Shown: positions 1 through 64,000 of the stretch, piece by piece
Position numbering within the stretch: position 1 is the stretch's first letter
Layout of the letters: each line of letters starts with the position of its first letter
Source of the DNA: a bacterium
GTDB taxonomy: Bacteria > Bacteroidota > Ignavibacteria > Kapaibacteriales > UBA7675
NCBI GenBank assembly: GCA_030430495.1
Contig: JAUIKM010000028.1
Location: forward strand, 1 to 64,000
Reading direction: 5' to 3'
DNA length: 64,000 nucleotides
The notes under the pieces: model-generated
Told to the model about the DNA's origin: nothing
The model's input: only the letters and a program-made list of their open reading frames with translations
Database searches by the model: none
Program-made: the position numbers and the translations under genes

Positions 1-30
1 GTCCTGAGCCAGGATCAAACTCTCCGTTGT
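1..30 (-). rRNA. 16S ribosomal RNA, 5' end (partial)
   Basis: The reverse complement of bases 1-23 is the universal 5' segment of bacterial 16S rRNA (AGAGTTTGATCCTGGCTCAG, then GAC). Aligning to E. coli numbering, where this segment starts at nucleotide 8, places the mature 5' end near base 30. The rest of the gene lies outside the window to the left. Transcription runs leftward, in the same direction as rfbA, which ends about 430 bases upstream. Confidence 0.93.
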
Positions 31-463
31 CTTTTTTTCCAACGTGAGTTCCTCTCCGGCTGTCTATCACTCTCGTGAATTGACGTTCACTTTATCTCTC
101 TTCACGCGCTTCACGTTTCCAAAGAACTGCCGCGCTTTCGCGCCCCCTTCCGTTTTGCAGAAGAGCAACAAACATAAGGTTTCTTTTTCGCCTGTGCAAG
201 AAATAAATGCAGCAGAACAAAAGAAAATTTTCAAAGCGCCGATTTCAGCTAAAATTCGAGGGTTGTACTTCCCAAAGCCGCTCAAATTTGCAAACTGAGA
301 CTAACAAGAAGTCAGCGCTCAAAAGAGGCCCCCCGAAACCCTCACTTTCTCAGCCTGAAATCCGATCCGTCAGCCAGGCCCATGCTGTAATTTGTCAGGG
401 GAAATCGCGGTGACGACTGCCCGCAGCGCCTATTGCAGGTTAATTGAAAAAAAGTGAAAAAAT
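31..463 (-). other. rRNA operon leader and promoter region, no gene
   Basis: This stretch lies between the end of rfbA and the 16S 5' end and should hold the promoter and leader of the rRNA operon. I see no credible protein. On the minus strand the leader has a boxA-like motif and, next to the mature end, a short CGTTG/CAACG pairing around an A-rich loop. I could not pick out a convincing -35/-10 or a Bacteroidota TTTG/TAnnTTTG promoter. Just after the rfbA stop there are two T-runs on the minus strand, but no clear hairpin stem. Confidence 0.5.
116..128 (-). promoter_or_regulatory. boxA-like antitermination motif in rRNA leader
   Basis: Read on the minus strand the bases are AGTTCTTTGGAAA, close to the boxA core (TGYTCTTTRA), about 90 bases upstream of the mature 16S 5' end. 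boxA normally recruits the NusB/NusE (S10) antitermination complex to rRNA leaders. The call rests on motif and position only. Confidence 0.4.
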
Positions 464-1354
464 CTACAATCCCTGCTCGATTTCCTGTAAAATCCGCGCA
501 CAGTAGTCGCGATAAGTCCCGTTCGGCATCGCCGCCACAATCCGCGCATAGTCCTCGCGGCTGATGTATTCACGCCCCACCGCTATTTCCTCCAGGCAGG
601 CGATCTTATAACCCTGGCGCTTTTCCACCGTGTGGATGAACATGCCCGCTTCTATAAGACTGTCCGGCGTGCCCGTGTCCAGCCAGGCGATACCGCGCCC
701 CATGCGCTCCACCTGCAGTTTGTCGCGCCGCAGGTATTCCAGGTTGACGTCGGTGATTTCGCGTTCGCCGCGCGCACTCGGTTTGACCTCTTCGGCCACC
801 TGCACCACGCCCGGTTCGTACACGTACAGCCCCGGCACCGCAAATTTGGATCTGGGCCGCAACGGTTTTTCTTCGATCCCCAGCACGCGCCCATCGCGGT
901 TGAATTCCACCACGCCGTAGCGCTCCGGATGCTGCACCTGATAACCAAAAATCGTCGCCCCGTCGCCGTTGCGCGCCAGTGCGCGCCGCAGATAGTCCAG
1001 CTTGCCGTAGAACAGATTGTCGCCCAGGATCAGGCAGACCTGGTCGCCGCCGATAAAGTCGCGGCCGTAGAGAAAAGCCTCGGCAATGCCGCCCGGTCTG
1101 TCCTGCACGGCGTATTCAAGATTGATTCCCCACTGACCGCCGTCGCCCAGCAGCGCCTCAAAGTTCGGTGTGTCCTGCGGCGTGGAAATGATCAGCACAT
1201 CGCGGATGCCCGCCAGCATCAGCGTCGACAGCGGATAGTAGATCATCGGCTTGTCGTACACCGGCTGCAGTTGTTTGCTGAATACGCCCGTCATCGGATA
1301 GAGCCGCGTGCCGCGCCCGCCCGCCAGAATAATTCCCTTGGTTTTCACGTACAT
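464..1354 (-). CDS. rfbA: glucose-1-phosphate thymidylyltransferase (RmlA/RfbA)
   Basis: Makes dTDP-glucose from dTTP and glucose-1-phosphate, the first step to dTDP-L-rhamnose and other O-antigen or capsule sugars; cytoplasmic. The N-terminus has the nucleotidyltransferase signature KGIILAGGRGTRLYP followed by PVYDKPMIYYPL. The nucleotide/metal site LGDNLFYG and the EEKP and GLYVYEP segments are also present. At 296 residues it matches the usual 290-300. I chose the ATG at 1354 over an in-frame TTG at 1378 because the family begins a few residues before KGIIL. No other dTDP-rhamnose genes are in view, so it stands alone here. It is the last gene before the rRNA operon, transcribed in the same direction. 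Confidence 0.95.
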   Translation of the reverse strand: MYVKTKGIILAGGRGTRLYPMTGVFSKQLQPVYDKPMIYYPLSTLMLAGIRDVLIISTPQDTPNFEALLGDGGQWGINLEYAVQDRPGGIAEAFLYGRDFIGGDQVCLILGDNLFYGKLDYLRRALARNGDGATIFGYQVQHPERYGVVEFNRDGRVLGIEEKPLRPRSKFAVPGLYVYEPGVVQVAEEVKPSARGEREITDVNLEYLRRDKLQVERMGRGIAWLDTGTPDSLIEAGMFIHTVEKRQGYKIACLEEIAVGREYISREDYARIVAAMPNGTYRDYCARILQEIEQGL

Positions 1355-1451
1355 CCTGTTCGTCTGTCGCACAAACAAAGCCGTAAAGATACACGACGCC
1401 TGCCGTTTTTGCGGTGCAAAAATCTCTGCCGCCCTCTCACGCCCTGCCCGG

Positions 1452-1510
1452 AGCGCTTCGCCTCCTTCATTTCATTGCGGCGGCTTGCTTGTTCTCTTTG
1501 TTGGTCAATG
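1452..1510 (+). repeat. dispersed intergenic element, left-arm copy
   Basis: Has the pattern GCTTCGCCTCC, a spacer, then CGGCTTGCTT and CTTTGTTGGTC. Close variants of this block occur near 16479, 23168 and 41106, and inverted near 52509. It lies outside any gene. See the finding on the dispersed element. Confidence 0.6.
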
Positions 1511-1713
1511 TATCACCGGCCACCAGTCCCTGAGTTTTCAGCTTCTGTGCCGCAAGCCCCCGAGCCGCAAGTTTGAAGTCCGGTTTCAGCCCGTGAACCG
1601 CAGGTCCACAAGACAATCTCAGAGCCGCAAGCCTCCGCACCGCATGACGAGCAAAAAAATCATCGAGCCTGAGGTGCGACGTGCAACGAGCAGCTCAAAG
1701 CGAGTAGGTAAAA

Positions 1714-1731
1714 TTGTTGCCCAGGCAACAA
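1714..1731. repeat. perfect short palindrome
   Basis: TTGTTGCC CA GGCAACAA is an 8-base perfect inverted repeat with a 2-base centre. It sits 16 bases from a second palindrome of the same size. It could be an operator or a cruciform; no run of T follows, so it is not an obvious terminator. Confidence 0.55.
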
Positions 1732-1747
1732 AGTTCGAGGCCTTTTT

Positions 1748-1765
1748 GGGCCCATAAATGGGCCC
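1748..1765. repeat. perfect short palindrome
   Basis: GGGCCCAT AA ATGGGCCC is an 8-base perfect inverted repeat with a 2-base centre, just right of the palindrome at 1714-1731. The pair lies well away from both flanking genes' starts. Confidence 0.55.
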
Positions 1766-2043
1766 CCACCCCCTCCTCCGCCTTGCCATTTTTACCACTT
1801 CTTCCAACATCACCCCACGGTCCGCCTGCCCCGTGCGACGAGGTGTTTTTTTTTAAGCGGGGCCTGCCTCATTGCGGCGTCCCCTGCTGCGGCGCGGCCA
1901 AACCCTCCGGAGGATCCGACCCACGCAACATGCCTCCACACGCCGGATCAATCAAGCCGAAAAGACTGAACGCGCCTGTTGCTCCGCTGAACGGTCAATA
2001 TTTCGTGGGTGAACGGCACTCAAAACCCGCGGCGCGCCGGACG

Positions 2044-4284
2044 TCAGTCGTCCTGGCGCACGCTCTCAATCTCCACCACTACCGTCCGATTGTAAAAACG
2101 GCCCTCCGGCAGCGCGTTCGACGGGCCGCCGTGGTCCTCGCCCAGCCCCGCCACTTCGGCCCCGTCAATGTCCAGCGCACGCGCCACAGACTGCGCCCTT
2201 CGATAGGACAGGTCGCGGTTGTAGGCCGCATCGCCCACTTCGTCCGTTTTGCCGATAATGCGCACCCGCGCGCCCGGACGCAGACGCGACGTGATAAAGC
2301 GCAGAATGCTCCGGTTTTCGTCGCTCAAGCTGACATCGTCGAAGTCAAACAACAGCAGTGAATATCGCTCGATGTGCGTCACGCCCTGGCCGCCCGCCAG
2401 CTGCTCGGAGCGCGTGTTCACCACCAGATCAAAGCCGACCGGTTGCGAACGGATCGTGCGGCCGTCCGCGGTCTTAATCTCCAGCAAGCTTTCCACCGGC
2501 TGTGCCGCATAACGCTGCGCAAAAGTCTCGTCCAGCGTGCGCAGCACCTGCCGCGGCGGCAGGCCCGTCCCGGATGTGTCGCTCAACGGCAGCCCGCCGC
2601 GCCGCGTCCTTATGCGCCAGCTTTTGACGTCCGCGCCGTCACCCGTAACAATTGGCTGAAAAATGAGGCCTTGCACCTCGCTGCGGTAGATCGTATTGCG
2701 CGCAAAGAGCGGCTCCAGCAGCGTCGATTCGTCGGACAAAATCTCCACGCGGCGGTTTTCGGCGCGGCCCTCCGCCCGTGCCGCATTCGACGGCCGTGCA
2801 GGCCGACCGCGCGACTCAATTTTCAGACGCGCCGGATCGATGTCCCACACGCGCATCAGATAGTCGCGCACCGCCTCTGCGCGCGCGCCGGCCAGTTGTG
2901 CGTTGCCGGATTCGGCGCTTTCGTCAATGTGCCCGCGCAGGCGCAGGTTTGCCGCCGGATCGGCCTGCATCCGCGCGCCGATGACATTCAGTACGTTGTG
3001 GTAAATCTGTAGCGTCGAACTTGCATACAGACTGTCTGCGTTAAACCCGGCGGTTTCGTTCCGCGTCAGGCGACGGTAGCGCGCCGGCAGCGCCGACTGA
3101 TTTTCGTCAAAAAACACGTAGTTCAGCAGCGGCGTATAACGCGTCGAAACCGTCTCTTCCACCTCCACCGGCGCCCGCGGCGCGGCCGTACTTTTGTCCG
3201 CCATTTGCAGCTCCAGCCCCAGGCGCACGGCAATCTCTCGTTTCACGGCGGGCGCTTCAACTTCAGCCTCAACCACGGCCGCCGGCACTTCGCGCAGGTA
3301 CTGCTCGCTGATGATGGTTTGTTCGTATTCCCGGTCTTTTTCAAATCCGCTTTTGTTTTCCACCGAGCTGTCGGTCCGGCGTATGCGAGCGGCGGCGAGC
3401 CCCGGCGTTTCGCGCTCAACGGTGTCGCGGAGATAAATCGTATCGCGCAGAACCGGAAGTGAAGGCGGCGGCTGAAAGCGCAGTACCGCGCCGAACTCAA
3501 GCGCGGCGGCCTGCCAGTTCAGATTCTCCACCACATCGCCGAAGGCCATAACATATGAGCCCTCGAGCGCGACGCTCCAGGTCTCGCTCAGCGGCAGCTG
3601 GTACGCCGCGCCAATTTTCAGCCCCGGCGCGGGCGAAGAACGCCCCGCCAGATCGGCGCTGTAGAGATCCACCGCACGCTCGCCGCTGAGTAATTCTGCC
3701 TCAGCGGGCTCGGTCAGTTCCTGGCGCTGGCTGAAGTCCGCGCCCATGTCGAATCCAAACTGCGGGCCGGCCTGCATGTGAAAACCGTCGAACACTTCGT
3801 ATCGCAGCAGCGCGGCCAGCGCCAGTGTCCGGAAGTCCGCGTCAATCGTGTGACGGAAGTTGCCCGGCACGCGCTCACCGCTGCGCAAAATCACAAATGT
3901 CGGCTCGTCCGTTTCCAGCGTGGCGCTCCGCAGCTCAATGCCGCCGCGCAATTCCAGATTCAGTTTGTCGCTGAAACCGCCGCGGCCCAGGAGTTTAGCC
4001 GCCGGAATGCCGAGGAGCAGGCCCGCGCCCAAACCGCTGCCGTCGCCGTCCTCAAACAACGCCGGCGCTTTGGGAAAACCCGGTATTTCGTTGAAGTCGG
4101 CGCTGTGGCTGACCGCCTGAAAATTGGCATACACTCCGTATGTCAGGCTCGCGCTTGTGTCGTTGTCCTGCGCCGCGAGGCCTGCCGGCCCGGCGACGAA
4201 CAAGAGAATCAGCCCAAACAAGTGCAAATAGTGCGGGACGGACCGGCTCCGGCCGCCGCGGGAAACGCGTCGTGTGCTGCTCAT
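2044..4284 (-). CDS. outer-membrane protein with beta-barrel region and two OmpA-like domains
   Basis: A 746-residue secreted protein. A signal peptide with a hydrophobic core (LHLFGLILLFVAG) ends near LAAQ. Residues 45-270 resemble an outer-membrane beta-barrel (alternating pattern, repeated QAGPQFGFDMG-like strands). Two OmpA/peptidoglycan-binding domains follow: about 395-515 (YVFFDENQSAL, LRLRGHIDESAE, NRRVEIL) and 640-746 (LLLFDFDDVSLS, RVRIIGKTDEVGD, NRTVVVEIES). OmpA domains normally bind peptidoglycan, so the protein probably ties the outer membrane to the wall. Its start lies 13 bases after the stop of the IgGFc-type gene, so they are likely co-transcribed. A paralogue of the same architecture is at 29601-31769, also next to an IgGFc-type gene. 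The exact function is unknown. Confidence 0.85.
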   Translation of the reverse strand: MSSTRRVSRGGRSRSVPHYLHLFGLILLFVAGPAGLAAQDNDTSASLTYGVYANFQAVSHSADFNEIPGFPKAPALFEDGDGSGLGAGLLLGIPAAKLLGRGGFSDKLNLELRGGIELRSATLETDEPTFVILRSGERVPGNFRHTIDADFRTLALAALLRYEVFDGFHMQAGPQFGFDMGADFSQRQELTEPAEAELLSGERAVDLYSADLAGRSSPAPGLKIGAAYQLPLSETWSVALEGSYVMAFGDVVENLNWQAAALEFGAVLRFQPPPSLPVLRDTIYLRDTVERETPGLAAARIRRTDSSVENKSGFEKDREYEQTIISEQYLREVPAAVVEAEVEAPAVKREIAVRLGLELQMADKSTAAPRAPVEVEETVSTRYTPLLNYVFFDENQSALPARYRRLTRNETAGFNADSLYASSTLQIYHNVLNVIGARMQADPAANLRLRGHIDESAESGNAQLAGARAEAVRDYLMRVWDIDPARLKIESRGRPARPSNAARAEGRAENRRVEILSDESTLLEPLFARNTIYRSEVQGLIFQPIVTGDGADVKSWRIRTRRGGLPLSDTSGTGLPPRQVLRTLDETFAQRYAAQPVESLLEIKTADGRTIRSQPVGFDLVVNTRSEQLAGGQGVTHIERYSLLLFDFDDVSLSDENRSILRFITSRLRPGARVRIIGKTDEVGDAAYNRDLSYRRAQSVARALDIDGAEVAGLGEDHGGPSNALPEGRFYNRTVVVEIESVRQDD

Positions 4285-4297
4285 GAATGTACAGTTC

Positions 4298-7200
4298 TCA
4301 GCGGATGATCAGGGTGCGCACCAGCACGTCGCTGCCGACGCCCAGGCGCACAAAATAAAGTCCGGAAGAAAGTTGCGAGAGATCAACGTCAAGGCTGCCC
4401 TGCGTGGCCAGTTCCTGCACCTGCGCGTCGAGCCGCAGCCGCTCCACGCCGCGCGCGTCGTATACGCGCAGGCCCGCAAGATCCAGTTCGCCCGGCGCAT
4501 CCAACGTCAGGCGCACCGCCGTGCTCGCCGGGTTCGGCTCCAGCGTCATCTGCAAAACACCGCGCTGCGGATTCAACAGACGTACACCTTGTATGTCATC
4601 GCGCCAGACGTCGAGCAGGCTCATGACCGCCGTCGCCGAATCCGCGTCGACCGACACCGCCACGTCGTCCAGATCCGTGAAACGAACAAAAGCCGTAACG
4701 TCGGAAAACTCGGCGTCGCCCAGACCGACCAGCAGCGGCAGTTCCGCCAGCTGCATGCCCGCAGACGCGTTGCTCAGGTCCAGGTCAAAGGTCGTGCGGC
4801 GGAAACCCTCGTTGAGCACGCCGCGCAGGGCGGCAACGGCGGGCGTCAGCACCGTGGCGTTGTAGCTGATTTCCAGCCGCGCCGCGCCGTATCTGGCGGC
4901 AAACTCGGCCGCAAAATCCGGGCTGACTTCAAATGAATCCAGCGTCACGCGGGCCGTGACGGACTCGCCCGGCGCCCCCTCCATATCGTTGATGCCGAGA
5001 GTCAGCGCAAGGCGATTGTCGATCAGGCAGAACTCGCCGTCCTCGCGTTCGGCCGTCGCGCGCAGTTGTTCGCCGTCGGCGTCGAACCAGGCCGCGCGTC
5101 CGATCGCCATGGGCGTGCATTCCGCCGCCAGCGCCGCCGCGTTGACGCGCACATCCAGGCCAAACTCCATAGTTGCCTCACCGGTGTAAGGCGCGTCGAT
5201 GTCGATGAGCCGGCGTCCGGCCACAACCGTGCCCGCCAGCGCCGCCTCCAGCGGCTCCAGGCCGGCGTCAATTTCAAGACTGAATTCAATGCGCGCCAGT
5301 TCGCTGAGTTCAAAATCATCGGGAACAAACACATTTTCGACTGTGATGCGCAGGCGGCGCACATCCGTATCCGCACCGCGCGCATCGTCGACCGACAGGC
5401 GCACCTCCAGCGAGTCGCCGCGTTTGCAGATCTCGCCGATCGGCGCTTCCCATATCGTCGAAAGTTCCTGCTCCGCGGCGTCCAGCCAGTTGAAGTCCGT
5501 GATTTCAACGCTGGTGCAGGGCGGTCCGTCGGCCGCGACATCGACCGGCAAATCAATCAGAATATCGCCCGGCTGCTGGTCTTCATAACGTCCGCGCAGG
5601 CGCAGGCGGCGCATGCCGTTTTCAATCACGCCCTGATTTTCAGCTTCCGTCGGTATCAGGCAGGCCGCGTCCATCACCAGTTCAACGTCGAACAGCGACG
5701 GCGTGGAGCCAAAGCGCGCCGGCACGTCGAGCGCGTCCAGGCGGATCGCCAGGTCGTGCGGTTCGCCGCGCAGGACGCGTTCCTCCACCACGCTCAGCTC
5801 GGTCGTGATGTCGAGTTCGTGCGCATCGGTGATTCCCGCCAGGCCGCGCCCGGCGCAGAAGGCAAAACCGTCTTCAACGCCGTAGATCGTCGCCTGCAGC
5901 ATGCCGCCGCCCGGCGCGTTGAAATCGTGCACGCCGGCCGCCACCGCCGCGCTGCCGTGAACGTACTCGCCCGATCCGATCGGCGCAAAGCTGAAAACCC
6001 CCTGAGCCGCCGCGCCGTCGAGCAGTATCTGCTCCACGCGGTCCGCGCGCACAATGCAGGAGAGAAACACCTGATCGGCCGCGTAGAACGGGCCCTGCTC
6101 GTCGCCCGGAAAGGGCGGCGCAAACGTCATTTCTTCAAGGTATTGTTCAACTGGATTAACTATCACAAAGGCGGGGTCGGAAAACTGACCGGCGGGATCG
6201 TCCGCCGCGCCGCGCACGCTGCTTTTATACGCGCCCACCAGGACGGATTTACTCGACGTGATTTCAACCGGCGCGGTCAGCGGCAGTTCGATCATCTCAC
6301 CTTCGTTCAGCAACTGCGGCGCGCCGTCGTCCAGCGTGACGACGGTGTTGTCGTCCTTGGCCAACACGCGGAACAGGTCGTCCGCCGCCGGCGTCGCCGC
6401 GCCGGGGAATGGCAGGACAAAGTAGCGTTTGCCCCAGGTTTCGAGCGGCGGCATCTGCGCGAGCAGATTGGAGCGCGACGCCTCGTCGCGGCCGCTGACG
6501 GACGGCACCTGAGCGCTTTGCTGTCCGCCGAACACCGCCACCGCTTTGTCGGCGATGATGCGCGTGCCGCTCAGGTCGTCGCGCAGGTTGTCCGGAATTC
6601 CGAGGTTGGCCTGCACCAGGTAAACGTCGCCGCGCTGCAGCGTGGTTTCCAGCACGCTGTCGCGGTTGAAATAGCTGCGGCGCGTCGCCAGCTCGATGCG
6701 CACCCTCGTGTCGTTGGCGGTCGCCACGATGGCGCATTGCGAGGGCGTGCTGCGACTTTCAAGCGAGGTGCCGTTGCGCGTGCGCCCGTCGCCGTTGAAC
6801 GCCAGAACCATGTACTCCGTGCCGAGAGCGGAGACGGGCAGGACGGAGGTCGCGCCGCTGCTGCCCGCGGCGCGGCTGAGCGCAAAGACGGTAACGGCCT
6901 GCCGCCCGGCGGACACGCGAATGCGGATGCTCGCCGGAGCCGGGCGCTCCACGTCATGGCTGGCGGTATCGCCCTGCACGGCAAAAATCCGCGCCGTGTT
7001 GACGCCGCGCAGCTCAAAGTCGGCGGCAGGCAGGGCCAGGACGTAGGGCCGGCTCGGATCGACGATGCCCCAGTTTTCCGTGAACGACTCCCAGCGCCGG
7101 TTGCGATAGTCGATGCGCCCCGCGCTGCGCTCGCTCGCCACAATCACGATGTACACCGAATCCGTCGCCGAAGCGGCGCGGAAATTCGGCGGAAAACTCA

Positions 7201-7318
7201 CGTAAAAATCGCGTCCAAGGTTGCTCTGCGCAGTGACTTCCAGCGCGCCGGCAAACAGAAGAAGGCAGAACAGAAGCGGCGCGGCCGTTAATCCGGCGTG
7301 ATAATGTCTCTTTTTCAT
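4298..7318 (-). CDS. IgGFc-binding-type surface protein with T9SS sorting domain
   Basis: A 1,006-residue secreted protein. I chose the ATG at 7318 because it gives a clean signal peptide (MKKRHYHAGLTAAPLLF... ending VTAQS). The mature N-terminal half (about 25-420) matches the IgGFc_binding family pattern (GRDFYVSFPPN, VLPVSALGTEYMV, IIADKAVAVFGGQQ, WGKRYFVLPFP). The middle holds Ig-like/ASH-like beta-sandwich repeats. The last 80 residues form a T9SS type-A-like sorting domain (LEPNPAS, LRVYDARGVERLRL, LSSGLYFVRL, VRTLIIR). By family knowledge such C-termini direct proteins across the outer membrane for surface anchoring or release. It is upstream of, and probably in an operon with, the double-OmpA gene. 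Ligand unknown. Confidence 0.82.
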   Translation of the reverse strand: MKKRHYHAGLTAAPLLFCLLLFAGALEVTAQSNLGRDFYVSFPPNFRAASATDSVYIVIVASERSAGRIDYRNRRWESFTENWGIVDPSRPYVLALPAADFELRGVNTARIFAVQGDTASHDVERPAPASIRIRVSAGRQAVTVFALSRAAGSSGATSVLPVSALGTEYMVLAFNGDGRTRNGTSLESRSTPSQCAIVATANDTRVRIELATRRSYFNRDSVLETTLQRGDVYLVQANLGIPDNLRDDLSGTRIIADKAVAVFGGQQSAQVPSVSGRDEASRSNLLAQMPPLETWGKRYFVLPFPGAATPAADDLFRVLAKDDNTVVTLDDGAPQLLNEGEMIELPLTAPVEITSSKSVLVGAYKSSVRGAADDPAGQFSDPAFVIVNPVEQYLEEMTFAPPFPGDEQGPFYAADQVFLSCIVRADRVEQILLDGAAAQGVFSFAPIGSGEYVHGSAAVAAGVHDFNAPGGGMLQATIYGVEDGFAFCAGRGLAGITDAHELDITTELSVVEERVLRGEPHDLAIRLDALDVPARFGSTPSLFDVELVMDAACLIPTEAENQGVIENGMRRLRLRGRYEDQQPGDILIDLPVDVAADGPPCTSVEITDFNWLDAAEQELSTIWEAPIGEICKRGDSLEVRLSVDDARGADTDVRRLRITVENVFVPDDFELSELARIEFSLEIDAGLEPLEAALAGTVVAGRRLIDIDAPYTGEATMEFGLDVRVNAAALAAECTPMAIGRAAWFDADGEQLRATAEREDGEFCLIDNRLALTLGINDMEGAPGESVTARVTLDSFEVSPDFAAEFAARYGAARLEISYNATVLTPAVAALRGVLNEGFRRTTFDLDLSNASAGMQLAELPLLVGLGDAEFSDVTAFVRFTDLDDVAVSVDADSATAVMSLLDVWRDDIQGVRLLNPQRGVLQMTLEPNPASTAVRLTLDAPGELDLAGLRVYDARGVERLRLDAQVQELATQGSLDVDLSQLSSGLYFVRLGVGSDVLVRTLIIR

Positions 7319-7509
7319 TGTCGCACAGGTCTCAATTTTCGGCGGGAATCCGGACAGATATAGCAAACATACCGACTTTTTGTATTTTGCGCCAAGCTTC
7401 AATCAGGCCTTCACTCCGCTGTACACGGGCTCCAAAACTCCATTCTGCGCTTAACGGTCGCCGCTCACGACCCAATTCTTTGCAGCCCATTCGGGAGTTT
7501 AATCAAATC

Positions 7510-7977
7510 ATGCTGAAAGACACGCTTTTACACCAGTTTAACATGACCTACTTCGTGATCAGGCGCAACCTGGACGGAATTGAAACCGAGGACGCCGTTA
7601 TCCGCGTCGGCGAGGACGGTGCAAATATCAACTGGATCCTGGGACACATTCTCGCCACACGCAACGTCTTCATCGCGCTGCTCGGCGGCGAGCCGTTCTG
7701 GTCGGATGAACAACGCGCCCGTTTTGTCAGTAAAAGCGGCGTCGAGGTCGACGCGGCGCGGGCCATGCCGCTGGCAGAGATGGAACAGGCCCTGGAACAA
7801 TCACAGGAACAACTCAAGGCGCTTCTCGGTGCAAGTAAAGACGAGGATCTGACCACCGCGCCCGAGAACGGACCGCCGCTCGGCATCAAACTGGGCGGCT
7901 TTGCCTTCCACGAAAGTTATCACGCCGGTCAGATCGGCATCATGCGCCGCGTTATCGGCCTCTCCGGCGCGCTCTGA
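7510..7977 (+). CDS. DinB-family protein
   Basis: 155 residues, the usual size for the DinB/YfiT four-helix family, which binds a metal ion through three histidines and includes thiol-dependent transferases. The pattern is present: a His in NWILGHILATRN (about residue 46) and two in HESYHAGQIGIMRR near the C-terminus. The start is the ATG at 7510; upstream CGGGAG is about 12 bases away. It begins a likely plus-strand operon with the YjbR and DUF2459 genes (gaps of 49 and 11 bases). Substrate cannot be told from sequence. Confidence 0.85.
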   Translation: MLKDTLLHQFNMTYFVIRRNLDGIETEDAVIRVGEDGANINWILGHILATRNVFIALLGGEPFWSDEQRARFVSKSGVEVDAARAMPLAEMEQALEQSQEQLKALLGASKDEDLTTAPENGPPLGIKLGGFAFHESYHAGQIGIMRRVIGLSGAL

Positions 7978-8026
7978 AACGCGTCCGGAGTCTTTTTCCG
8001 CTTCACAAATTCAAGCGAAACACGGT

Positions 8027-8383
8027 ATGACAATCGAAGCAATCGCCGAGCATTGCCTGGCCAAAAAGATGGTCACGGAGGAATTGCCCTTTGACGAGTC
8101 GACGCTGGTGTACAAAGTCGCCGGCAAGATGTTCGCCCTGACCAACAGCATCTCCCGCGATTCCATCAACCTCAAGTGCAGGCCGGACGTGGGTATTGAA
8201 CTGCGAGCGCAATACGACTCAATCACGCCCGGCTGGCACATGAACAAAAAACACTGGATTACAGTCAAACTGGACGGTCCCTACAGCGATGCCGACATCA
8301 AAGACTGGATCGACAGTTCCTACGATCTGGTGGTAAGCGGGCTGACCAAAAAACTCCAGCGCGCCATCGCCGAAGCGGAGTAG
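8027..8383 (+). CDS. MmcQ/YjbR family protein
   Basis: 118 residues with the family pattern: VYKVAGKMFALTN, INLKCRPDVGIELRAQY, PGWHMNKKHWITVKLDG and a final SYDLVVSGLTKKLQ. Members have a CyaY-like fold and are annotated as DNA-binding, though the role is poorly known. The ATG at 8027 matches the family's N-terminus (MTIEAIAEHCLAK); the open frame continues upstream but with no family-like residues. It sits between DinB and DUF2459 genes in the same direction. Confidence 0.88.
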   Translation: MTIEAIAEHCLAKKMVTEELPFDESTLVYKVAGKMFALTNSISRDSINLKCRPDVGIELRAQYDSITPGWHMNKKHWITVKLDGPYSDADIKDWIDSSYDLVVSGLTKKLQRAIAEAE

Positions 8384-8394
8384 GTGACGCCCGC

Positions 8395-9054
8395 ATGTTC
8401 AAATCCATCGGTCGCTTTCTGCGCACGCTGCTGACGGCAGTTATTGGCGTCTGCCTGCTGCTGCTGGTTCTCTCCCTGCTGCCGCGGCGCATGTTCATCG
8501 CCCCCGGGCCCTGCGACATCGGCTACGAACGCCTGCACGTCGTCAACCACGGCTACCACACCGGCATCGTGGTCAAACGCGGCACGCCGAACTTCGAGTG
8601 GCTGGACTCACTGAATGCGCCCGCGCGTTACTCCACCTTTGAAATCGGCTGGGGCGACCGCGATTTTTACATGGCGGGCGGGCAGGACGTCCGGCTGGGC
8701 ATCCTGGCGCTGCTGACGCCGACGGACGCGGTGATGCACGTTGTCGGAGTTCCCGACGGCGACCCCGCGGAGGTCTTCAGCTCTTCCCAGGTGCGCGAAG
8801 TGGCGGTTTGTCGCTCAAAACTGGCGGATCTGTCTGATTTTATGCGCGGCTCGTTTACGCGCAACGGCGGCACTACCACCGTGCCGCTGGACAAGGGACT
8901 CTACGGCGGCTGGTCGGCTTTTTACCCGGCGGAGGGCGCCTACTCGCTCATTTACACCTGCAACTCGTGGACGGCCGAGGCGCTCGATATCGCGGGCCTG
9001 GGCGCGCCCATCTGGGGCGGTTCGGCGCAATCCGTCATGTTCCACCTTCCCTGA
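8395..9054 (+). CDS. DUF2459 (TIGR02117-type) membrane-anchored protein
   Basis: 219 residues. An N-terminal membrane segment (about 10-30, rich in Leu/Val) acts as anchor or uncleaved signal. The rest carries the DUF2459 signature: VVNHGYHTGIVV, FEIGWGDRDFYMAG, and YTCNSWTAEALDIAGLGAP. A conserved His and Cys in these motifs suggest a papain-like or NlpC-like fold, but no reaction is established. It starts 11 bases after the YjbR gene, so it is probably co-transcribed. Confidence 0.85.
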   Translation: MFKSIGRFLRTLLTAVIGVCLLLLVLSLLPRRMFIAPGPCDIGYERLHVVNHGYHTGIVVKRGTPNFEWLDSLNAPARYSTFEIGWGDRDFYMAGGQDVRLGILALLTPTDAVMHVVGVPDGDPAEVFSSSQVREVAVCRSKLADLSDFMRGSFTRNGGTTTVPLDKGLYGGWSAFYPAEGAYSLIYTCNSWTAEALDIAGLGAPIWGGSAQSVMFHLP

Positions 9055-9063
9055 TTAACTCTC

Positions 9064-9085
9064 GATTCGGGGCCGATTCGGGGCC
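9064..9085. repeat. tandem 11-base duplication
   Basis: GATTCGGGGCC occurs twice without a gap, just after the DUF2459 stop. Function unknown; it could be a replication slip. Confidence 0.6.
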
Positions 9086-9104
9086 TTGACTGCTTTTACA
9101 GCTT

Positions 9105-9152
9105 TGAAAAGGCCTTCTTGTTTGTCACTGCACGACAAGCAAAAATCAACGC
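9105..9152. repeat. dispersed intergenic element, compact copy
   Basis: CTTCTTGTTTGTCAC followed within a few bases by CACGACAAGCAAAAA forms an imperfect inverted repeat of the arms seen elsewhere (TTGTTTGTC and GACAAACAA). It lies in the 250-base gap before the histidine kinase gene. Confidence 0.5.
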
Positions 9153-9304
9153 AGGCAGTCGTCCCGTCGGGAGGAAGCGATCGCCGATCGGGTCTGAAAC
9201 TATTGCAATTTTGGTAAAACCTTCTTACTATTTTCAGTCGGAAATGCGGCGCGAATCTCCGAACGACCCATTTCAAATCACTCCAATCGGCTGTAAGGAA
9301 TACC

Positions 9305-10903
9305 ATGATCGTGAGCGACACACAAGAACGCATCCGGCAACTCGAGGCAGAGTTGACGACGACGAAGGCGGAACTGGAGGAAACGAAGCAGCAGTTGGGG
9401 GAGAAAACGCTGGTTCTCGAGACCGTCCTGGAGTCGACATTGGCGGGATACTGGGATTGGGCCATCCAGGAAGGCACGGAGTATCTGAGCCCCACATTCA
9501 AGTCCATGTTCGGCTACGAGGACCACGAGTTGCCCAACTCGCCGGATTCCTGGCAGAAGATCATTCATCCCGACGATCTGCCCTACGTGCTGGAGTGTTT
9601 CACGCGCCACGTCGAAAGCAGAGGTGAAATCCCCTACAACAATGAAGTGCGTTACTTTCACAAGAACGGCAGCATTGTCCACGTGCTGTGCAAGGGCAAA
9701 GTCATCAAGTGGAACGACAAGGACGAGCCGCTGCGCATGATCGGCAGCCACGTGGACATCACCAGTCTCAAAAATGCCGCGGCCGATCTGGCACAGAGTG
9801 AAGAACGCTTCCGCAAAACGTTTGAACACGCCGGCGTCGGCATGGCCGTGGTCGGGCTCGACGGCAAACCGCTGCAGGTCAACGGTTTCATGCAGACCAT
9901 GCTGGACTACAACGAATCCGATCTGATGCAGATGTCATTTGCGCAGTTCACGCATCCGGACGACGTCGACGCGGATCTGGAGCAGTTCGGGCACCTGCTG
10001 AAACGCGAGATTCTGCACTACCGCCTGGAAAAGCGCTACATCCGCCGCGACGGCCGCACCATCTGGGGCGACCTGAGCGTCTCCCTGGCCGTCGACCCGC
10101 AGAGCGGGGAAGCGACCGCGGCTATCGCCGTCATCCAGGATATTACAGCGCGCAAGGATGCCGAATTTGCGCTGGAGCAAACCAATCACACGCTGGCGGC
10201 GATCAACGAAAAGCTGCGCCTGTCCAACGAGGAGCTGGACAACTTTGCGCACATCGCCAGCCACGACCTGAAGGAGCCGCTACGCGCCATCAGCAACCAG
10301 GCCGCCTTCACGCTGGAAGACTACGCAGGCTCGCTCGACGAAAAGGCCGTCGCGCGCCTGGAGCGCATCGTCTACCTGTCACACCGCATGACCGGCCTGA
10401 TCTCCGATCTGTTCCACTACTCGCGACTGAACCGCGAGGCTGTTAACTCGGAGGCCGTCGATCTGAACGCTATCGTGCACGACGTGGTATCCATGCTCGA
10501 ACTCGAAACGGAAGACTACACGGCCTCCGTCGAATTCGACAACGAACTGCCGGAACTCCTGGGCGACAAGGTGCGCCTGACCGAGTTGTTCCGGAACCTG
10601 CTTACCAATGCGATCAAGTACAACGACAACCACAAACGCACAATCAACATCGGAGCGCGCCCCAAAGGGGAAAATCCGGTTCTGTACGTCAGGGACAACG
10701 GAATCGGAATTGCAGAAGAACACAGGGAAGACGCCTTCAGAATTTTCAAGCGGCTGCATGGACCAAAAGCCTACGGCGGCGGCGGCGGCTCGGGCCTGAC
10801 ATTTGTACAGCGAATTGTAGAGCAACACGGCGGCAAGGTATGGCTGGAATCGACGCCCGGAGAGGGAACAACTGTCTGTTTCACACTGCGCAATGGACGA
10901 TAA
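9305..10903 (+). CDS. PAS-domain sensor histidine kinase
   Basis: 532 residues, no membrane segment, so probably cytosolic. Order of domains: short coiled coil (1-40), PAS/PAC 1 (about 40-155), PAS/PAC 2 (about 163-290), a short helix, HisKA with phosphoacceptor His320 in SHDLKEPLR, then HATPase_c with the N-box (LLTNAIKYND), DNGIGIA and GGGSGLTFV boxes. The SHDLKEPL form is typical of the cyanobacterial/bacteriophytochrome-type kinases. The next gene, 3 bases on, is an Rcp1-like single-domain response regulator, the usual partner. The signal bound by the PAS domains is not known; there are no haem or flavin motifs I can name with confidence. Confidence 0.92.
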   Translation: MIVSDTQERIRQLEAELTTTKAELEETKQQLGEKTLVLETVLESTLAGYWDWAIQEGTEYLSPTFKSMFGYEDHELPNSPDSWQKIIHPDDLPYVLECFTRHVESRGEIPYNNEVRYFHKNGSIVHVLCKGKVIKWNDKDEPLRMIGSHVDITSLKNAAADLAQSEERFRKTFEHAGVGMAVVGLDGKPLQVNGFMQTMLDYNESDLMQMSFAQFTHPDDVDADLEQFGHLLKREILHYRLEKRYIRRDGRTIWGDLSVSLAVDPQSGEATAAIAVIQDITARKDAEFALEQTNHTLAAINEKLRLSNEELDNFAHIASHDLKEPLRAISNQAAFTLEDYAGSLDEKAVARLERIVYLSHRMTGLISDLFHYSRLNREAVNSEAVDLNAIVHDVVSMLELETEDYTASVEFDNELPELLGDKVRLTELFRNLLTNAIKYNDNHKRTINIGARPKGENPVLYVRDNGIGIAEEHREDAFRIFKRLHGPKAYGGGGGSGLTFVQRIVEQHGGKVWLESTPGEGTTVCFTLRNGR

Positions 10904-10906
10904 AGC

Positions 10907-11407
10907 ATGAATAAACACAAACACATGGCGCACATTCTGATGGTGGACGACAGCGAAGATGATTTTGAAGTCGTCGAACGCGCCCTCCGAAGACGCGATC
11001 AGAAGCGCATCGCTCTGCATCACAGCAGCGATGGACTGCACGCCCTGAATTTCCTGCGCCACACCTGTCAACTGTGCCGCATGGAAAGCTGCTCGCGGCC
11101 GGCCCTGATCCTGCTGGACCTCAACCTGCCCGGAGTCGACGGCATTTCAATTCTGAAATCGATCAAAAGCGATCCGAACCTGCAGACGATTCCGGTGGTG
11201 GTGCTGTCCACGTCGGACAACCAGCGCGAGATCCAGACCTGCTACCGACTCGGCGCAAGCTCCTACATCAGCAAACCCGTCGACCTGGATGAGTTTACCG
11301 AACGCGTCAACCAGTTGTGGAACTACTGGTTCTCAACTGTGCGCCTGCCGGAGGAATACGACGCGGGCATCGACACACATTGCCCGCACGTCGTGAAAGC
11401 AGGATGA
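10907..11407 (+). CDS. single-domain response regulator (Rcp1-like)
   Basis: 166 residues, receiver domain only: acidic pair D14/D15 in ILMVDDSEDD, phosphoacceptor D71 in LILLDLNLPGVDG, T102 region in VLSTSDNQRE, and K123 in YISKPVD. With no output domain it should signal by protein contact, as Rcp1 does. It starts 3 bases after the kinase stop, so the two are translationally linked. Odd: between helix 2 and strand 3 there is an insertion with three cysteines (C54, C57, C62) and one more Cys follows near the C-terminus. Confidence 0.92.
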   Translation: MNKHKHMAHILMVDDSEDDFEVVERALRRRDQKRIALHHSSDGLHALNFLRHTCQLCRMESCSRPALILLDLNLPGVDGISILKSIKSDPNLQTIPVVVLSTSDNQREIQTCYRLGASSYISKPVDLDEFTERVNQLWNYWFSTVRLPEEYDAGIDTHCPHVVKAG

Positions 11408-11432
11408 GCCGGGCGGAGTGAGCGCAGCCCCC

Positions 11433-12371
11433 TCATTCTGCCGCCCGACCCGACTTCTTCAGATTTTTTTCAAAAAACGCCAGGATATCAGCTCTGTATT
11501 CCGCGCCGCCGTACTGCCAGACGGTGTTGTGTCCCGCGCCCTCCACCGGACGCCAGGTCACCAGCCCCGGACTCAGCGCGGCGCGGATGCGCTCGCCGTT
11601 GTCGAAGTCCAGGCGTTCGTCCTCCGTTCCGTGCGAGAGAAAAACCGGCTGCGTGATGCGCCGCGCCGCCCAAATGTTGTTGGCCGAATCCGGGTCGAAG
11701 CCCGCCTTTTGACCGGCCAGTCGGTACGACGTGCGTTTGACCGAGGGCGCACTCAAAATGGGGATGCTGCCGGCGTAGTCGTTCACCGCCGCCCGCAGGG
11801 AAGAATAGGTCGACTCCACCACGCCGCAGCTGATGCGTTTGTCGATGGCCATTGTCTGCAACACCACCGACCCGCCGAAGGAATGTCCCATCACTCCCAG
11901 CGGCAGATCACGGCCGAAGGCCGCCTGCGCCGAATCGATGACCCGCATCAGATCGTAGCGCTCGCGCACGCCGTGTGTGCAGTACCTTCCGCCGCTGGCG
12001 CCGTGGCCGCGAGCGTCAAAGAGCACGACGTTGTAGCCCTCATCCAGCAGCATCTCGGCCGCGCCCAGCTGCTGCTCGCGCGTGCCGCCGAAACCGTGCA
12101 ACACGATGACCGTGGCCACGGCCGAATCCGCCGCAAAAAACCAGGCGGCCAGGTCGATGCTGTCGCTTACCGGAATGATCTTGTCCACGGCACGCAGGCC
12201 GTACTCTCCCGGCGTAATCCCGCGGGTGAAGTGCCGCCGCAATTCGGCCTTGCCCGGCCGGTAGGGCACGATAATGGAGTCGGCGGCCGCATTGTGAATG
12301 AAAGCACAGCCGCTCATTGACAAACAAAAGGGGAGTAAAAGTGCAAGTAGCAGGCAGGTGTGGAGCCGCAC
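11433..12371 (-). CDS. alpha/beta hydrolase lipoprotein
   Basis: 312 residues. It starts with GTG at 12371, preceded by GGAGG at good spacing. The N-terminus is a lipoprotein signal with lipobox LSMSGC (Cys22), so the enzyme is anchored in an envelope membrane. The serine hydrolase core has HGFGG (oxyanion region), nucleophile Ser164 in GHSFGG, acid near D251 in HGTEDERLDF, and His281 in GAGHNTVW. Substrate is unknown; the family includes dienelactone-hydrolase-like and peptidase S9-like enzymes. It converges with the response regulator gene. Confidence 0.87.
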   Translation of the reverse strand: MRLHTCLLLALLLPFCLSMSGCAFIHNAAADSIIVPYRPGKAELRRHFTRGITPGEYGLRAVDKIIPVSDSIDLAAWFFAADSAVATVIVLHGFGGTREQQLGAAEMLLDEGYNVVLFDARGHGASGGRYCTHGVRERYDLMRVIDSAQAAFGRDLPLGVMGHSFGGSVVLQTMAIDKRISCGVVESTYSSLRAAVNDYAGSIPILSAPSVKRTSYRLAGQKAGFDPDSANNIWAARRITQPVFLSHGTEDERLDFDNGERIRAALSPGLVTWRPVEGAGHNTVWQYGGAEYRADILAFFEKNLKKSGRAAE

Positions 12372-12432
12372 GTCGCGCCCTCCGGTTTGGAGTTTTCAGT
12401 CGCCGGGAATGTGATCGTACCGTCTTGAAACG

Positions 12433-13230
12433 TCAGATCGCGGTGAGGCGCGCCTGCTCGTCCGCGTCGCGCACAAATCCGCTCAGCACAGCCGCCGCGG
12501 CCGCGTCGTAATCTACACGCGAACCGTGCAGTTCGCTCAACGTAGCCGTCTGTTTTTTGAGCGCCATGCGCATCGCGCGCCGCGCCGCGTCGGAGTCGAG
12601 CTGCGCCAGGTCGGCCAGTTCGGCATGCGCTCCGCCCAGCAGGATGGAGCCGTGTTGCAACACGACGTTGCCAAGACGCCGCTGTGCGCTGCCGACCAGT
12701 TTGCGACCCTCAAAGACAATCTCGTAGCGCGCCGAACTCGAAAAACAGGGCAGCGAGCGCTTCGGCACGCTGTAGTGTTTGCGGAAATCCGTCTGTGATT
12801 TTTCGTAGCTCAGCGCCTCCGCCAACGCTTGCAGCCCGTCGAGCAGGCGCTCGTTGACCAGGCGGTAGATCTCCGTCGGACCGCGCCCTTCGTCCAGGCG
12901 CACGGTCACCGCATAGGTCAACTCCTCGGCGTGGAAAACCGCCCGTCCGCCCGTCGGACGCCGCACCATTTCATAACCGCGCTCCGCCAGACGCGCCGCG
13001 TCGATGTCGTCCTCGTTCTGGTGTTTGCCGAGCGAGACGGCCCAGGGACGCCAGGCGTAGAGTCGCAGCATCGGCAGTGCGTCGCCGCGGCCCAGCGCCA
13101 GCGCCCGCTCCGTGTCGAAGTCCATATTGTCCTGCGGCGACTGTGCGCCGCTGTCGAACACGTCAACCGGGCCGCCGAAGAGCTCGTTCAGCGCCGGACT
13201 TTCGAGTACCTGCCGCCGCCGGTGTTTCAT
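12433..13230 (-). CDS. LipM-like octanoyltransferase / lipoate ligase family protein
   Basis: 265 residues of the BPL_LplA_LipB fold. It has VRRPTGGRAVFH (about 89-100), FEGRKLVGSAQRR with Lys177, and LQHGSILL. A Cys162 in LPCFSSSARYEIV lines up with the catalytic Cys of Bacillus LipM, which transfers octanoyl groups from ACP to GcvH. The motif set fits LipM better than ATP-dependent LplA, but LipL or a ligase cannot be excluded. The start ATG overlaps the stop of the upstream TPR lipoprotein gene (ATGA), so translation is coupled. Confidence 0.82.
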   Translation of the reverse strand: MKHRRRQVLESPALNELFGGPVDVFDSGAQSPQDNMDFDTERALALGRGDALPMLRLYAWRPWAVSLGKHQNEDDIDAARLAERGYEMVRRPTGGRAVFHAEELTYAVTVRLDEGRGPTEIYRLVNERLLDGLQALAEALSYEKSQTDFRKHYSVPKRSLPCFSSSARYEIVFEGRKLVGSAQRRLGNVVLQHGSILLGGAHAELADLAQLDSDAARRAMRMALKKQTATLSELHGSRVDYDAAAAAVLSGFVRDADEQARLTAI

Positions 13231-14264
13231 GATTCGCGCGCCTGCTCTATGCGTTCCAGGTGTTCGGTGATGGCCGCGGCTTTGCCCGACTCCCCGAGGC
13301 GTTCGTAGGACGAGCGCAAATTTTGCAGAATGTCGATCAGGCCCGCGTCCGTGTCCCCATGCAGGTTGGCGTGCATGTTGGCCGCCAGGCCGAAGTTCTC
13401 CGCCGCATCTTCATAACGTTTGTCGGCAAAGGCGATGATGCCGCGGCTGTTGAGCGATTCGGCCAGCTCAACGTGGTCGCCGCTGTACAGTTCGCGGCGC
13501 ACCTTGTACACCTCGTCAAAGATCTCGCCGGCGGAGCGCAGGTCGCCGGCGCGGAACATCGCCACGCCCTGCAGTTGCAGGCAGCGCGCCGCCGCCGCCG
13601 TCGAGTCCAGCGCCGTATAAATGCGGTGCGCCTCTTTCAGCTGGTCCAGCGCAATTTGCTCGCGGCGCTGCTCCGTCAGCCAGCCGGCGAACTCCACCGC
13701 CACGGCGGCGTATGCGGCCGACTCCGCGCCGTGCAGCGTTTTGCTGAGTTCCATCACCTGCCCGAAAAATGGTTCGGCGTAGCCCGACTGCGCCGAGTGC
13801 AACTGCGTTTTCAGCGCCAGGTGCGCCGCTTCCAGTTGCATCGCGTCCGCCGGCGCTCCGGCGCGTTTCCAGGCGGTCAGCGCGCGCTGGCTGTAGAGCG
13901 AAGCCGTGTCGCGGCCGCCGAGGCGGTTGTAGGCCGTGGCGATCACGTAGTACAGCACCGCTTCGTCCGCCGGCGCGATCGACTCCGCATTGCTCTGCAG
14001 CATGGCGCGTGACATGCGCACGGCGTCCTTGTTTTCGCCTTCGCGCAGCGCGCCCATCAGCGGAACCGTGTCCAGCCTCATCACGTTGGCGGGCGCGGCG
14101 CTCCCGGCTTCGTCGCCGCGTTTCGGAGCGGCCTGATCGTTGCATGCCGTCGCCGCCAGCAGCAGCGTCAGGCACAGAATTGTCGTCAGCCCGCGCCGCA
14201 ATCCAACGGCGCGCTTCTCTTGTGATTTTCCGGCTAAGTCGTCAAATGTCCAGATAGGCCGCAT
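13227..14264 (-). CDS. TPR-repeat lipoprotein
   Basis: 345 residues. After a 22-residue basic N-region comes a hydrophobic stretch and lipobox LAATAC (Cys41), so it is an envelope lipoprotein. The rest is alpha-helical with TPR-like units (for example AAARCLQLQGVAMFRAGDL and AESLNSRGIIAFADKRYEDA), which usually bind other proteins. I do not recognise a closer family. It overlaps the LipM-like gene by 4 bases. Its start faces the cupin gene across an AT-rich 54-base divergent promoter region. Confidence 0.75.
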   Translation of the reverse strand: MRPIWTFDDLAGKSQEKRAVGLRRGLTTILCLTLLLAATACNDQAAPKRGDEAGSAAPANVMRLDTVPLMGALREGENKDAVRMSRAMLQSNAESIAPADEAVLYYVIATAYNRLGGRDTASLYSQRALTAWKRAGAPADAMQLEAAHLALKTQLHSAQSGYAEPFFGQVMELSKTLHGAESAAYAAVAVEFAGWLTEQRREQIALDQLKEAHRIYTALDSTAAAARCLQLQGVAMFRAGDLRSAGEIFDEVYKVRRELYSGDHVELAESLNSRGIIAFADKRYEDAAENFGLAANMHANLHGDTDAGLIDILQNLRSSYERLGESGKAAAITEHLERIEQARES

Positions 14265-14318
14265 CGTGCAATTTTTTTAGTTTTGTCGAGTTCAATCAGC
14301 ATTTTCCAAGTGAATTCC

Positions 14319-14660
14319 ATGCCGCTTCAAATCCGCAACATCTTCACTTCCGCCGATACGCCGCCCGTCGGCGACGAAATCATGCAGGTTTTGGCGTCGG
14401 GTAGCGACGTGCATATCGAGCGAATCGTTTCTCGCGCTCACGCCACGCCCGCCGGCGAATGGTACGATCAGGACCACGACGAGTGGGTTATGCTCCTGCG
14501 CGGAAAAGCCTCGCTTGAGCTGGACGACGGCAACATCCTGCCGATGCAGCCGGGTGATTACGTTTTTCTGCCGGCGCACACCCGCCACCGCGTCGCCGCA
14601 ACCAGCGACGCACCGCCCGCCGTCTGGCTGGCGATACACGGCATTCTCGAAGCCGAATAA
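14319..14660 (+). CDS. cupin-domain protein
   Basis: 113 residues, one small beta-barrel cupin. Metal-site candidates are in DQDHDEWVMLLRGKASLEL and in PAHTRHRV. The PGDYVFLPAHTRH segment is the second cupin motif. ATG at 14319 gives a normal cupin length; an in-frame TTG further up adds residues unlike the family. It is followed 39 bases later by the NlpC/P60 gene in the same direction. The small molecule it handles is unknown. Confidence 0.88.
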   Translation: MPLQIRNIFTSADTPPVGDEIMQVLASGSDVHIERIVSRAHATPAGEWYDQDHDEWVMLLRGKASLELDDGNILPMQPGDYVFLPAHTRHRVAATSDAPPAVWLAIHGILEAE

Positions 14661-14699
14661 GCGCCACTTTTTGGCCCGCTATTTGCAGCGGACTCAGAC

Positions 14700-15200
14700 A
14701 TGTTTCGGCGTCTGTTTCCAATCGTCATTTTTTCCTGCGGCATTGTCCTGTTCAACGCCTGCGGTTCCAGCGTGCGTTATTCTTCGGGCAAAAGCGCGGG
14801 GAGCGCAAACTCCGGCCGCGAGTACGTCAACGACTCGCCGGTGGCCAAAGCTGTCGCGGCCGCGCGAAGCTGGCTCGGCACGCCCTATAAATACGGCGGC
14901 ACCAGCCGGCAGGGCGTCGACTGCTCGGCGCTCATGATGTTTGTGTTCCGCGAGGCCGGGGAAAGTCTGCCGCGCACCTCGCGCCAGCAGTTTATGGTCG
15001 GCAGCGCCGTGGAACGACGCGACCTGCGCGCCGGCGACCTCGTGTTTTTCAACACCAGCGGCAGCGGCGTTTCGCATGTCGGGCTGTTCATCGGCAACGA
15101 CGCGTTTATCCACGCCTCTTCATCGCAGGGCGTGGTGCGGGAAATGATGACCGCGCCCTACTTCACCGGTCGCTATATGGGCGCGCGCCGCATCCTTTGA
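14700..15200 (+). CDS. NlpC/P60 peptidoglycan endopeptidase lipoprotein
   Basis: 166 residues. The signal ends with a lipobox (LFNAC, Cys21). The NlpC/P60 domain (about 50-166) has catalytic Cys75 in GVDCSALM, His126 in VSHVGLFIG and His138 in FIHASS, the standard triad for cleaving gamma-D-Glu/meso-DAP stem peptides. It resembles Spr/MepS-type enzymes: envelope lipoprotein, single domain. It follows the cupin gene and precedes the ATP-grasp-like gene. Confidence 0.93.
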   Translation: MFRRLFPIVIFSCGIVLFNACGSSVRYSSGKSAGSANSGREYVNDSPVAKAVAAARSWLGTPYKYGGTSRQGVDCSALMMFVFREAGESLPRTSRQQFMVGSAVERRDLRAGDLVFFNTSGSGVSHVGLFIGNDAFIHASSSQGVVREMMTAPYFTGRYMGARRIL

Positions 15201-15279
15201 ATCGGCGGCGCGCAGCTGGCATTTCGGGAGCGATTGCGTATTTTTTCCGCTTCACGATCCATAGACCTCCGGAGCCGGC

Positions 15280-16467
15280 ATGCGCCCAGACCTGCAGCAG
15301 CAATTCCTCGACAACTTCAAACCGGCGCGTTTTGAGCGCTTCCTGCAAACGCTCGAACAGCGCATCGGCATGCACATCGAATTCCGCGTGTGTGAGTGCC
15401 CCGTCTTTATGTCGCACGACTTCCGCGGCAAACTCGAACGCGCCGCGGCGGAAATCCTGCGCGAATGCGTCAGCCCCGCCATGCGGCGCGAGTCCGAACA
15501 CACCCTGGAAGATCGCTATCGCGTGCCGGGCGACGAAGGCCGCCCGCTCTTTGCCGTGCTCGACTTTGCTGTCACGCAGACGCCAGATGGCGAATATCGT
15601 CCAAAACTGATCGAGATGCAGGGTTTCCCCTCGCTCTTCGGCTACCAACTCCTCTACGGACAGACCGCCAAGGACGTCTACGAACTCGACCCGGCGCTCG
15701 ACACCACGCTCAGCGGCCTCGGCGAAGACACTTACATTCAGATGCTCAGGGATTCCATCCTCGGCGACCACGATCCCGATCAGGTCGCCCTGCTGGAATT
15801 TGCGCCGCGGGAACAAAAGACGCGCCCGGATTTCCTTGCGCTGCAACGACTTATCGGCATCGAGGAAACCGACATCCGCCGCGTGCGCAAGGAGGGCGAC
15901 ACCCTGCTGCACGAACGCAAGGGCCGCTGGGTACCGATCAAACGCATTTTCAACCGCGCCATTATCGACGAACTCGACGAACACAAGGCCGAACTCGCCT
16001 TCCAGTGGGGCGATCAACTCAGGGTCGAATGGGCCGGCCATCCCAACTGGTACTTCCGCATCAGCAAATTCCTGCTGCCTTTCCTCGAACACGACGCCGT
16101 CCCGCGCACCTGGCGCCTGGACCGCATGGATCACATGCCGGACGACCTCGAAAACTTCGTGCTCAAACCGCTCTATTCCTTCGCCGGCAAAGGCGTCAAC
16201 GTCAACCCGAACAAATCCGACGTCGAGCGCGCCCGCAGCGAACAGGCCGCCAACTACATCCTGCAGGAAAAAGTCGACTACAAACCCTGCGTCATCACGC
16301 CCGAGGGCCTCAACAAAATCGAGATTCGCATCATGCTTATCTGGCCCGAACACGCCGCCGACCCACTCCCCGTCATGTCGCTCATCCGCACGGGCCGCGG
16401 CCCCATGATGGGCGTGCGCTACAACAACGTCCCCTGGAGCGGCTCCAGCACCGGCCTGTTTATCTGA
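15280..16467 (+). CDS. uncharacterized protein with ATP-grasp-like C-terminal half
   Basis: 395 residues, no signal or membrane segment. The C-terminal half looks ATP-grasp-like: NFVLKPLYSFAGKGV (Lys and a glycine-rich loop), YILQEKVDY, KIEIRIMLIW and VRYNNVPWSGSSTG. The N-terminal half (FRGKLERAAAEILREC, LIEMQGFPSLFGYQ) contributes to a larger fold I cannot name. ATP-grasp proteins ligate carboxylates to amines or thiols, but the substrate here is unknown. The call is a motif reading, not a family match. Confidence 0.5.
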   Translation: MRPDLQQQFLDNFKPARFERFLQTLEQRIGMHIEFRVCECPVFMSHDFRGKLERAAAEILRECVSPAMRRESEHTLEDRYRVPGDEGRPLFAVLDFAVTQTPDGEYRPKLIEMQGFPSLFGYQLLYGQTAKDVYELDPALDTTLSGLGEDTYIQMLRDSILGDHDPDQVALLEFAPREQKTRPDFLALQRLIGIEETDIRRVRKEGDTLLHERKGRWVPIKRIFNRAIIDELDEHKAELAFQWGDQLRVEWAGHPNWYFRISKFLLPFLEHDAVPRTWRLDRMDHMPDDLENFVLKPLYSFAGKGVNVNPNKSDVERARSEQAANYILQEKVDYKPCVITPEGLNKIEIRIMLIWPEHAADPLPVMSLIRTGRGPMMGVRYNNVPWSGSSTGLFI

Positions 16468-16478
16468 GCGGATTTCCG

Positions 16479-16620
16479 AGCGCTTCGCCTCCTCATTATT
16501 CATTCGGCGGCTTGCTTTTTCCTCTTGTTTGTCAGCGAGAGCGCAGCGGCATGCGGCGGGTTTGTGCAGCATCGGCGCGGCGCCGGTTTCGAACACGTCA
16601 CTGCGCGACAAACAAAAAAA
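16479..16620. repeat. dispersed intergenic element with both arms
   Basis: Left arm: CGCTTCGCCTCC, spacer, CGGCGGCTTGC and CTCTTGTTTGTCAGCG (16479-16537). Right arm, inverted: CACTGCGCGACAAACAAAA (near 16599-16617). Between them lie about 60 unrelated bases. It follows the ATP-grasp-like gene and precedes the decayed BACON-type copy. Confidence 0.6.
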
Positions 16621-16779
16621 TCATGCGAAGAGCCAGGAGTTTGCTGCACAGAATAAATCGCCGTACTTTCTGACCACACTGCCAAATCAATCAAATTGTT
16701 CGCCTGTATCGCCGGGTTTTCCCGTTCATCGTGGAGATTGCATCGGAGTTCGCAACAGTCGCGGACCGGCCAGAAAGAA

Positions 16780-17062
16780 CCAGCCGGCTTCGACCCCGAC
16801 CTCTCGCTGCAGGAAGTCGACGTCGACGCGCTGGACGCACCGACGGTACACGCCGGATGCGACCCCTGGTATTTCTCGGCCGATCACGAAGCGGTCGGCA
16901 AACATCCCGGCTCCGGCACGGCGCTGCATCCCGGCGTGATCTTCAAAAACGCTCAGCCGCGACGCCGAGGGCGCGCAGTTGCCGGCGGGCGTGTACGAAT
17001 TACGCCTGCAGATCGGCGGCGCCGGCGGCGGCCTGCGACGCAGCTTTGCGATCGTGCGATAA
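16780..17062 (+). pseudogene. remnant of a BACON/T9SS-type secreted protein gene
   Basis: In one frame the bases encode VDVDALDAPTVHAG then WYFSADHEAVGKHPGSGTAL and HPGVIF, matching a central block of the two intact downstream genes (VDALDF..., WYISADHEATG..., GTALVPGIIYE). From about 16957 the similarity continues in another frame with AGVYELRLQIGGAGGG and SFAIVR then TAA, the end of the T9SS sorting domain. Everything between, including the BACON domain, is missing, and so is the 5' part. This is therefore an internally deleted, frame-shifted relic of a third tandem copy. The trailer after its stop resembles the trailers of the intact copies. Confidence 0.85.
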
Positions 17063-17135
17063 TCGCCTGCGGATGGTTTCAGGCCTGAAATTCGTCTGTT
17101 TCCGACCGACTTCTCACTTCGGGCGCAGCGCCCTG
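17063..17135 (+). repeat. trailer repeat with hairpin, copy 1
   Basis: Contains CAGGCCTGAAATTCG and CGACTTCTCACTTCGGG, closely similar to the sequences after 20112 and 23076. It ends in a small hairpin (GGGCG CAG CGCCC, 17121-17133). It is probably the former 3' UTR and terminator of the pseudogene. Confidence 0.65.
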
Positions 17136-17279
17136 CTGTTGTTCCGACAGTTTTGTTTGCATGGCAGAAAAGTACATCCTATATTCAGCCGATCGCTGAA
17201 TTTGCTTTCGGGCCATTTAGCCAACGAACACCCGACGTTTCCCGGATTTTTCACTGCCGTTCCGAGGCGACGTCCCCAT

Positions 17280-17433
17280 ATCTGCAGCCGCTCGCAGCTG
17301 TTTACCCCTGTTCTTTCCTGCAGACGAGTACCTAATAATCCATCTAACAAAGCACAGCGATGCCGCACGGTAATGTTGCTGCATGTGCCTGCGCTGTTTC
17401 CCACCTTTTCATTCGAAATGGAGGCATGAATCT
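17280..17433 (+). repeat. conserved 5' leader, copy 1
   Basis: Shares with the region 20345-20496 the blocks GCAGCCGCTCGC, TTTCCTGCAGACG (exactly 120 bases before the start codon in both), CCATCTAACAAA and a purine-rich RBS (GGAGGC) followed by AATCT before ATG. The first block can form a small hairpin in both. It probably holds the transcription start and an mRNA leader shared by the family. Confidence 0.65.
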
Positions 17434-20112
17434 ATGTGTAATTTCTCGTTTTTCAGCCCGCCCGGCCGCATGTGGAAGATCATCATGTGCCTGGCTTTTG
17501 CAGTCAATTTGCAGTTTGCCGTGCCGCTGACGGCCAACCATCTGGTGGTGCTGAATCCTCAAGTCGACATCGATGCCAATGCATCCGCCCATGAATTCTG
17601 TGAATTGCTGCCGACAGACGTCAACGTCCTGGGCAACGCTTTCAATACTAACTATCCGGGCGCCGACTTCGGCATTTACCGCCGCGCCGAAGCGGTTTCC
17701 AGTGTCAACAAATCCTGCCTGCCGCAGGACGACGGCGGCGAGTTTCACGATTGTGAAGGGGAGTGTCCGTGCCCGACCCTCTCAAATCCATCCGAAGTGA
17801 TTTCCAATGGAATTTCCAGGGCGCGAATCACAGGCAACAACTCCGCTTCGGTCGGATTCGACTGGGTGAACATCGTCAATGCAAAATCGAACGTGATTCC
17901 CTCGGACTGTTGCTTGTGGGGAATCTGCGAGTTTTTCCTTCCCTGCCCGGCAAACTGCCAAATGGACTGCCAGGTCGACGGCTACGCCGGCAGCGCAAAC
18001 AACACGCTGGAGGTCTCGTTCACGCTTCAGGTCGTGGCGCCATCCGGTTCCGCCGTCGTCAGTTTCAACACGTCCACCTGGCTGACGGAGATTGACAACC
18101 CCGAAGCCGGCGCGGATGACGACGCGACGCCGCTGCCCTTTACGCTGGAAGTGAACGGCCAGCCCGTCACGCCCTACTCATCTGTCAGCATGAATGTTCT
18201 GGACGGTGAGTTAATCGATGTTTATCTCAACACGGATGTGAGCACATTCATCGGGCTGCCGGAAGACCCGAATCTGAGCAATCCTTGCCTGATGTACGAC
18301 CGTGCCGAAGCAGCGCTCAACGGCGCAATGTCCTTCCAGATTTCCGGTGCGCCTATCGCCGTCATCCCGCCGACGGTCGAATCCGAACCCTGCGGCATCG
18401 GCTGCACCTTCCCGCTCTTCTCGCTCGACATCGGCTCCGACATGGAACTGAGCGACCCGCTGCCCGCCGGCGACGAGTACTTTGATCCGGGCGACATGTA
18501 CGCCGACTTCGGCTGGGCCGCGCCGCCGATCGGCGGCGAAGACGGATTCCTGGACGATGAGAACATCTTCGCCGGATTCGATCGTTTCCCCGACGCGCCG
18601 GACCCGGTCAATCCGCCGGCAACGGCTGCGCCCGTCGGTCAGTTCTCCAGTGTTCCCGACATCGCCAAAGAGTACTTTGACCTGGACGGCAGCGACAACC
18701 TCAGTTTTGCGCTGTCCGGCCGCAGCTACGGCCCCGGCTTGCCTTCTATCCAGCAGCCCTACGACGTCTGCCTGCCCGAACCCAAATTCCTGATGTTGTC
18801 TTATGACGACGACAAAGCCACACACTACATCAGCAACGCTGTTTTGAGCGTGCCGTCCGAGGAAAGCAGCCCGCTGAATAATACCTATGGCCGCACCGGA
18901 CAGAACGATGAAATCGTCGGCTGGAATGTCTATCTCTCGCCCTTCGGCGTACCCGCCACGGTCGGCCACGAATACGGCCTGACGGACGAAGAGTGGCTGC
19001 ACAGCTATCTGGCCCCGAACCCCGACCTGATCAGCGAGCAGGATGACGACGACGTCGACGCGCTCGACTTCATCAACCCCGACGGCGGCTGTGAACTGTG
19101 GTACATCTCGGCCGATCACGAAGCCACGGGCATCGACCCCAACAGCGGCACGGCCCTGGTTCCCGGAATCATCTACGAAGTCACGCCCGGCGGACCGATT
19201 CCCGTCGTGGACCCCGTTTTCCACCTGGGTATTCCCCTCGGCGACATGGTTGATATAGACGCGTTTGAATTTGTCTGGCTCTGGGACCCGGCACAGACGC
19301 GCAACGGTGTGGCCCTGCTCTTCAGCGTCGATGAAGACGACCCGTTCACGGTGACGCTCGACGAGTCCGGCGGACTCGACCCGACGGTGATCTACTACTC
19401 GTTCCTGGACGGGAATTTCGACGTCTTCCTGGACAACTCAAACGAAGACATCGACGGCATCGCCGCCTGGCACTGTCCGCTGGCCGAGGATGCGATGGTC
19501 GGCAACGGCGATCCGCGCCTCTTCGTCAACCCGCTGGATATCAACTCCAGCGGCTCGCCGTCGACCCACGACGTGCTGATCGGCAACACCGCGCCCAATA
19601 CGACGCTCAATTGGAACGCTGCAACGACCTATCCCTGGATCACGATAAGCCAGCTCTCCGGCACGGGACCGGCCTGGATTCAGATCGATCTGGACGACAA
19701 CGTCGGCGGCACGCCGCGCAACGGCACGGTTGAGATCACGTCCAACAGCGCTTCCTGTCCGGACATCACGATCCACGTCTTCCAGAGCGACGTACCCAAA
19801 CGCGGAGCCGAGGACAGACTTGTCGAAAGCGATCCGGCAAGGCTGCTCACGCCGCAGCCGCACCCCGTCGCCGAATCGACCGTTTTCAGTTTTGCGCTTG
19901 AAAACGCGGCCGACGTCACGCTGGGCATCTACGACGTGACCGGACGGCGCGTGGCAACCCTGGCCGACGGCAGTTTCGCCGCAGGCGAACACCAGATTGA
20001 GTGGAACAACGGCGAGGGCAACGGTCCGGCGCTCGGCGCGGGCGTCTACGAACTGCGCCTGCAGCTGGACGGCGGTTTTGTGACGCAGCGCAGCTTCACG
20101 CTTATCCGCTGA
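17434..20112 (+). CDS. secreted BACON-domain protein with T9SS sorting domain (tandem copy 2)
   Basis: 892 residues. The ATG at 17434 follows GGAGGC and lines up with the start of the next paralogue. A hydrophobic signal (IIMCLAFAVNLQFAV) precedes a Cys-containing N-terminal domain. The middle is acidic, with likely Ca-binding loops (EYFDLDGSDN, EQDDDDVDALDF) and the block WYISADHEATGIDPNSGTAL. About 19603-19795 encodes a BACON-like domain (NWNAATTYPWITIS, GTVEITSNSA). The last about 89 residues are a T9SS type-A-like domain (LTPQPHPVAESTVFSF, LGIYDVTGRRVATL, AGVYELRLQ, RSFTLIR). Role unknown; expected on the surface or secreted. Confidence 0.82.
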   Translation: MCNFSFFSPPGRMWKIIMCLAFAVNLQFAVPLTANHLVVLNPQVDIDANASAHEFCELLPTDVNVLGNAFNTNYPGADFGIYRRAEAVSSVNKSCLPQDDGGEFHDCEGECPCPTLSNPSEVISNGISRARITGNNSASVGFDWVNIVNAKSNVIPSDCCLWGICEFFLPCPANCQMDCQVDGYAGSANNTLEVSFTLQVVAPSGSAVVSFNTSTWLTEIDNPEAGADDDATPLPFTLEVNGQPVTPYSSVSMNVLDGELIDVYLNTDVSTFIGLPEDPNLSNPCLMYDRAEAALNGAMSFQISGAPIAVIPPTVESEPCGIGCTFPLFSLDIGSDMELSDPLPAGDEYFDPGDMYADFGWAAPPIGGEDGFLDDENIFAGFDRFPDAPDPVNPPATAAPVGQFSSVPDIAKEYFDLDGSDNLSFALSGRSYGPGLPSIQQPYDVCLPEPKFLMLSYDDDKATHYISNAVLSVPSEESSPLNNTYGRTGQNDEIVGWNVYLSPFGVPATVGHEYGLTDEEWLHSYLAPNPDLISEQDDDDVDALDFINPDGGCELWYISADHEATGIDPNSGTALVPGIIYEVTPGGPIPVVDPVFHLGIPLGDMVDIDAFEFVWLWDPAQTRNGVALLFSVDEDDPFTVTLDESGGLDPTVIYYSFLDGNFDVFLDNSNEDIDGIAAWHCPLAEDAMVGNGDPRLFVNPLDINSSGSPSTHDVLIGNTAPNTTLNWNAATTYPWITISQLSGTGPAWIQIDLDDNVGGTPRNGTVEITSNSASCPDITIHVFQSDVPKRGAEDRLVESDPARLLTPQPHPVAESTVFSFALENAADVTLGIYDVTGRRVATLADGSFAAGEHQIEWNNGEGNGPALGAGVYELRLQLDGGFVTQRSFTLIR

Positions 20113-20200
20113 TAAGCGGCAACTGGCTTCAAGCCTGAAATCGGCCGTTTTTTGACCGACTTCTCACTTCGGGGCGTGGCGCGACTGAGCGCCGCGCCCC
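20113..20200 (+). terminator. trailer repeat with long hairpin, copy 2
   Basis: After the stop come AAGCCTGAAATCGGCCG, six T, then CGACTTCTCACTTC. They lead into a 12-base stem, GGGGCGTGGCGC (20171-20182) pairing with GCGCCGCGCCCC (20189-20200) through one G-U pair, around GACTGA. The following CTTTAC is only weakly T-rich. An almost identical trailer follows the next copy. Confidence 0.6.
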
Positions 20201-20496
20201 CTTTACAACACAAAAAAATGTTGCATTGCATAAAGATGGATGATATATTCACCCCATCGATACATTTTGTTTGCACGCCCGAAACAAACAAAAACACCTG
20301 ACGCTCTTCGGTATATCACTGCCATCCCGATACACCGACGCCATTTCACAGCCGCTCGCGGCAGTGTTTCCTGATATTTCCTGCAGACGCGTACCTATAC
20401 CCATCTAACAAAACACAACGTCGCAAAGCGGCAATGACTCCGCATGCACGTGTGATCATTTCCACCTTTTTCCGTAAAAAGGAGGCAAGAATCTCT
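20201..20496 (+). repeat. spacer with conserved 5' leader, copy 2
   Basis: The right part (20345-20496) repeats the leader of the preceding gene: CAGCCGCTCGCGGC, TTTCCTGCAGACG, CCATCTAACAAA and AAAAAGGAGGC before AATCTCT-ATG. The left part is AT-richer (ATGATATATTCACC, ATACATTTTGTTTGC) and may hold the promoter; TACATTTTG resembles the Bacteroidota TAnnTTTG element, but no firm -33 was identified. Confidence 0.55.
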
Positions 20497-23076
20497 ATGC
20501 GTACTATTAATTCAGCATTGAATTCAGCCGTACATTTTCACTATCTGTACGCTCTGGTTTTATTGATCCCCTTGCTGAGCGCAGCGCGCAGCTCGGCGCA
20601 GCATTTTGAGTTGATCGGATACACTGTCAATATCGGTGGTCAGGCTGTTGCAAGCGGACTTTGCCAGAATCTAAATGACAATGCAAATTATTTGGCGGCT
20701 GATTGGGATTTGCTATCTCCCACTGATTTCAGCGTTGCTCGCAACGCTTACGCTTCCATTAAAACTCCGGACTGGATCTGCGACTGTTCAAAAACCAATA
20801 AGGTCACAGCCCGGATTGAAGCTCGTGCGGCAGTCGGCGGAGTTCTAACTTCCACAGTAGGTATCGACTGGAAACACTGGGCGCAATCCTGGGCAAAGTG
20901 TGATGTGAATTCTTTTTCAGCGCAAGCATTGAGCAACATGACAATTGAACTTCATTTCCAGGTTGACGCTCCCTCAGGACAGGCATACTTTTCATACAAT
21001 GCGGGCATTTTTTCCGGTGCCGGTGGTAAACCCGAAAACAGCGAAGATGATAAAAGACATTCAGATCCCGTCGAGCTGATGGTCGACGGTGTTTCACTCA
21101 CAAATGGCATGTATTCATTTCCTGGTCCGACCGGTACAAATGGATGGAAATCTCAATCCTGGTCAGGAAATAGTACTCTTTCAAACGGCGCGATTGTCTC
21201 GGTAGTAGTCGGTTCCGGCCTCCTGGCCGAAATTGTGGATCCGGGCCGCGCCATGAGACCGTTTCCGCCTTTCTGTCCGTACAGCGACCAGGCCTCCGCT
21301 TCCTACTCCGGCGCAGTCATCCTACACTTGTCTCCAGTAACCACTCCTCAACCCGCCCCCGAAATCCCCCTGTGCCAGCTCGAATGCGATTATTTCACCT
21401 GGTCGACGGACATCGGCTCCGACACGGAGCTGAGCGACCCCTTCGTTGACGGCGACGAGTGTTTTGATCCCGGCGACATGTACGCCTACGCCTCAAAAAC
21501 GAGCATCGGTCAGGCCTGTATTGACGGGCTGCAGGACGACGAAGACATTTTTGCGGGATTCGACCCGTATCCGGACGCACCCGACGGCGCTTCTCCGCCG
21601 GCAAGCGCAGCGCCGGTAGAGCAGGATCAGCCAATTCCCATCATAGTCGAAGAGTATTTCGATCTTGACGGCAGCGACAATCTCGCTATCGCGCTGAGCG
21701 GCCTGCCGCTCGGACAGGTGATTCCGACTGCGAGCCTGAACAGCGCCTGTCTGTACTCACCCGAACATCTCTTCATCTCGATGGACGACGACGACCCCGA
21801 TCACTACACGAGCTCAAACCCGCCGAGCGCCCCTGTGTCTTCCGGCGGAATTATCTACGGCGAGACGGCAAATCAGGATGAAATCATCGGGCTCGACCTG
21901 CTGCCGACCGCACTGGCGCAGGGCCTGATTTATCGCTACTATGGAATGTCGGACGAAGAGTCGCTGCATCCGGGACTGGCGCCCAACCCGTCGCAAGCCG
22001 AGCCGGAACACGACGACGACATAGATGCACTCGACATCCATGAAACCAACTCCGGCTGCGACGTCTGGTACATCTCAGCCGACCACGAGGCGCGCGGATT
22101 TGATCCCGGTTCGGGCCTGCCGCTGAATCCGGGCATCATCTACGAGGTCCAGCCGGGCGGCGTCATCCCCGTCGTTGATCCAGTAGCACACCTCGCCATT
22201 CCCGGCGGCGACGAAGTGGACATCGACGCGTTTGAATTTGTCTCGCTTTTTGATCCGCAGTCAAGCCAGCCGGCGCTGGCGCTCCTGTTCAGCGTCGATC
22301 AGGATGATCCGCAGACGCCGGAAGACGAAAGCGGCGGACTGGACAACAGCGTCATCTATTACTCTTTCATGGATGGAACTTTCGGCGAGTTCTTCGATTA
22401 CAACGGCAACGATATCGACGCGCTGACCGCCTGGTGCGGCCCACTCTACCAGCAGACGCTTGCTCAACGCACGGAACCGACGCTGTACATCGAACTGACC
22501 GAATACCAGGTCGGCTCGCTCGCACAATCGCTCGAGATTTTCATCGGCAACGCAGTTCCCGGCACAAACCACCTGTTGAACTGGACGGCGACTTCCTCCG
22601 CTCCCTGGATCACGCTTACGCCGGACAACGGCACCGGCGTCGGCATTATGCACGCCGACGTGGATGCCAACACAAGCGATAATCCGCGCGAGGCGACCAT
22701 CACGATTCAGGCGGAAGGCACATGCGATCAGGTCGTCATTGTCGTCCACCAAAGCAACGTGCCGAAACGCGGCGTGGATGAGATTGCAGCCGACGTTCCG
22801 GTACGACTGCTCACGCCGCAGCCACACCCCGTCGCCGAATCGACGGTGTTCAGTTTTGTGCTTGATGACGCGGCCGACATCACGCTCGGCATCTACGACG
22901 TGACCGGGCGGCGCGTGGCGACGCTGGCCGACGGCAATTTTGCCGCAGGCGAACATCACATTGAGTGGAGCAACGGCCAGGGCAACGGTCCGGCGCTCGG
23001 CGCGGGCGTCTACGAACTGCGCCTACAGGTGGGCGACGGCTTCGTGACGCAGCGCAGTTTCACGCTCATCCGCTGA
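20497..23076 (+). CDS. secreted BACON-domain protein with T9SS sorting domain (tandem copy 3)
   Basis: 859 residues, paralogue of the preceding gene. RBS AAGGAGGC sits about 10 bases before the ATG. Signal peptide: LYALVLLIPLLSAARSSAQ. The N-terminal 270 residues are clearly more diverged from copy 2 than the rest, and the coding sequence there looks less GC-rich. From STDIGSDTELSDP on, the two proteins track closely: EYFDLDGSDNLAIALSG, WYISADHEARGFDPGSGLPL, a BACON-like domain (NWTATSSAPWITLTPDNG, EATITIQAEG) and the T9SS domain (LTPQPHPVAESTVFSF ... RSFTLIR). A variable exposed N-terminus on a constant export module is one reading. Function unknown. Confidence 0.82.
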   Translation: MRTINSALNSAVHFHYLYALVLLIPLLSAARSSAQHFELIGYTVNIGGQAVASGLCQNLNDNANYLAADWDLLSPTDFSVARNAYASIKTPDWICDCSKTNKVTARIEARAAVGGVLTSTVGIDWKHWAQSWAKCDVNSFSAQALSNMTIELHFQVDAPSGQAYFSYNAGIFSGAGGKPENSEDDKRHSDPVELMVDGVSLTNGMYSFPGPTGTNGWKSQSWSGNSTLSNGAIVSVVVGSGLLAEIVDPGRAMRPFPPFCPYSDQASASYSGAVILHLSPVTTPQPAPEIPLCQLECDYFTWSTDIGSDTELSDPFVDGDECFDPGDMYAYASKTSIGQACIDGLQDDEDIFAGFDPYPDAPDGASPPASAAPVEQDQPIPIIVEEYFDLDGSDNLAIALSGLPLGQVIPTASLNSACLYSPEHLFISMDDDDPDHYTSSNPPSAPVSSGGIIYGETANQDEIIGLDLLPTALAQGLIYRYYGMSDEESLHPGLAPNPSQAEPEHDDDIDALDIHETNSGCDVWYISADHEARGFDPGSGLPLNPGIIYEVQPGGVIPVVDPVAHLAIPGGDEVDIDAFEFVSLFDPQSSQPALALLFSVDQDDPQTPEDESGGLDNSVIYYSFMDGTFGEFFDYNGNDIDALTAWCGPLYQQTLAQRTEPTLYIELTEYQVGSLAQSLEIFIGNAVPGTNHLLNWTATSSAPWITLTPDNGTGVGIMHADVDANTSDNPREATITIQAEGTCDQVVIVVHQSNVPKRGVDEIAADVPVRLLTPQPHPVAESTVFSFVLDDAADITLGIYDVTGRRVATLADGNFAAGEHHIEWSNGQGNGPALGAGVYELRLQVGDGFVTQRSFTLIR

Positions 23077-23162
23077 TAAACGGCAACTGGTTTGAAGCCT
23101 GAAACCGGCCGTTTTTTGACCGACTTCTCATTGGGGCGTGGCGCGACTGAGCGCCGCGCCCC
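23077..23162 (+). terminator. trailer repeat with long hairpin, copy 3
   Basis: Nearly identical to the trailer after 20112: GAAGCCTGAAACCGGCCG, six T, CGACTTCTCATT. Then the stem GGGGCGTGGCGC (23133-23144) and GCGCCGCGCCCC (23151-23162) around GACTGA, followed by TCTCGTTT. Probably the 3' end of the mRNA. Confidence 0.6.
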
Positions 23163-23167
23163 TCTCG

Positions 23168-23297
23168 TTTCACTCGGTGGCTTGCTCTTTTTCTTTCTGC
23201 TCGTCATCGCACCGGAATGAAACAGCAGCTCAGCGACTTCAGGCCCGTCGAGCGGTGACAAACAAGAGGAAAAAAACAAGCCCGAAAGGGCGAAGTG
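23168..23297. repeat. dispersed intergenic element, clearest inverted pair
   Basis: Left arm CGGTGGCTTGC, TTTTTCTTTCTGCTCGTC (about 23174-23206). Right arm GGTGACAAACAAGAGG, AAAAAAACAAGCCCG (about 23253-23284) is its imperfect reverse complement. The arms enclose about 45 bases. It fills much of the 480-base gap before the WD40 gene; I see no gene in that gap. Confidence 0.65.
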
Positions 23298-23556
23298 CTC
23301 AAGCGGATTTGTCGGGCCGGGCAGTGAAAATGCGCCAAAAGAATGCGCTGAAACGCCAATGCAGCCGCCAACCTTGCTCAGGTCGAGGGCATTTTGTAAC
23401 ATGCAAACTGCGCCGTACATCCCCGTGCGGCGTTATTGTCTCCAGCAGCAGCATAACAGAGGGAAGAGAGCCAGGCAGCCGTCGCCATTCCGCGGCAGGT
23501 CAGATCTCACGCCCCCTCATCGTGTTTTCACAATAAGAACGATACAGGTGTTCCAG

Positions 23557-25155
23557 ATGAACGCTAGCCATGCGCATGCATGTTCGCGCCCCATTGCGCC
23601 CGCGGCGTGGACTTTACTTGCAGCAGTCCTCTGTCTTTTCTGTCAATTTTCAACGGCCGCGGCGGTTGAGTCCTACGTGCTCGAAGGCCACACCAGCACG
23701 GTGTTTATGGCCAACCTCAACGCCGACGCCTCGCGCGCCGTCAGCGGCAGCAGCGACCAGTTTATCCGGCTGTGGGATCCCTTCCGCACCGAAAGCATCA
23801 AAGATGAATTTGCGCACCTGACGGCGGTCTACACGGCGCAGTACAGCCCGGACTACGACTGCATCGTCACCAGCGGCTGGGACGGCCTGATCCTGCGCTG
23901 GGATCCGGACGACCTGACGCTGAAAGACACGGTGGTGCGCCACCAGGGCGACGTACTGACGGTCAGTTTTTCGGGCGACGGCACGCGCGTGGCAAGCGCC
24001 GGACGCGACACGGAGATTCTGATCACGGACCCGAACACACAAACGGTGGTGCAGCGCATCGCCATCGAGACTTCGGTTGTTCAGTCCGTGGCGATCAACA
24101 ATGACGCCACGCGCGTGGCAAGCACAACAACGGACGGCTACGTGCAGATCTGGGACGCGACCAACGGCAGTTACCTTGGCCAGGTCGGCGGCAACGAAGG
24201 CGGCACGCGCTGGGTGGAGTTTCACCCCGACGGACGCCTGGCGACGGGCGGACTCGATTACAACATCATCCTCTGGGACCTCAATAACTTCAACGAGGCG
24301 GCGCGCTTTACCGGCCACGAAGGCACGGTCAACAGCGTAAAGTTCAGCAAAGACGGAGCGCGCATGGTTTCTGCCGCGGGCGACGCCACGGTGCGTGTCT
24401 GGAAGGTGGAAGACCAGTCGGAAATCGAGAAGCTGGAAGGGCACAGCGGCTCGGTGCGCTACGCCAACTTCGGTTCCAACAGCGGTACGGTTATCAGCAG
24501 CGGCTCCGACTTCAACGTCATCGTCTGGTACCTGGAATCGGCCGAAGTGGAAGTGGTCGGCGAGACGCCGGGAGTCGTCGACTTCGGCGACGTGCCGCGC
24601 GACACGCAGGGATCGGCGACGCTGCAACTGCGCAACATCGGCAACGGCGAAATCACGATCAGCGGCGTGGAATACACGGACAACCCGCGCGACGTCTTCG
24701 CACACGGCTTCAGCAATCCCATTGCGATGCAGCCGCAGGAAGTCAAAGATATTCCGCTGTTGTTCACGCCGGACGAACTGGGCGAAATCAGCGGCACGCT
24801 GGCGGTGATTTTTGAGGGCGGCCTGACGCCGCTGTTCATCGAAACAACCGGCAAAGGCGTGCTGCGCGTCGGCGTCGACGAAGGTCCGCTGGAACCGCAG
24901 AGCGAACTGACCATTGCGCCGAATCCGGCGGACGATGTGATTCAGGTGGGATTTGCGCTGCGCGAAGCGGCGGAAATCAGCCTGCGCGTGCTGGACTTCC
25001 GCGGACAGACGGCCTTTGAAATCGGCCTGGGCACGCTGGAGCCGGGCGAACACCTGCACGCGGTGGAGACGAGCGGGCTGGCCAACGGCAACTACATGCT
25101 GGAGCTGCGCGCGGGCGGCCACCGCTACAGCAGCAAACTTCAGGTCAAGCGCTGA
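23557..25155 (+). CDS. secreted WD40 beta-propeller protein with T9SS sorting domain
   Basis: 532 residues. The signal peptide (WTLLAAVLCLFCQFSTAAA) is followed by about seven WD40 repeats (residues 40-325) with motifs such as AVSGSSDQFIRLWDP, VTSGWDGLILRWDP, ATGGLDYNIILWDL and VSAAGDATVRVWKV. Next is a choice-of-anchor D/ASH-type domain (about 335-440; GVVDFGDVPRDTQGSATL). It ends in a T9SS type-A-like domain (LTIAPNPADDVIQVGF, LRVLDFRGQTAFEIGL, NYMLELRAGG). WD40 propellers are platforms for protein binding; an exported one presumably acts on the surface. The ATG at 23557 is the only start that places the signal at the N-terminus. Confidence 0.85.
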   Translation: MNASHAHACSRPIAPAAWTLLAAVLCLFCQFSTAAAVESYVLEGHTSTVFMANLNADASRAVSGSSDQFIRLWDPFRTESIKDEFAHLTAVYTAQYSPDYDCIVTSGWDGLILRWDPDDLTLKDTVVRHQGDVLTVSFSGDGTRVASAGRDTEILITDPNTQTVVQRIAIETSVVQSVAINNDATRVASTTTDGYVQIWDATNGSYLGQVGGNEGGTRWVEFHPDGRLATGGLDYNIILWDLNNFNEAARFTGHEGTVNSVKFSKDGARMVSAAGDATVRVWKVEDQSEIEKLEGHSGSVRYANFGSNSGTVISSGSDFNVIVWYLESAEVEVVGETPGVVDFGDVPRDTQGSATLQLRNIGNGEITISGVEYTDNPRDVFAHGFSNPIAMQPQEVKDIPLLFTPDELGEISGTLAVIFEGGLTPLFIETTGKGVLRVGVDEGPLEPQSELTIAPNPADDVIQVGFALREAAEISLRVLDFRGQTAFEIGLGTLEPGEHLHAVETSGLANGNYMLELRAGGHRYSSKLQVKR

Positions 25156-25208
25156 TCCGCCAGAAGCGGACGCACGATTTCAATCGATTGAAACAGACGT
25201 AAAACTGC

Positions 25209-25246
25209 AAGGCGCGACGGCCCGCCACGGGCTGCGCGCCTTTTTG
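25209..25246. terminator. terminator between convergent genes
   Basis: AAGGCGCG (25209-25216) pairs with CGCGCCTT (25235-25242), with an inner GGCCCG/CGGGCT stem, and TTTTTG follows on the plus strand. It serves the WD40 gene. The minus-strand reading also has T-rich sequence beyond the stem, so it may act in both directions. Confidence 0.75.
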
Positions 25247-25256
25247 TTTGCGGTTT

Positions 25257-25910
25257 TCAGACTTTCCACTCGTCATGCAGCTCCGCCACGCTGCGCGACG
25301 CCTCGAAACGACCGGCATAACGCTCGGTGTGATCGGCCTGCAGGCGCGGCGCATGCTCGCGCTGGTACGCGTCAAATGCAGCGCGATCGGCCAATGTGTA
25401 CTCAAAACGAAAGGTCGGACGCGCTGCGGCGGGCGGCTCGGTGACGCGCATCATGCGCGCGCCGCGGAAGAGTCCCGTAGCCAGAACGTCGGGAATATGT
25501 ACGCTGCGCATCCACTGAATCCATTCTTCGGCAATGTCCGCGTCGATGGACACAGTAACGGCATAACTGATCATAATTGACTCCGGTTTGTCGTTGGCAA
25601 CAAGGCGGCGCGCATCCTGTAGCCAGCGCCGGCCGGCATCTCCCTCAAAATTGGCTTTGAGCAGCGCAACGATATCGCGCGAGCGCACGACAACTGCGCC
25701 GGCCTCACGTGCGCGGCGGCGCGCATCGACCGTCAGCAGGTCGTAGTGCGGATGACGGCGATGCGGGTGGAACCAGCGGCGCGGCAAGCCGATGCCGGCG
25801 GCAAAGTCGTGCAGCGCCGCCAGGTCCGCCGAGGCCAGGTGTATGCCGTCCGTGACAATCCTGACGCCGTTCCAGCTCTGTTCATCCGCGTCGTCGCGCT
25901 CGCCGTCCAT
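25257..25910 (-). CDS. DUF4031-DUF4286 fusion protein
   Basis: 217 residues from the ATG at 25910. The N-terminal part (about 15-90; LHDFAAGIGLPRRWF, HPHYDLLTVDARRRAREAGA) fits DUF4031. The C-terminal part (from MISYAVTVSID; IPDVLATGLFRGARMMRV, YQREHAPRLQADHTERYAG) fits DUF4286, a ferredoxin-like dimeric alpha-beta family common in Bacteroidota. There is no stop between the two. An internal ATG with GGAG upstream (about 25565) could also make the DUF4286 part alone. Neither domain has a known reaction. Confidence 0.75.
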   Translation of the reverse strand: MDGERDDADEQSWNGVRIVTDGIHLASADLAALHDFAAGIGLPRRWFHPHRRHPHYDLLTVDARRRAREAGAVVVRSRDIVALLKANFEGDAGRRWLQDARRLVANDKPESIMISYAVTVSIDADIAEEWIQWMRSVHIPDVLATGLFRGARMMRVTEPPAAARPTFRFEYTLADRAAFDAYQREHAPRLQADHTERYAGRFEASRSVAELHDEWKV

Positions 25911-26036
25911 GAGTTCCAACCTGCAAATGAGTGTTCAATCCAGAAGCGGGCAGACGAATGAAAGCGCACTGAAGTCCACAAGCCGCCGCGTAAAAATGCG
26001 TTTGCAGTCTGAGTGCCGCGGCGGCAGGAGTGTGGC

Positions 26037-26906
26037 TCAAAGTTCAAAGCGTTCGCCTTCACGCGCCAGGTGAAGACCGGCAGCGCGAATTGTTTCCACT
26101 GCATGCGAATCCGGATCGAGCAGCGGATTTGTATGATTAAAATGCAGCAGGCGCACGCGGGCGCGCAAGGCGTCGTCCAGGGGCGCCAAAAGTTTCAGCG
26201 TCGCGACCGCCGGCGGATGCGGCACAGTTCCAAGGCGGCCGGCGGGCAGCTCGGCGTCATCGTAGAACGTGGCGTCGATCCAGGCCGCGTCGACCTCGCC
26301 GAGCAGCGCGGCGAGCGGCGGCGACATTTCATCCCAGGCGTCGATATCCGGCAGATACAGGGCCGAGCGCCGCGGACCGGAAACGACAAATGCGACGGTT
26401 TCCGAATATTCGCCGCGGTGCGGGACGCGGAGACTTCTGACGGACAGGCCGGGCGCCGGCGACAGCGCCGCTTTTTCATCCAGATCGTGAAGTTTGATGT
26501 TCCCCAGTTGAATCAGCTGGCTCCAGGGTCCATTTTCCTGCAGGAAGGCGCGCATGCGCGGCATCACATAAACAGGAAGACTTTTGGTGTTCATGGCCTC
26601 GCGGCCGCAGTACATCAGTCCGGTGTAGTGGCCGATGTGCGCGTGCGTCAACAGAATTCCGACCAGGGTGGGCGGCTGCTCCCGATTTCCGGCAAGGTCA
26701 TTCATGCGGCGCAGTTGTTCGGGCAGGCGCGGCGTGGCGTCGAGCAGCCAGAAGCGATTCTCCGCGCGGTCCAGAATCGCCATTGCGGCAGGCAGGCAGC
26801 GACGGCGAGGATCGCGGCAGCAGAGTTTCAGGCAACCTGCATGCGGGTTGCCGGCATCCTGTCCGATTCCCAGAACTATGAGGTCAAAACCACCTGATTG
26901 CGGCAC
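26037..26906 (-). CDS. PqqB-like metallo-beta-lactamase-fold hydrolase
   Basis: 289 residues. GTG start at 26906, supported by GGAGG 8 bases upstream. The fold markers resemble PqqB: LGIGQDAGNPHAGC near the N-terminus, HAHIGH (88-93), VPHRGEYSETVAFVVSG, LPDIDAWDE, IDATFYDD and HFNHTNPL. Where most MBL enzymes have HxHxDH, the Asp is Gly here, so metal binding may be altered. No other pqq genes are nearby; a PQQ role is therefore not implied. Other use could be hydrolysis of a phosphodiester or ester. Partner and substrate unknown. Confidence 0.75.
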   Translation of the reverse strand: MPQSGGFDLIVLGIGQDAGNPHAGCLKLCCRDPRRRCLPAAMAILDRAENRFWLLDATPRLPEQLRRMNDLAGNREQPPTLVGILLTHAHIGHYTGLMYCGREAMNTKSLPVYVMPRMRAFLQENGPWSQLIQLGNIKLHDLDEKAALSPAPGLSVRSLRVPHRGEYSETVAFVVSGPRRSALYLPDIDAWDEMSPPLAALLGEVDAAWIDATFYDDAELPAGRLGTVPHPPAVATLKLLAPLDDALRARVRLLHFNHTNPLLDPDSHAVETIRAAGLHLAREGERFEL

Positions 26907-27008
26907 GCTTATTTCCTCCCGCGCGGGGGGGCAGGCTGCCGCCTTTGCGCTTTATTGTTATTTTTGCCGGTGAATTTTAGCATATCAATCATATTCGGGA
27001 AACAGACT

Positions 27009-27107
27009 ATGGGTAGGGGAGACCGCCGCTCAAAACGCGGTAAAATCTGGCGACAAACTAACGGTAAAACTCGCCCCAAGAAAAGCGGTCGCGATAAAAA
27101 ACGCTGA
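27009..27107 (+). CDS. 30S ribosomal protein bTHX
   Basis: A 32-residue, highly basic protein: MGRGDRRSKRGKIWRQ, then a TNGKTRPKKS segment and a basic tail. It matches bTHX (GKGDRRTRRGKIW type), a small protein that sits in the 30S head in Thermus and Bacteroidota. It starts at the ATG at 27009; the in-frame open region upstream has no family-like residues. It lies 27 bases before the HAD gene and is probably co-transcribed with it. Confidence 0.9.
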   Translation: MGRGDRRSKRGKIWRQTNGKTRPKKSGRDKKR

Positions 27108-27134
27108 TCCTTCAAGCAGCATTCCGGGAGACCG

Positions 27135-27773
27135 ATGTCAGGCGAATCACGAATTCCCAGTGTACCGATTTTGCTGTTCGACTTCGGTCAGGTTCTGATT
27201 GAAGTGTTTTTCGACCGCGCAGAGCCGGCTTTCCGGCGATTGCTTTCCAATCCGTCCAAGCCGGAACTCGCGCCGCAGTACAACAAATATCGCCAGTCCG
27301 AGGTGTTTACGCAGCTCGAAATCGGCGCTGTTTCACCGGCGCAGTTTCGGCAGACGATGCGCGAGCGGCATGCTATTGAGGCCGACGACGACGCAATCGA
27401 CGCAGCATGGAACTGTATTCTGGGCAATGTTTTTGCCGGAAGGCTCGAGCTTCTGCAGCGCCTGTCCCAACGGTACGAACTGTACCTCCTGAGCAATACC
27501 AACCAGTTGCATCACGATGCATTTATCGAACCGGCGGCGGACGTGCTGGCAATGTTCCGGCATTGTTTTTATTCGCACGAACTCGGCGAGCGCAAACCGG
27601 ATGCGGCTATCTACGAAAAGGTCGTTCGGCACATAGGCGCTCCGGCGCGTGACATCATGCTGATCGACGACAACGCGCTGAACGTCCGCGCCGCGGAACA
27701 TTTCGGCATGCCCGCCATTCTGTTGGAACATCCGGACGCCTTGCCGGGATTGGCCGACCTTCTACTGCGATAG
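27135..27773 (+). CDS. HAD-superfamily phosphatase (YihX-like, subfamily IA)
   Basis: 212 residues. Motif I is LLFDFGQVL: nucleophile Asp16 is present, with Gly where many HADs have the second Asp, as in YihX-like sugar phosphatases. Motif II is LLSNTN, the conserved Lys is in GERKPD, and motif IV is MLIDDNALNV. A helical cap lies between motifs I and II, as in subfamily IA. The start has GGGAG 6 bases upstream. It lies between bTHX and the nuclease gene (gaps 27 and 22 bases). Substrate unknown, probably a small phosphate ester. Confidence 0.87.
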   Translation: MSGESRIPSVPILLFDFGQVLIEVFFDRAEPAFRRLLSNPSKPELAPQYNKYRQSEVFTQLEIGAVSPAQFRQTMRERHAIEADDDAIDAAWNCILGNVFAGRLELLQRLSQRYELYLLSNTNQLHHDAFIEPAADVLAMFRHCFYSHELGERKPDAAIYEKVVRHIGAPARDIMLIDDNALNVRAAEHFGMPAILLEHPDALPGLADLLLR

Positions 27774-27795
27774 AACGAAGCAGCAGGAATAATGC

Positions 27796-29544
27796 ATGTT
27801 GTTTGCCGAAGCACGCCTGGATGAGCTGGCTTTCGTGGTTGTTGATGTTGAGACAACCGGGACGGACCCGCGCAAACACCGGGTGATGGAGCTCGGCAGC
27901 AGCGTCATGCAGGACGGCTCCATCGGCGACCATTTCTCTTCACTGGTACAAACCGACCAGATTATTCCGCCTTTTGTGGCGCGCATGACGGGTATCAAAA
28001 GCCACATGTTGCGGCGCGCGCCTTCGGCACAGCAGATTTTTCCGCGTCTTCACAGCCTGCTGAGCCAACCCAATGCCGTTTTTGTTGGTCACAATGTCGA
28101 ATTCGACTGGTCATTTGTGCACCAGACTTTTGTCCGTCTGGGCCTGCCGCCGATCGAGCCACCGCGACTGTGCACCTACCGACTGGCGCGCCGTCTGCTG
28201 GAAAACAAGCGCAAATTCAACCTGGCGGCCCTGTCCAAACACTTTGCCTGTGACGACGGCAAACACCACCGCGCCGGCGACGACGCGCGCGCAACGGCAA
28301 CCATTCTCTCGGAATTGCTCAAGCTGGCGCGCGACAACCACAAGATCGACACGCTGGCCGAGCTGCTGCAACTGCAGCGCAAACGCGTCAGCACAAGCGA
28401 CACACAGCCGCGCTCGGCGCGCAGCAAGTCGCGACGCTACCTCGTCAACACTCTGCAAAAAATTCCGCGCCGGCCGGGCGTGTACTTCTATTATTCCAGC
28501 AAAGGCGAAGTGCTGTACATCGGCAAAGCCAAGGTGCTGCGGGAGCGCGTGGCCGGCTACTTCCGGCGCGGTGCAAACCACAACGGCAAGGTAAAAGACC
28601 TGGTGCGCCGCGTGTCCGACATAGGCTGGGTTGAGACACAGACGGAGCTGTCGGCACTGCTGCTGGAGTCGCGTGAAATCAAACGTCACCAGCCGCGCTA
28701 CAACGCGCTGATCAAGCGCTACGGCCGGCATTCATTTGTGCGGCTCAGCAGCAAGGACGCCTTTCCACGCCTGGAGTGGAGCGAAGAGATACAGGTGGAC
28801 GGCGCCGAGTACTTCGGTCCCTTTCGCGGCCGTGCGGTGGCGGAGATGATTATCGAGATCGTCAACCGCATGTTCAACTTGCGCGAGTGTTCGGAAGCTA
28901 TACGCGAAGACCGGCAGCGCACGCCCTGTCTCTTTCACCAGATCGACCGTTGCGCCGCTCCCTGTGCCGGCAAACAAAGCCGCGAAGATTACCTGCGCGA
29001 AGTAGAGCGCGTGCGCCGTTTTCTGAACGGCCGCCACGAAGGCATCATACAAACGCTGCGGGAACGCATGCACGATCACGCCGAAGCAATGGAGTTTGAG
29101 GAAGCAGGCTGGCTGCGCGACAGAATCAGTGATGTGGAACGCATGCTCTTCCGGCGCGAGCCGATTTCAGCGGCGGTACACGACAATAATGTGATCATCG
29201 TTGCGCCGACCGCCGGCAGGGAACACGTCGAAGTATTTATGGTGCGGCACGGCCGCCTGCAGTTTCAGTATGTACACCCGGGCTCGGTCGACGAAAGCGA
29301 TGTGGAGCGCTACGTACGACGCGTGTACTTTGACCCCGATGCGATCGTGGAAGGCCACAGCGAATCGTTTGCGGAAATACGAAAAGAAGTCGATGAAATG
29401 CGCATCATCGCGGCCTGGCTGCACCGCCACCGCGATGTGGGCCGTTTTGTTTACATCAACGGCCAGTCGTCCGCCACGCTGCTGAACCAGCTGTACGACG
29501 TCATTCGTTGCAGCCTGCCCGGAAAACACAAAGGCCGCTCCTGA
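27796..29544 (+). CDS. DEDDh 3'-5' exonuclease fused to GIY-YIG nuclease and UVR region
   Basis: 582 residues. The N-terminal part (1-180) is a DnaQ-type DEDDh exonuclease: D17/E19 in VVVDVETTGTD, HNVEFDWSF, and HRAGDDARAT. A GIY-YIG domain like that of UvrC/Cho follows (about 220-310: RRPGVYFYY, VLYIGKAKVLRERV, SALLLESREIKRH). Then come a UvrC-like cysteine region (CLFHQIDRCAAPCAG) and a UVR motif (AMEFEEAGWLRDRI). UvrC's RNase H-like endonuclease and HhH domains are absent, so it would make only the first type of incision. The fusion is known in other bacteria and probably acts in DNA repair. It closes the apparent operon with bTHX and the HAD gene. Confidence 0.9.
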   Translation: MLFAEARLDELAFVVVDVETTGTDPRKHRVMELGSSVMQDGSIGDHFSSLVQTDQIIPPFVARMTGIKSHMLRRAPSAQQIFPRLHSLLSQPNAVFVGHNVEFDWSFVHQTFVRLGLPPIEPPRLCTYRLARRLLENKRKFNLAALSKHFACDDGKHHRAGDDARATATILSELLKLARDNHKIDTLAELLQLQRKRVSTSDTQPRSARSKSRRYLVNTLQKIPRRPGVYFYYSSKGEVLYIGKAKVLRERVAGYFRRGANHNGKVKDLVRRVSDIGWVETQTELSALLLESREIKRHQPRYNALIKRYGRHSFVRLSSKDAFPRLEWSEEIQVDGAEYFGPFRGRAVAEMIIEIVNRMFNLRECSEAIREDRQRTPCLFHQIDRCAAPCAGKQSREDYLREVERVRRFLNGRHEGIIQTLRERMHDHAEAMEFEEAGWLRDRISDVERMLFRREPISAAVHDNNVIIVAPTAGREHVEVFMVRHGRLQFQYVHPGSVDESDVERYVRRVYFDPDAIVEGHSESFAEIRKEVDEMRIIAAWLHRHRDVGRFVYINGQSSATLLNQLYDVIRCSLPGKHKGRS

Positions 29545-29557
29545 AAGAGCGGCCTTT
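29530..29557. terminator. bidirectional terminator between convergent genes
   Basis: AAAGGCCGCTC (29530-29540) and GAGCGGCCTTT (29547-29557) form a perfect 11-base stem around CTGAAA, overlapping the nuclease stop codon. On the minus strand the sequence beyond the stem is TTTGTGTTTTCC, so it also fits as terminator for the OmpA gene at 29601-31769. Confidence 0.8.
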
Positions 29558-29600
29558 GCCTGATAATTACACCACCGGCACTCACCGGTCACTGTTCCGA

Positions 29601-31769
29601 TTATTCACTTACCGGCGTCTCTATCACGATCCGCACCGTCCGCGAATACGAACGACCTTCCGGCAGGTCGTTGTCGTAGATCAGCTGATCGCTGCCTATG
29701 GCAATGACTTCAACGCGGTCTTCAGACACGGCATTGCCCAACGCCGCACGCGCTTCCGCGCTCCGTTTGCGGGCCAGTGCGCGGTTGTAATCCGCTTCGC
29801 CCTGACGGTCGGCATAACCGTAGATCTTGACGGTTGAATTCGGCTCGATGGCTGCGCGCACGCGGTCCATGATGCGGCGGTTGCGTGAGTCGAGCGTCGC
29901 CTTGCCGAAGTCGAACAGAATAAGCGAGAAGATTTCAATGCGTTTGTCATCCTTTAGTTCGGCGCGCTTGACTGTAAGCGTCAATTGCTCCAGCGGCACA
30001 TCGACTGTCTGCTCCACCTTCTGCCCGCTTTCGTCGTTGCTCGTATAACGCACGGTCAGATTCTGCTTTTCATCAGCCGGCCGCGGCTCGTCGAGCACTG
30101 CCCAGCGATGTACCGCGGAGGTGTCGCCGCCGTCAAAGCTGCGGAGGCGCGCGCGGCCCTGCATGACGTCGAGAGTGTAGCTGTCCAGTCCGCCTTCGGC
30201 ATAGGTCGTACCAACTGCTTCCAGCTCGGAGGGGATAGCTTCCACTTCAACTTCTTCGATGCTGACGGGCTGCAACAGATCGGCGTTTGAGGACAGGATT
30301 TCAACGCGGCGGTTTTCGGCCTGACCGTCCTCGGTCGTGTTGTTCGACGGTTTATCCGGAAGATTGCGCGATTGTGTGGAAATGCGACCGGCGTCGATAC
30401 CCCAGACATTCACCAGGTAGGTCTTGACGGCTTCCGCGCGCTGCTGTGATAGCTGCGTATTGCCTTTTTCTTCGCCCAAATTATTATTGTGCCCACGCAG
30501 TGTGATACTGGTTCCCGGATTTTCGCGCAGACGCAAACCTACAACATTGAGCGAGTTTGCGTAGACTTTCAGCGCGGAGGCTGGAATGCTGTTAATGGTA
30601 AATTTGCTCGCCTCCACATTGTCGAGCTCATTGATGCGCGCTCCACCGAGATCAGCGCTGCCCTGCTCAAAGAACACGTGCGGCAGCAGCGGCAGCGTTT
30701 CGAAGATTTCTGTCTCTTCTATGACTACTTTGGGATTTTCAATCCGACGGCCGTTTTTATCGATTCCATAGACGGCCAGACTGGATTCAAGTACAAAGGG
30801 ACGCGGAATGTCAAGGCGATAATTTTCCGTGATCGTCGTGCGTTCGAGGATGTAGTCGTCAAATTCCTCCGTCGTGGTTTCATCTCGCGAGTCCACCATC
30901 TCAAGTTTCCGTGTTTTGAGACCCGCGACAATCGTCTCGACCGTATCGCGGATATAGATCGTATCGAGCACAATGTCTTTTTCCAGCGAGCCCAGTTGCA
31001 TCTTGAACGACGCACCGAGCTGAATCGCCTCCGCCTTCCAGGAAACAGACGCCACGTCGTTGAACGGGACGTGCAGTCGGATTTCCGGGGCCAGGAACAT
31101 GCGCTCGCCGACGGGCAGATCGTAACCGGCGCCAAGCACGGCGCCCATGTACATCGACTCTTTTTCCGGAATTTCACCGGCTGATGCATTGCGTTCACGC
31201 GAACCGTCAAGGAAGGTCACATCGGACGGGCGGGTGAGCGTTTCGATCTGGTCGTACTCAGATGTCATCCAGAAACCAAGCACGATCCCCGCGTTTATGG
31301 AAACAGGTCCAAATCCGCGGAATTCAGCTGTCGGTTCCAGGCCAATGTAGTTCAGCGTGGCATCGAGCGTGTGCTCGCTGAATGCCGGAACAGAAGTGTT
31401 GCCGGACAACTCCTCTGCATTGCCAATGTTCTCCTCGCGGGAAAGCTCGGCGTCGCGCTGTGAATAGCCGGCGCGCATTTCAAACCACCATTGACGCGAA
31501 AAAGGGAACTCATACAGCAATCCAAAGGCAAGACCCGTACCCGAACCGTCGGCAAATTGGGGACAACAGTTCGGTACTCCGGGGAGCGCCCTGAAATCAG
31601 CAGTATGACTATTGAGGTTAAAACCGCCGTACAAGCCTATGTAATTCCATAAAACTGTGTCGGCGGGATCTGCGGCGTTTGTAGTACCGGCATTTTGCGC
31701 CAAGGATCGATTGAGCGGAACCATTGCAAAAAGCAAGCCCGCCAATAGAATTGCAGAAGTGAGCTTCAT
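29601..31769 (-). CDS. outer-membrane protein with beta-barrel region and two OmpA-like domains (paralogue)
   Basis: 722 residues. Signal peptide: MKLTSAILLAGLLFAM to SLAQ. Residues 40-265 look like an outer-membrane beta-barrel (IGLYGGFNLNSHTADF, aromatic-ended strands). OmpA domain 1 is about 365-500 (HVFFEQGSADL, ITLRGHNNNLGE, ENRRVEILS); domain 2 is about 615-722 (LILFDFGKATLD, VKIYGYADRQGEADYNRALARKR to YSRTVRIVIE), both expected to bind peptidoglycan. It shares layout and motifs such as DTIYIRDTVE with the protein at 2044-4284. It lies downstream of an IgGFc-type gene, but here a strong terminator separates the two. Confidence 0.87.
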   Translation of the reverse strand: MKLTSAILLAGLLFAMVPLNRSLAQNAGTTNAADPADTVLWNYIGLYGGFNLNSHTADFRALPGVPNCCPQFADGSGTGLAFGLLYEFPFSRQWWFEMRAGYSQRDAELSREENIGNAEELSGNTSVPAFSEHTLDATLNYIGLEPTAEFRGFGPVSINAGIVLGFWMTSEYDQIETLTRPSDVTFLDGSRERNASAGEIPEKESMYMGAVLGAGYDLPVGERMFLAPEIRLHVPFNDVASVSWKAEAIQLGASFKMQLGSLEKDIVLDTIYIRDTVETIVAGLKTRKLEMVDSRDETTTEEFDDYILERTTITENYRLDIPRPFVLESSLAVYGIDKNGRRIENPKVVIEETEIFETLPLLPHVFFEQGSADLGGARINELDNVEASKFTINSIPASALKVYANSLNVVGLRLRENPGTSITLRGHNNNLGEEKGNTQLSQQRAEAVKTYLVNVWGIDAGRISTQSRNLPDKPSNNTTEDGQAENRRVEILSSNADLLQPVSIEEVEVEAIPSELEAVGTTYAEGGLDSYTLDVMQGRARLRSFDGGDTSAVHRWAVLDEPRPADEKQNLTVRYTSNDESGQKVEQTVDVPLEQLTLTVKRAELKDDKRIEIFSLILFDFGKATLDSRNRRIMDRVRAAIEPNSTVKIYGYADRQGEADYNRALARKRSAEARAALGNAVSEDRVEVIAIGSDQLIYDNDLPEGRSYSRTVRIVIETPVSE

Positions 31770-31929
31770 TCTGTCTCTAGCTTAAATTGGTATGGAGGAG
31801 GTACAAAGAGCGTTAAGCGATAACGATAAGTAGTAAATGGGCCGCAAACTTAAAGTTAGCTGTGATCGCCATGCTATCCAAAAATTAATTCCCCTGACAG
31901 TCTGCCTCAAACGAGGTTTAAACAAAAAA

Positions 31930-31960
31930 AACGGGCAGTGTCGAAAGGACACTGCCCGTT
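31930..31960 (-). terminator. strong intrinsic terminator
   Basis: A perfect 13-base stem, AACGGGCAGTGTC (31930-31942) with GACACTGCCCGTT (31948-31960), loop GAAAG. On the minus strand it is followed by eight T. It ends the mRNA of the 1,471-residue gene at 31989-36404 before the OmpA gene, which should then have its own promoter in 31770-31929. Confidence 0.93.
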
Positions 31961-31988
31961 ATCAGTTCATGCCGTTAAATCTGAAGAT

Positions 31989-34900
31989 TTAGCGGGTAAT
32001 TACCATGCGTTTGGTTTCGCTGTACGGACCAGAGTCGATCGAGTAGAAGTACGTACCGGAGGCCAGGTCGGCCGTTTCCAGCATGACTTCATACTCGCCC
32101 GGATTCAGTCGTGCATCCACCAGCGTTTTCACCACGTCGCCATTGGCGTCGCGCAGAACCAGCGTTGTTTGTGCTTCGAGGCCAACCGAGAACTGGATCG
32201 CCGTGTTGACGGCGGCCGGGTTCGGCGAATTCTGGCTCAGACCATACGTGATTCCGCTCGTAACGAAGGGACGCAGGTTGATGGCGCAGACAACGCTCAG
32301 ACCGGTTTCGTCGGAGGTCGGTGCGATCGTAACGCAGGTGTAGTCGCTTTCCGTGACGATAACCTGTGCATTGATGTTCGTCGCGAACGACTTCGTGTGG
32401 TATTCAGCCAGGAAGGTGTCGAAGGTCGCTTCAATCAGGTTGCCGGTCGGGATAGCGCCATCGGTCGTAATGCTGATGGTCAGACGCAGTTCCTGACGAC
32501 CATTGCCCAGGTCGAACAGGTGGTCGCGCGGCGAGTTCGGATTGAAGTCAACCAGAGTACCGACGTTCGCGTTGACGCGCACGGAGTTGAGGTCGACTTT
32601 GAGGACTTCCATATCGTAGTCCATTGTCACGACAACTTCACGCACGCCGGCTTCCGCACCGATGTTGCCAACGATGTTGAGGTCAACTTCCAGATCGTCA
32701 CCAGGAGTGATGCGAGCCTGGCCGTCGCCGCGAATGTCGGCGGCCAGAGCCGTCGAGGCTTCAAACAGCAGAGCGCTGCTGCTGATGTCGACGCCAATCA
32801 CTTCCGACTCGTTCGTCGCCAGCGTGTAGTTGACGATGATGCGATTGCTGTGGTCGCCAGCGGCGGACGGCGTGTAGCGCACATTGATTTCGGCCGTTCC
32901 ATTCAAAGTGAAGGACTGGTCCGGCGTCAGCAGCGTACCGTCGGGCAGGCGAACGCCCGTCAGCGTGAAGTTCGGGTCATTCGGGTTTTCAAGCGTGATA
33001 GCGTCGATGCGCATGTCCTGTGAGGACAGCATCGCAGTCAGAACACCCTCAGCGTCAACACAGATTCTGATGGGTTCCGGTCCGACCAGATCGATGCCTT
33101 CCGGCGGATCGCCGATACCGTTCCAGGTCGAGGAGCGCTCAAGGAAGTCGATGTCGCCTTCCGGCGTTGCGACGACCTGACGATTGCCCGGCTGGCGAGC
33201 TACGAACCATGCGTTGCGAACTTCCAGGATTTCACCCGGATCCAGATCGACAGGCAGGGTTGTGGCCGTGCCGTCAACGAAGTACTGAACTTCATTGGCG
33301 TCGTTCGGGTCCGAGAACTCGTTGACATCCCAGGCGGCGTCGAGCATAAAGCCGGTGACGTTCACGGTCGTGTTGAACTCGCCCGTCACAGCTTCAAAGT
33401 AGGCCGACTCCGTCAGCGGGTTGTTGTCGTCGTTGATCAGCATGTTGCCGAAATCGATGTCCGTCGAGGTGAGAACCGTCTGGATACCGGTACCATTCAG
33501 GACGGCCTGCACGCTGAAGTTCTCGCCGTTGATGACATAGGGAATGTCGATTGCGATGCGATGTTCACCGGCGATCGTCGGGCTGAATTCCATCGGGTAA
33601 ACGTAGGTCTCGCCCGGATCCAGCGTGGCATTGCCCTGGTTGTCGTTCAGCGAATTGACAAACGCCTGCGCCGTGAAGGCGTCAACCGCGTTTGCGCCAG
33701 CCGGAGCAAAACTCTCGCCGTTATTGATGGCGACCTTGTTGTTTGCACCCGTGAGAATGCGGATTTCAACGTCGCCCTGGTTGGTCAGAGAGATCAAACC
33801 ATCGCCGTACGGACCTTTGTTGATGCGATGACGCGTCCAGTCAACGACCTCGAGTATAAGGTCGGATGTGATGCCTTCGCCGTCCAGTTCGGCAATATTG
33901 TCGATTTCCGTGCCGGCGTCGCTGACAAACGTAGCGACAAACGAGTAGGGTACAGCGTCGGTCGGCGTGAACTGCGATTCAAAGGTCACGATTTCATTCG
34001 GCTGCAGCACCATTTCGGTAACTCGGCCACTAATGAGATCATCGAAGGACACACCGTCTTCGTTCGTGCTGATCGCCCAGTTGAATGACCAGTTCGCATC
34101 GCCGGCGGCGTTTTGAATTTCGGTAATCGTTAAAGCGGACTCACCGGCGTTTTGAACTTCAATGTTACGCGTGCGCGTCAGGTTAACGTTGACCTGACCG
34201 AAGGAGTAATCACCAACGGTAATTGCGAGACTGCCCACTTTGGCTTTGACGGTGCCTTCAACTTCCTGGCATTCGTTGCCTGCAACCAGGACGTCTTCGA
34301 ATTCGCCGGACTCGGAGGCGGTGAATTGGACGCTCACAGTCATGATGTGTGCGCCTTCATCGGGGCTGTTCACATCATATGCTTCCAGAGTCGCCGGAAG
34401 TGCGGGCGAGGAGTTCAGAATTTCAAAGCCCTGGCCGCCGTCGCGCAGTTCAAGGCGCTCAATCGTCACAGGACCGGTCGGGTTCATGTTGATGACTTTG
34501 ATTGTCTCAACGCGAGAATCACCCGGTTTGAATTTGCCGAAGTCGGTTTCCTCTTCGACGATCGCAACATTGAATGCATCGTATTCCACGATGACCGTTT
34601 CAAAGTTACAGTTGCGGTCCGTGAACACAACCACGGCGCGGCCGCTTTGTTTGGGATCAATGACGCGCAGCTGCCACTCAACCTGGTTGGCCTGCCCCGG
34701 AACGAACTCATCGTAGATCAGCTCGTAGTTGCAGGAGAAGTCTTTCACCATGAAGATGCGCGCCATGTTCGAGCGAATCGCATCGTCTTCGGGTTTGTCG
34801 CGAACGATACCGTCTTCAACGTTGCCGTCACAACCAACCGTATACGTCACAACAGGTTTGTCTTCATCTTCAACATTTTCAAGGTCGCGCAAAGCGATAC

Positions 34901-36404
34901 TGGCCGGGTGACCATAAGTATCATAGTCCTGGGCGCCGTTGATGTAACAAGCAATCGGCTTGTCGGCGCGGATTTTGTACACGCCGGCGGGATCGGGAAG
35001 TTCGATCGACTTCATGGCATATTTTTTACCGTCGATCTCTTTTACAAAGACATAACCGGGCGTACTGCCGTAGGTGTCTTTGATGCGAGACCACGTAAAT
35101 TCACCGCCGCTCACAACAGCCATTTCAAGGTCGTCGGGCACTACGCCGTTTTCATCGAGTTCATACACGATGTTGGCCCAGTTCTTGGCGAACTGCAATT
35201 GAGCCACACCCGGCGTATTGAAGACGATTTCTTTCTGGTACTGATCCGACGGCGTCATGGTCATCTGGAAAGGATCGCTCGTGATGTTGTCAGCTTCCTG
35301 ACCACGGTTGAAGACCTCGACATAAATCGGATCTTCAGACCAGATCACGTGCGGCGTCGGTTCGCCGTCGGCAACAGGCTTGTGAATGAAACCAAGACCC
35401 TCCGAGCCGCCTTTGCCTTTTTGGATGATACCGAACTGGGTATTGTCCATCCAGACAACGGTACCAGGTTTTTTGGCATACACTTTTACATAGGGAGTGT
35501 GTTGGCGCGTAGCAAAGGAGGGTACGTGGTATGCCGTCGACCAGGCGTGCATCGGCTGCTGCATTTCGACAATGTAGTCGCACCAGCGGATAATCGTAGG
35601 AACGTTGGCGCACTGGTTACCGGATACAACGGCAACAGGCTTCGTCGAGCGGACGTAGCTACCGGAAACGTCGCCTTCGGACGTAACGGAGCTGATCGCA
35701 ACCACATCACCCTTGTTCAGAGTGTATGTTCTCGTTTTACCTTCGGTCATACCGTTGTTCGTCGTTGTCAGAGCGTTACCGCCAAGCGTAAAAAACACTT
35801 TGGTGTCGTCATAGGCGGCGGTAATGGTCGTTTCACTCGGCAGGTTGAAACCGGGGTACATGGCAGACATGTCTGCATATGCAGAGACGACATATTCAGT
35901 ACCGAGCGAGTTCACCGGAATAGCAAGGAAACTGTCCGACGTAAATTGAAAGCGCGTCACACCGTAGACCACCACCGGATCATCTGCGATCACGTGTACG
36001 CCGGCGCCCGTGTACAAGTCTTGCGAGGGAGCAGCCTGGTTCGGGCTTTTGTTGAAGGGCTGGCCTTCAGCGGGAGAGAGAGAGAAGAAAATAATGTCAT
36101 TGGGAACCGTTTTCTGCGTTTTCACAACGCCACGGCCCGGAATTTCGACTTTCACATTTGTTTCGACCTGCGACGAAACATAAAGGACGAGCTGGTTGTC
36201 GTTGCCGCCTTGCTCATAGCAGGGGGGAAAGGACATCCAGAATTCATTACCAAGGTTGTTGTTGCAGGAGATGGATTCCTCCACCAGTTCGCGTATCTGA
36301 TCTTCGGTCAGATCGCCCGCATCTTCACCGGCAGCATATGCCGGCAAGCCTGCGCACACAAGCGCAAACAGGGCCGATAACAGCAATCGGTACGTTTTAG
36401 CCAT
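31989..36404 (-). CDS. giant IgGFc-binding-type surface protein with T9SS sorting domain
   Basis: 1,471 residues. Clean signal (LLLSALFALVCAGLPAYA) and RBS AGGAG 8 bases before the ATG. The N-terminal domain (about 45-500) is IgGFc_binding-like: GNEFWMSFPPCYEQ, VIADDPVVVYGVTRFQ, IPVNSLGTEYVVSAY, VSGNQCANVP. Several ASH/choice-of-anchor D-like repeats follow (TDFGKFKPGDSRVETIKV, DYSFGQVNVNLTRTRNIEV, DIDFGNMLI). About 1230-1385 resembles a cohesin-like fold (GDDLEVDLNIVG, VVVTMDYDMEVL). The T9SS domain ends it (LSQNSPNPAAVNTAIQFSV, LVLRDANGDVVKTL, SGTYFYSI, RMVITR). It is the largest protein here. Ligand unknown. Confidence 0.85.
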   Translation of the reverse strand: MAKTYRLLLSALFALVCAGLPAYAAGEDAGDLTEDQIRELVEESISCNNNLGNEFWMSFPPCYEQGGNDNQLVLYVSSQVETNVKVEIPGRGVVKTQKTVPNDIIFFSLSPAEGQPFNKSPNQAAPSQDLYTGAGVHVIADDPVVVYGVTRFQFTSDSFLAIPVNSLGTEYVVSAYADMSAMYPGFNLPSETTITAAYDDTKVFFTLGGNALTTTNNGMTEGKTRTYTLNKGDVVAISSVTSEGDVSGSYVRSTKPVAVVSGNQCANVPTIIRWCDYIVEMQQPMHAWSTAYHVPSFATRQHTPYVKVYAKKPGTVVWMDNTQFGIIQKGKGGSEGLGFIHKPVADGEPTPHVIWSEDPIYVEVFNRGQEADNITSDPFQMTMTPSDQYQKEIVFNTPGVAQLQFAKNWANIVYELDENGVVPDDLEMAVVSGGEFTWSRIKDTYGSTPGYVFVKEIDGKKYAMKSIELPDPAGVYKIRADKPIACYINGAQDYDTYGHPASIALRDLENVEDEDKPVVTYTVGCDGNVEDGIVRDKPEDDAIRSNMARIFMVKDFSCNYELIYDEFVPGQANQVEWQLRVIDPKQSGRAVVVFTDRNCNFETVIVEYDAFNVAIVEEETDFGKFKPGDSRVETIKVINMNPTGPVTIERLELRDGGQGFEILNSSPALPATLEAYDVNSPDEGAHIMTVSVQFTASESGEFEDVLVAGNECQEVEGTVKAKVGSLAITVGDYSFGQVNVNLTRTRNIEVQNAGESALTITEIQNAAGDANWSFNWAISTNEDGVSFDDLISGRVTEMVLQPNEIVTFESQFTPTDAVPYSFVATFVSDAGTEIDNIAELDGEGITSDLILEVVDWTRHRINKGPYGDGLISLTNQGDVEIRILTGANNKVAINNGESFAPAGANAVDAFTAQAFVNSLNDNQGNATLDPGETYVYPMEFSPTIAGEHRIAIDIPYVINGENFSVQAVLNGTGIQTVLTSTDIDFGNMLINDDNNPLTESAYFEAVTGEFNTTVNVTGFMLDAAWDVNEFSDPNDANEVQYFVDGTATTLPVDLDPGEILEVRNAWFVARQPGNRQVVATPEGDIDFLERSSTWNGIGDPPEGIDLVGPEPIRICVDAEGVLTAMLSSQDMRIDAITLENPNDPNFTLTGVRLPDGTLLTPDQSFTLNGTAEINVRYTPSAAGDHSNRIIVNYTLATNESEVIGVDISSSALLFEASTALAADIRGDGQARITPGDDLEVDLNIVGNIGAEAGVREVVVTMDYDMEVLKVDLNSVRVNANVGTLVDFNPNSPRDHLFDLGNGRQELRLTISITTDGAIPTGNLIEATFDTFLAEYHTKSFATNINAQVIVTESDYTCVTIAPTSDETGLSVVCAINLRPFVTSGITYGLSQNSPNPAAVNTAIQFSVGLEAQTTLVLRDANGDVVKTLVDARLNPGEYEVMLETADLASGTYFYSIDSGPYSETKRMVITR

Positions 36405-36437
36405 TCTGATACTCCTAAGAGAGAAGAGGGAAACAGT

Positions 36438-36443
36438 ATTATA
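36438..36443 (-). promoter_or_regulatory. candidate -10 element for the 31989-36404 gene
   Basis: TATAAT on the minus strand, 34 bases upstream of the ATG and just before AGGAG. No good TTGACA partner is seen 17 bases upstream, so this is tentative. Confidence 0.35.
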
Positions 36444-37090
36444 TGATTGGTCTAAAGTTTACAGTGTACGCAGACGCCAGCAAGCGCAAGGTTCAAAGCT
36501 TACGGATAATTCAAACAACTTGCAAGCAAAGCGACCGGCGTTGAACCGGATGAGCCTGAAATTGTGCGGGGCGTACGACTCTCGTACAGCTCAGATTCGT
36601 TCAATCGCGGTTACGCACCTGCATTTTACAATGCGTATCTCGCGTTTGCGGGCATTATGACACGCATGTTCGATTCTTTGTCACACCCTGATATCGCTTT
36701 GTACGGCTTTCAATCGGTAAAAATGAAATTTCTTCCACCACGCGCTTGCCCGGGATAATGCCCTGACCGTTCTATTGGTTCCGGGCAGCCCGTACAAAGT
36801 TGCGATAACAGGGAGCTACAATACGATGGAAGTCTTATCAGTTGAATGCATGACTGCCGCTGTGCAGCCTAATTTCACGGGCCTGCCAACTTTTTTATTG
36901 AATTCTTCCGCAACACTTGATATTATTATACGCTCGAAAATGCAGTACCCGGCCAGAGTTGCACGATCCTGTACAGTAGCAGCTTCCTGTCGGTTAAGTC
37001 AAATTAATTGTGCATTTTACGAGTTCTTCGCCGATAAATGTGAGCCACTGCCCCCCGGCCGCATTCGTCCGGGCGTACCGGATGTTCATG

Positions 37091-37099
37091 CCCCCCCCC
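37091..37099 (+). repeat. poly-C tract (C9)
   Basis: Nine consecutive C upstream of the 1,248-residue surface protein gene, 149 bases before its ATG. Homopolymer tracts in promoter regions can change length by slippage; see findings. Confidence 0.9.
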
Positions 37100-37196
37100 G
37101 GTAACATCCCGGCTCATCGACATCGGCAGCCACATGTTCTTTCGCCGCCGCGGACGACGGCTCAGATCCAATATATCCGAGTACATCTGACTGAAC

Positions 37197-37225
37197 TTGA
37201 CACAAGTAATCATGCGCCCTTATTC
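37197..37225 (+). promoter_or_regulatory. candidate promoter for the 37248-40994 gene
   Basis: TTGACA (37197-37202), a 17-base spacer and TTATTC (37220-37225), ending 22 bases before the start codon. The -35 is a perfect E. coli-type match and the -10 is poor. Bacteroidota sigma factors often prefer other motifs, so confidence is low. Confidence 0.3.
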
Positions 37226-37247
37226 ATCAGCAATGGAGTTTTGAGTT

Positions 37248-40200
37248 ATGAAATTACGACCGACTGCTTTGATAGCGGTTGCAGTAATCCTGCTTCTGGG
37301 CACGAGCGATATTTTTGCTCAGCGGGATCAAACCGCCGAATACTATTCGGTTACCGAGTCTGACTTTATCTATGTGCCGCTTGACAAGAGCAACGCGGAC
37401 AACTTTGTGGATTTGTCCAACGAGACCGAGTACGACGGCGTGGCCGGCACCTTGTTAGGCGACTATGACGAAGGTGTTATTCTTATTGGTCCGTTTGGTA
37501 CGCAACCCAAGAATTTCCCCTTTACGTTTGGATTTATGGGGGATGTCTCCATTTTCGGCGCAATGGGAATTTCGACCAATGGCGGTATCACTTTCCTTCG
37601 GGGCACAAATACCGGAAGTGGAACACTTACTGACGATCCACTATGGAATCCCGGCGGTGCGGGTTACTATGGCAACGCTCAATTATGGTCAAGAGCGTTC
37701 GCCTTCCATGGCGACCTCGACCTGACCAGCAAAGACGCCGGTATTTTCATGGGTTCGCGTTTTATCAACGGCAAAACCTATGGAATCGTTGAGTGGCGCA
37801 ACGCCGAGTTCTTTTTTGCGGATGGCGGTCCGATTTCGTTCCAGATATTCCTGTCAAATGACAGCTTCACGCCTGAGATTCACTTTGTCTACGGCCCGAA
37901 CGAAAGTACCATCCCCAATCAGTTTTACTACACTGGTCTCAATGACGGAACCGCGTCTAACGGAGGAACTGTTGCGGTCAAAAAGTACAATGGCCAGACC
38001 GGCAACTACGTCGCCGCACGCTGGGTCAATGGTCAGTGGGAAAGTACAAGCGACGCGTCCGACGACGGCGGCCGCTACGGTACCGTCGGCGAGTGGCCCA
38101 CGAAAAACATTCGCTTCTGCCTCTCGCCGGACATTACGGCTACGGCGACCAACTCGATTCTGTTTGACTACACAAACAACCCGATCGACGTGGTTGCGGC
38201 CGACGCCGAACTGACCAAAACCTATCGCGTTTCGAACCCGGCCACGTCGGACGAACCGATTAAAGTCACAATGGACCTGACCGGCGCCGGCGCCGCGTCC
38301 TACGTCATTGATCCTCCGATGGTCGACGCACTCGAGCCCGGCAAGAGCCAGGTCTTCAACGTCACGCTCAAACCCGCCGGCTTCGGCGAACAGGAAGCCG
38401 AAATCGAAGTCGGCATCTCCACGATGGACGGTGCGGACTGCCCCGTCGTCAAGCCCTCCGGCACCGTCAACATGCTCGGCCTCGTGCCCGGTCTGATTCC
38501 GATCGATGAAGAAGAAGAGCCGATCGTCGACTTCGGCGAAGTAGGCGTCAACTCCAATACGCTGCGCTTTACCGACCTGTTTACCAACGACTCGCCCGGC
38601 GACATCAGCTATACCTTTACGGATGCCGGCCTGGCCGGTACCGAGTTCCAGCTGACCGACGATGCGGGCAACCCGGTGAGCAGCTACACGGCCATCGTTG
38701 GTCCCGGCGAAGCGGCACGCGTTCCCGTGCGCTTTACGCCGAGCGACCAGGGTCTGCAGACGGGCACGATCCAGCTCATCTATTCCGACGTCAACGGTCA
38801 GATTTTCTCGAATCCCATCGACGTCGACGTTATCGGCGATGCTACGCCGACGCGCCTTGAATTCCTGATCAACAACGAAGGTTCACATGCGCCCGACGGC
38901 TCGCTCCTGGGCCGCAACGGCGTCGCTTCGGTTGGTGAAACGCCCAACTACCGCTACTTCAAAATCACGAACACGGGCGCTATCGGCGCGATCAACCTCG
39001 AGAACTTCATGTTCTACGAACTGGATCGCTCCGAGCCGGTCAACAACCGCTTCCGCGTTCGCTGGTCCGAAGGTTTCGGCATGGGCATGCCGCTGATCTC
39101 CAAAGACTTCTTCGTCGAACGCAACCAGAACGGCTCCTGGGTGCGCGTGATGGACGGCGATCGCATTACGCTGGACGCCAAAGAAGGCATCGAGCTGCGC
39201 GCCGTTTTTGCACCGCATCGCCCCGGTCAGAAGTACGTCCGCATGTTCTTCAACACGGACGCCACGGTCGATCAGCAATTCTCGCCGATCGAAGCGCTCG
39301 ACCCGGCCGACATGCTGACGCCGCAACTGCTGTCCTACGACCTCTACGGCTTCGGCGCGCGCAACGGCCGCATCGAACAGCTCGGCTCCATCGGTTTCGA
39401 GAACACGGAAGTCGGTCAGCCGGCCGCGCCCGCTTTCATCGAAATCAAAAACACCGGCGATTCGCGCCTGCTGATCGACATCAACTCAATCAAACTGCTG
39501 CCGGGCGACCACGACTTCACCGTGGGCGATGTTTTCCCGAACCGTCAGCGCACGGAACTCGGCAAAGCCATCATCCCCGAAGATTCAACGGGCCGCATCT
39601 ACATGAACTTCACGCCGCAGCGCGCCGGCACGCGTTTCACGACGCTCTACTTCCAGAGCAACGACTCGACGCCGACGCCCGAAGGCCTCATCGGCGAACG
39701 CTACATCACCGTCTACGGCGTGGGTGAAGCCAATGCCAAAATCGGCGTGTCGACCACAGACGCACAGCCGCTGTTCCAGAATCTCTCCGCCATTGTGGAC
39801 GCTCCGTCCACCTACCAGACGGCCGACATTACGGTCAGCCACCTGGGCGGTCCGACGCTGGTAATCACGAACGTGCGCCTGGAAGGCCCGGATGCCGCCG
39901 ACTACGCCGTTGTGTCCACTGACAACACCGGCCCGCTCGACGAACTCGGCAGCCGCGTCATTACGGTACAGTTTGAGCCGAAAACCGAAGGTCCGGCCAA
40001 AGACGCCAGACTGGTGATCGAAAGCAATGCGGCCGAAGGCGATCAATCGATTCTGCTGACGGGTATTGCCGATACGCGCCTCGTTTCCGCTCCGGACGCC
40101 ACGCTCTTTGTGGACGCACGCATCGGCACGGGTGAAAGCGTCACCGAAATGGTCGAAATCACGAACGTCGGTACGACGGATCTCGACCTCAACGCTCCGG

Positions 40201-40994
40201 TCTTCAGCAGCGGCGACTACAGCAGCGACTTCAACGGCGGAACCATTCTCGTCGGTGAATCGATCACGATCAACGTGACGCTGAGCAGCACGACCTCCGA
40301 AGACAAGTCCGGCACGATGACGATCAGCAACAACTCGACCAACCTCGATCCCGTTGAAGTCCAGCTGGGCGGCTACGTCGGTCTGCGTCGTCCGGATGCC
40401 CAACAGAACATTACCGTTATGGCCAACTGGATTCGCGGCGAGTACGTGCCCGAGCAGATCAACATCGATGTCACGAACATCGGCGACCTGCCGCTGACGC
40501 TCGACCCCGCAAGCAGCAACTTCTCCGGTACCAACGCCGGCGATTTCTCCATCATCGACATTCCGTCGACGGAAATCGCGCCGAACGACATGGTCACCGT
40601 GGTTGTGGAATTCACGCCTTCAAGCGGCAATGCCACAGCGACTCTGAACCTGGCCTCCAACGGCGATCCGAACCCGTTTGAAATTACCTTCAACGGCTCG
40701 GTTACGGACGTCATCGAACAGGCCAAAGCCGAAGGCTACGCCCTTTCGCCTGCTGCGCCGAACCCGGTTCACAACTCGACCGTCGTCGAATTCAGCATTC
40801 CCGGCCTGCAAAATGTCAGCCTGGAATTGTTCGACATGCGCGGCGAACGCGTGGCTGTTCTGGTCAACAAACAACTGCCGGGCGGCAGCCACAGCGTCAA
40901 CGTCAGCTGTGAAAACCTGCCCGCAGGCAACTACGTGTACAAACTCACGACCGACCGTTACGAGCTGACCGAGACACTGCAAGTGGTTCGTTAA
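37248..40994 (+). CDS. choice-of-anchor D repeat surface protein with T9SS sorting domain
   Basis: 1,248 residues. Signal peptide: LIAVAVILLLGTSDIFAQ. The N-terminal domain (about 60-290: FTFGFMGDVSIF, AMGISTNGGITFLRG, KTYGIVEWRNAEFFF, ISFQIFL) resembles a nidogen-like or choice-of-anchor beta-sandwich. About eight ASH/choice-of-anchor D-like repeats follow (for example VDFGEVGVNSNTLRFTDLF, IGFENTEVGQPAAPAFIEI, VDARIGTGESVTEMVEI). The last 85 residues are a T9SS type-A-like domain (LSPAAPNPVHNSTVVEFSI, LELFDMRGERVAVL, AGNYVYKLTT). It has no IgGFc domain, unlike its divergent neighbour. Probably a long surface stalk or adhesin; ligand unknown. Confidence 0.85.
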   Translation: MKLRPTALIAVAVILLLGTSDIFAQRDQTAEYYSVTESDFIYVPLDKSNADNFVDLSNETEYDGVAGTLLGDYDEGVILIGPFGTQPKNFPFTFGFMGDVSIFGAMGISTNGGITFLRGTNTGSGTLTDDPLWNPGGAGYYGNAQLWSRAFAFHGDLDLTSKDAGIFMGSRFINGKTYGIVEWRNAEFFFADGGPISFQIFLSNDSFTPEIHFVYGPNESTIPNQFYYTGLNDGTASNGGTVAVKKYNGQTGNYVAARWVNGQWESTSDASDDGGRYGTVGEWPTKNIRFCLSPDITATATNSILFDYTNNPIDVVAADAELTKTYRVSNPATSDEPIKVTMDLTGAGAASYVIDPPMVDALEPGKSQVFNVTLKPAGFGEQEAEIEVGISTMDGADCPVVKPSGTVNMLGLVPGLIPIDEEEEPIVDFGEVGVNSNTLRFTDLFTNDSPGDISYTFTDAGLAGTEFQLTDDAGNPVSSYTAIVGPGEAARVPVRFTPSDQGLQTGTIQLIYSDVNGQIFSNPIDVDVIGDATPTRLEFLINNEGSHAPDGSLLGRNGVASVGETPNYRYFKITNTGAIGAINLENFMFYELDRSEPVNNRFRVRWSEGFGMGMPLISKDFFVERNQNGSWVRVMDGDRITLDAKEGIELRAVFAPHRPGQKYVRMFFNTDATVDQQFSPIEALDPADMLTPQLLSYDLYGFGARNGRIEQLGSIGFENTEVGQPAAPAFIEIKNTGDSRLLIDINSIKLLPGDHDFTVGDVFPNRQRTELGKAIIPEDSTGRIYMNFTPQRAGTRFTTLYFQSNDSTPTPEGLIGERYITVYGVGEANAKIGVSTTDAQPLFQNLSAIVDAPSTYQTADITVSHLGGPTLVITNVRLEGPDAADYAVVSTDNTGPLDELGSRVITVQFEPKTEGPAKDARLVIESNAAEGDQSILLTGIADTRLVSAPDATLFVDARIGTGESVTEMVEITNVGTTDLDLNAPVFSSGDYSSDFNGGTILVGESITINVTLSSTTSEDKSGTMTISNNSTNLDPVEVQLGGYVGLRRPDAQQNITVMANWIRGEYVPEQINIDVTNIGDLPLTLDPASSNFSGTNAGDFSIIDIPSTEIAPNDMVTVVVEFTPSSGNATATLNLASNGDPNPFEITFNGSVTDVIEQAKAEGYALSPAAPNPVHNSTVVEFSIPGLQNVSLELFDMRGERVAVLVNKQLPGGSHSVNVSCENLPAGNYVYKLTTDRYELTETLQVVR

Positions 40995-41024
40995 TCTCGC
41001 TCAAAGGCAATAGACCGCAGTTAA

Positions 41025-41066
41025 AAGGCCGTTCCTCCGCCAAGGGGGAACGGCCTTCTTTTTTCC
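41025..41066 (+). terminator. intrinsic terminator
   Basis: AAGGCCGTTCC (41025-41035) and GGAACGGCCTT (41047-41057) form an 11-base stem, followed by CTTTTTT. It ends the 37248-40994 gene. Confidence 0.88.
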
Positions 41067-41105
41067 GCCTGATGTTTCACCGCCGTCGTTCTCCCGCCGC
41101 CTGAA

Positions 41106-41207
41106 CCGCTTCGCCTCCTCGCATCCGCTTCGGCGGCTTGCTTTTCCTTCTTGTTCGTCAGCGGGTGCGGCGTTTCGCGCCGCCGATTCCGGTCGACGAC
41201 AAAACAG
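41106..41207. repeat. dispersed intergenic element
   Basis: CGCTTCGCCTCCTCG, spacer, CGGCGGCTTGC and CTTCTTGTTCGTCAGCG (41106-41163), then about 30 bases on a weaker inverted arm, GACGACAAAACAGCGC. The remaining space to 41435 holds no gene that I can support. Confidence 0.58.
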
Positions 41208-41435
41208 CGCTCAACAGCAAGTCTGCAAACAGCCTGAACTGTCCGGCAGCATGCATGTATTCGAGATCAATACAGGAGAGGATTCGCATCGCCGGCCGCG
41301 ACAAACGACGACAGCGCAACAACTTGCCGCGTCAAACCCGACGACAAACAGAAGCTCAAAGGAGCCTGAGGGTGAAGCCCCGGCGAGCCCTCAAAGCGGT
41401 CAAGGCAGTCGGATCGGCAAGAGAGTAAAACCAGG

Positions 41436-42389
41436 TTATTCTGCGCCGGAAAAAGCCGGGAATGCGGCAACGGGCTCGCCGTGACGAAAGTGCTCGCGGA
41501 TGCGCATATCGGTGCTGATGTGATGCGTTGCACGCGATTCGCGGCCGCTGGGTGTTTTGACCGTCAGTTTGATCTCGCTGCTGCGGAAGAGCGCCACCGG
41601 CAGCATGTCGTCGAGGCGCAAAACATTCGAGCCAAATTCGGCGATAACCGAAGTCGTAAGCAGAGGCGTGTGGGTGGGCGGCGTGGCGGAAGATCCCTGG
41701 CCAGAGAGAATGTATTCAAAGCGAACACAGCGCTGCCCGAGCGTGTCGGTCCGGCCCTTGATGCGGTATTTGTAGCTGCCGCGGCGCAACGGCGCTGGAA
41801 TGCCGTTTTCGTAGAGCGTGTCGATCCGACGCTCCAGCAACCAGGCCTCGTCGAGTCCTTTGCAGCTTTCGTTCAGATCGACAAAAAACTGCGGCTGAAA
41901 AGGACCGCCCGGCCCCATAGCGGCGCTGGTGTCGGAAACGAAATAGTCGCGGGTATCTCCCAGAGAGTCGATGGTAAATGCGATTGTGCGACCAAGCCAG
42001 GGACTGTCATCGCGAATGACATCTGTTTCCGCGCCCTTGGATTCGCGGCCTTCGAAATCTTCCAGCCGGCGGCGCATGTGATAACGTCCGTTCTCGTCGA
42101 CCGATTCGCAGACGAGCGACCAGGTTTCGCGGCGGACTTTCAAGAGCGGAGCGGAGTTGAATGCAACGATGGAATCGAAGGAAATGGCATCGTAGACGAG
42201 CGAGTCGCCCGGAGTAAAACGCCAGGAAAGGCAGATGGTATCGAGGATGTTGGGCAGCGGACCATCGTAGGCTTCGTCGGCCGCGGGCTGGGGATTTTCT
42301 TCGCCCGCACCGCAGGCCAGAAGTCCGACGACGAGCAGAGAGCACATCAGACTGCCCAGAAAGCGCGAAGAGTTTTTGCTGATATTCAT
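41436..42389 (-). CDS. uncharacterized lipoprotein
   Basis: 317 residues from the ATG at 42389, which puts a lipoprotein signal (LMCSLLVVGLLAC, lipid Cys26) at the N-terminus. The mature part is beta-rich with conserved-looking blocks SWRFTPGDSLVYDAISFDS, RFEYILSGQGSS and FGSNVLRLDD. The opening resembles DUF6263-like lipoproteins that start with an LKFKPGD motif, but I would not assign it. It ends a minus-strand group with the GT2, LptE and MBL genes; the gap to the GT2 gene is about 150 bases. Confidence 0.7.
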   Translation of the reverse strand: MNISKNSSRFLGSLMCSLLVVGLLACGAGEENPQPAADEAYDGPLPNILDTICLSWRFTPGDSLVYDAISFDSIVAFNSAPLLKVRRETWSLVCESVDENGRYHMRRRLEDFEGRESKGAETDVIRDDSPWLGRTIAFTIDSLGDTRDYFVSDTSAAMGPGGPFQPQFFVDLNESCKGLDEAWLLERRIDTLYENGIPAPLRRGSYKYRIKGRTDTLGQRCVRFEYILSGQGSSATPPTHTPLLTTSVIAEFGSNVLRLDDMLPVALFRSSEIKLTVKTPSGRESRATHHISTDMRIREHFRHGEPVAAFPAFSGAE

Positions 42390-42538
42390 TGCATCTGGAT
42401 TGGAAGGAAACGTGTCCACTTTCACCCTGAAATCCGCTTTGAATGTTGCCGTCGAACCGCAGCACGGACAGCGCCGCGGATGGATCGGTTACAGATTGGC
42501 GGTTACATGCGGGCGCTGAAGGATTACCCGGCCGGACA

Positions 42539-44005
42539 TCATCCCTGTTTGCTGCCAAGTGAGTGGCGCAGCGAGAGAAAACCCACAAAACCGAAACCGG
42601 CGAAGAACATCAACTGGAACGGAATAGCCGCGATTTCGAGGTAAAACAGCGATGCCGCGATGCCGAAGAGGTAGTAGACCGCCAGGCCGATTTCCACAAA
42701 GACCGTCTTGTCGAGTTTTTTGCGGACGTATTTTTTGTCCTGCCAGGTATCGCCGATGTCCTTGACCGAATATTTCGGCGTGCGCACGAACTCGCTCTTT
42801 TTGTTCATGAGCGCTTCGATGACGGCGCGCGAGTTGTTGACCGCCAGTCCCATACTGCCGGCCATGAAGATCGGGAAGAGCAGGATGCGCCGGCGCCAGT
42901 CAAAGTGAATAGCGCGTTGAGCGTACATGTAGAACATGAAGGTCGAAATGGAAGCCAGCACAAAGACCGACATCAGGGTGTAAAACTCGTCGTAGCCGGC
43001 AAAACTGTTCTTGATGATGACGATGGGCACATTCAGGATGGCCACGAGCAGGATAAAGGGAAAAACGATATTGTTGGCCAGATGAACCGTGCTTTGCAGT
43101 TTTACTTCAAGCGAGAGATCCGGCGATTTCCAGACCTGCGGCAGCATTTTTTTGGCAGTCTCAATAGCGCCCTTGGTCCAGCGGAACTGCTGCGATTTGA
43201 GCGCATTGATTTCGGCGGGGAGTTCCGCCGGGCTGGTGACGTCGTTGAGAAAGACAAAGCGCCAGCCGCGCAGCTGCGCGCGATAGCTGAGGTCCAGATC
43301 CTCGGTGAGCGTGTCGCTCTGCCAGTTGCCGGCATCGACAATGCAGGACTTGCGCCAGATGCCGGCCGTACCGTTGAAATTGATGAAAAAGCCGGCGCGG
43401 TTGCGCACTTGCTGTTCAATGACAAAGTGGCCGTCGAGGGCCATGGCCTGGGCGCGGGTCAGGAAGGAATAGTCTTCGTTCAGGTGTTCCCAGCGCGTCT
43501 GCACCATGCCGACCTTTTCGTCGGCCAGAAAATGCGGCAGCGTCGATTTCAGGAACTCCGGGCGCGGAACAAAATCGGCGTCAAAAATGGCCACAAATTC
43601 ACCGCTCGCACTGTCCAGACCGGCGCGCAGCGCGCCTGCTTTGAACCCGGTTCTGTCGGCACGGTGAATGTGCTTGATATCAAAACCACATTCGCGGAAT
43701 TTAGCGGCAACCTTGGCGGAGATATCGTAGGTTTCGTCCGTCGAGTCGTCGAGCAGTTGAATTTCGAGCAGATCGCGGGGGTAGTCGAGTTCGCACACGG
43801 CCTTGACCAGGCGTTCCACGACGTACATTTCATTGAAAATGGGCAACTGAACCGTGACGTTCGGAAGGTCTTCCGGCAGTTCAGGCCTGGGTTTTTCTGC
43901 GCCTGCGGTTCTGTGATAGTAGAAGATCATCACAAGACCGTGCAGTCCAAAAAGACAGAGAATAAACAGGGAAAGAAAGTAAATACCGAGTATTACACTT
44001 TCCAT
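42539..44005 (-). CDS. membrane glycosyltransferase family 2 (cellulose synthase/mannan synthase-like)
   Basis: 488 residues from the ATG at 44005. A membrane helix at the N-terminus (VILGIYFLSLFILCLFGLHG) is followed by a cytosolic GT-A domain: VTVQLPIFNEMYVVERLV, LLDDSTDET, FDADF (DxD), TEDLDLSYRA and QQFRWTKG (QxxRW). Four or so membrane helices follow. This D,D,D,QxxRW layout marks processive beta-glycan synthases such as cellulose, glucomannan or hyaluronan synthases. No cyclic-di-GMP PilZ domain or cellulose partner genes are present, so the polymer is unknown. It lies downstream of lptE. Confidence 0.9.
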   Translation of the reverse strand: MESVILGIYFLSLFILCLFGLHGLVMIFYYHRTAGAEKPRPELPEDLPNVTVQLPIFNEMYVVERLVKAVCELDYPRDLLEIQLLDDSTDETYDISAKVAAKFRECGFDIKHIHRADRTGFKAGALRAGLDSASGEFVAIFDADFVPRPEFLKSTLPHFLADEKVGMVQTRWEHLNEDYSFLTRAQAMALDGHFVIEQQVRNRAGFFINFNGTAGIWRKSCIVDAGNWQSDTLTEDLDLSYRAQLRGWRFVFLNDVTSPAELPAEINALKSQQFRWTKGAIETAKKMLPQVWKSPDLSLEVKLQSTVHLANNIVFPFILLVAILNVPIVIIKNSFAGYDEFYTLMSVFVLASISTFMFYMYAQRAIHFDWRRRILLFPIFMAGSMGLAVNNSRAVIEALMNKKSEFVRTPKYSVKDIGDTWQDKKYVRKKLDKTVFVEIGLAVYYLFGIAASLFYLEIAAIPFQLMFFAGFGFVGFLSLRHSLGSKQG

Positions 44006-44150
44006 AGGGGAGTTCCGGCTTGATGAACAGCGCGAATTGCCGCAGCAAGGCACAAACCCCAAAAATAGGGATTCTTACTGCGAAATCCTTGGAATTTTTA
44101 TGTGAGGAGGCCGCCGCGCGGGAAGCGGGCGGACAGTGTCGCGGAAGAAC

Positions 44151-44666
44151 TTACCAACCGGAAACGACCTCCAGCAGCGTGTCTTCAGCCAGTCGTTCCA
44201 GAATGACCTCGACCGCGGCGTCGCGTGCCGCCGTGCCGCCGCCGGCTTCGTAAAACTCAAAGCCGGCGATTGTCTTGTCCCAGACCTGGATGTTTTTCAC
44301 CTGATCGCTGTAGACTGCTTTGATCGTCACCGTAAGCTTGCGCTCGTTCTCGATTTCGCCCTCGCCGACGTTTGCGATGTCGTCGCGCACGGAGACGATG
44401 GCAACTTCGAGCAATGCATCGGCATTTTCAGTTTCGAGCGTAAATGAATTGTCGTTCTGAAACTGGTCTATGAGCAGTTCGGTCAGAACACTGCGATAGC
44501 GCGGGGCGTCCCCGAAACCGCTGCGATCCTCCACGGTAGGAATCTGCAGGGTTTTGAGGTGGGCCGGAACCGAAGCTCCGGTAAAGGAATAACATCCGGC
44601 CAGACTGCAACTGAGAAACACAAAGGTCAACAGCCGCAGAGTAATTCCCGTAAGATGTTTGTTCAT
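44151..44666 (-). CDS. lptE: LPS-assembly lipoprotein LptE (Bacteroidota type)
   Basis: 171 residues. Signal peptide with lipobox SLAGC (Cys25), followed by YSFTGASVPAHLKTLQIP, the typical opening of Bacteroidota LptE. The fold should plug the LptD barrel in the outer membrane and help insert LPS. LptD is not in the window. It lies between the MBL gene (33 bases) and the GT2 gene (145 bases) on the same strand. Confidence 0.85.
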   Translation of the reverse strand: MNKHLTGITLRLLTFVFLSCSLAGCYSFTGASVPAHLKTLQIPTVEDRSGFGDAPRYRSVLTELLIDQFQNDNSFTLETENADALLEVAIVSVRDDIANVGEGEIENERKLTVTIKAVYSDQVKNIQVWDKTIAGFEFYEAGGGTAARDAAVEVILERLAEDTLLEVVSGW

Positions 44667-44699
44667 AGATGGTTACGGCTCATGATATCCGGTTGTCGC

Positions 44700-45353
44700 T
44701 CAGACGGCGCCACGCAGGAAGGGATTTGTCCGCCGTTCCTGTCCAATCGTCGTGTGCGGTCCATGGCCGGGAAGAATGCTCATCTCGTCGCCCAGAGGCA
44801 ACAATACTTCTTTGATTGTGCTGAGCAGCAATGCAGTATCGCCGCCCGGCAGATCGGTGCGTCCGATTGAACCGGCAAAGAGAACATCGCCTGTAATGGC
44901 CAGGTTCCGTTGTTTATCGACGAAGCTGAGGCTGCCCTCGCTGTGTCCAGGCGTTTTCAGGACGTCAAATTTCCAGCGTCCAAACTCGACTGTTTCGCCT
45001 TCGGATATCAGGCGGTCGGGCTCAAACGGGTCGATGACAAAGGGCAAGGCCATGGAAGCATACCTGGCCGGGTCCTGCAGCCGGTAGACGTCGTCGGCGT
45101 GGATTTCAATCGGAGCGGACGTTTCGCGCCGCAGTTTTTCAGCATCGGCGACGTGGTCCCAGTGCGAATGGGTCAGAATGATGCGCGAGATACGCACGCG
45201 ATGTTCCGCCGCCAGCGCAAGAAAATGTTCCGCCGCGCCGTAGGGCACATCGAATACAATGGCCTCCGCCACGGAGGCATCCATGACAAAATAGCCAAAG
45301 GTATACGCCGGCCCGGACTCAACGGGAAATATTTTCAGCTCTTTTCCTTCCAT
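44700..45353 (-). CDS. MBL-fold hydrolase (glyoxalase II/YcbL-like)
   Basis: 217 residues. Metal ligands of the glyoxalase II group are all present: THSHWDH (H62, H64, D66, H67), H137 in TPGHSEGS, D156 in ITGDVLF and H197 in LPGHGPHT. It lacks the C-terminal helical domain of true glyoxalase II, like the YcbL class of thioesterases. ATG at 45353. First gene of the minus-strand group with LptE and GT2. Its start faces that of the thiolase gene across 166 bases. Confidence 0.9.
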   Translation of the reverse strand: MEGKELKIFPVESGPAYTFGYFVMDASVAEAIVFDVPYGAAEHFLALAAEHRVRISRIILTHSHWDHVADAEKLRRETSAPIEIHADDVYRLQDPARYASMALPFVIDPFEPDRLISEGETVEFGRWKFDVLKTPGHSEGSLSFVDKQRNLAITGDVLFAGSIGRTDLPGGDTALLLSTIKEVLLPLGDEMSILPGHGPHTTIGQERRTNPFLRGAV

Positions 45354-45519
45354 AACGGCGCAAAATTAGCGCACCTGGCTGCAATGACAAGCGAAGCACC
45401 CAGAAACAGCGGTGCAAGGACGCTTTCATCCGTTCAGGATTGCAGACCAGGAGTCGCGTTTCACTCCGGTTGTGTAAATCAGCTTGTAGAATATCATAGA
45501 GATACTGAGGTAGACCCAC

Positions 45520-46695
45520 ATGGAAAAGTCTGTCATTCTGTCGTCGGCGCGCACGCCGATTGGTGCATTCATGGGATCGCTGTCAACGCAGAGCGCACCG
45601 CAGCTCGGCTCCGTCGCCATTAAAGCCGCGCTGGAGCGCGCCGGTATTGAAGCCGGCCAGGTCAGCGAAGTGATCATGGGCAACGTGCTGACGGGCGGCG
45701 TCGGACAGGCGCCGGCGCGCCAGGCCGCCATTTACGCGGGCATGCCGGAATCCGTGCCCTGTATGACAATCAACAAAGTCTGCGGCAGCGGTCTGAAGTC
45801 TGTCATGCTGGCCGACCAGGCTATCCGCTGCGGCGATGCCGAGATCGTGGTCGCCGGCGGACAGGAGTCTATGTCGAACACGCCCTACGCGTTGCCGAAA
45901 GCGCGCAGCGGATACAAAATGGGCAACGGCGAACTGGTCGACCTGATGGTGCATGACGGACTGTGGGACGTCTACAACAACTTCCACATGGGCGTAGCCG
46001 CCGAGCTCTGCGCCAGCGAGTGCAACATCACGCGCGACGGACAGGACAACTACACGGTGCTCTCGTACAAACGCGCGTTGGAAGCGCAGGAGAAAGGCTG
46101 GTTCAACGATGAGATCACGCCGGTGACGATCGCCAATCGCAAAGGCGACATTGTGGTCGACGCGGATGAAGAGCCCGCCCGCGTGAAATTCGACAAAATT
46201 CCTTCGCTGCGTCCGGTCTTTAAAAAAGACGGCACGGTGACGGCGGCCAACGCCAGCACGATCGACGACGGCGCGGCAGCGTTGGTGATTGCGTCGGAGA
46301 GCAAAGCGGCGGCGATGGGCGTCACGCCGATTGCGCGGATTGTGGCGCACGCCTCGTTTGCACAGAAGCCGGAGTGGTTCACGACGGCGCCGGTGGACGG
46401 CATCAAACGCGTGCTCGCGAAGGCGAACATGAAACTCGACGACATCGATCTGTTTGAGATCAACGAAGCCTTTGCGGTTGTCACGCTTGCCGCCAGCGAT
46501 CAACTCGGCATTCCGGTCGAAAAGATCAACGTGCACGGCGGGGCTATCGCGCTCGGTCACCCGATCGGCGCTTCCGGCGCTCGTTTGCTGACCACGCTGC
46601 TGCACGCGCTCAAACTACAGGGCAAAAAATACGGACTGACGACGCTCTGCATCGGCGGCGGCGAAGCCAGCGCGTTGATCGTTGAGATGCTCTGA
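45520..46695 (+). CDS. acetyl-CoA C-acetyltransferase (thiolase)
   Basis: 391 residues, normal for thiolases. Nucleophile Cys88 in NKVCGSGLKSVM, H347 in GHPIGASGAR, C377 in LCIGGGEASA and NEAFAVV are present. It condenses or cleaves acetyl-CoA/acetoacetyl-CoA, or acts in beta-oxidation (AtoB/PhaA-type). It stands alone with its own terminator; no other beta-oxidation genes are adjacent. The acyl-CoA carboxylase beta gene is 3.5 kb downstream. Confidence 0.95.
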   Translation: MEKSVILSSARTPIGAFMGSLSTQSAPQLGSVAIKAALERAGIEAGQVSEVIMGNVLTGGVGQAPARQAAIYAGMPESVPCMTINKVCGSGLKSVMLADQAIRCGDAEIVVAGGQESMSNTPYALPKARSGYKMGNGELVDLMVHDGLWDVYNNFHMGVAAELCASECNITRDGQDNYTVLSYKRALEAQEKGWFNDEITPVTIANRKGDIVVDADEEPARVKFDKIPSLRPVFKKDGTVTAANASTIDDGAAALVIASESKAAAMGVTPIARIVAHASFAQKPEWFTTAPVDGIKRVLAKANMKLDDIDLFEINEAFAVVTLAASDQLGIPVEKINVHGGAIALGHPIGASGARLLTTLLHALKLQGKKYGLTTLCIGGGEASALIVEML

Positions 46696-46723
46696 GTAAA
46701 CTGCCTCAGAGTCGAGAAAAGAG

Positions 46724-46757
46724 AAACGCCCGATTTCAGCGAAATCGGGCGTTTTTT
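46724..46757. terminator. strong bidirectional intrinsic terminator
   Basis: A perfect 14-base stem, AAACGCCCGATTTC (46724-46737) with GAAATCGGGCGTTT (46741-46754), loop AGC, followed by TTT on the plus strand and TTTCTCTTTTC on the minus strand. It separates the thiolase gene from the ten-cysteine array. Confidence 0.93.
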
Positions 46758-46789
46758 TATTGCGGTCAGTTTTTCAGGCTGTTCTGTTA

Positions 46790-47206
46790 TTACGGGCAGT
46801 CGGGTGCGGGACAGGGCGGCATACAGTCGCCTTCGTAGATCGTCATGATATGTGTCGCGCCGCTGCGGTCCCAGCATACACAATAACCATCATAACTTCC
46901 ACTGGGGTCGTTACTGGATACGTAGAAAGAATTGTCGTCGTCATACACCAGCAGATAGTAACAAGCCAGGTCTACCGTCAAGTTGACAACATCACCCGCT
47001 GGAAGGTTGGGAGTGCCGCCGCAGGTAAACAGATTCGGATATCCGCATCCGGAAGGTGTGGGAATGATTGGAAACGGACCGGCACACAGATCAAGATCTG
47101 AGGTGCAGTTTCGAACTTCAAATGCCTGGGATTGCGCCGATAAAGTGACGTTAGAAAATAAGGCCAGCACAAGTATGCACAGACCTGTTAGAATGGACCT
47201 TTTCAT
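46790..47206 (-). CDS. small secreted ten-cysteine protein, copy A
   Basis: 138 residues. Signal peptide (MKRSILTGLCILVLALF to LSAQ). The mature part has ten cysteines and shares its layout with the next two genes: FEVRNC at the start, a PSGC, a C-Y-Y-LLV strand, SNDPSGSYDGYCVCWD, and a tail YEGDCMPPCPAPDCP. All ten Cys are conserved in the three copies, so five disulfides are likely after export. This copy is the most diverged. I do not recognise the family. No T9SS domain; the Cys/Pro-rich tail is the most conserved part. RBS GAGG lies upstream of the ATG. Confidence 0.8.
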   Translation of the reverse strand: MKRSILTGLCILVLALFSNVTLSAQSQAFEVRNCTSDLDLCAGPFPIIPTPSGCGYPNLFTCGGTPNLPAGDVVNLTVDLACYYLLVYDDDNSFYVSSNDPSGSYDGYCVCWDRSGATHIMTIYEGDCMPPCPAPDCP

Positions 47207-47293
47207 AGTGTATCCTCAATATTGGTGCGGCAGTGAATGGAAAAACGTTCCCACTCGACTTCACGAGTGGAAGACAGGGGACAAACACGGGAA

Positions 47294-47347
47294 GCGACTG
47301 CGCCGCCAAAGTGAAAAAACGGTGGAAGCGCAGTCGCAGGCAGACTT
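47294..47347 (-). terminator. long hairpin after copy B
   Basis: GCGACTGCGCCGCC (47294-47307) pairs with GGTGGAAGCGCAGTCGC (47331-47347) with a two-base bulge, enclosing an A-rich loop. It lies 17 bases downstream of the copy B stop. No strong T-run follows on the minus strand, so it may stabilise the mRNA or end it weakly. Confidence 0.5.
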
Positions 47348-47363
47348 GTCAACACTCAATCAA

Positions 47364-47780
47364 TTACGGGCACGCCGGTGCGGGACAGGGCGGCGAACAG
47401 TCGCCTTCGTAGATCGTCACAACTGGATCGGTTCCCGTGTAGTCCCAGCAGACGCAGAAATCGCCGTAAGAGCCGCTGGGATCATTGTTTGTAAATAATG
47501 CGGAGCCGCCGGTTTGCTGCGAAACGACCAGATATTGGCAATTAGGATCAAAAGTGCGGGTTGTGGTCGAATTGGCACTTATCAGATTCGAACCGGTACA
47601 AACGCCCAAGCTAAACGCCGGGCAGCCGGAAGGAACGGGATAGATGGAATTGGCGACCGCACACCACGTTTCATCGGTGCAGTTTCGAACTTCAATCGTA
47701 ACGTTCTGGGCCTGAGCTTGCGCAAAGGCAAACAGGGACAGAGCCAAAACGAATAAACTCGACATTCCGAGCTTTTTCAT
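47364..47780 (-). CDS. small secreted ten-cysteine protein, copy B
   Basis: 138 residues from the ATG at 47780, which follows GGAGG at ideal spacing. Signal: LFVLALSLFAFAQAQAQ. Mature part: TIEVRNCTDETWC, PSGCPAF, CTGSNLISANSTTTRTFD, CQYLVVSQQ, DPSGSYGDFCVCWDYTG, TIYEGDCSPPCPAPACP. Very similar to copy C, so the duplication is recent compared with copy A. Each copy has its own leader and likely its own terminator, so dosage or separate control may matter. Function unknown. Confidence 0.82.
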   Translation of the reverse strand: MKKLGMSSLFVLALSLFAFAQAQAQNVTIEVRNCTDETWCAVANSIYPVPSGCPAFSLGVCTGSNLISANSTTTRTFDPNCQYLVVSQQTGGSALFTNNDPSGSYGDFCVCWDYTGTDPVVTIYEGDCSPPCPAPACP

Positions 47781-47819
47781 GTAAACCTCCAAAAAAAGGA
47801 GTTGAGAGTGGATTTGATG

Positions 47820-47852
47820 CAGTGCTTCACCGGGATCCTGCGGTGAAGAACT
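47820..47852 (-). promoter_or_regulatory. leader hairpin upstream of copy B
   Basis: CTTCACCG (47825-47832) and CGGTGAAG (47841-47848) make a perfect stem around GGATCCTG, extended by CAGT/ACTG outside a mismatch. It lies about 40 bases upstream of the start codon and would be in the 5' UTR. The rest of the space to 48071 is AT-richer and may hold the promoter. Confidence 0.5.
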
Positions 47853-48071
47853 GACAGAACAAAACTTTTATAGTCTTTTGGCAGTGGTGTAAAGATAGAG
47901 TGAATTCCTGATTCCGCAAGAGACAATCTTGTCCGACATGCTCACAGGCTCTGTATTATTCCAGTTGCGAAATATGTCGGCCAATTTTGCGAAAAATGCG
48001 CGATTGCTGCCGGTGACTACAGCCCACTCACACGCAAGTGCTCCGTCGATTTGCTTGCGGTCCGCAGGAAA

Positions 48072-48104
48072 ACAGCCCGGTATTCCGCAGGAAAACCGGG
48101 CTGT
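48072..48104 (-). terminator. intrinsic terminator after copy C
   Basis: ACAGCCCGGT (48072-48081) and ACCGGGCTGT (48095-48104) form a perfect 10-base stem. On the minus strand TTTTCC follows. It lies 27 bases after the copy C stop. Confidence 0.8.
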
Positions 48105-48131
48105 CAACACGTCAAAACTCAATTCAATCAA

Positions 48132-48545
48132 TTACGGACAGGCCGGTGCGGGACAGGGCGGCGAACAGGGGCCCTGGTAGATAGTCAATACCGGATTCGC
48201 ACCGCTGTAATCCCAGCAGGCGCAGTAACTGCCGTACTTGCCGCTCGGGTCGAAACTCGTGATCCGCGGCGAGTTGCCCGGCTGCTGCGAAACAAGCAGG
48301 TAGTAACAGTGCGTGTCAATGGTTCGGGTCGTGACGGAATTGGCGGCCAGCAGGTTTGAACCGACGCAGGCTTCAAGCGTGGGCGAGCAGCCCGGCGGCA
48401 GCGGGTTGTGCGGTGCGGCTATCACACACCAGGTTTCGTCTGTGCAGTTCCTGACTTCGTACGTGATCGTTTGCGCCTGGATTTCTACCATCGCAAGCGC
48501 GCCTACAAATAATGCGGCGACAATGAACTTTGCGTATGATCGCAT
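48132..48545 (-). CDS. small secreted ten-cysteine protein, copy C
   Basis: 137 residues from the ATG at 48545 (TTAGGAG upstream). Signal: FIVAALFVGALAMVEIQAQ. Mature part: TYEVRNCTDETWC, PPGCSPTLEAC, GSNLLAANSVTTRTID, CYYLLVSQQ, DPSGKYGSYCACWDYSG, TIYQGPCSPPCPAPACP. The ten cysteines match copies A and B position for position. The open frame runs further upstream, but the signal peptide and RBS fix the start here. Function unknown; a secreted toxin, inhibitor, matrix or adhesive protein are all open. Confidence 0.82.
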   Translation of the reverse strand: MRSYAKFIVAALFVGALAMVEIQAQTITYEVRNCTDETWCVIAAPHNPLPPGCSPTLEACVGSNLLAANSVTTRTIDTHCYYLLVSQQPGNSPRITSFDPSGKYGSYCACWDYSGANPVLTIYQGPCSPPCPAPACP

Positions 48546-48652
48546 AAGTCTGACTCCTAAAAGCAATAAATGAAAAAGAAGAAATGCAACGGATAAAGGG
48601 CAGCGTGATCCAAGTGGATTTCGGTTCCGGTGCACCAGGAATTGATGATGGT

Positions 48653-48660
48653 GGGGGGGG
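48653..48660 (+). repeat. poly-G tract (G8)
   Basis: Eight G (C on the minus strand), 108 bases upstream of the copy C start and 180 bases upstream of queA. A possible slippage site; no other function seen. Confidence 0.85.
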
Positions 48661-48839
48661 TGGACAGAATGTACTGCTCGCAGGCGTGCCGTCCAAATAC
48701 TTTGACGGCAAAAGCTGCGGCAGCGCCGTCCCGTCTCAAATGCGAAACACAAAACCCGCATTCCTGTCAATGCACGCCGCGCTGCAACGTCCCCTCGTTT
48801 TTGTTTCAGCTTGGTTCGTCCGGGAGTTGAGTCCACAGC

Positions 48840-50123
48840 ATGCAGGCGCCGCAGTTTTCAGACTTTGATGCAAGTGACTACACCTACGAGTTGCCGCCGG
48901 AGCGCATCGCCGCGCGGCCGGCCGGAAAACGCACAGCCGGGCGCCTGCTGACGGCTTTTGCGGGCGAACAACAAATCGAACATCGCAGCTTCGGTGATAT
49001 TGAAGCGCTGCTGCCCGCGGGCGCGATGCTGGTGGTTAATCACACTCGCGTGATAGCCGCCAGGCTGCGCATGCTGAAGGCCGGCGGCGGCGCGGCCGAA
49101 GTCTTTTTACTGCGGCCGGTACTGCCGTCCACCGATCCGGCCGTGGCGCTTGCAGCTCGCAACGGCGGGACATGGCGATGTCTGCTCGGCGGACGTCGAC
49201 TTCTCCCCGGCGCCGTGGTACAAACAGAAAAAAATGGCATCGTCCTCAGGGCGGAAGTTGTGCAGCGCATGGAGAGTGAAGCGGAAGTGCGGCTGACGTG
49301 GAGCAACAGCGGACTGAGTTTTGCCGAAATCCTGGATTTGTTCGGCGATACGCCCCTGCCGCCCTATATCAAACGCGCGGCGGACGAGGAGGACAAACAA
49401 CGCTACCAGACGGTCTATGCGGAACGCGGAGGATCAGTAGCCGCGCCGACGGCCGGGCTGCATTTCAGCGAAGAATTGCTGCGCAAGCTTCAAGGCAAAG
49501 GCATCTCACTGCAGCGGCTGACGCTGCACGTCGGCGCGGGTACGTTCAAACCCCTGGCCGGCCCGAATCCGGCGGACCACAACATGCACGCCGAACAGAT
49601 CGTGGTGGAGGCTGCAACGATCGCCGCGCTGGCCGAACACTGCGGGCAGCGCGAGCGCACCGGGGCCAATATTTCACCTGTCGTTCCGGTTGGAACCACC
49701 TCGGTGCGCACCCTGGAATCGCTCTATTGGTTTGGCGTGGATTTACTCGCCGGACGACGCCCCGAACAGGCGTCGTTCTACGTCGGGCAATGGGCGCCGT
49801 ACGATCCGGACGGCGACTGCAATCCGACGGTACAGCCGGAGCGGGCCCTGAAGGCCGTCAGCAACTGGCTGCGCGAGCACAATCTGGCGCGCCTGGAAGG
49901 TGAGACGCAGCTGATGATACTGCCCGGTTACCGCTTTCAGTTGTGTGATGCGCTGGTCACCAATTTTCATCAGCCCAACAGCAGCCTGATTCTGCTGGTC
50001 GGCGCTTTCCTGGGCCGCTCGTTCTGGCGCGCGGTCTACGATGCTGCGCTGGACAAAAACTATCGCTTTCTCTCCTACGGCGACAGCTCCCTGCTGTTGG
50101 GACCGGCCTTCCGATCGAACTGA
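48840..50123 (+). CDS. queA: S-adenosylmethionine:tRNA ribosyltransferase-isomerase QueA
   Basis: 427 residues. Transfers and isomerises the ribosyl part of AdoMet onto preQ1 in tRNA to give epoxyqueuosine. Family blocks are clear: FDYELPPERIA-like start (SDYTYELPPERIAARPA), VVNHTRVIAARL, PLPPYIKR, AAPTAGLHFSEELL, LHVGAGTFKPL, VGTTSVRTLES and LVTNFHQPNSSLILLV. Slightly longer than the usual 340-410 residues, mostly by insertions. It starts at the ATG at 48840 and is divergent from the ten-cysteine genes. Confidence 0.96.
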   Translation: MQAPQFSDFDASDYTYELPPERIAARPAGKRTAGRLLTAFAGEQQIEHRSFGDIEALLPAGAMLVVNHTRVIAARLRMLKAGGGAAEVFLLRPVLPSTDPAVALAARNGGTWRCLLGGRRLLPGAVVQTEKNGIVLRAEVVQRMESEAEVRLTWSNSGLSFAEILDLFGDTPLPPYIKRAADEEDKQRYQTVYAERGGSVAAPTAGLHFSEELLRKLQGKGISLQRLTLHVGAGTFKPLAGPNPADHNMHAEQIVVEAATIAALAEHCGQRERTGANISPVVPVGTTSVRTLESLYWFGVDLLAGRRPEQASFYVGQWAPYDPDGDCNPTVQPERALKAVSNWLREHNLARLEGETQLMILPGYRFQLCDALVTNFHQPNSSLILLVGAFLGRSFWRAVYDAALDKNYRFLSYGDSSLLLGPAFRSN

Positions 50124-50233
50124 CCACGAGGCAGTTGGTCGATCCCGCCGCCCTTCGTAATTTGATTTTTTCTGCTCCCGAACATTCATTCCGTCAACCC
50201 GAAATTACGACCACGTCATAGCGGCACAACCCC

Positions 50234-51787
50234 ATGGACAAACGTCAGGCACAGCTCGAACAACTGGAACAATTGCGCAAGGAAGCTCAACTGGGCGGCG
50301 GTGCGGATCGCATTGCCGCGCAGCACAAACGCGGTAAACTCACGGCGCGCGAGCGCCTGGACGTGCTGTTGGACGAAGGATCGTTTCGCGAACTCGACAT
50401 GTTGGTGCGGCACCGTTCGCGCGGGTTCGGGCTGGAGAAAAACAAACCGCTGGGCGATGGAGTCGTGACCGGCACCGGCACGATCGACGGACGCGTGGTC
50501 TGTGTGTTCTCACAGGACTTCACGGTTTTCGGCGGCTCGCTGTCGGAGGCGCATGCTGAAAAGATCTGCAAGATCATGGACCTGGCGATGAAAATCGGCG
50601 CGCCGGTTATCGGCCTGAACGACTCGGGCGGCGCGCGCATTCAGGAGGGCGTGGTTTCGCTGGGCGGTTATGCCGACGTTTTTCTGCGCAATACGCTGGC
50701 CAGCGGCGTCATCCCGCAGATTTCGGTTATCCTCGGTCCCTGCGCCGGCGGCGCGGTGTACTCGCCCGCCATCACCGACTTTGTGTTCATGACGCGCGGC
50801 TCTTCTTATATGTTCGTCACCGGACCGGAAGTGGTCAAGACCGTCACACACGAGGAAGTGACGCTGGAGGAGCTCGGCGGCGCGGACACACATGCTTCGC
50901 GTTCGGGAGTTGCGCACTATGCAGCTGAAAACGAGGTAGAGTGCCTGCTGGCAGTTCGCCGGATGCTCAACTTTGTACCGTCCAACAATCGCGACGACGC
51001 ACCGAAGCTGCCGACGGAAGATCCGCGTGAGCGCACGAGCGACAAGCTCGACACGATCGTGCCGGAGAACCCCAACAAACCCTACGACATGCTGGAAGTC
51101 ATCGCCGAGATCGTCGACGAGGGCGATTTCATGGAGATGCACGCCGACTTCGCCCCGAACATCATCGTCGGATTTGCGACGCTCGACGGCAAGCCCGTGG
51201 GCATTGTGGCCAACCAGCCGGCGCAGCTGGCGGGCGTGCTCGACATCGCATCGAGCGTCAAAGGCGCCCGTTTTGTGCGATTCTGCGACGCCTTCAATAT
51301 CCCGCTCGTGGTTTTTGAGGACGTCCCCGGTTTCCTGCCCGGCACCGACCAGGAGTGGCGCGGCATCATCCGCCACGGCGCCAAGCTGCTGTATGCTTTT
51401 TGCGAGGCGACCGTCCCGAAAATCACCGTCATCACGCGCAAAGCTTACGGCGGCGCGTATGACGTCATGAACTCCAAACACATCCGCGGCGACTTCAACT
51501 TTGCCTGGCCGAGCGCTGAAATTGCCGTGATGGGCGCCAAGGGAGCGGTGGAAATTCTGCACCGCAAACAGATCAAAAACGCCGATAACAAAGACGAGAT
51601 CATCAAACAGCTGGAGGAGGAATACAACACCACCTTCTGCAACCCTTATATCGCCGCCGAGCGCGGCTATATCGACGACGTCATTTTACCGCGCAACACA
51701 CGCCTGCGCCTGATCGAAGCGCTGGATATACTGGAGACCAAGGTCGACTCCAACCCGGCCAAAAAACACGGCAACATTCCGCTCTAG
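50234..51787 (+). CDS. acyl-CoA carboxylase beta (carboxyltransferase) subunit, propionyl-CoA type
   Basis: 517 residues with two crotonase-like halves. Signatures: [71 protein letters not shown] and [11 protein letters not shown]. This is the PccB/MmdA group, which moves CO2 from carboxybiotin to propionyl-CoA (methylmalonyl-CoA path), in a complex with biotin subunits not seen here. The C-terminal half ends [11 protein letters not shown] as usual. It is 110 bases downstream of queA and may share its transcript. Confidence 0.94.
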
Positions 51788-52417
51788 CTTCCGGTTTTCC
51801 GAGCTTTAAGGAGAACAGCTGCTACGGTCGCGCGACGACAAATGTCCGTTCAAAGGCGTTTGGCGACCGTTCATCTATGTCCTGAGCTACGTTCAATTTT
51901 TTCCACTGGTAAATGCACGGTGTGGGGGCTAAGCTTGCAGGAGAAGCGCGCAGCATGCGGCGCGTACTTCCGCGACGGCATTCACTCAAAAAAAAATCTG
52001 CTGAAAGATGCAGGGTGGGAGGAGTGTGCGCACCGGTATATGGATAACTCGAGGCGGCGGTGGGGAGGACCCCAAGATCAACGGAGGAGTATGCCCAAAA
52101 TATAATAATCGACGTTTTTGCCCAAAAATCGCCGCTTTCCTCCTCGCACCAACAGCCAACACACCAACAAATTCGCAGCTCGATCAACATGTCTCGCAAC
52201 GCGCCGGCTCCACCACACCCGGCTGATCGCTTTGACTGCTCGCTGACGCTACGCACTCAGGCTCTTTTGACTTTTTGCTCGCCACCGTTCGCGTAGCAAC
52301 CAAGTTCCGAATCAATCCCAACACCCAAAGTAAACGCATCCCCGGCACCAAAAGACGCATGCAATGCTCCAGATCCTCGTGCTGAAAGCTGCCGCCGACT
52401 GAACATCCGGAGAGCCG

Positions 52418-52440
52418 CGGCGGCGGCAAAGCCGCCGCCG
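52418..52440. repeat. perfect GC-rich hairpin
   Basis: CGGCGGCGGC, AAA, GCCGCCGCCG: a 10-base perfect stem. No T-run follows on either side. It lies in the 1-kb gene-free region. Confidence 0.7.
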
Positions 52441-52508
52441 GGACTTTGACCCGACGAAGAATCACTTCGGGATTCAGAGACAGACCGATGTGCTGAAAAC
52501 GCGACGCT

Positions 52509-52565
52509 GCGCGACGAACAAAAGAGAAAAGCAAGCCGACGAGCAGTGCGAAGCGGCGAAGCAAT
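52509..52565 (-). repeat. dispersed intergenic element, inverted orientation
   Basis: GCGCGACGAACAAAAGAG, AAAAGCAAGCCGACGAG, then GCGAAGCGGCGAAGC is the reverse complement of the blocks at 41106-41164 and 16479-16537 (GCTTCGCC, CGGCTTGCTTTT, TTGTTCGTC). It shows the element can insert or survive in either orientation. Confidence 0.6.
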
Positions 52566-52842
52566 GTCAGCCGGAAGAGAAATTGACGCGCCCGGCCAAT
52601 GGACCTTATGTGTGGGACAAACTCCCTGCCGCCGGTAGAGGCTCATGTGCAAGAGACGATTGCCGCGTTTAAATGTCAATGTGTATATTGCGTCCTGAGC
52701 AGTCCCCTCGAATCATTCAGATTTCAGTGGCGCAGTCCCCGCCAGTTGATCGAACGCGAGCCCCCCATGCGTTCGCAATTGTCCTGATTATTATCTGCCC
52801 GTCCTGTCCGGACGGAGGGAAGTTCATTGCCGAAGGTGCCCT

Positions 52843-55593
52843 ATGGATTTGATTGCGAATGCCTGTAAAAGTCTGATCTTGTTTGCCTGTTTTGTCGCGT
52901 TGACCGCCGTGGGGCAGGCCCAGACGCCCGTGGAGTTGCTGCGGGAATATCCGGGCATCGGCGCGGACATCAACAACTCGATGGAAGGCCGTGAGTTTGT
53001 TTTTGCCATTCCGCCCAACGAAGCCGACGCGGCCACGATTCAAACGCGCGCGCTGGAAGTCTACGTAACCTCGCGCTTTGAGACGGAAGTGTTTTTGTCC
53101 GTTCCGGGGCTCGAATTCGGTGTCATCAGCAAAAGGGTCGCGCCCGACAAACCGGCCATATTCAGCGATCTTGACGACACGTTCTCCTGGGCCTTTGAAG
53201 TACGCCAGAGCGAAAGCGTGACAGACAAAGGCATCGTCGTCTCCGCGCGGCAGCCCGTACAGGTCTATGTGCTTTCGGCAAAACAGTTTTCCAGCGAGGG
53301 TTTTGCAGTGCGGCCGGTACAGTCCTGGGGCAACAGCTACAGACACCTGGGCTACTACGACTACCCCGAAACCAACACCAAACGCGGCGGCGGTTTTGTG
53401 GTCGTCGCACAGGAGGACAACACTACGGTCAACATTCAGTTGGAGGGACAATTCACCGACGGCCGGACCGTCGGCGGCCGCCGGCCGGGGCAGGACAGCA
53501 CCCTGACGATGAATCGCGGCCAGACCTTTATGGTGCGCGGCAACGGCGTGGACCGCAGCTTTGACCTGACCGGATCGCTTGTCAGCTCCGACAAACCCGT
53601 CGGCCTGATTTCCTTCCACCAGCGCACCATCATTCCGACGGCTATCGGACAGACCTCGCGCGACGCCCTGATGGAAATGATGCCGCCGGTGGAGGCCGGC
53701 GGCACGGAGCATGTTTCGCTCGAATTGCCGCGCAATGACCGCGGCGACTACTTCCGGGTAATGGCGCTGGAAAACAACACCGAGATTTTCGTTCGCAGCT
53801 ATAACAAATTCACCGGCGAACTGCTGATGCAGCGCGAAGCCTTTCTGGAAAAAGCGGGCCGGTGGGTCGAATACGAGGAAGTCAATCCGCAATCGGGCGG
53901 TGCGCAGTCCCTGCGCGGCATGACCCTGTGGCAGAGCAATCATCCGGTGATTGTGATGCAGTATTCCTACTCCGGCGTCTGGGATAATGCGCAGAACTAC
54001 GATCCATTCTGCATGCTCGTGCCGTCGACAGATCAGCTTGCGTCCGGCGCGGCAGGCAGCGCGGCTGCGTCCAACAGTGAATTCACGAGCAACAAAATCA
54101 GTCTGCTGGTTCGGCTGCCCGACGATTCGGAAACTTCACTTCTTCTGCTGAAGGACGTCACGATTGACGGAACCCAACTGATGGCGCTGACGCCGGAAAT
54201 TGCAATCAGAAAAATTCCGAACACAAACTACCATCTGACGCAATTGTCCGTGGGGCCCGGCCGCCACGACATCGTCAGTCCGGTCGGCATCGCGGCCACG
54301 ATGCACGGTTATTCGCGTTTCGAGTCTTACGGCTGGACCGACCTGATGACAACAAATTTCACGAATACACGCGACGCCGTCGCGCCGGATATCGCCGCGT
54401 CAGAAGTCGATCAGTCGAACGCAGTCTTCGAGATTGAAGTCTCGGAGACCCGGCGCGACGACAGCGGGATTTCAGCCGTTGAGTTAATCCTCGCCGAAAG
54501 CGACAACATGGAAATCACCTACCCCGAGGCCATCGAGCGGGCCGGTTTTGTCCAGTCGATGCACGTCAGGCTGAACGCCGTCGATCCCGAACTTGGAGCT
54601 TACGGCCTGCTCCTGGCACGCGATCGCGCCGGCAACGTCAATGTGGAAGAATTCCGCTACTCGCCGCAGGGCGTGACGCTCGACGACGTCCTGGACTTTG
54701 GCCTGGTACGGGTGCAGGGCGAGTTGCAGCGAGCGGCGACGGTATCAAACACGGGCACAGAGGCCGCCACGCTGGAGAGCGTCGACATCGCGCCCGAAGG
54801 CGTCTTTCGCCTCGACGAAACGCTGCCGCTGAACATCGGCGCGAACAGTACCGCCCAACTGAACATCAGCTATCTGCCGACAGCGGAGACCGCGCGCGAC
54901 GATCTGGAGGACGACGCGGCCACGGCGGAACTGCATTTTACCGGGCTGCCCGTCATTCAATTGCGGCTTACGGGCCGCGGCGGCCTGCCGCACATAGAAG
55001 TCGAATACACCGAATTCAGCGCGACCGCCGTCGGCGCACAGGACTGCCGCAACCCGGGTATTGTTATTCGCAACGTCGGCACCTTTGACCTGACGCTGAC
55101 GGAGATAGATCCGCTTGAGCCGCCCTTTGTGCTGGAAACACCCGCGGAAACCCCGCTGTCGATTGCACCCGCAGCGTCGCTTGAATTGGGTCCAATCTGT
55201 TTTGCCCCGACGGAAGAAGGCAGTTTTGCGCAGAATGTGAGAATAAGATCAGACGACCCGGAGATGCCGTCGGTTTTTGCGACGCTGGTCGGCGATGCTG
55301 ACCCGGCTTCCAGCGTCGATGAAGACCTTCCGGATTACAACGCTTTGACCGCCGCGGCAGCCCCCGGCGACAACGGACTGAGTCTGAACTGGACACTTGA
55401 ACAGCCCCGCAAACTGGAGCTGCGCATCTACGACTCGCATGGCCGGCTCTGTCGGTCAATGCCGCTCGGGCTGCGTCAGGCGGGACGCAATGACTTCGCG
55501 CTGGAAATGACGCAGTTTGCCGCCGGCCGCTACTTTGTTGTCCTGCGCGGACCGGAGCTGCACATGACCTCGTCATTTGTCCTGATGCCCTGA
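52843..55593 (+). CDS. IgGFc-binding-type surface protein with T9SS-like C-terminus (tandem copy 1)
   Basis: 916 residues. Signal: SLILFACFVALTAVGQAQ. The IgGFc_binding-like N-terminal half (about 45-430) has NSMEGREFVFAIPPNEAD, VYVTSRFETEVFLSVPGL, KGIVVSARQPVQVYVLSAKQ, GGGFVVVAQEDNTTV and QYSYSGVWDNAQNYDPF. ASH-like domains follow (VLDFGLVRVQGELQRAATV, CRNPGIVIRNVGTFDLTL). The final about 85 residues are a T9SS-like domain (LELRIYDSHGRLCRSM, FAAGRYFVVLRG, SSFVLMP), somewhat diverged. A close paralogue follows after 70 bases, so they are probably one transcript. Confidence 0.82.
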   Translation: MDLIANACKSLILFACFVALTAVGQAQTPVELLREYPGIGADINNSMEGREFVFAIPPNEADAATIQTRALEVYVTSRFETEVFLSVPGLEFGVISKRVAPDKPAIFSDLDDTFSWAFEVRQSESVTDKGIVVSARQPVQVYVLSAKQFSSEGFAVRPVQSWGNSYRHLGYYDYPETNTKRGGGFVVVAQEDNTTVNIQLEGQFTDGRTVGGRRPGQDSTLTMNRGQTFMVRGNGVDRSFDLTGSLVSSDKPVGLISFHQRTIIPTAIGQTSRDALMEMMPPVEAGGTEHVSLELPRNDRGDYFRVMALENNTEIFVRSYNKFTGELLMQREAFLEKAGRWVEYEEVNPQSGGAQSLRGMTLWQSNHPVIVMQYSYSGVWDNAQNYDPFCMLVPSTDQLASGAAGSAAASNSEFTSNKISLLVRLPDDSETSLLLLKDVTIDGTQLMALTPEIAIRKIPNTNYHLTQLSVGPGRHDIVSPVGIAATMHGYSRFESYGWTDLMTTNFTNTRDAVAPDIAASEVDQSNAVFEIEVSETRRDDSGISAVELILAESDNMEITYPEAIERAGFVQSMHVRLNAVDPELGAYGLLLARDRAGNVNVEEFRYSPQGVTLDDVLDFGLVRVQGELQRAATVSNTGTEAATLESVDIAPEGVFRLDETLPLNIGANSTAQLNISYLPTAETARDDLEDDAATAELHFTGLPVIQLRLTGRGGLPHIEVEYTEFSATAVGAQDCRNPGIVIRNVGTFDLTLTEIDPLEPPFVLETPAETPLSIAPAASLELGPICFAPTEEGSFAQNVRIRSDDPEMPSVFATLVGDADPASSVDEDLPDYNALTAAAAPGDNGLSLNWTLEQPRKLELRIYDSHGRLCRSMPLGLRQAGRNDFALEMTQFAAGRYFVVLRGPELHMTSSFVLMP

Positions 55594-55663
55594 GAAAAAC
55601 TCGATTGTCTTCATACCCCCGATCAGCAAATCAATTGAACCTGAAAACGGACAGGCATAAGTC

Positions 55664-58435
55664 ATGAAAACACTCAAATACTTTTTGTTGGTGGCATGTG
55701 CGCTCCTGGTGTACAACTTGCCGACCGCCGCACAGATGACAAAAACGGAACTCCTGGCGAAATATCCCGGCGCGGCGGGAGACATCAACAACTCGATAGA
55801 AGGCCGTGAGTTTATCGTCGCTTTTCCGCCGAACGAGGCCGACGACGTGGCAATCCAGACCCGGGCGATCGAGATCTACGTGACCTCGCGCTTTGAGACT
55901 GTAGTCTCCCTGAGCATGCCGGGCCTCGGCATCGGACCGATCAAAAAAGCGGTTGAGCCCTATTCCATCACGACCTTTTCGGACGACAGCGGCGACCTGA
56001 GCTGGGCGATGGAAGTCCGCGAAGACGAAGTGATTTCGAGCAAAGGCATCATTATCAGCGCGCCCGATCCGATCTCCGTCTGGGTGATGACGGCCAAACA
56101 ATTCAGTTCGGAAGGTTATGCCGCGCTGCCCGTCGACACCTGGGACCGCGTGTACATGCACATCGGCTACTACGACTACCCCGAGCCGCAGTTTAATCTC
56201 CACCGCGGCGGCGGATTTGTTGTTATGGCGCAGGAGGATGAAACAGAGGTTGTTTTCAAGCTCAGCGGCACGAACAACGGCGGTACAACCCGCGAGGGCG
56301 CCAGTATCGGCGAACCTTTTGCGATAACGCTCAATCGCGGACAAACCTATATGGTGCGCGGCAACGGGCTGGACGCCGGCTTTGATATAACGGGAACAAA
56401 GATCAGCGCCTCCAAACCCATTGGTCTTGTTTCCTTCCACGAACGCACAATTATTCCGGCCGCGGCCGGCGGCGTACCGCCGATTTCGCGCGACAATATT
56501 TGCGAGATGATACCGCCGATTTCGGCCTGGGGCACGCGCCATATCTCGCTGGAACTACATCGCAAGAACCGCGGCGACTACTTCCGGATAGTTGCATCCG
56601 AGCCTGAAACACGCTACGAAATACGCTACTACGACAAGGACGGCGACAAATCGCTGATCGGCATAAAGAACGGCACCTTGTCCAACGCAGGCCAGTGGGC
56701 GGAGTTTGAAAACGTCAATCCCGCCCAAAACCCCGATGTGACGTCCATCCGCGGCACGGCCATCTTCGAAAGCGACAAACCAACGGCCGTCATGCTCTAC
56801 GCCTATTCCGCCATTTGGGACAATGACGAGGAATACGATCCCTTCATGACAGTCATCCCGCCGCAGCGCCAGATGCTCATGGGCGAGACACCCTGCGCCA
56901 CGCCGTCGCGCGCCGAGTTCAACACCAACTGGTTTACGATTCTGGCGCAGGCGCCGGCAGACATGGATGCAGAAAAAACGCCGCTGCGCGCAGTCAAGGT
57001 GAACGGCTCTGCTGTGGCATCCAAAGACCCTTTGTTCCTGGTGAATCAAATCCCCGAAACCAACATCTACTGGGCCCGGATCAACATTCAGCCCGGCGCG
57101 CACAAAATCGCGAGCCCGATCCCGACTTCACACTGGATCTATGGATTTTCGCAGTTCGAAAGTTATGCCTGGACCAGCGGCATCGGCACCAACCAGCTCA
57201 ATACCGGCGATACATCAGCGCCCGGGATGGTCGCCGTGCCCGATGGCGATGCCAGGCTGGCAATCACGGCCGAGGAACTGCGCATGGATGACAGCGGCCT
57301 GGCCGCCATTGAACTGGTCCGCGATGAAAGCGCCAATATGAGTATCGTGCTCGATGAAAACCTGTCGCGCCCCGGCAAACACGAAAGCGGCAGCGTGGTG
57401 ATCGCCGTGGAGGACGCCGCTCAGGATGCGCACGGCCTCGTCATCGCGCGCGACCGCGCAGGCAACGTCAGCCACATCTTCTTTGAGTATTCCTCGCCCA
57501 GCATCGTACTGAGCGACAGCGAACTCGACTTTGAAATCGTGCGCGTCGGACGTGATGCGACTCTGACGTTCACCGCCACAAACAACGGCGAATCGCCGAA
57601 CGTACTGGAAAACATCGTCCTCGAACCCGCCGGCGTGTTCACGCTTACACCTCCGGCCCTGCCGCTGTCGATTGCCCCGGCTCAATCGATCTCGCTCGAC
57701 ATCACCTATGCGCCGGTTGAGGAAACCGCCGTCAACATGGCGATGCCCGACCGCGCAAAAGTCGCGCTGATTTTCAGCGGCGGATTTGAGCTCGAAGTCG
57801 ACCTGGCGGGCCACGGCGGCCTGCCGCACATCGAGATCGAAACCGCGGCCTTCAGCACGACAAGAGTCGGCGAGCAGGACTGCCGCAATCCGGGCATTGT
57901 GGTCCGCAACGTCGGCACCTTTGAGCTGGTGTTGACGTCTGTGGACGACGTCGTCGCTCCCTTTGTGCTCAATGCGCAGGCCACGACGCCGCTGACGTTG
58001 GCGCCCGGATTTGACCTGAGACTCGGACCGATCTGTTTTACCCCGACCCGCGACGGCGAATTCCAACAGGACGTCCGGATTCTCTCCGACGACCCCGACC
58101 AACCGAACGCGGTTGCAATGCTGAGCGCCATCGCCGACAAGGCGTCGCCCGTCGATGATAACCCGGGTGCCGCACAGATAATCTCGGCCACGCCCTTGCC
58201 GGCCACGGACGTGATTACGCTGCGTGTTTCAGCCGCGGCAACACCCGCGCCAATTGAAGTCATGGTGTACGACCTGCACGGCAGGCTTGTGCTGCGGGAG
58301 CGCCGCACAACCTTGAACACGACCGGTTTCAACGACTTTAAGCTCGATTTGCGCGGACTGGCCCCGGGGCAGTACTTCTTTGCGCTCACGCAGGGCGCGC
58401 AACATCACACCGGTCAATTCAGCGTGCTGCGTTGA
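55664..58435 (+). CDS. IgGFc-binding-type surface protein with T9SS-like C-terminus (tandem copy 2)
   Basis: 923 residues. Signal: YFLLVACALLVYNLPTAAQ. Collinear with the preceding protein: NSIEGREFIVAFPPNEAD, YVTSRFETVVSLSMPGLG, KGIIISAPDPISVWVMTAKQ, GGGFVVMAQEDETEVVF, YAYSAIWDNDEEYDPF. ASH-like blocks (LDFEIVRVGRDATLTFTA, CRNPGIVVRNVGTFELVL) and a T9SS-like end (VMVYDLHGRLVLRERRTTL, APGQYFFALTQG, GQFSVLR). A terminator follows. The two copies differ enough to suggest divergence in target rather than recent doubling. Ligands unknown. Confidence 0.82.
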   Translation: MKTLKYFLLVACALLVYNLPTAAQMTKTELLAKYPGAAGDINNSIEGREFIVAFPPNEADDVAIQTRAIEIYVTSRFETVVSLSMPGLGIGPIKKAVEPYSITTFSDDSGDLSWAMEVREDEVISSKGIIISAPDPISVWVMTAKQFSSEGYAALPVDTWDRVYMHIGYYDYPEPQFNLHRGGGFVVMAQEDETEVVFKLSGTNNGGTTREGASIGEPFAITLNRGQTYMVRGNGLDAGFDITGTKISASKPIGLVSFHERTIIPAAAGGVPPISRDNICEMIPPISAWGTRHISLELHRKNRGDYFRIVASEPETRYEIRYYDKDGDKSLIGIKNGTLSNAGQWAEFENVNPAQNPDVTSIRGTAIFESDKPTAVMLYAYSAIWDNDEEYDPFMTVIPPQRQMLMGETPCATPSRAEFNTNWFTILAQAPADMDAEKTPLRAVKVNGSAVASKDPLFLVNQIPETNIYWARINIQPGAHKIASPIPTSHWIYGFSQFESYAWTSGIGTNQLNTGDTSAPGMVAVPDGDARLAITAEELRMDDSGLAAIELVRDESANMSIVLDENLSRPGKHESGSVVIAVEDAAQDAHGLVIARDRAGNVSHIFFEYSSPSIVLSDSELDFEIVRVGRDATLTFTATNNGESPNVLENIVLEPAGVFTLTPPALPLSIAPAQSISLDITYAPVEETAVNMAMPDRAKVALIFSGGFELEVDLAGHGGLPHIEIETAAFSTTRVGEQDCRNPGIVVRNVGTFELVLTSVDDVVAPFVLNAQATTPLTLAPGFDLRLGPICFTPTRDGEFQQDVRILSDDPDQPNAVAMLSAIADKASPVDDNPGAAQIISATPLPATDVITLRVSAAATPAPIEVMVYDLHGRLVLRERRTTLNTTGFNDFKLDLRGLAPGQYFFALTQGAQHHTGQFSVLR

Positions 58436-58488
58436 TCGCGGTTGAATGGTTGTAATGCGGTTGAAAAATCGCTGGATGGAATACATGC

Positions 58489-58522
58489 GGGGAAGCGGCT
58501 TCTGGGCCGTTTCCCCTTTTTT
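58489..58522 (+). terminator. intrinsic terminator
   Basis: GGGGAAGCGGC (58489-58499) pairs with GCCGTTTCCCC (58506-58516) through one G-U pair, followed by six T. It ends the tandem IgGFc-type transcript. Just after it comes GCTTTTTGTTCGTCGTGCG, a partial arm of the dispersed element. Confidence 0.85.
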
Positions 58523-58617
58523 ATGAGCTTTTTGTTCGTCGTGCGGAGATCAGTCGGCAGGCATTGAGTCGGTGCGGCGCCGCGCTGTGTTCATCGGCGC
58601 GGTTGTATCGGGGCGCG

Positions 58618-59370
58618 TCAGAGACGCAGTTGCAAACCGATTTCCAGTTCGCTGTCCGCCGGCGCGCGATCGCCGGAGATGTTCTCAAAGTCGTAGGAAT
58701 AAGAAACGGTGAGCGAGAGCACTGAAGCCAACGGCACCAACAGTTTGAGGTCCGTATTCCAGCGGATGTCGCTCTCGTCGTTTTTGATCAGCTTCAGGGA
58801 AGGCAGGTAATACGTGACGTGCTGAAAGGTCAGGCCGGCTTCGGTCAGGCGGTGTTTGCCTTTCAGTCTGATCGATGCGCGCGCCGCGCCCTCGATGTCG
58901 TCCACTCCGGCGCCTTCGATATAGTCGGTCTGATCGCGCACTATCGCCGCGCTGATCGACACTGTGTTGTCGTCGTCGCTCCAGAAAGTGTACTTGCCGC
59001 CCACGCCCAGTTGCCAGCGCATGTCGACGGCTTTTTGATAATTCTGTTCGATTGAAGCGAATACAAAGGGAGACCAGGTTTTGTCGTACCACCAGTCGGC
59101 GGTGAGGCGCGAACTGAGGTACTGCTGAACTTTGATGTCTTCCTGCTCGGCGTAGTCCAGGCCGCCGGAATAGGAGAGCTCCAGCAGGCTGTCGCGATGT
59201 GTGACCGTCAGGTCATTGGAAATCTGGATGGCGTCTACATTGCCTTCCATCAGCGTCAGCGCGGAAGACAGCGTGGTTTCCCAGCTTTTGAACTCGGCGG
59301 CCACCAGTGACTGCGCCCCCAGTGACAAACAAGAAAACAAGCCAAAAACGACAAATAATCGGCTAGTCAT
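58618..59370 (-). CDS. DUF481-family outer-membrane protein
   Basis: 250 residues. Signal: LFVVFGLFSCLSLGAQSLVAA. The mature part is a run of amphipathic beta-strands typical of DUF481 (salt-induced outer-membrane protein type): WETTLSSALTLMEGNVDA, LSSRLTADWWYDKTWSPF, GVGGKYTFWSDDDNTVS and LTVSYSYDFENIS near the end. Probably a 12-strand barrel in the outer membrane; no transport substrate known. Last gene of the minus-strand group M16-MoxR-Der-ExoA; 40 bases downstream of exoA. Confidence 0.85.
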   Translation of the reverse strand: MTSRLFVVFGLFSCLSLGAQSLVAAEFKSWETTLSSALTLMEGNVDAIQISNDLTVTHRDSLLELSYSGGLDYAEQEDIKVQQYLSSRLTADWWYDKTWSPFVFASIEQNYQKAVDMRWQLGVGGKYTFWSDDDNTVSISAAIVRDQTDYIEGAGVDDIEGAARASIRLKGKHRLTEAGLTFQHVTYYLPSLKLIKNDESDIRWNTDLKLLVPLASVLSLTVSYSYDFENISGDRAPADSELEIGLQLRL

Positions 59371-59410
59371 ATTCCCTCCGGTGCGAACGTGAAGGCCCGA
59401 ATATAGCCGT

Positions 59411-60190
59411 TCAGACCTCCAGTTCCAAGGTAACCGGGCAGTGATCCGAGCCCTCGACCTCGCGTAGAATCCCGGCGCCGACGACGCGCGGCCGCAGCTC
59501 CTCGGTCACGAAAAAGTAGTCCAGCCGCCAGCCCACGTTGCGCCCGCGCGCGCCCGAGCGGAAACTCCACCAGCTGTAGTGGCCGCCCTCCGGCTCGAAC
59601 AGGCGGAAGGTGTCGAGGTAACCCTTTTCCACCAGTTTATCCATGATGGCGCGTTCCTCAGGCAGAAAACCCGAGGTGTTGACGTTCTGTTTGGGGCGCG
59701 CCAGATCGATCTCCTTGTGCGCAATGTTGTAGTCGCCGCAGATGATCAGCGAGCGGCCGTCGGCGCGCAGTTCGTCCAGGTACTCAAACAGCGCGTCGTA
59801 GAATTCGTACTTGTACTGCAGGCGCGGCGAATCGGTCTCGCCCTTGGGGAAGTAGACATTGACCAGGATAAAGTCGCCGAAATCCGTGCAGAGCACGCGG
59901 CCCTCCTGGTCGAATTTTTGAACGCCGAACTCGCGCACCGTCGCCTGCGGCATGCTTTTGGACCAGGTGGCCACGCCGCTGTAGCCGCGCTTGATCGAAC
60001 AGGAGTGGAACTCGCCGTACACATAACCCGGCGGCATCAGCAGGTCGTCGTCCAGCTGGTCGGGATGCGCCTTGGTTTCCTGCACGCAGAAGACATCCGG
60101 CGCCTCCTGCGCCAGCCAGTCCAGTTTGCCTTTCTTTTTCCAGGCGCGAATGCCGTTGACGTTCCAACTGATCAGCTTCATCACAGCCAT
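59411..60190 (-). CDS. exodeoxyribonuclease III / AP endonuclease (ExoA/Xth)
   Basis: 259 residues. Cuts at abasic sites and removes 3' blocks in base excision repair. It has WNVNGIRAWKKKG (N-terminal Asn), E38 in CVQETKAHPDQ, ICGDYNIAH (catalytic Asp/Asn) and the C-terminal GSDHCPVTLEL (Asp-His). The ATG at 60190 has AGAGGA 6 bases upstream, inside the end of der, and lies 2 bases past the der stop; the ATG at 60181 is a less likely start. Translation is probably coupled to der. Confidence 0.95.
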   Translation of the reverse strand: MAVMKLISWNVNGIRAWKKKGKLDWLAQEAPDVFCVQETKAHPDQLDDDLLMPPGYVYGEFHSCSIKRGYSGVATWSKSMPQATVREFGVQKFDQEGRVLCTDFGDFILVNVYFPKGETDSPRLQYKYEFYDALFEYLDELRADGRSLIICGDYNIAHKEIDLARPKQNVNTSGFLPEERAIMDKLVEKGYLDTFRLFEPEGGHYSWWSFRSGARGRNVGWRLDYFFVTEELRPRVVGAGILREVEGSDHCPVTLELEV

Positions 60191-60192
60191 GT

Positions 60193-61512
60193 TTAGTCCT
60201 CTCTTTTGGGGCTTTTACGGCGGAAGACAAAGGAAATCGGCACGCCGCGCAGGTCGTACATCTCGCGCAGGCGGCGCTCCAGAAAACGCTTGTAGGCGTC
60301 CGGCAGGAGTTCGGGATGGTTGAGGAAAAAGGCAAAGACGGGCGGCGCCGTACTCACCTGCGTGATGTAGTTGATGCGCAGGTCGCGGCCGCGCACGCTC
60401 GGCGGCGGGTTTTTGGCGATTTCCGCCAGCAGGTTGGTGTTCAGTTCATGCGTCGCAATGCGGTGTTCGCGGCGCTCCTGCACCTCCAGCGCCAGGTCGA
60501 TAATCTTGTGAATGCGCTGGCGCGTCAGTGCCGAGATGAAGGAGGTCACGACGTAGTCCAGCGTCGGGATGTCTTCCAGCATCTCCTTGCGGCGTTCGTC
60601 GGCGGTGCGGTCCGTCTTTTCGATCAGATCCCACTTGTTGATCGCCAGGATCAGGCCTTTGCGCGCGTCGGCAACGTCGTTGAGAATGCGTTTGTCCTGC
60701 GCCTCCAGGCCGAACTCCGCGTCGATGAGCACCACCGCCACGTCGCAGCGATCGATCGCGCGGCTCGTGCGAATCACGCTGTACATCTCCACGTTTTCCT
60801 TCACTCTGCTGCGGCGGCGCAGGCCGGCCGTGTCGATCAGCACAATCTCCTGACCGTGGTATTTGACCACGCTGTCGATGGCGTCGCGCGTCGTACCGGC
60901 CACGGGCGTGACGATATTGCGTTCTTCGCCGAGAAGGGCATTGACGAGGCTGGATTTGCCGGCGTTTGGACGGCCGACGACGGCGATTTTCAGGCGTGTG
61001 TCTTCCGGCGGTTCGGGGCGGTCGCGCAGCGGAATGACGGCGTGGTCCAGCAGGTCGCCCAGGCTGCGGCCGCTGAGTGCCGAAAAACCGAAGGGATCGC
61101 CGAGGCCGAGGCTCGAAAACTCGTAAATCTGATTTTCGTGTTTTTCGTTGTCTACCTTGTTGACGGCCAGGGTAATGTGCTTGCCGGAGCGCTGCAACTC
61201 CCGCGCCAGGTCTTCATCCATCGCCGTCAGGCCACCGCGGCTGTCCACCACGAAGATGATGGAATCCGCTTCCTCCATGGCAATAAATGCCTGCTCGCGG
61301 ATGGCGCGGTCGATCACGTCCTCGCTGTGCGGCAGAATCCCGCCGGTGTCGATCAGTGTAAAGAACACGCCGGCCCACTCCGCCTCGGCGTAGAGCCTGT
61401 CACGCGTGACGCCGGGCTCCTCTTCGATAATTGCATGCCGTCGACCGATAATACGGTTGAACAGCGTCGATTTGCCGACATTGGGACGGCCGACGATTGC
61501 GATAATATTCAT
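60193..61512 (-). CDS. der: ribosome-biogenesis GTPase Der (EngA)
   Basis: 439 residues, two GTPase domains in tandem and a KH-like C-terminus, the unique Der layout. G1 of domain 1: GRPNVGKST (8-16) with DTGG and NKVD; G1 of domain 2: GRPNAGKSS (about 181-189) with DTAGLRRR and NKWD. The end has YNLRGVPI-like YDLRGVPISFVFR. Needed for 50S subunit maturation. Gaps: 55 bases after the moxR stop, 2 bases before exoA. Confidence 0.97.
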   Translation of the reverse strand: MNIIAIVGRPNVGKSTLFNRIIGRRHAIIEEEPGVTRDRLYAEAEWAGVFFTLIDTGGILPHSEDVIDRAIREQAFIAMEEADSIIFVVDSRGGLTAMDEDLARELQRSGKHITLAVNKVDNEKHENQIYEFSSLGLGDPFGFSALSGRSLGDLLDHAVIPLRDRPEPPEDTRLKIAVVGRPNAGKSSLVNALLGEERNIVTPVAGTTRDAIDSVVKYHGQEIVLIDTAGLRRRSRVKENVEMYSVIRTSRAIDRCDVAVVLIDAEFGLEAQDKRILNDVADARKGLILAINKWDLIEKTDRTADERRKEMLEDIPTLDYVVTSFISALTRQRIHKIIDLALEVQERREHRIATHELNTNLLAEIAKNPPPSVRGRDLRINYITQVSTAPPVFAFFLNHPELLPDAYKRFLERRLREMYDLRGVPISFVFRRKSPKRED

Positions 61513-61567
61513 GAGCCGCGACGGGCCTCCACACAGACTACCGGCCGCTGCGGCCGGAGCACGTTGA

Positions 61568-62545
61568 TCAAATCTGGTCCATTAGTCGACGAATGATGTC
61601 GACTTTGGAAACATTGTCGGCTTCCGCATTGAAATTGGTGACGATGCGATGTCGCAGCACGGGCGCGGCCACGGCGCGCACATCTTCGATGTCGGGCGCG
61701 GTTTTGCCGTTGATCGCCGCACGCGTCTTGGCGCCGAGCGTCAGGAACTGCGAGGCGCGCGGTCCGGCGCCGTAACTGAGGAAGTCTTTCACGATCTGCG
61801 CCGAACCCTTGTCGTTCGGGCGCGTGGCGTGCACGAGTTTGACGGCGTACTCGATGACGTTGTCGGCCACCGGCACGCGGCGTACGAGTTCCTGGAACTC
61901 GACGATCCGCTCGCCGGAAAGCACCGTTTTCAGGTCGGCCTTGTAATTGGTCGTGGTCGTGCGCACGATATCGACTTCATCCTTGAACGAAGGATAATCC
62001 AGCCACAGGTTGAACATAAAACGGTCCTCCTGCGCTTCAGGCAGCGGGTAGGTTCCTTCCTGTTCAATCGGGTTCTGCGTGGCCAGCACAAAAAAGGGCT
62101 GTTTGAGCGAGTAGGTCGTCCCCGCGGCGGTGACATTGTATTCCTGCATCGCTTCCAGCAGGGCCGCCTGCGTTTTCGGCGGCGTCCGGTTAATCTCGTC
62201 GGCCAGCACGATGTTGGCAAAGATCGGGCCTTTGACAAAGCGGAAATCTTTTTGTCCCGTGCTGCGATTGTCCTCGATAATCTCGGTGCCGGTGATGTCG
62301 GAGGGCATCAGGTCAGGCGTAAACTGAATGCGCGAGAACGACAGGTCGAGCACGTCGGCCAGCGTGCGGATAATCAGCGTTTTGGCGAGCCCGGGCACGC
62401 CGACGAGCAGGCAATGTCCGCGGGCAAAAAGGGAGATGAGCAGTTGTTCGATGATTTCTTCCTGCCCGACGATCACCTTGCCCATTTCCGACCGAATCTG
62501 TTTGACCGATTGCGCCAGTTGTTCAATCGCCTTTACGTCGCTCAT
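61568..62545 (-). CDS. MoxR-family AAA+ ATPase
   Basis: 325 residues. Walker A GVPGLAKT (49-56), Walker B VLADEINR, sensor-1 LATQNPIEQEGTYPLPEAQ and the C-terminal helical lid. MoxR ATPases act as chaperones that insert metal or mature partner proteins, often with DUF58 and VWA proteins, none of which is in the window. It stands in the minus-strand housekeeping group between the M16 and der genes. Confidence 0.94.
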   Translation of the reverse strand: MSDVKAIEQLAQSVKQIRSEMGKVIVGQEEIIEQLLISLFARGHCLLVGVPGLAKTLIIRTLADVLDLSFSRIQFTPDLMPSDITGTEIIEDNRSTGQKDFRFVKGPIFANIVLADEINRTPPKTQAALLEAMQEYNVTAAGTTYSLKQPFFVLATQNPIEQEGTYPLPEAQEDRFMFNLWLDYPSFKDEVDIVRTTTTNYKADLKTVLSGERIVEFQELVRRVPVADNVIEYAVKLVHATRPNDKGSAQIVKDFLSYGAGPRASQFLTLGAKTRAAINGKTAPDIEDVRAVAAPVLRHRIVTNFNAEADNVSKVDIIRRLMDQI

Positions 62546-62590
62546 GCGTGTATCTTCCGTTTTGAATTGATGACTGTTTTGTGATTTGCG

Positions 62591-62630
62591 CCGGCTCTTT
62601 TCCTGGCCTTCTTGTTAGCCTTGCGGTCGC
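62591..62630. repeat. dispersed intergenic element, partial
   Basis: CCGGCTCTTTTCC and GGCCTTCTTGTTAGCCTTGCGG resemble the left arm of the element with several changes. It lies in the 146-base gap between the M16 and moxR genes. Confidence 0.4.
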
Positions 62631-62691
62631 AGGCCGGATATTGACGAACATCCGGCTAAAAAGTTCATAGTTCCGCGATTTTTGGTCAATG

Positions 62692-64000
62692 TCAGACGTC
62701 GACTTTGTTGATGTCGATTACGCGCGACTCACCGAAATCCGCCAGCGCGCCGCGCACCTGCGCTTCGTCGCCGCACACGCCGATCACCAGATTTTCCTCG
62801 TCGAACCAACGGCCCTGCACCTCCAGCAGCTCGTCCGCGTCCAGCGCCACAATGCGCTCAAAGAAGTTCTGGTAGTAGTCAACCGGCAGGTCGTAGAGTT
62901 CCAATATGCTGATCAGCCCGACGATCTGCTGCGGCGTTTCAAAGCGCAAGGCAAATGAACCCAGCAGGTAGTTGCGGGTCAGGTCCAGTTCCTCCGCGCT
63001 GATGGCCTCGCGGCGAATGCGCTCAAGCTCGGCAAACAGGTCGTGCATGGCGGGCGTCGTCACCGCATTGCCGAAGTTGGAACCGATAATGATCGCCGAG
63101 GCGTGCCGGCGCGCGTCGATATACGAATCGATGCCGTAGGTATAACCTTTTTCCTCGCGAATTTTGCTGCTCAGACGCGAAACAAACATGGCGCCAAAGA
63201 GTGTGTTGCACACCTGGATGGGCACGTAGTCGGGATTGTCGTGCAGCGGCGCGCGCAGTCCAACGCGCACGGAGGCTTGCACGGCGTCTTTCTTGGGCGC
63301 AATCAGCACACTGCGTCCATTGAGCATTGCCGGCGCGGGGGGAGCGGCAAAGGCCGTCCCGGCATTGTTCCAGCCGCCGAATCGCGCGTTGAGCATGCCG
63401 CTGATCGTCTGCTCATCGACGTCGCCCGCGGCGACAAAAAAGGCCCGACCGGAAGCAAAGGCGGCTTCGTACCAGGCGCGGCAATCTTCAGAGCGAATTG
63501 AGGCAATTGTCTCCTGCGTGCCCATGGCCGGGTGGCCGTAGGGATGACCGGCGTAAAGGCCGTGCGAAAGCGCCCGGGAGGAAAGGTAGGCGGGATCGAC
63601 TTCCTGCTGCTGCAGGCCGGCGATCGACTGACGCTGCATGCGTTCGATGTCGTCCGCATTAAACGCGGGATTCAGCAGCACGTCGGCCATCAGGTCCAGT
63701 CCCTGATCCAGGAACTCACTCAGCACGTTCAGCGAGATGTTGGCGGCGTCCCAGTCAACGCCGACGCGCAGGGTGCCGCCGAGGAAGTCGATTTCCGCGG
63801 CTATTGTCTGGGCCGAGCGCGTAGCCGTGCCTTTCTTGAGCATTTTGGCCGTAAACGACGCCAGACCGGCGATGGGTTCGTGCAGTGCGCCGTTCTTGAT
63901 CACCACGCTGAGCGACACCAGCGTCTGGGTGTGATCTTCAACCAGAATCAGGCGGCAGTTGTTGGCGAGCCGGACCGTCCGGTACTCCGGAAAGATCAGT
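62692..64000 (-). CDS. M16-family peptidase-like protein, zinc motif absent (5' partial)
   Basis: At least 435 residues; the frame stays open to the window edge and the start lies outside. It has the two-domain M16 fold: an N-terminal domain with FTAKMLKKGTATRSAQ where catalytic members have HFLEHMLFKGT, and a C-terminal domain with the R/Y site KIREEKGYTYGIDSY. The HxxEH zinc site is thus missing, as in the non-catalytic partner of M16B pairs. The catalytic subunit is usually encoded next to it and may lie just beyond the window. It leads the minus-strand run to moxR. Confidence 0.85.
   Translation of the reverse strand, partial: LIFPEYRTVRLANNCRLILVEDHTQTLVSLSVVIKNGALHEPIAGLASFTAKMLKKGTATRSAQTIAAEIDFLGGTLRVGVDWDAANISLNVLSEFLDQGLDLMADVLLNPAFNADDIERMQRQSIAGLQQQEVDPAYLSSRALSHGLYAGHPYGHPAMGTQETIASIRSEDCRAWYEAAFASGRAFFVAAGDVDEQTISGMLNARFGGWNNAGTAFAAPPAPAMLNGRSVLIAPKKDAVQASVRVGLRAPLHDNPDYVPIQVCNTLFGAMFVSRLSSKIREEKGYTYGIDSYIDARRHASAIIIGSNFGNAVTTPAMHDLFAELERIRREAISAEELDLTRNYLLGSFALRFETPQQIVGLISILELYDLPVDYYQNFFERIVALDADELLEVQGRWFDEENLVIGVCGDEAQVRGALADFGESRVIDINKVDV

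Follow-up and report, generated by a model that had tools for sequence, protein, structure and literature searches.

The closest known counterparts of the proteins analyzed here are Bacteroidota T9SS cargo proteins (TIGR04183, BACON linkers), which combine a signal peptide, outward modules, BACON and a C-terminal Ig-like tail. BACON is described as an Ig-like linker or spacer which sets the active module at a distance from the cell, with ligand binding by this domain unproven (PMC6949934, PMC12853789). In Porphyromonas gingivalis, T9SS surface proteins are known to undergo allelic exchange and gene conversion (PMC5266723).

Two tandem genes from a Kapaibacteriaceae genome, called gene 1 and gene 2, resemble T9SS cargo in their outward modules, BACON and C-terminal Ig-like tail, and carry a candidate signal peptide; the host genome encodes SprA and PorU. 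They differ from such cargo in that their tail scores below the TIGR04183 cut-off, FlgD_ig fitting better, and in that neither Pfam nor NCBIfam has a family for their outward modules. As in P. gingivalis, paralogous surface proteins share a common, here putative, C-terminal sorting signal, and parts of them appear to be reshuffled by recombination. In P. gingivalis, however, adhesin or antigen segments varied between strains, whereas here the export tail and terminator are concerned, in two tandem genes of an environmental lineage. Genes 1 and 2 resemble also secreted proteins of Phycisphaerae, the core domain being alignable end to end and the N-part shared by several of them. Unlike genes 1 and 2, the Phycisphaerae proteins scanned with Pfam are devoid of BACON, and feature dockerin-like or other ends and other fronts. 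We read the locus, with a probability of about 0.6, as a long-established tandem family encoding exported proteins of the cell surface, in which one copy decayed and tail and terminator were exchanged at a later time.

Tandem copies, relic and flanking sequences

The tandem resides on the + strand of the window (the whole 64-kb stretch of DNA analyzed), and is made up by a relic (16780-17064), gene 1 (17434-20112, 892 aa) and gene 2 (20497-23076, 859 aa). Start codons at 17434 and 20497 each have a GGAGG ribosome site. Gene 1 encodes a candidate signal peptide, an N-part (residues ~36-320), a core domain (327-683), BACON (726-784) and a FlgD_ig/T9SS-like tail (799-892). The same architecture is found in gene 2 (core domain 300-650, BACON 695-752, tail 767-859). 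In both proteins the candidate signal peptide is a hydrophobic N-terminal stretch, read by eye.

The relic of a third copy consists of two pieces set in different frames, about 830 nt having been lost between them; the earlier note, which had reported two full genes and one deleted, frame-shifted relic, was right on this point. The first piece (16806-16947) aligns to gene 1 at 19038-19179, beyond the middle of the core domain, the other (16954-17123) to gene 1 at 20007-20173. All sequence before mid-core is gone; of the tail, about 30 terminal residues (starting near 16970) are retained, followed by a stop codon. The relic matches the core-domain profile (E 1.2e-12) as a partial member only, and reads WYFSADHEA where the full copies read WYISADHEA. 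This central block is shared by all three copies, as had been noticed earlier; what had been missed is that it is part of an acidic domain of about 350 aa also found in planctomycetes. Behind the relic, the trailer is preserved in its upstream half only (17074-17123, 82% identity over 50 nt), and no hairpin is found there (folding z -0.28).

The spacer between the relic and gene 1 (17065-17433, + strand), in which the trailer remains are followed by the gene 1 leader, is alignable throughout to the one separating genes 1 and 2, at 66% identity. Since both spacers are homologous over their whole length, whole transcription units, flanks included, were duplicated, as proposed in the earlier note; the repeated unit took in both promoter-side and terminator-side DNA. 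Leader and trailer similarity, on which the note had staked its claim beforehand, exceeds background, the spacer alignment reaching a local score of 104 against a maximum of 17 in shuffled sequences, and the leader alignment 77 against 14.

Over 146 nt, the two gene leaders show 73% identity. The sequence TTTCCTGCAGACG begins at 17314 and 20377; its distance from the respective start codon is in each case exactly 120 bases, a spacing already recorded in the earlier note. The window contains two matches to this sequence, none being expected by chance, and nothing convincing was found elsewhere in the 5.6-Mb genome. The complete leader blocks are TTTCCTGCAGACGAGTACCTA before gene 1 (17314-17334, + strand) and TTTCCTGCAGACGCGTACCTA before gene 2 (20377-20397, + strand). 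The trailer hairpin, GGGGCGTGGCGCGACTGAGCGCCGCGCCCC, is likewise duplicated, its 30 nt being identical after both intact genes (20171-20200 and 23133-23162, + strand); this is no chance match. The predicted folding energy of both copies is close to -30 kcal/mol, with z scores of -5.2 and -4.0 relative to shuffled sequence. The hairpin is absent from the rest of the genome, and neither leader nor trailer matched a known RNA family in Rfam.

BACON, C-terminal tail and export

BACON (PF13004) exceeds the Pfam gathering cut-off of 25 in both proteins (30.0 bits in gene 1, 36.8 bits in gene 2), as anticipated for the full copies from the sequence alone. Among near relatives, one other member of the family Kapaibacteriaceae, Candidatus Kapaibacterium IP29b_bin.46, which belongs to another genus than the genome of the window, was found to have a single full-length copy (L051), and this carries BACON at 36.0 bits.

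The C-terminal ends exceed the cut-off of 27 for Pfam FlgD_ig (PF13860), with 32.1 bits in gene 1 and 28.0 bits in gene 2, but score 18.0 and 17.8 bits against a cut-off of 23 for the T9SS type A sorting domain TIGR04183, a model which, with about 60 similar tails occurring in this genome, may be ill suited to the lineage. We accordingly term the proteins T9SS-like, not TIGR04183 members, and the T9SS end of the earlier note stands in this qualified form. A FlgD_ig match on its own is no proof of T9SS export. Yet export of both proteins by this route is likely, because such C-terminal ends recur in those other proteins of the genome, and SprA (934.6 bits with frame neighbours, cut-off 200) and PorU (872.5 bits, cut-off 420) are encoded well over their cut-offs.

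The core domain and its spread

The core domain has no Pfam or NCBIfam match. An end-to-end alignment with conserved motifs (FSxDIGSDxELSDP, FDPGDxY, FDLDGxD, DDDxDxLD, DHEA, DESGGL) was obtained for 22 full-length members, genes 1 and 2 included. About 70 columns are at least 90% conserved over the 22 sequences, many of them Asp, Gly, Ser or Pro. It is a large and strongly conserved domain of secreted proteins, unnamed in current family libraries. The numerous invariant Asp residues would probably bind calcium.

Two structure predictions were both poor (pLDDT 43.9 and 48.3), the second having been run on an input of four sequences. In the core model (pLDDT 48.3) the C-terminal part reaches 66-77, and structural matches of this better half of a low-confidence model are mostly beta-propellers, with Z not above 6.7. 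Foldseek gave no match at E <=0.001 (best E 0.013), and nothing significant emerged from a sequence search against solved structures. Two internal repeat units of the core align to each other (hhalign P 1.4e-4). The models weakly suggest that the core may adopt a beta-propeller fold. Our best guess, held with moderate to low confidence, is a surface-displayed module, propeller-like and rich in calcium, for which a role in binding or as a scaffold is the most likely one.

Among Bacteroidota, the domain was found in none of the other 394 genomes of an even sample of 395, the genome of the window being the sole carrier. It was found in 21 of the 397 genomes of a Phycisphaerae sample and in one planctomycete of another class; in a sample of the planctomycete phylum, 2 of 392 genomes had it, one of them the starting genome. 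The N-part of genes 1 and 2 is also common to several planctomycete proteins. Several Phycisphaerae proteins terminate with dockerin-like repeats (L052, L062 and L070; some read by eye), one has a subtilisin-like front (L072, by eye), and one carries two copies of the core (L067). The core domain is common to two phyla in which it is joined to different C-terminal ends, dockerin-like in one and T9SS-like in the other.

This distribution suggests, as its simplest reading, that Kapaibacteriaceae gained a planctomycete-type module, now fused with a linker and an export tail of Bacteroidota type. The core domain may have been transferred horizontally between the phyla; the base of the core tree is too weak to give a direction. 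Carriage of the domain by phages or plasmids was also considered and rejected, no match being found in viral contigs or in phage and plasmid records.

Divergence of genes 1 and 2, shared tail tract and neighbouring sequences

The similarity of genes 1 and 2 is uneven along their length. Amino-acid identity is 28% in the N-part, 55% in the core, 32% in BACON and 85% in the tail; identity at fourfold sites is 27%, 51%, 50% and 81%, respectively (Fisher p 0.003 for tail versus core). Silent sites outside the tail are near saturation, and by these measures the duplication is old. Genes 1 and 2 are 47-49% identical to the single-copy L051, little below their identity to each other. In the core tree they are sisters, with moderate support (89/51). 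Only two available Kapaibacteriaceae genomes carry the gene, and the change in copy number hence cannot be dated. A comparison with the L051 locus revealed synteny of the family genes only, plus one weak match to an unrelated gene.

The tail, stop codon, trailer and hairpin of gene 1 (19828-20200, + strand) and their counterparts in gene 2 (22792-23162, + strand) form a shared tract with 335 of 373 positions identical (89.8%) and 2 gapped bases. The left edge is sharp and falls inside the coding sequence, in-register 30-nt bins climbing from 10-23 to 24-30 identical bases at ~19837. The maximal identical segment scores 192, against a maximum of 45 in 2000 shuffles. Homology 3' of gene 2 stops at the hairpin, where the aligned tract also ends. 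Constraint on the tail alone does not account for the 85% identity, since the tail of L051 shows no more than 31-33% identity to those of the two genes. Gene conversion is recognized by a high-identity tract which includes silent and non-coding sites and has a sharp edge within a diverged pair, and this is the pattern observed on the left side. The tract is best read as the product of gene conversion or exchange later than the duplication, though part of this signal could also arise through selection for an identical tail together with a common regulatory hairpin.

The same figures bear on a recent duplication of the whole unit, in which the outward half would diverge fast under positive selection while tail and trailer keep their original identity. 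Tail and trailer 90% identical, leaders 73% identical and an N-part more divergent than any other segment are in line with it. Fast amino-acid change, however, leaves the saturation of silent sites unexplained, fourfold identity being 50-51% in core and BACON against 81% in the tail; in addition, the spacer is only 66% identical, and the distance between the two genes is nearly that of each to another genus. A recent duplication is already disfavoured, and we consider it the least probable of the readings discussed. Gain and loss of a surface protein, described earlier as ongoing, is accordingly borne out for the loss of one copy, but not for ongoing gain, given the divergence of core and N-part and of their fourfold sites. 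As the shared tract is separate and later, tail and trailer identity does not date the duplication, and near-identical tails and trailers are unfit for dating duplications of such genes.

Leaders and trailers might alternatively be alike without any exchange, as functional elements (promoter, attenuator, terminator) under purifying selection. The leaders are more similar (73%) than the silent sites of the genes (27-51% at fourfold sites) and contain long invariant blocks, and the hairpin is identical in both copies; selection or exchange could each account for the likeness of the leaders. On the other side, the shared tract covers silent codon positions of the tail and has its left edge inside the coding sequence, the flanks of L051 resemble neither leader nor trailer, and within the genome the motifs are confined to this locus. 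Purifying selection is plausible for the leader alone, and rather unlikely as an account of leader and trailer together.

According to the preferred reading, of an old tandem family with a later exchange, the whole transcription unit underwent two or more duplications in this lineage; one of the copies then decayed through deletion, genes 1 and 2 diverged, the N-part most, and the tract of tail and terminator would later have been copied from one gene to the other. The outcome would be diverged outward modules, N-part and core together serving in binding or as a scaffold, mounted on nearly identical export tails. If so, the locus is a clear case in which old paralogues have had their export tail and terminator homogenised.

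The N-part of gene 2 (20497-21351, + strand) has an aberrant composition, missed in the earlier note, with GC3 of 0.47-0.54 (near 0.47 against a median of 0.75 in the window). Among 90 coding windows of 750 nt in the 64 kb, the first one of this gene ranks lowest, a hint that a segment was replaced. The two genes may have arrived separately, or an N-part of gene 2 coming from another lineage may have recombined into a resident copy, leader and tail being kept; an N-part identity of 28% next to a leader identity of 73% agrees with such a swap. Yet the gene 2 N-part is still a recognisable homologue in the same architecture, and low GC at gene starts can arise otherwise. No donor sequence was found for this segment. 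We regard this account as rather unlikely, and it may be compatible with the preferred reading, both being true together. Less probable still is a broader view, in which a calcium-rich, propeller-like module of about 350 aa would have crossed from Planctomycetota to Kapaibacteriaceae and been given a Bacteroidota tail, tail and terminator acting as a recombining cassette kept uniform by conversion, and the N-part being swapped or diversified for surface variation.

Inverted repeats at 16516-16537 and 23253-23274 had been considered as the ends of a mobile unit bearing the array, and were rejected; they are the arms of a dispersed repeat found at no fewer than 168 genome sites, several more of them in the window. 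The next gene (23557-25155), no paralogue of genes 1 and 2, encodes a WD40 protein which also has a T9SS-like tail.

A dispersed intergenic repeat

The repeat unit TGACAAACAAGAGGAAAAA(G)CAAGCC is dispersed in intergenic DNA, and when up to 3 mismatches are allowed is found at no fewer than 168 sites in its own genome; the reversed motif, used as control, gave 4. Within the window, copies reside at 16508-16620, 23180-23282 and 41142-41160, further ones near 1489, 12318, 52512 and 59323; additional loci (L085-L096) carry the same repeat. In several copies two arms, separated by about 80 nt, form a facing pair, and GCCGCC...GGCGAAGCGCTC comes after them. An Rfam search with the repeat gave no match; the unit looks like a palindromic element of the MITE or BIME type.

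The amino-terminal part of gene 2 and the downstream gene

The region of gene 2 preceding the core domain (20497-21351) features the lowest GC3 among all long coding windows of the 64 kb, the low-GC3 stretch having its boundary near 21250-21350. It appears as if this part had been swapped for a segment of outside origin. The next gene downstream of the family (23557-25155) is not a paralogue of its members: its product is a WD40-repeat protein that also contains a choice-of-anchor-D-like segment and ends in a T9SS-like tail.

Settings of the core domain in Phycisphaerae

In Phycisphaerae the core domain is found in protein contexts other than those of the window genes, being preceded by a subtilisin-like domain (protein L072), present twice (L067), or contained within proteins longer than 2700 aa (L073 and L075).
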